Assembly (NCBI GenBank): GCA_903872005.1
Contig: CAIQJD010000343.1
Coordinates: forward strand, 1-16,192
Direction of reading: 5' to 3'
DNA length: 16,192 nucleotides
DNA from: an uncultured bacterium
GTDB taxonomy: Bacteria; Chloroflexota; Anaerolineae; JACIWP01
This document shows positions 1 through 16,192 of the stretch, one piece after another (positions within the stretch are counted from its first letter, which is position 1; each line of letters opens with the position of its first letter). Under the pieces are notes generated by a model. It ran no database searches. It saw only the letters and a list, made by a program, of their open reading frames with translations, and had not been told where the DNA came from. Made by a program: the position numbers and the translations under genes.

Positions 1-197
1 ACGATCTGGCGCAGCAGGCCGGCCCCCATCTCGCCGACGTAGTAGTCCGTATGTTCGAAGGGCAGCACGGCGCTCACGAAATCGGCCGGCCCCCAGCGCT
101 CCAGCAGCGCGACGCGCGCCTCGTCCAACAGGGCCGGCGCGCCGGCGATGATGCTGCACATCAGCTTGACCGGCGCCGGCGCTTTGATACTTCCCAT
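1..197 (-). CDS. DUF4416 family protein, partial (3' end beyond window)
   Basis: The reverse strand reads from ATG at 197 through the left edge without a stop, giving 65 residues. The start MGSIKAPAPVKLMCSII, the later segment LLERWGPADF, and then LPFEHTDYYVGEMGAGLLRQ match what I know of the DUF4416 N-terminus (PVKL near the start, a GP-D element, PF-FTDYY-EMG-GL). The biochemical role of this family is unknown to me. A purine-rich ribosome site (GGGGAGGGG) precedes the ATG. The gene starts 12 nt after the stop of the surface-protein gene at 210-1490, so the two are probably co-transcribed. The family assignment is fairly secure; no function is claimed. Confidence 0.82.
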   Translation of the reverse strand, partial: MGSIKAPAPVKLMCSIIAGAPALLDEARVALLERWGPADFVSAVLPFEHTDYYVGEMGAGLLRQI

Positions 198-209
198 CGC
201 CCCTCCCCG

Positions 210-1490
210 CTAATAGCGTCGCCACCATCCGCTCCGCGATAGGACGTAGATGCCGCCATCTTCGGCGCGGATCATCTCGCCATTCTGGAAGTTCTGGTAC
301 TGCGTCGTGATGCCATGCTCCTCTTCCAGCGCCCAGCCGACCAGGGACTTCATCCCCGGCGTGCTGCACCAGACGATGCCGAAGCCGCGCTGGGGTTTGA
401 CCAGGCCGGCCGGCGGGATATCGGAGCAGGCGTAGGGCGGCATCCCCTCAATCCACGTATCCGCGATCTTGCGCCACGTCCCGTCGTTCGCCAGGACGTA
501 AATCATGCGCTGGTCTTCGCGCCATAACATCACGCCGCGCTCGAAGCGCTCCATGGCCGTCCAGGTCTCATGCACCGTTTCGATGGGGCAACCCAACTCG
601 CCGCGCACCGAACCGCTCCAGACGCCGATGAAGGGGCCGGCCACGGGGATGGGGCAGGGTGGCGCCGGCGTGAAGGTAGACGTCGGCGGGGGCGGCGGCG
701 GTGGAGGCGGCGGCAAAGTCGGGACCGGCGTAGGCCAGACGAAAGTCGGCCAGGGCGTCGGAACCGGCGTAGGCCAGACGAAGGTCGGCCAGGGGGTCGG
801 GACCGGCGTGGGCCAGACGTAGGTCGGCCACGGCGTGGGATAGGGCGTGGGCCAGATATAGGTTGGGATCGGCGTCGGGAGCAGCGCCGGCGCGGTGACT
901 ACCGGCAGGCTCAGGCCGACCGGCGCGCTGACCAGCGACGTGGCGATCCAGCCCAGCCGGCCGTCGGGCAACTGCCCATAGAACCAGGCTGCGTTGGCCG
1001 ATCTGCCCAGCAGGAGCAAGTTCTCCCCGTTGACCGCCTGGGTGATGATCGGATAGGCTTCGCCCGGCCCCTGGCGCACGTTGGCTGCTCCGACGATGAC
1101 CGTCCCGTAGGGCGAGATCGCGAGCGTGGCGCTGGGGATCGGGAACAGCGTCGCGGTGAGCGCGGTGGGAATCGTCGTCGCCGGCGACTGGGTCGGCGCA
1201 GCCGTCGGCGGGACAAGGGTCGCCGTTGGCGCGCTGGCCGGGCCGGCCGTGGCTGTTGCCGGCGGGCGCGGCGTCGCCGTATCGGTGGCGAGGATGTAGA
1301 CCGGCGTGAAGGTCTCCGTTGGCGACGGCTGACGCGTCGGGATAGGCAGCGGCGTGGGGGGCGCGACCGGCGCGCCGGGCTTGAAGAAGAGGAACCAGGC
1401 CACGCCGGCGATGACGCCCAGAGCGACCAGCGCCCCCAGCGCCCCAATAATCCACAACACCAGGGTATTCTGACGTCCACCCAAATTCAT
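210..1490 (-). CDS. membrane-anchored SH3 / Pro-rich repeat / LGFP-like surface protein
   Basis: This 426-residue protein has no enzyme motif. Residues 11-36 form one hydrophobic helix after a short polar N-terminus, so it is probably anchored in the membrane with the bulk outside. A Thr/Pro/Ala-rich stalk (about 38-126) leads to a bacterial SH3 domain (about 129-188; NVRQGPGEAYPII, then WFYGQLPDGRLGWI), a fold usually linked to cell-wall binding. A second stalk (206-258) repeats the 13-residue unit YVWPTPVPTPWPT and ends in about ten prolines. The C-terminal part (280-426) contains GELGCPIE and ERFERGVMLWR, resembling the LGFP-like modules of extracellular bacterial proteins, with paired cysteines (355, 375) that could bridge. 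The ATG at 1490 has GGGGAGGA upstream and a consensus promoter lies at 1541-1569. A role at the cell envelope is inferred. Confidence 0.85.
   Translation of the reverse strand: MNLGGRQNTLVLWIIGALGALVALGVIAGVAWFLFFKPGAPVAPPTPLPIPTRQPSPTETFTPVYILATDTATPRPPATATAGPASAPTATLVPPTAAPTQSPATTIPTALTATLFPIPSATLAISPYGTVIVGAANVRQGPGEAYPIITQAVNGENLLLLGRSANAAWFYGQLPDGRLGWIATSLVSAPVGLSLPVVTAPALLPTPIPTYIWPTPYPTPWPTYVWPTPVPTPWPTFVWPTPVPTPWPTFVWPTPVPTLPPPPPPPPPPTSTFTPAPPCPIPVAGPFIGVWSGSVRGELGCPIETVHETWTAMERFERGVMLWREDQRMIYVLANDGTWRKIADTWIEGMPPYACSDIPPAGLVKPQRGFGIVWCSTPGMKSLVGWALEEEHGITTQYQNFQNGEMIRAEDGGIYVLSRSGWWRRY
718..863. repeat. 39-bp in-frame tandem repeat (three full copies plus a partial)
   Basis: Units begin at 718, 757 and 796 with GTCGG(A/G)ACCGGCGT, and a diverged partial copy starts at 835. 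Each encodes 13 residues rich in Trp, Pro and Thr in the stalk of the surface protein at 210-1490. Copies 1-3 differ at only a few bases, so recent slippage or recombination is likely. A GGC/GGG-rich stretch coding for about ten prolines lies next to it at about 684-714. Confidence 0.9.
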
Positions 1491-1540
1491 GGCGCATCCT
1501 CCCCTCGCGCGCCGGGCGCGAGCACGGTAAGGCTGATTTC

Positions 1541-1569
1541 ACTATAGCATATTTTACATAACCGGGCAA
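1541..1569 (-). promoter_or_regulatory. sigma70-type promoter for the surface-protein/DUF4416 pair
   Basis: On the reverse strand, TTGCCC (1569-1564) is followed by 17 nt and TATAGT (1546-1541). A TG one base before the -10 box gives an extended -10. The start codon lies about 50 nt downstream. This AT-rich island stands out in a very GC-rich spacer. Confidence 0.75.
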
Positions 1570-1630
1570 GGGAAAACGCGCCGGCCGGGGCATCTTTAAT
1601 CTTTCAAGACGGGCCACGCGGGCCGGTATG

Positions 1631-1708
1631 GCCGTAGCCTAGCCCCTCGTGGGCGTCCTGACGCCCGGCCAGACGCGCGCTAGGCTACGGCGCGCGAGGA
1701 CGCCCACG
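1631..1708. repeat. interleaved inverted repeats (A-B-A'-B')
   Basis: Arm A is GCCGTAGCCTAGC (1631-1643), with a perfect 13-bp complement at 1679-1691. Arm B is CGTGGGCGTCCT (1648-1659), with a perfect 12-bp complement at 1697-1708. The order is A, B, A', B', so the pairs cross instead of nesting. Inside, GGGCGT/ACGCCC (1651-1666) can also form a small hairpin. The block lies upstream of both divergent promoters, so neither primary transcript should include it. It could be a dispersed repeat or a regulator-binding DNA element. Confidence 0.85.
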
Positions 1709-1720
1709 CGCCACAACGCC

Positions 1721-1739
1721 GCCGGCTTGACAAGCCGGC
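1721..1739. promoter_or_regulatory. palindrome overlapping the pfkA -35 box (candidate operator)
   Basis: GCCGGCTTGACAAGCCGGC is a perfect 9-bp inverted repeat around a single central A. The -35 hexamer TTGACA of the pfkA promoter lies at its centre. A dimeric regulator binding here would block or direct RNA polymerase. Operator function is inferred from geometry only. Confidence 0.5.
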
Positions 1740-1755
1740 CGCGCCTTTGTATCAT
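1727..1755 (+). promoter_or_regulatory. sigma70-type promoter for the pfkA operon
   Basis: A perfect TTGACA (1727-1732), a 17-nt spacer and TATCAT (1750-1755, five of six matches) form a near-consensus promoter. The predicted start near 1762 leaves a leader of about 40 nt before the pfkA ATG. This also rules out in-frame start codons upstream of 1762. Confidence 0.82.
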
Positions 1756-1803
1756 GCAGGGGCGACCGGCGCGTGGCGCGCCGGCCCGCGAAGGAGATGC
1801 AAC

Positions 1804-2775
1804 ATGAAACGGATTGCAGTGTTGACCAGCGGCGGCGACGCGCCGGGCATGAATGCAGCCATCCGCGCCGTCGTGCGCGCCGGCGTAGACCAGGGCTGGG
1901 AAGTCCACGGCGTGCGTAACGGCTTCGCCGGCCTGATCGCCGGCGCCTTCCTCCCCCTGCGGGCGCGCGACGTGGGCGGCATCATTCAGCGCGGCGGCAC
2001 GCTGCTGGGCAGCGCCCGCTGCGCCGAATTCAAGACCGTCGAGGGCCGCACCCTGGCCCTGCGCCAGCTCTACCAGGAAGACATCGAGGCCCTGATCGTC
2101 ATTGGCGGCAACGGCTCGCAGAGCGGCTCCAATGCGCTGGCGCAGATGGGCTTCCCGGTCGTTGGCGTCGCATCAACCATTGATAACGACCTGTGCGGGT
2201 CGGACGTCACCATCGGCGTGGATACCGCGCTCAACGTGGCGCTGGAAGCCGTAGACCGGCTCAAGACCACGGCCTCCTCGCACCAGCGCGCCTTCCTGGT
2301 CGAAGTGATGGGGCGCGGCTGCGGCTATTTGGCGCTGATGGTCAGCATCGCCGGCGGCGCGGAATATGTCGTCATCCCCGAAGTGGAGACCGATCCCGAA
2401 GCGCTGGCCCAGAGCTTGCGCGCCGCCTGGGAACGGGGCAAGCCCCACTCCCTGGTCATCGTCGCCGAAGGCGCCAAATACAACGCGGCGCGCCTGGACG
2501 AGTACTTCAAGGCCAACCGCGAGCGCCTGGGCTTCGACCTGCGGATCACCACCCTGGGCTACGTGCAGCGCGGCGGCGAGCCGACCGCGTCCGACCGGCT
2601 CTTGGGGACGCGCCTGGGCGCGGCCGCCGTTGCGGCGCTGGCACGCGGGCAGCACGGCGTCTTGATGGGCCAGATCAAGGGTGAGATCGTGGCGACGCCC
2701 CTGGCAGAAGCGGTCTGCGGCATCAAGCCCCTCGATCTGAGTCTCATGGACCTGGCGCGGGTCATGGCGCAATGA
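1804..2775 (+). CDS. pfkA: 6-phosphofructokinase (PfkA family) with atypical phosphoryl-donor-site residues
   Basis: This 323-residue protein is the usual length for a bacterial PfkA, which phosphorylates fructose 6-phosphate in glycolysis. It aligns with the E. coli enzyme without shifting key positions: GGDAPGMN near the N-terminus, TIDND with catalytic Asp127, Arg162, MGR with Arg171, PEVE, and a QRGG loop at 255-258. Two donor-site positions are unusual: GGNGS places Asn at 103, where ATP enzymes have Asp, and the residue before TIDND is Ser124 rather than Gly (ATP type) or Lys (pyrophosphate type). Gly104 is the ATP-type residue, so ATP is the likelier donor, but this is not settled. The start ATG at 1804 has AAGGAG seven bases upstream. 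The stop codon overlaps the next gene's start (ATGA), which suggests translational coupling. Confidence 0.93.
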   Translation: MKRIAVLTSGGDAPGMNAAIRAVVRAGVDQGWEVHGVRNGFAGLIAGAFLPLRARDVGGIIQRGGTLLGSARCAEFKTVEGRTLALRQLYQEDIEALIVIGGNGSQSGSNALAQMGFPVVGVASTIDNDLCGSDVTIGVDTALNVALEAVDRLKTTASSHQRAFLVEVMGRGCGYLALMVSIAGGAEYVVIPEVETDPEALAQSLRAAWERGKPHSLVIVAEGAKYNAARLDEYFKANRERLGFDLRITTLGYVQRGGEPTASDRLLGTRLGAAAVAALARGQHGVLMGQIKGEIVATPLAEAVCGIKPLDLSLMDLARVMAQ

Positions 2776-5405
2776 CGCCCAAGAGACAACGCCGCTTTCC
2801 CCTCTGGCTGCCGGCGCTCGTCCTCCTGATCGGCGTCATCCTCCTGGCCGGCGTCATCTGGCGCGCGGGCGAGCGCCCGCTGGTCGCCACGTCGGCCCCG
2901 GCCGCTGCGACGGAAAGCGCCGCCGCGGCCCTGCGCGCTGCCGGCTATGCGCCCATCGGCGCGCCGGCCTGGGCCGCCGAACCGGCCGGCTGGCGCGCCC
3001 CGGGCGACTACCGCCTCTTCTTCGTCGCCGCGACGCCCGATGGCAGCGCGGACCTCTTCGCGGCCGAAGCGCAGGTAGACGCCGCCGGCCGCGTCAGCCG
3101 CATCGAGCCGCCAGCGCGCCTGACCGACACGCCCGACGGCGCGGAGCGCGCGCTGGTCGCCGCCGGCCATTGGCTGGCCTACGCCACCTCCGTCGGGGGC
3201 TACGTCCAGAGCATCGCCTGCCGCTCGCTGCGTGATGGCGCGACGGAGACCTTCATCCTGGACCGGCCGGCCGAGAGCGTGACCCTGGCCTGGATCGCCG
3301 AGGGATCCCTGGAAGCCACGGCGCTGGCCGGCGGCCAGACGACCCGCTGGCGCATCGCGCCGGCCAGCGGCCATGTGGAGCCGGCCGGCGGCCTGACCTA
3401 CGCGCCGGCGCAACGCGGCGAGATGTCCTTCCTGCCGCGCATGGTCAGCCGCATCCGCGAGCTGCCCGGCGTGGGGCCAGAGAAGATCGCCTTCCTGGAA
3501 AATGTCTTCTTCACCCTGGTGGATTACGCCAATCGGCTGTGGCACGGCCGCGCCGCGCCGGCCGCCCCGCCCCCCGTGGCGGCTGCGCCCACGCCGACCG
3601 CGCCCCCTTTGCCGACGCCCCAGCCGCCGACAGAGACGCCGCTGCCGGCCGAGACGCCCAACCCCGTCGCCAGCCTCGCCGCGCCAACCAGCAGCCCGAT
3701 GCCGACCGCCGCGCCTTCTGCCGCGCCGACGGCGACGCGGACGGCCACGCCGGCCGGCAAGACGCTCAAAGACGGCGTCGTCTGGCGCGGCAACGTGCAG
3801 CCCGACCCGCAGCGCGCCTACGCTTTCGCGGAAATCGTGGAACTGGACGCGACCCAGTTGCAGGTCAAGATGATCCCCGGCTCCAGCGAGCCGAAGCCAA
3901 CCACGGGCCTCGTCGGTTCGGGGGTGATCCCGGCCGAGGACTGGCCGGCGCTGGTCGCCGCGTTCAACGGCGGATTCGCCGCCATGCACGGCCGTTTCGG
4001 CATGCTGGTAGACCGCAAGGTCTATTTGCCGGCGCGCGATGGCATCGCCACCCTGGCTGTCTACGAGGACGGCTCCATCCGCATGGGGACCTGGGGCAAA
4101 GACCTGCGCCAGACGCCCGACATGGTCTCCTATCGCCAGAACTGCCCGCCGCTGATTGAGCATGGCGTCATCACGGCCGAGACTGGCAAGCTGACCCTGT
4201 GGGGTCTCTCCGTCGCCAACGAGGTCTATCTCTATCGCTCCGGCCTGGGCGTGACCGCCGAAGGGAAGCTGGTCTACGTCGCCGGCAAGCCCCTTTCGGC
4301 CTACACCCTGGCGCGCGCCCTGCAAATGGCCGGCGCAGTCTATGCCATGCAGCTCGACGTAGACGAATACCACGTCGTCTTCCTGACCTACGACGTGACG
4401 GCCGGGAAGGACGGCGCGCCGGCCGTGGCCGGCCAAAAGCTGCGCGCCGACATGCACGGCTACGATAACTACTTCCTGGCCCCGTATCAGCTCGACTTCT
4501 TCTACCTGACGCGACGGGCCGCGCCCCTGGCCGGCGCGGTGCGCCTGGCCCCGACGCCGGCCGCCGGCGCGGCCATCCCGACGCCGGCCTATCCCAACCT
4601 CCCCGGCCGGCTCGCCTTCGCCTCGACGCGCGATGGCAACTGGGAGATCTACGCCATGCCGGCCGACGCCTCGACCACCCCAACCCGGCTGACCGAGCAT
4701 TCCTCCGATGACCTTTACCCGGCCTGGTCGCCCGATGGCCGGCGCATCGCCTTCGCCAGCCGGCGCGACGGCGACGCCGAAATCTACACGCTGGAGATCG
4801 CCGGCGGCCGCCTGCAGCGCCTCACGCGGCTCCCATCGGAAGAGTGGGCGCCGGCCTGGTCGCCGGATGGGGCATCCCTGGCCTATCAGTCGGATCGCAA
4901 CGGCCAATCGGACATCTACCTTGCTCGGAGCGACGGCAGCGACGAGAAGCGCCTGACGACCGACATGGGCAACCACGAAGCGCCGCACTGGTCGCCCGAT
5001 GGGACGCGTCTCGTCTTCGACTCTGACCTCGACGTGAACGAGGCGGTGCATGCCTCGATCAACCTGTATATCATGCAAGCGGACGGCCGCGATCCCCGCC
5101 GTATCTTCGCCGGCGCGGAATCGCCGGCCTGGTCGCCCGACGGCCAGCAAATCGCCTTCACGCCCATCTGGGGCGGGCGCTGGCAGGTCGTCGTCATCAA
5201 CGCCGATGGCAGCGGGGCGCGCCAGTTGACCGCCGGCGCGTATGATGCGCGCTACCCGGCCTGGTCGCCCGATGGCAAATGGATCGCCTTCGCCGGCAAT
5301 GAGAGCGGCCATTGGGAGCTATACGTCATGCCGGCCGCTGGCGGCCCGCCGCAACGCCTGACCTACGGCGCGGCCGATAGCTCCTATCCCGCCTGGGGGC
5401 CATGA
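2772..5405 (+). CDS. membrane-anchored phosphodiester glycosidase-like (NAGPA/DUF2233) protein with C-terminal TolB-type propeller
   Basis: This is an 877-residue multidomain exported protein. After a basic N-terminus, residues about 11-30 form a hydrophobic anchor. The next 220 residues look like strand-rich propeller-type sequence (RLFFVAATPDGSADLFAAEA), then a Pro/Thr/Ala stalk (about 259-335). The middle domain (about 337-585) carries hallmarks of the NAGPA/DUF2233 fold: AAFNGGF, YEDGSIRMGTW, RSGLGVTAEGKLVYVAG and AMQLDVDEYH. Known members remove sugars from phosphodiester-linked glycans or act on cell-surface polymers. The C-terminal 265 residues hold six PD40 repeats (AWSPDGRRIAF type with EIY and RLT segments); the final AWGP could close a six-bladed ring. 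The start overlaps the pfkA stop, and the egsA start follows nine bases after this gene's stop. The substrate is unknown; an envelope polymer is inferred. Confidence 0.86.
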   Translation: MTPKRQRRFPLWLPALVLLIGVILLAGVIWRAGERPLVATSAPAAATESAAAALRAAGYAPIGAPAWAAEPAGWRAPGDYRLFFVAATPDGSADLFAAEAQVDAAGRVSRIEPPARLTDTPDGAERALVAAGHWLAYATSVGGYVQSIACRSLRDGATETFILDRPAESVTLAWIAEGSLEATALAGGQTTRWRIAPASGHVEPAGGLTYAPAQRGEMSFLPRMVSRIRELPGVGPEKIAFLENVFFTLVDYANRLWHGRAAPAAPPPVAAAPTPTAPPLPTPQPPTETPLPAETPNPVASLAAPTSSPMPTAAPSAAPTATRTATPAGKTLKDGVVWRGNVQPDPQRAYAFAEIVELDATQLQVKMIPGSSEPKPTTGLVGSGVIPAEDWPALVAAFNGGFAAMHGRFGMLVDRKVYLPARDGIATLAVYEDGSIRMGTWGKDLRQTPDMVSYRQNCPPLIEHGVITAETGKLTLWGLSVANEVYLYRSGLGVTAEGKLVYVAGKPLSAYTLARALQMAGAVYAMQLDVDEYHVVFLTYDVTAGKDGAPAVAGQKLRADMHGYDNYFLAPYQLDFFYLTRRAAPLAGAVRLAPTPAAGAAIPTPAYPNLPGRLAFASTRDGNWEIYAMPADASTTPTRLTEHSSDDLYPAWSPDGRRIAFASRRDGDAEIYTLEIAGGRLQRLTRLPSEEWAPAWSPDGASLAYQSDRNGQSDIYLARSDGSDEKRLTTDMGNHEAPHWSPDGTRLVFDSDLDVNEAVHASINLYIMQADGRDPRRIFAGAESPAWSPDGQQIAFTPIWGGRWQVVVINADGSGARQLTAGAYDARYPAWSPDGKWIAFAGNESGHWELYVMPAAGGPPQRLTYGAADSSYPAWGP

Positions 5406-5414
5406 GAAAGAAAG

Positions 5415-6749
5415 ATGACGATGCAGCCTGAAGCGATGCTCGGCCGGCGCTGGCAATGCGCCTGCGGCCAGGAACACTACATCCCGACGCGCGAGCTGAT
5501 CGTGCGCCCCGGCGCGCTGGATGCATTGCCGGCGGCCCTGGAGCGCCACGGGCTGCGCGGCCGGCTCCTCCTCCTGGCCGACCCGACCACGTATGACGTC
5601 GCCGGCCGGCGCGCCGAGGGATTGTTGCGCGCCGCCGGCCATATCGTAGATGCTCTGATCCTGCACGCCGAACATGGCGACCTGAAGGCCACCGACGCCA
5701 TCGCCGATCAACCTCTGGCGGCCCTGCGCGGCGATACGGCCGCGCTGCTGGCAGTCGGCGCCGGCACGATCAACGACCTGACCAAATACGCCGCGCACCG
5801 CGTCGGCCGGCCCTACGTGACCGTCCCCACCGCCGCCTCGATGAATGGCTTCACGTCGCATATCGTGGCCCTGGTCGTGCGCGGCGTCAAGCGCACCCTG
5901 CCGGCCGCGCCGCCGCTCCTGGCCGTCGCCGATACCGAGATCATCCGCGCCGCGCCGGCGGCGCTGACTCGCGCCGGCTTCGCCGACATCCTCGCCAAGC
6001 CGGTCGCGACGGCCGACTGGATGCTCGATCATCTCTTGCACGGCGCGCCCTACTGTGAGGAGCCGTATCGCCTCCTGGAGCGCCTGGAGCCGCGCTATCT
6101 CGGCCGGCCGGAGGGCCTGGCCGCCGGCGATCCCGACGCCGTCGCCGCGCTGACCGAGGCGCTCCTTTGGTCGGGCGTCTCCATGACCATCGCCGGCAGC
6201 TCCAGCCCGGCCTCCGGCGGCGAGCATCTTCTCTCGCACCTGCTGGATATGCAGGCCCTCCTGGGTGACGCGCCGGCCAATCTGCACGGCGCGCAGGTCG
6301 GCCTGGGGACGCTCTTCAGCGCCGCGCTATACGAGATGCTCCTGGCGCTGGATGCGCCGCGCCCGCCGGCCTGGCAACCCCTGGAGGCATACGCGGCCGA
6401 CTTGCAGACCTTTGGGCCGCTGGAGAGCGAGGTGCGCGCCGAATTTGCCCGCAAGCTGCTGCCGGCCGAGTCGTATGCCCGCCATGCGCTGGCGCTCACG
6501 CGGCGCTGGGACGAGGTCAAGGCGGCGGCGCGGCCCTTCCTGCGGCCGGCCGCTGCGCTGCGCGACCTTTTGCGCCGGGCCGGCGCGCCAACGCGCCCCG
6601 AAGATCTGGGGCTTGGGCCGGCGCATTTCCGCGCCATAGCGGCGCGGGCGCGCTACATCCGGGCGCGCTATACCGTGCTGGATCTGGCCGCAGACGCCGG
6701 CGTGCTGCCGGCGCGCCTCGATGAGGCGCTGGCCGTCTTCGCCGGGTAA
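5415..6749 (+). CDS. egsA: sn-glycerol-1-phosphate dehydrogenase (EgsA/AraM family)
   Basis: This 444-residue protein belongs to the iron-ADH-like superfamily that reduces dihydroxyacetone phosphate with NAD(P)H to sn-glycerol 1-phosphate, the archaeal-type lipid stereoisomer. The signature is strong: GAGTINDLTKYAA (115-127) for nucleotide binding, then PYVTVPTAASMNGFTS. Metal ligands are recognisable as Asp191 (GFADILAK), His271 (SGGEHLLSH) and His291 (LHGAQVGLG). A short Cys-containing N-terminus (CACGQEH) precedes the domain, as I recall in other bacterial AraM-like proteins. The ATG at 5415 has only a GAAAGAAAG leader and an in-frame ATG two codons later is possible, so translation probably benefits from the gene nine bases upstream. 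Its substrate derives from the pathway of the upstream phosphofructokinase. The enzyme class is secure; the in vivo use of the product is unknown. Confidence 0.88.
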   Translation: MTMQPEAMLGRRWQCACGQEHYIPTRELIVRPGALDALPAALERHGLRGRLLLLADPTTYDVAGRRAEGLLRAAGHIVDALILHAEHGDLKATDAIADQPLAALRGDTAALLAVGAGTINDLTKYAAHRVGRPYVTVPTAASMNGFTSHIVALVVRGVKRTLPAAPPLLAVADTEIIRAAPAALTRAGFADILAKPVATADWMLDHLLHGAPYCEEPYRLLERLEPRYLGRPEGLAAGDPDAVAALTEALLWSGVSMTIAGSSSPASGGEHLLSHLLDMQALLGDAPANLHGAQVGLGTLFSAALYEMLLALDAPRPPAWQPLEAYAADLQTFGPLESEVRAEFARKLLPAESYARHALALTRRWDEVKAAARPFLRPAAALRDLLRRAGAPTRPEDLGLGPAHFRAIAARARYIRARYTVLDLAADAGVLPARLDEALAVFAG

Positions 6750-6753
6750 TCTC

Positions 6754-6771
6754 AGCGCCGCAGCCGGCGCT
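6754..6771 (+). terminator. short GC hairpin after egsA
   Basis: AGCGCCG, a CAGC loop and CGGCGCT form a 7-bp stem beginning four bases after the egsA stop codon. No T-run follows, so it may stabilise the 3' end rather than terminate. Confidence 0.4.
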
Positions 6772-6801
6772 AGAGAGCGCGCATCCACGGCTGCCAAACG
6801 C

Positions 6802-6846
6802 GAAGGCGAGAGGGACAAACCGAGGTTGGTCTGCCCTCTCGCCTTC
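6802..6846. terminator. bidirectional terminator-like hairpin between convergent genes
   Basis: GAAGGCGAGAGGG (6802-6814) and CCCTCTCGCCTTC (6834-6846) are perfect 13-bp complements. The 19-nt loop can itself pair (ACC with GGT). It lies between the operon ending at 6749 and the leftward esterase gene ending at 7005, so it could stop transcription from both sides. There is no long T-tract, so the mechanism is uncertain. Confidence 0.65.
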
Positions 6847-6954
6847 TCCTCGCCCGAAGCGCCTCACATGATCGGGGCGCAAAGAACAGTCTCGCTTTTC
6901 AGCACACTTTCATGATCGCACAGGCCCGTCAGGAGAACGTCAACTCCACATCGG

Positions 6955-7002
6955 GGCCACGCTGGCTTCCCCGGCGCATTGCCGGCGCAGCCAGCGTTGG
7001 CC
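6955..7002 (-). terminator. hairpin immediately downstream of the esterase gene
   Basis: GGCCACGCTGGC (6955-6966) pairs with GCCAGCGTTGGCC (6990-7002), leaving one bulged base. A second small stem, CCGGC/GCCGG (6971-6985), sits in the loop. It starts two bases past the stop codon of the leftward esterase gene and may act as terminator or 3' protector. No T-run is present. Confidence 0.5.
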
Positions 7003-7004
7003 GG

Positions 7005-8039
7005 CTATTTCATCGGATGGGCCGCGAAGAAGTCCCAGATGTACTGCGACGCATTGATGTCCGCATTGGTCGGCCCGAAGACGACCGGATCGAGGACGCT
7101 GCCGCCGGGCCACGTGTGTCCGCCGCCCTCGACGGTGCAGAGCGTCACCGTTGCGCCGTCGGTGCAGTTCTTATAGACCCGGCAGGTCACCGCGCCCTTC
7201 TGGTAGACCACTTCGGTCTCGCCCGAGCAGCCGTTGCGCTGCGCCCAGGCGGCCATCTGGCTGACGATGTCCACTTGCTCCGCGACTTCGACCAGGCCGG
7301 CCGCCCGGATCACTTCGCGCGACCCAGGGAAGACGCGCGCCGGCTGCGGCTCCAGGCGGATCGTCGTCTGCGTGAGCCGGTCGCCGGCCGCCGTCCCGTA
7401 GAATTGCAGCACCGGCATCGCATGCGACGGCAGACACGGCGTGACGCCGGCCGGCGCGGCGACGCCGGCTACTGCGGCGATGCGGCTGCTCAACTGGCAA
7501 CCCAGCCGATAAGCCATGTTGCCGCCGCAGCACATCCCGACGGCATAGATGCGCTTCGCATCAACGTTGTACTGGGCGCTGATGGAATCAATCATCTTGG
7601 AGACGGCGTACACGTCGTCTACCGTGAATTCGCCGCCCAGGATACATTGCCGGCCGTCGGCCCAGCCCTGGCCGAAGCAATCCGGATAGGCCACCAGGAA
7701 GCCGACTTCCTCGGCAATGTCGCTCATTTGACACAACCACTCTTGGCCCTGGCTCAGATCGTCGGTCGGGGCGCCGGGACGCCCGTGCAGGTTGATCACC
7801 AGGGGATAGGCTTTCGTCGCATCATAGGTGGTGGGGACGTAGAGATCGTAGGTGCGATCCAGACCGGGCAGCACTTCGCCACGCGGCAGGCTCAGTTCCT
7901 TGATGTAGCCGGTGGGAAGAGAGGCAGCAGCCGGCTCGACCAAAGCTGGCTCCGCCAGGGCCGGGCTGATCGAGATCCACACGAGCAGCACGGCCAATCC
8001 GACCACGACGCAAATTCCCAATCCCATGCGCGTCTTCAT
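7005..8039 (-). CDS. secreted PHB-depolymerase/feruloyl-esterase-like alpha/beta hydrolase with Cys at the nucleophile position
   Basis: This 344-residue protein has a clear signal peptide (MKTRMGLGICVVVGLAVLLV, then a cleavable SISPALA). The fold is recognisable as the LpqC/PHB-depolymerase esterase family: YPLVINLHGRPG (oxyanion region), VDDVYAVSKMIDSI, AKRIYAVGMCCGGNMAYRLGC around the nucleophile elbow, and EGGGHTWPGG with the catalytic His308. Relatives normally read G-x-S-x-G at the elbow; here it is G-M-Cys170-Cys-G with two TGC codons, as in dienelactone hydrolase, which uses Cys. Many other cysteines suggest disulfides. The start at 8039 was chosen over an ATG 13 codons upstream because AAGGAGG sits just before it and the signal peptide then begins properly. 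Substrate unknown. No convincing promoter was found upstream. Confidence 0.87.
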   Translation of the reverse strand: MKTRMGLGICVVVGLAVLLVWISISPALAEPALVEPAAASLPTGYIKELSLPRGEVLPGLDRTYDLYVPTTYDATKAYPLVINLHGRPGAPTDDLSQGQEWLCQMSDIAEEVGFLVAYPDCFGQGWADGRQCILGGEFTVDDVYAVSKMIDSISAQYNVDAKRIYAVGMCCGGNMAYRLGCQLSSRIAAVAGVAAPAGVTPCLPSHAMPVLQFYGTAAGDRLTQTTIRLEPQPARVFPGSREVIRAAGLVEVAEQVDIVSQMAAWAQRNGCSGETEVVYQKGAVTCRVYKNCTDGATVTLCTVEGGGHTWPGGSVLDPVVFGPTNADINASQYIWDFFAAHPMK

Positions 8040-8040
8040 C

Positions 8041-8060
8041 CTACACCTCCTTATGTGTAG
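8041..8060 (-). promoter_or_regulatory. Shine-Dalgarno inside a hairpin loop of the esterase mRNA
   Basis: On the reverse strand CTACACATAAGGAGGTGTAG can fold with a 6-bp stem (CTACAC/GTGTAG), placing most of the AAGGAGG ribosome site in the loop directly before the ATG at 8039. This could modulate translation; that is inference from sequence alone. Confidence 0.45.
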
Positions 8061-8061
8061 A

Positions 8062-8113
8062 GCGATGGTCTCTGCCATCGCAATGGGTGGAGCGACGGTC
8101 TCCTGTCCATCGC
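8062..8113. repeat. two tandem imperfect hairpin units in the esterase leader
   Basis: The first unit pairs GCGATGG (8062-8068) with CCATCGC (8075-8081) perfectly. The second pairs GCGACGG (8092-8098) with CCATCGC (8107-8113) with one mismatch. Both share the frame GAGCGA(T/C)GGTCTC and look like a duplicated element, about 20-75 nt upstream of the esterase start codon. Confidence 0.7.
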
Positions 8114-8282
8114 TATCTGTGGCCCCAGCTTAGCAGGCGGGCATCAGCCGGACGGCAACCCAACGTCAGAGGATCGTCAAGCGCGCGCCGCGCCGGCCGG
8201 CAGATGGCCTGACGCTGCGCGGCTTTGGCCGGCCGCAGAAGGAGAAGGTGCGACCGGGCGATTTCCAATCACGCGTCCTGTC
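8114..8282. other. intergenic spacer without recognised gene
   Basis: First part of the 569-bp divergent spacer between the esterase (ends upstream at 8039) and the STAND regulator (starts 8609). No coding stretch with a ribosome site, no RNA gene and no promoter convincing on the reverse strand was found. A TTGACG is present at 8173-8178 (reverse strand) but lacks a -10 box at suitable distance. Confidence 0.6.
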
Positions 8283-8495
8283 CACGCACGGCTCTGAAAT
8301 ATCGCTGGAAGGCGCGACAGGGTGATTTCAAAGTCAGCGCATTGACTCTCCGCAGAGGCGCGGAGGTCGCAGAGTCTCAGAAAGGGGCTGGTCTCATCCG
8401 CCTTTGCCTGATTCTCTCTGCGCCCTCTGCGATGTGATAATCAGCATCACGCACCGCCCATGCACGACTTTGAAATGGCCCTGAAGGCGCGAAAC
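8283..8495. repeat. composite repeat region upstream of the STAND gene
   Basis: An imperfect direct repeat of about 37 bp occurs at 8283-8320 and 8459-8495 (shared core GCACG, then GAAAT and GAAGGCGCGA). It flanks a palindrome-rich core. In the core, GACTCT/AGAGTC (8344-8376) encloses CTCCGC/GCGGAG, and an inverted partner rich in CTCTGCG lies at 8414-8431. ATTTCAAAGTC (8325-8335) is the perfect complement of GACTTTGAAAT (8466-8476). This looks like a remnant of a small non-coding repeat element. Confidence 0.6.
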
Positions 8496-8501
8496 GCGCG
8501 C

Positions 8502-8530
8502 TTGAAAACGCGCCCTAGTTCTGCTACAAT
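8502..8530 (+). promoter_or_regulatory. sigma70-type promoter for the BTAD-STAND-WD40 gene
   Basis: TTGAAA (8502-8507), 17 nt, then TACAAT (8525-8530), with a TG one base before the -10 box. The predicted start near 8537 leaves a leader of about 70 nt. Confidence 0.8.
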
Positions 8531-8608
8531 AGATGCAGTAGCCATTCTTCCAATCCCATCATCGCCCCCCCCATGGAAGAGCCAGTTGCGCGCGAAGGAG
8601 ATGTTACC

Positions 8609-11600
8609 ATGGCGCGTGTAGAATTCTTCTTTCTGGGCGACTTCCGTGTCTTGGTCGAAGGCCGGCCGGCCTCGCCGTTCGAGTCCGATAAGGCGCGTGC
8701 CCTGCTGGCCTACCTCCTCATGGAATCGGAGCGACCCCACCGCCGCGATGCGCTGGCCGGCCTCCTCTGGCCCGAACGCCCCGACGGGGCCGCGCTTCGC
8801 AACCTGCGTCAGGCGTTGTTCAGTATTCGCCAGGCCCTTGGCGATGACGCAGCCCATCCACCGCTCCTGTCCGTCACCCATGATGCCATCGGTCTTGATC
8901 GCGCCGGCGACTTCTGGCTCGACGTCAGCGCCTTTGAGACGCTGGCCGCCTCACAGACCCCGGCGCAACTGGAAGAAGCCATCTCCCTCTATCGTGGCGC
9001 GCTCCTCGACAGCCTGACGCGTGTCGACAGCGAACCATTCGAGCAATGGGTACTGGCCGAGCGCGAGCGAGTGCAGCGCCAGGCCGTCGAATGCTTGAGT
9101 CGGCTGGCGAACCTCTACGCCGGCCTCCATCAGATCGAGCCGGCCCTCAAGGCCGTCTGGCGCATCCTGGAGCTTGACCCCTGGCGCGAAGAAGCGCACC
9201 AACAGGCCATGCGCCTGCTGGTAGCCAGCGGGCAGCGCGCCGCGGCCCTGGCGCAATTCGAGACCTGCCGGCGCGTCCTGGCCGAGGAGCTGGGCGCGGA
9301 GCCGGGCGCCGAGACGGTGCGGTTGTACGAGAGCATCCGTGATGGGACATATTCGGCCGGAGCGGGCGCAGAGGAGCTGGCGGCTCTCTCGGCCGGGGCG
9401 GCGCGGCCGGCGCGGCCGGTGGGGGCCTGCCCCTATCGGGGGTTGGCAGCTTTTCGCGAGGCGGATGCGCCATTCTATTACGGGCGCGAAGGGTTCGTGG
9501 ATGTGTTGGAGCGGGCGGTGCGACGCCAGACACTGACCGCGGCGATTGTAGGCTCGTCCGGCTCGGGCAAGTCGTCGGCGTTATTTGCCGGCCTGCTGCC
9601 GCGGCTGCGCCAGGAGGCCGGCTGGCAGTTCGCCTTGTTGCGCGCCGGCGCGCAACCCTTCTATTCTCTCGCCGGGGCGCTGCTGCCGTTGTTGGAGCCG
9701 GGCATGAGCGAGACCGACCGGCTGGCCGAGACGCGCAAACTGGCGGAGCATTTCGGGAAAGGCGAAGTCAGCTTGGCCGAAGTGATCGAGCGCATTCAGG
9801 AAAAGGCCCCTGAGGCCAGCCGGCTGCTGCTGGTGGTGGATCAGTTCGAGGAGTTGTACACGCTGTGCCCGGATACGAGCGTGCAGCGGGCCTTTGTGGA
9901 TGAGTTGCTGGCCGTGGCGGAGGCTGGCAAGGGCCGCCGGCCGGCGCCGTGCATCATCCTGCTGACGCTGCGGGCCGACTTCATGGGCCAGGCGTTAGCG
10001 CATCGGCCCTTTGCCGATGCGCTGCAGGAAGGCGCGCTGCTGATGGGGCCGATGACGCGGGCGGAACTGCGCTCGGCGATTGAGAAGCCGGCGGTGCTGC
10101 AGGGGGCGGCCTTCGAGGCTGGTCTGGTGGAGCGCATCCTGGACGACGTGGGGGAAAAGCCGGGGAACCTGCCGCTGTTGGAGTTCACGCTGACCTTGTT
10201 GTGGGAACGGCAGAGCGACGGTTGGCTGACGCACGGGGACTACACGGCGCTGGGCGGGGTCGAGGGCGCGGTGGCAGCCTACGCGGATCAGGTGTACGCG
10301 GCATTGGACGCCGGCGAACAGGAGCAGGCCCGGCGGGCGCTGGTGCAATTGGTGCGGCCGGGCGAGGGGACGGAAGACACGCGGCGGGTGGCGCTGCGCG
10401 AGGAGTTGGGGGAAGAGAGCTGGCGGCTGATCCAGCGGCTGGCGGACTGGCGGCTGGTGGTGACGGGGCGCGACGCTGAGGGCCGGCAGACGGCCGAGGT
10501 GGTGCACGAGGCGCTGATCCAGAAATGGGGGCAGTATCGGGAGTGGATGAATGCCGACCGGGCTTTCCGGGCGTGGCAGGAGCGGCTGCGGGGGAACCTG
10601 CGGCAGTGGAAAGAGAGCGGGGGCGACGAGGGGGCGCTGCTGGCCGGCGGGCCGTTGGCGGCGGCCGAGAACTGGCTGGCCGAGCGCGGGGGCGACCTGA
10701 GCGAAGCCGAGGCGGCGTACATTCGAGCGGGCCAGACGCTGCAGGCCCGGCAGCAAAGGGAGCGGCAGCGCCGGCGGCAGCGGCTCGTGCTGGGATTGGC
10801 GGCCGGCCTGGTGATTGCGTTGGCTCTGGCGGCCTTTGCCCTGATCCAGCGCCAGGACGCGCTCGCGCAGCGTCAGGAGGCGATCACACAGCGCCAGGCG
10901 ACTGAGCGCCAGGCCGCGATCCTGCTGGCCGGCCAGGCCGAGAACGAGCTGGCCAAGGGCTACGGCGACCGCGCCGTGCTGCTGGCGCTGAATGCGCTGG
11001 AGAACTACCCCTACACCGCGCAGGCCGAGCATGCCCTGGGCGACGCCGTTTCGTACACCCGCGCCGTGCAGCAGTACGCCGGCCACCCGAAGGCCGTGAC
11101 CAGCGTCGCCTGGTCGCCGGATGGCACGCGCATAGCCTCCACCTGCACCGAGGGGAATCGTGTGGATGTCTGGGATCCCCTGACGGGCAAGGTGATCCTG
11201 ACCATGGACGAGCCCAAGCAGACCATCGGCCACGTGTGGGAGAAGGCGCTGCACGTCCAGTGGAGCCAGGACGGCAAGCGCCTGTTGACGCTCAATGGCG
11301 AACGTACGAATTTGGGCAATCAGGACTATACCCTGATGGTGTGGGATGTCGCATCGGGCACGTTGCTTTCTCGCATCGAGATGGCCAACCAGGCCGAGCC
11401 GGAAGGTGACCTGGAGGGCGGAACCCTGGTCCTGTATCCGACCGGGGCGGGGGCAGAGATCGCCCCGCGAGGCGGGCGGCTGGCGACCCTGGGCGGCGAC
11501 AATACGGCTCTCGTTTGGGACGCCGCCTGGCAAAAACCGGCGCTGGTTCTCAGCGGACATACGAAGGGCGTCAACAGCGTGGATTGGTCGCCGGACGAGA

Positions 11601-13105
11601 CGAAGTTGGTCACCGCCAGTCAGGACGGCACGGCGATCGTCTGGGATACGCAGACCGGCCAGGCGCTCACCACGCTGAGCGGCCACACCGGCCGGGTCAG
11701 CGTGGCGCTCTGGTCGCCGGACGGGAGTCAGATCGCGACCGCCGGCGAGGACGGGAGCATACGCATCTGGAAGGCCGGCGACGGTTCCCTGGCGCGGAGC
11801 ATCGAGGGCAACGCCGGCGAAGTGTACAGCCTGGCCTGGGCGCCCAACGGGGTGCGGCTCTTCTCTGGTCATGAGGATGGCAGCATCCACATCTGGGAGA
11901 CCGCCAGCGGCAAGGCGTTGGAGACGCTGCGCGGCCACCAGGGCGCGGTCATGGCCCTGAAGTGGTCGCCCACGGACGACCGGCTGGTCAGCGGCGACGG
12001 CAGCGGCTATGCCCGCGTCTGGAACGCCGCCCCCAGCACCGCCTGGCGTCTGTTCCCACCCCAGGCTGCCCGCGGCGGCGATGGGTTTGCGAATACCGCC
12101 GACTGGTCCAGCGACGGACGGTACCTCGCAATAGCCGGCGGCGACAACATCTACGCCAACGAGCCGCCGCTCTTCGCCCTCTGGGATGTGCAAGCCAATC
12201 GGCTGCTGATGGAGAAGTTGGTTGACAAACTTCATTATTACGGAAACGGTGTGAAGTTCTCGCCGGATAATCGAGCACTCATCTATATCGGCATAAGGGC
12301 ATTCAACAGTTACGCTGACACGGCCACCGCATACGTCTTCGATGCCCAGAGCGGCGAGATCATCCGCACCTTCACTCCGGGCGGCGAAGACCATATGACG
12401 TCCGGCTTTGCCTGGTCGCCGGACGGCTCTATGGTCGTCACGAATCTATTCAGCGGCGACTCCCTGGTCTGGGACTACCAGACGGGCAAACAGGTGGCCA
12501 GACTGCCGCATGGCAAAGAAGGGTTTCTAGCCGGCGATGCCTCGTGGTCGTCGGATGGATCGAAGATCGCCGTGTCCACCGATGACGGCAACGTGCATGT
12601 GTGGGATGCGCGCACCTGGCAACCGCTCTTCGTGGCGCAGCATGATCCATTGGCCTTGATGAATGTCGCGCGCTGGTCGCCGGACGGCAAACGCCTGCTG
12701 ACCGGGGGCGGCGATCTGTCCGGCGGAAAAGACACCTCCGCCCGCATCTGGGACGCCGAGACGGGCAAGGAGTTGTTGGCCTTCCGCGGCCACGCCGAGA
12801 TGGTATTCGTGGGAACCTGGTCGCCGGATGGCCGGCGCATCGCCACCATTGACAACGCCGGCGTCGTCAAAGTCTGGGACTCATCGACCGGCGAGGAGCT
12901 GCTGACCATTACGGTGCCATTGCTCTATTGGGGTCTCGCCCTGTGGTCTCCCGACGGGCAACATCTCGCCATCGTGGGGAACAAGACGCTGCTCAGCGTG
13001 TGGCGCGTTTGGCAGTCCAAGGAGGAGCTGGTCGCCTACGCCAGGGAATGCTGCGTCTTCCGGCAACTGACGGACGCGGAGCGGACGCAGTTCGGCCTGA
13101 AGTAG
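8609..13105 (+). CDS. BTAD (SARP-like) winged-helix / nSTAND NTPase / WD40 signalling protein
   Basis: This is a 1498-residue multidomain regulator. Residues 1-100 form an OmpR/SARP-type winged helix (VEFFFLGDFRVLVEGRP, with LAGLLWPE) followed by a BTAD helical repeat (about 105-250). PYRGLAAF (about 274) opens a STAND NTPase: Walker A GSSGSGKSS (about 314) and Walker B LLLVVDQFEEL (about 406). Residues about 725-748 are one membrane helix, followed by heptads of QRQDALA type. The rest (about 824-1467) contains 14 WD40 units (WSPDG and VWD marks), enough for two seven-bladed propellers, and a tail ending in LTDAERTQFGLK. STAND proteins act as ligand-triggered switches; here the propellers would be the sensor and the winged helix the output. 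AAGGAG eight bases before ATG 8609 favours this start over the in-frame ATG at 8573. Targets and ligand are unknown. Confidence 0.92.
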   Translation: MARVEFFFLGDFRVLVEGRPASPFESDKARALLAYLLMESERPHRRDALAGLLWPERPDGAALRNLRQALFSIRQALGDDAAHPPLLSVTHDAIGLDRAGDFWLDVSAFETLAASQTPAQLEEAISLYRGALLDSLTRVDSEPFEQWVLAERERVQRQAVECLSRLANLYAGLHQIEPALKAVWRILELDPWREEAHQQAMRLLVASGQRAAALAQFETCRRVLAEELGAEPGAETVRLYESIRDGTYSAGAGAEELAALSAGAARPARPVGACPYRGLAAFREADAPFYYGREGFVDVLERAVRRQTLTAAIVGSSGSGKSSALFAGLLPRLRQEAGWQFALLRAGAQPFYSLAGALLPLLEPGMSETDRLAETRKLAEHFGKGEVSLAEVIERIQEKAPEASRLLLVVDQFEELYTLCPDTSVQRAFVDELLAVAEAGKGRRPAPCIILLTLRADFMGQALAHRPFADALQEGALLMGPMTRAELRSAIEKPAVLQGAAFEAGLVERILDDVGEKPGNLPLLEFTLTLLWERQSDGWLTHGDYTALGGVEGAVAAYADQVYAALDAGEQEQARRALVQLVRPGEGTEDTRRVALREELGEESWRLIQRLADWRLVVTGRDAEGRQTAEVVHEALIQKWGQYREWMNADRAFRAWQERLRGNLRQWKESGGDEGALLAGGPLAAAENWLAERGGDLSEAEAAYIRAGQTLQARQQRERQRRRQRLVLGLAAGLVIALALAAFALIQRQDALAQRQEAITQRQATERQAAILLAGQAENELAKGYGDRAVLLALNALENYPYTAQAEHALGDAVSYTRAVQQYAGHPKAVTSVAWSPDGTRIASTCTEGNRVDVWDPLTGKVILTMDEPKQTIGHVWEKALHVQWSQDGKRLLTLNGERTNLGNQDYTLMVWDVASGTLLSRIEMANQAEPEGDLEGGTLVLYPTGAGAEIAPRGGRLATLGGDNTALVWDAAWQKPALVLSGHTKGVNSVDWSPDETKLVTASQDGTAIVWDTQTGQALTTLSGHTGRVSVALWSPDGSQIATAGEDGSIRIWKAGDGSLARSIEGNAGEVYSLAWAPNGVRLFSGHEDGSIHIWETASGKALETLRGHQGAVMALKWSPTDDRLVSGDGSGYARVWNAAPSTAWRLFPPQAARGGDGFANTADWSSDGRYLAIAGGDNIYANEPPLFALWDVQANRLLMEKLVDKLHYYGNGVKFSPDNRALIYIGIRAFNSYADTATAYVFDAQSGEIIRTFTPGGEDHMTSGFAWSPDGSMVVTNLFSGDSLVWDYQTGKQVARLPHGKEGFLAGDASWSSDGSKIAVSTDDGNVHVWDARTWQPLFVAQHDPLALMNVARWSPDGKRLLTGGGDLSGGKDTSARIWDAETGKELLAFRGHAEMVFVGTWSPDGRRIATIDNAGVVKVWDSSTGEELLTITVPLLYWGLALWSPDGQHLAIVGNKTLLSVWRVWQSKEELVAYARECCVFRQLTDAERTQFGLK

Positions 13106-13112
13106 AGGGTGG

Positions 13113-13144
13113 GGCGCGCCGGTCTTGCGTGAGTCCCGCGCGCC
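13113..13144. terminator. weak hairpin between convergent STAND and ptuB genes
   Basis: GGCGCGC (13113-13119) pairs with GCGCGCC (13138-13144) around an 18-nt loop in the 75-bp gap between the two stop codons. No T-run follows in either direction, so terminator function is tentative. Confidence 0.35.
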
Positions 13145-13180
13145 GCTGGAGGATATGGCAGAGTGAGGCCGGCCGGCGGC

Positions 13181-13939
13181 TCAGTAGTTGGCGCCAACTT
13201 GCTGGATGGCGGCAGCGCAGGCCTCCCAGATATCTTTGCGCTGGGCGCGTAGGTCGCAGAATGGCGGGAGCGCCTGACCGGCGCCGATGAAACACCAGCC
13301 CAGCAGGCCGTGGTCATCAGCATCCTGCAAGGCGTCGAGCAACGCGTCAGCCGAGAGGATATCCCCTCTCAAGAACTGATCCACGATGCGGCGCAGCCGG
13401 CGATAGGTGCGGATGCATCCGCTCGCCAAAGCTTCGCGCTGGTCAAGTTGCAGGATCTCCACGGTTCTGAGGCCCCTGGCAGACCAATCCTGGCTATCTG
13501 CATCGAAACGGGGCACGATATTGCCTGTCTGTGGATCGAAATCGAGATACAGCCAGGGTTCCTCTGCGGTCGGGTCAATCAGCAAAGGAGCGCCATCTGC
13601 AGCCAGGGGAAAACGGTCGCCTTTCAGCCGGCCACATTCTGTGCAACAGAGGAGCAAGTTCGGCCACGCGAACATCCGCTCTGGATAGCGCGTTTTCGGC
13701 CAGAAATGCTCGATGTCCGTGCCATGGGAGTCGAGGCAATACATGCAACGCTGGCGCTCTCCCGTCATGCGTCTGAGGACATCCAGCACGGAGCGCAAGG
13801 TCGCCGACTGACGGCCGCTCTGCCATTCTTCATGCACGCGCAATTGGCCGGCGCGGTGCTTTTCGTCAGCTTGGTTCTGTTTCTGGATCAAGCCGTCTTG
13901 CGTCGCAGATGGAAGAACGGTGCGTATCACGCGGCGCAT
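13181..13939 (-). CDS. ptuB: Septu-type HNH endonuclease (PtuB-like)
   Basis: This 252-residue protein carries an HNH nuclease core held by two zinc-type cysteine pairs: CMYC (65-68), then TDIEHFWPK with Asp75, Glu77 and His78, then WPNLLLCCTEC with Asn94 and Cys99/Cys102, followed by LKGDRFPL. This order (C-x2-C, EHF-PK, NLL, C-x2-C, KG) is typical of the PtuB effector of Septu anti-phage systems, which cleaves nucleic acid when licensed by the PtuA ATPase. The start ATG at 13939 has GAGGAG ten bases upstream, inside the end of ptuA. A TTG at 13966 in the same frame has no good ribosome site and was not used. The gene starts four bases after the ptuA stop, so one operon is nearly certain. 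Retron-linked HNH effectors are similar, but no reverse transcriptase is seen here. Confidence 0.8.
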   Translation of the reverse strand: MRRVIRTVLPSATQDGLIQKQNQADEKHRAGQLRVHEEWQSGRQSATLRSVLDVLRRMTGERQRCMYCLDSHGTDIEHFWPKTRYPERMFAWPNLLLCCTECGRLKGDRFPLAADGAPLLIDPTAEEPWLYLDFDPQTGNIVPRFDADSQDWSARGLRTVEILQLDQREALASGCIRTYRRLRRIVDQFLRGDILSADALLDALQDADDHGLLGWCFIGAGQALPPFCDLRAQRKDIWEACAAAIQQVGANY

Positions 13940-13943
13940 CGCG

Positions 13944-15242
13944 TCATAACTCCTCGTCGTTCTCAACCCAGAAACGCAGTTGCTCTACTTTCTTGTCTTC
14001 TTCAGGAGTCAACTTCGCGCCGGCGCGCCGCTTCCCCTGCAGGAGCGCGTACTCCGCGCGCGCCTGTACCGCGCGCGGAGAGCGCGTGTTTTTCAGGCCA
14101 AAGGCCGGCGTTAACAGAATCGTATCCGGTCGGGATGCAATGACTTTGCTGTAATCTTCGTCACTCAGTCTGCGCGGCAGGTCGCTACTGCCTGGCTCGG
14201 GCAATACGAAAAGTCCATGCGTATCCGCCGCCTGACAGATGAGTGGGCTATGCGTGGTGACCAGAAATTGAATATTCGGAAGGTGTTGCTTCAGCCAGAA
14301 GCCAATCTCGCGCTGCCACTCCGGGTGCAAGTGCGCGTCTATTTCGTCTACCAGCACGACGCCGCTGCGTCTGATGACCAATCGGTTGTTCTCGTCACGC
14401 TCGGTCAGTCCCTTCACGCCATATATGGCGATGAGATGGCGGATGATGTCGGCCAGCAACGCCAACGCCACACGGTAGCCATCGCTCATTTCGCCCCAGG
14501 TCAAGGCGATGCCATTGCGGTCGCGCAACCACAAGCCGTCCGAATCTACCTTATCTACCGAAATCTCATTGGGCAGCAAGTTATCACTCAATAGTTCCAG
14601 TAACAGTTCTAACTGCTTGCGTTCGTCTTCACGTTCTTCCAGGTCCTTATACCGCAGGTCACGCAGCCAGGTATCCACCTCTCCCAAAGACGCAGCCTCC
14701 TGGAAGAGCGTGATGAATCGCCCTGTAATGGGAGCAACCATCTGCCGAATGACATCCTGGCTGGGGCCAAAGACGCGTCGAAAAGGGCCATACCCACAAG
14801 AGAACCAGCCCTTGGCATCAGGTGACCACAGTGTGCGAGTCGGCGTTACGTAGCTAGGTGGCTTCCCTGATGGAATAGGATTATCTAGAGATGGTTCCCG
14901 CCCCCCATTTTTCACCGAGATCCTGGCAGGAAACATAGACCGAGAAGTCTTGCCCGAACCGGCGAAGCTATCATCATCAGGGCATGGGACGATCTCCAAC
15001 TGAATGGATGCGTCTTCTTGCGCGCCGGAGCGAATCCAGCCTTGAAAGCTGGGTTGCAGGGCGCGGGCAGTGTCTTTGCCTGTCAATCCCACGGCAATGG
15101 CCTTGAGAAGTGAACTCTTGCCCGAACCATTGTCGCCGGTGAACACCGTCCAGCCGGCATACGTCCCATCCTGGCGCGTGAGATCGAAATCAAGCTCCGT
15201 GAACCCTCGGATGTTTTTTAGGACTACCTTGCTGATATACAT
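13944..15242 (-). CDS. ptuA: Septu-type AAA ATPase (PtuA-like)
   Basis: This 432-residue protein is a complete SMC/ABC-like AAA ATPase. It starts YISKVVLKNIRGFTELDFDL, has Walker A GDNGSGKS (36-43), a central insertion with a short charged helical stretch (about 195-222), an ABC-type signature EMSDGYR (251-257), Walker B VVLVDEIDAHLHPEWQ (295-310) and the switch His331 in TTHSP. In Septu systems, ATPases of this type form assemblies that hold and control the HNH partner, and the ptuA-ptuB pair gives phage resistance. Similar ATPases occur in OLD- and retron-associated systems; the adjacent HNH gene decides for Septu. Base usage differs from the neighbours: host-typical CCGG words are sparse and more A/T-ending codons are used, suggesting acquisition by transfer. 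A near-perfect promoter lies at 15317-15345; the ribosome site (CAGGTG) is weak. Confidence 0.82.
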   Translation of the reverse strand: MYISKVVLKNIRGFTELDFDLTRQDGTYAGWTVFTGDNGSGKSSLLKAIAVGLTGKDTARALQPSFQGWIRSGAQEDASIQLEIVPCPDDDSFAGSGKTSRSMFPARISVKNGGREPSLDNPIPSGKPPSYVTPTRTLWSPDAKGWFSCGYGPFRRVFGPSQDVIRQMVAPITGRFITLFQEAASLGEVDTWLRDLRYKDLEEREDERKQLELLLELLSDNLLPNEISVDKVDSDGLWLRDRNGIALTWGEMSDGYRVALALLADIIRHLIAIYGVKGLTERDENNRLVIRRSGVVLVDEIDAHLHPEWQREIGFWLKQHLPNIQFLVTTHSPLICQAADTHGLFVLPEPGSSDLPRRLSDEDYSKVIASRPDTILLTPAFGLKNTRSPRAVQARAEYALLQGKRRAGAKLTPEEDKKVEQLRFWVENDEEL

Positions 15243-15316
15243 GGATACACCTGTGACTTTTCCAGAGGCGGCGACCTTTGGTCATGTGTCCTACCCCGCG
15301 TTGCCGACTCTCCAGT

Positions 15317-15345
15317 ATTATAAGAGGAAAACGCCGGCGTTGCAA
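15317..15345 (-). promoter_or_regulatory. sigma70-type promoter for ptuAB
   Basis: On the reverse strand TTGCAA (15345-15340), 17 nt and a perfect TATAAT (15322-15317). The predicted start near 15310 gives a leader of about 68 nt before ptuA. It is one of the strongest-looking promoters in the window and would make the defence genes independent of their neighbours. Confidence 0.82.
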
Positions 15346-15401
15346 CAGCTTCGCATCGCGCATTTGTTTCATCGCCGTATTGATTCGCGCACATCGGACG
15401 C

Positions 15402-15436
15402 GCAGAGGTCGCATGGGATGCCCATGCGACCTCTGC
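15402..15436. terminator. perfect 16-bp-arm hairpin downstream of the M81 peptidase gene
   Basis: GCAGAGGTCGCATGGG (15402-15417) and its exact complement (15421-15436) are separated by three bases. The hairpin lies 20 bases past the stop of the leftward peptidase gene and upstream of the ptuA promoter, so it could insulate the two units. There is no T-tract. The segment CGCAGAGG plus TCGCA recurs with an 8-bp insertion at 8351-8371, so it may be a member of a dispersed palindromic repeat family. Confidence 0.65.
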
Positions 15437-15456
15437 TTCAGTAATGCTTCAGAATC

Positions 15457-16192
15457 CTACCGGCTATCATCCCACGGATAGAGCGGCCGCGTCAGCTTCG
15501 TATACGGCAGCGAGCGAAAGTCCGGCGTGCAAATCCCCGGCGCATCCACCATCAGGATAGCCGCCGCAATCGGCTCGAACGCCTCGCGGAACTGCGCCGG
15601 CGACTTGACCAGCACGATCTTGGCGTGCAGCGGCTCCAGCCCCACCGCCCGATAGACCCACGGGTTAATCACATGCACGGTGTTGGTAATCAACACCAGG
15701 TTGACCGCGCCGATCTCCAATACGACGCACGGCCCCATCTGGATCGGCATCCCGTAGGCCCGATACGCCGCGTCGGTGATCGTCTTGACCCGGCCGGTCA
15801 CGACCACCGGCTGATTGTAGATCGGGTCGCGCTTGCCGCCCACAGAGAGGGTCACGGTGGCTCCGAAGCCGGCCGCGATAGCCTGCCCCACAGCCTCCGG
15901 GTCGATGCAGGTGACCAGCGCCGGCGCGGTCAGGTTGGCTTCCAGCATGGCGCGCAAGACATGCGTGCCGTCGCCGGCCGCCCCGCCGCCCACGCCGTCG
16001 GCCGGGTCCGAAAGCACCACCGGCCCGCCGGAGATTTCCAGGGCGCGCCGGATGGCCTCGGCCGGCTTGTACATCGGGAAGTCGAACTCGCGCCGGCGCT
16101 CCCAGGCTTGATCGCTGAACCGCGTCGCGGTTTCCAGCGATAGGGCCGGCGCGTTATCCGTGATGGCGATGGTCTTGAAGCCCAGGTCTGGC
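15457..16192 (-). CDS. M81 family (MlrC-like) metallopeptidase, partial (5' end beyond window)
   Basis: The reading frame is open from the right window edge to the TAG at 15457, giving 245 residues of the C-terminal part. VVLSDPADGVGGGAAGDGTH is the hallmark of the MlrC C-terminal domain, followed by DPEAVGQAIAAGFGATVTLSVGGK and an ending close to SLPYTKLTRPLYPWDD. MlrC of the microcystin degraders cleaves linear peptides, while most environmental homologues have unknown substrates. The metal-binding N-terminal domain lies outside the window, so activity cannot be judged. A Met 40 codons inside the frame is not the true start, because family-like sequence (ERRREFDFP) runs before it. The gene is separated from ptuA by 214 bp with a strong hairpin. 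Confidence 0.88.
   Translation of the reverse strand, partial: PDLGFKTIAITDNAPALSLETATRFSDQAWERRREFDFPMYKPAEAIRRALEISGGPVVLSDPADGVGGGAAGDGTHVLRAMLEANLTAPALVTCIDPEAVGQAIAAGFGATVTLSVGGKRDPIYNQPVVVTGRVKTITDAAYRAYGMPIQMGPCVVLEIGAVNLVLITNTVHVINPWVYRAVGLEPLHAKIVLVKSPAQFREAFEPIAAAILMVDAPGICTPDFRSLPYTKLTRPLYPWDDSR

Follow-up and report, generated by a model that had tools for sequence, protein, structure and literature searches.

We found that a complete Septu gene pair, ptuAB, and the gene for a large STAND regulator lie tail to tail in the window (the whole 16,192-nucleotide stretch of DNA analyzed here), and there is a good probability that they are two independent units. On the best reading, a known defence system adjoins a known kind of regulator and the two are merely neighbors. 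Telling such a likely chance neighbor apart from a defence partnership matters for the discovery of immune systems by gene neighborhood. The more interesting lead is likely the regulator, for its predicted membrane topology and the swapping of its output domains, rather than its position beside Septu.

Gene content of the window

ORFs of the window that stood out on length and domain content were picked, and are listed with other features in Table 1. The STAND gene and ptuB are convergent, with 75 bp (13106-13180) between their stops; an earlier note on this DNA had described this arrangement and the 1498-residue STAND protein, and both the ORFs and the domains are as it said. Between the two stops we detected no hairpin (z 0.50 and -1.16), and the window held no tRNA and no Rfam match above the gathering score. 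Convergent genes at this distance could be subject to transcriptional interference or common regulation. Promoter-like consensus matches number 3 in the region, where 1.4 are expected by chance.

Table 1. Features of the window in order of position.
Feature	Position	Strand	Remark
SH3-domain protein	210-1490	−	
Phosphofructokinase	ends 2775	+	
NAGPA/PD40 protein	2772-5405	+	
Glycerol-1-phosphate-dehydrogenase-like enzyme	5415-6749	+	
PHB-depolymerase-type esterase	7005-8078	−	
Promoter-like TTGAAA-17-TACAAT before STAND gene	8502-8530	+	consensus match only
STAND gene: SARP/BTAD - nSTAND1 - hydrophobic helix - WD40 regulator, 1498 aa	8609-13105	+	
Hydrophobic-helix codons of STAND gene, residues 728-746 of 1498	10790-10846	+	between NTPase and WD40
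ptuB, HNH nuclease of Septu, 252 aa	13181-13939	−	PADLOC PtuB1 1.1e-37
ptuA, ABC/SMC-type ATPase of Septu, 432 aa	13944-15242	−	PADLOC PtuA1 2.6e-157
Promoter-like TTGCAA-17-TATAAT before ptuA	15345-15317	−	consensus match only
MlrC-family gene	15457 to window edge	−	

A few features lie apart from the STAND gene and ptuAB. The NAGPA/PD40 protein, whose N-terminal stretch is hydrophobic, joins in one chain a NAGPA-type phosphodiester glycosidase domain and, after it, TolB-like PD40 repeats. The glycerol-1-phosphate-dehydrogenase-like enzyme matches Fe-ADH_2 and reaches 195.1 bits with an NCBIfam model whose cut-off is 413; the genome is presumably bacterial. Between the MlrC-family gene and ptuA we noticed a perfect 16-bp inverted repeat with a 3-nt loop (15402-15436; z -6.1) and without a T run; it did not recur in the window, even with 3 mismatches allowed, nor as an exact copy in 182 loci.

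ptuAB is a complete Septu pair

The 446-position PADLOC model PtuA1 fits window PtuA nearly end to end (residues 1-428 of 432), and the PtuB1 model matches PtuB (E-values in Table 1); weaker PADLOC matches include the type IV restriction model mREase_IV (7.8e-63 and 2.1e-19). In PtuA, the Walker A motif (K42 and G[D/N]NGSGK), the Walker B residues D299/E300 and H331 are invariant in 15 aligned sequences that are 68-74% identical to the window protein, and the Walker motifs of this PtuA-family ATPase are thus intact. In PtuB, H78 and N94, the catalytic histidine and asparagine of a PtuB-family HNH nuclease, are invariant together with C65, C68, C98, C99 and C102 in 19 aligned sequences (55-67% identity). 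The two genes are adjacent in one operon, with 4 bp between them. Elsewhere, ptuA and ptuB are 3 bp apart at locus L081/L142 (70% and 66% identity to the window pair), and at least 19 contigs are apparently common to the PtuA and PtuB homologues among the 120 listed for each, these contigs being paired by eye on equal size, so that short ones may coincide by chance. Because of the PADLOC matches, the catalytic residues and the operon structure, we assign ptuAB to Septu, and the earlier description of a Septu-type operon of an AAA ATPase and an HNH nuclease is borne out: judged by sequence, the pair is a complete copy of this known two-gene anti-phage system and would be expected to act in defence.

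For ptuB we prefer an internal ATG as the start over the TTG of a longer frame (to 13966), since the best PADLOC model, the aligned relatives and the L081 copy all begin at or next to that ATG. PtuB had no Pfam match, and its AlphaFold model, built from the 19 rather similar sequences, was of low confidence (mean pLDDT 59.8).

With characterized Septu the window pair shares the PtuA1 and PtuB1 profiles, the two-gene operon and the Walker and HNH residues, and chains of PtuA and PtuB are among its sequence relatives in the PDB; it differs in that window PtuA belongs to a clade of 432-aa proteins only distantly similar to the solved PtuA chains. In the Septu of E. coli B88, according to the available text of PMC13096335, H75 and N91 have the same spacing of 16 as H78 and N94 in window PtuB, immunity was lost when either the Walker or the H-N-H motif carried substitutions, and the target is tRNA-Tyr. 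The targets of PtuAB vary, from nicked DNA for one Septu to tRNA-Tyr for retron-Eco7 (available text of PMC11555353). By analogy with characterized Septu and retron PtuAB, the PtuA ATPase and the PtuB HNH nuclease would jointly cut nucleic acid during infection, either phage DNA or host tRNA, and so stop phage growth.

The pair might also be the effector half of a type I-A retron whose reverse transcriptase (RT) and ncRNA have been lost or lie elsewhere, given that the PDB chains closest to PtuA in sequence are the retron Ec83, I-A and Ec78 ATPases and that the NCBIfam models for retron PtuA and PtuB give matches, though these stay under the cut-offs. We give this almost no credence. None of ten window proteins has an RT domain and there is no Rfam match, in a window that ends about 950 bp beyond ptuA, and on these grounds we rejected a retron effector pair; in addition, PtuA follows the PtuA1 model over nearly its whole length, and none of the four scanned neighbors at L142 is an RT.

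The Septu pair also stands out in composition. GC3 is 0.64 in ptuA and 0.70 in ptuB (the latter taken over the longer TTG-start frame), as against 0.82-0.88 in seven other window genes, which suggests acquisition, and ptuAB was probably acquired horizontally. PtuA relatives of about 70% identity occur, among the few that are named, in Anaerolineae, Thermodesulfobacteriota and Pseudomonadota. A close PtuA copy was present in 1 of 396 genomes from the class to which the Thermoflexia MAG with locus L001 (G001) belongs, and any PtuA (E 1e-60) in 3 of them. At L142 a transposase-like ORF lies upstream of ptuAB and a histidyl-tRNA synthetase gene beyond the pair. The GC3 values, the scattered PtuA relatives and this transposase-like ORF fit a mobile cassette, short of proof; we saw no convincing repeats that would bound ptuAB as a mobile unit. 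Phages yielded no PtuA at E 1e-30, plasmids yielded 4 Streptomyces/Kitasatospora records at E 1e-50 (38-41%), and viral contigs yielded 7 weak partial matches.

No Septu found beside STAND relatives

The earlier note had further suggested that the STAND protein serves defence or triggers Septu. Put in full, the STAND protein would detect phage or stress and use its SARP head to activate transcription of ptuAB, making the two a joint defence locus. The genes do adjoin, nSTAND1 is named in putative counter-invader systems (available text of PMC8195603), and heads of the CHAT, trypsin-like, EAD and TIR types occur in distant relatives (see below). The distribution of the two gene families points the other way. 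With tblastn we found no PtuA or PtuB at 80 STAND loci. Counted from the nSTAND1 domain, so that the remainder of the gene belongs to the flank, 47 of these loci extend beyond 5 kb in both directions and the other 33 fall short of this in at least one. Nor were there any PtuA or PtuB matches in 142 STAND loci and stretches, which partly overlap. Conversely, four other ptuA-bearing stretches (L142 and L183-L185; 4.7-14 kb) gave no STAND match.

At the level of whole genomes, 8 that bear STAND relatives had no PtuA at E 1e-20, and among 7 further ones a diverged PtuA was present in one (G397, a Parabeggiatoa; 1 of 15 overall), with two matches, one 38% identical and the other a fragment with a stop, neither of which is on the two STAND contigs from that genome that were covered (L058 and L063). 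PtuA at E 1e-100 was found in 0 of 369 genomes of the class of G397, a search that had no positive control and whose limit G397's own copy does not reach. Of the 396 genomes introduced above, in each of which the top 2 STAND and top 4 PtuA candidates were scored, 39 have a STAND relative (E 1e-100) and none of these also has PtuA; since chance would give only about 0.3 genome with both, this zero is weak when taken alone.

Two further points speak against a joint locus: ptuA has a promoter-like site of its own, which is a consensus match only, and the membrane topology that we predict below would be awkward for a sensor of cytosolic phage proteins. Together with the findings on neighboring genes that follow, these results make a joint locus very improbable, and we rejected the STAND protein as a regulator of ptuAB, as no co-occurrence was seen in the loci and genomes searched. 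We therefore prefer independent neighbors; the adjacency looks accidental, because relatives of the STAND gene and of Septu were not found side by side elsewhere.

Few PADLOC matches around the STAND gene and its relatives

Scanning of nine window proteins with PADLOC (E up to 0.01 or 1e-5; 1e-5 for six of the seven other than PtuA and PtuB) gave matches for PtuA and PtuB only. With E values up to 0.01 allowed, the STAND protein had no match to any PADLOC family, and hence none to a known defence STAND profile. We rejected a defence island, as the earlier note had proposed, since none of the seven other proteins scanned had a match.

We also compared the neighborhoods of STAND relatives, as the earlier note had advised for checking a link with defence genes. 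At most 6 of 92 flanking genes match PADLOC (E 1e-10), the best at 1.1e-18, and the families concerned are PDC-S07, mad8, C3a156 and HEAT-ARM_XIII, none of them PtuA or PtuB. These 92 genes (up to two per side, 90-900 aa, from rough ORF calls) represent 28 loci; four of 32 STAND regions (L125, L126, L134 and L144) were dropped, having no recognizable STAND gene. At least 2 of 102 control genes matched PADLOC, with hits to 50 families, many of which are kinase-type models; the control was drawn from eight genomes that have long contigs (27 stretches), fewer genomes than in the test set, and makes for a rough comparison. Since the control lists families and not a total of members, we give no enrichment ratio and claim only that there is no obvious defence neighborhood. 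Of 126 Pfam families in the neighbors, the 25 listed include SpoVS, NUDIX, glycosyltransferases, MutS, tRNA synthetase and chorismate synthase; the sole conflict-labelled one among them, GT4-conflict (2 members, 2.2e-11), marks proteins that resemble ordinary glycosyltransferases too.

A role of the STAND gene in defence or in triggering Septu is thus left unsupported, its relatives being present in genomes where PtuA was not found, with no PtuA or PtuB next to them and few, weak PADLOC matches nearby. The pattern that the earlier note named as contrary to its proposal was seen in part: STAND homologues do occur in genomes where Septu was not found and with no adjacent ptuAB, but not at the same locus, as none of the loci compared encodes the MlrC or the esterase neighbor.

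The STAND protein is a predicted single-pass membrane regulator

The STAND gene starts with an ATG behind AAGGAG, and an earlier in-frame ATG (8573) is a less likely start. Its product contains a BTAD domain (92.3 and 97.5 bits in two scans), as SARP regulators do, preceded by a Trans_reg_C winged helix that scored weakly (21.7 bits against a Pfam cut-off of 26.2), then nSTAND1 (383.7 bits) with the Walker motifs GSSGSGKS and VVDQFEEL, and WD40 repeats with about 14 WD-type motifs, a number consistent with two propellers. The closest STAND loci are in MAGs labelled Thermoflexia, Anaerolineae and Chloroflexota, which makes a member of the Chloroflexota the most likely host of the window.

Between the NTPase and the WD40 part, the protein has a hydrophobic helix with QRERQRRRQRLV just before it. 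When homologues were aligned on nSTAND1 (115, the remaining five of the 120 listed having too little sequence), the helix followed just after the NTPase in 111 and was absent in 4; its N-side was the more positive in 106 of the 111, and a second segment was present further on in 1. Loci with a long tail gave a similar picture, with the helix in 47 of 51 (absent in 4), a more positive N-side in 45 of the 47 and a second segment in 1. A pattern-based count found the helix in 95 of 97 homologues, the N-side more positive in 91 of 95 and another segment anywhere in 3 of 95, the motif pattern having missed, and left unscored, 23 of the 120. Control windows in the WD40 part showed a hydrophobic segment in 0 of 105. 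As the helix is conserved and its N-side is the more positive, the STAND protein looks, from hydropathy and charge, like a single-pass membrane protein with the head and NTPase inside and the WD40 part outside.

Membrane one-component regulators of the CadC/ToxR type have a winged-helix head inside, a single membrane helix and a sensor outside. The same layout is predicted for the STAND protein, which has in addition an NTPase switch and, as its sensor, WD40 repeats. With AfsR and other large SARP regulators it shares the N-terminal SARP head with BTAD, the central NTPase and the C-terminal repeat domain (available text of PMC10972967); compared with AfsR, it has nSTAND1 in place of NB-ARC, WD40 in place of TPR and the hydrophobic helix in between, and it missed the cut-off of the NCBIfam AfsR equivalog by far (35.5 of 1430 bits). 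As a single-pass one-component regulator, the STAND protein would sense a ligand or partner with its WD40 propellers outside the cell, the nSTAND1 NTPase inside would be a switch driven by ATP, and the task of binding DNA and recruiting RNA polymerase at target promoters would fall to the SARP winged-helix/BTAD head.

Output domains are swapped on the nSTAND1-WD40 chassis

By BLAST, a SARP-type head was present in 116 of the 120 listed homologues, and in the other 4 (P0091, P0115, P0128 and P0129; nSTAND1 79-81% identical) a cyclase-type head replaces it. Twelve close heads, from the window and 11 loci, were scanned and comprised 9 BTAD, 2 protein kinase and 1 guanylate cyclase. In a more distant set, whose record titles name mainly cyanobacteria besides some Streptomyces and other organisms, 61 heads gave 35 CHAT, 11 Trypsin_2, 8 HTH_31, 2 EAD4, 2 EAD8 and 1 TIR, counted per family and not per member; these represent 61 of 69 loci, those left out being L030, L031, L038, L040, L041, L059, L069 and L071, of which three (L031, L038 and L069) have a usable N-terminus.

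The CHAT, trypsin-like, EAD and TIR heads are outputs of a death or immunity type and indicate that conflict-type proteins elsewhere do use this chassis. The metacaspase-NACHT-WD40 architecture is already known and has a STAND NTPase and WD40 in common with the window protein (available text of PMC3501461); nSTAND1 conflict proteins likewise share the STAND NTPase, and distant nSTAND1 relatives bear CHAT heads. In contrast to both, the window protein has a SARP head and no protease or effector-associated domain, and the earlier remark that a BTAD output would be unusual for a defence sensor was apt. Stand-alone immunity of the Avs or NACHT kind, independent of Septu, would agree with the shared STAND NTPase and with the protease, EAD and TIR heads of the distant relatives; given the DNA-binding, cyclase or kinase heads of the close set, the conserved hydrophobic helix and the few PADLOC matches among neighbors of relatives described above, we regard it as improbable for the window protein.

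We favor a regulator, and with somewhat less than even confidence we propose that nSTAND1-helix-WD40 proteins are bacterial cell-surface NLR-like receptors, in which one conserved chassis spans the membrane, the propellers facing outward and the NTPase switch inward, and can bear any of several outputs (SARP DNA-binding head, adenylate cyclase, kinase, CHAT or trypsin-like protease, or TIR), here wired to transcription. The literature searched, which includes few subscription journals, did not describe a membrane receptor of the SARP-nSTAND1-WD40 kind. Such a widespread STAND-WD40 chassis, its helix conserved and its outputs exchangeable, would offer in bacteria a testable counterpart to surface-sensing NLR-like signaling.

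Two observations concern individual relatives. In P0061, SARP and cyclase heads occur together, and its cyclase-type head, like those of P0091, P0115, P0128 and P0129, is of class III (70-81% nSTAND1 identity across the five). On one contig (G045:C27, 110575-116812), two nSTAND1 genes of the same type as the STAND gene lie close together on the same strand.
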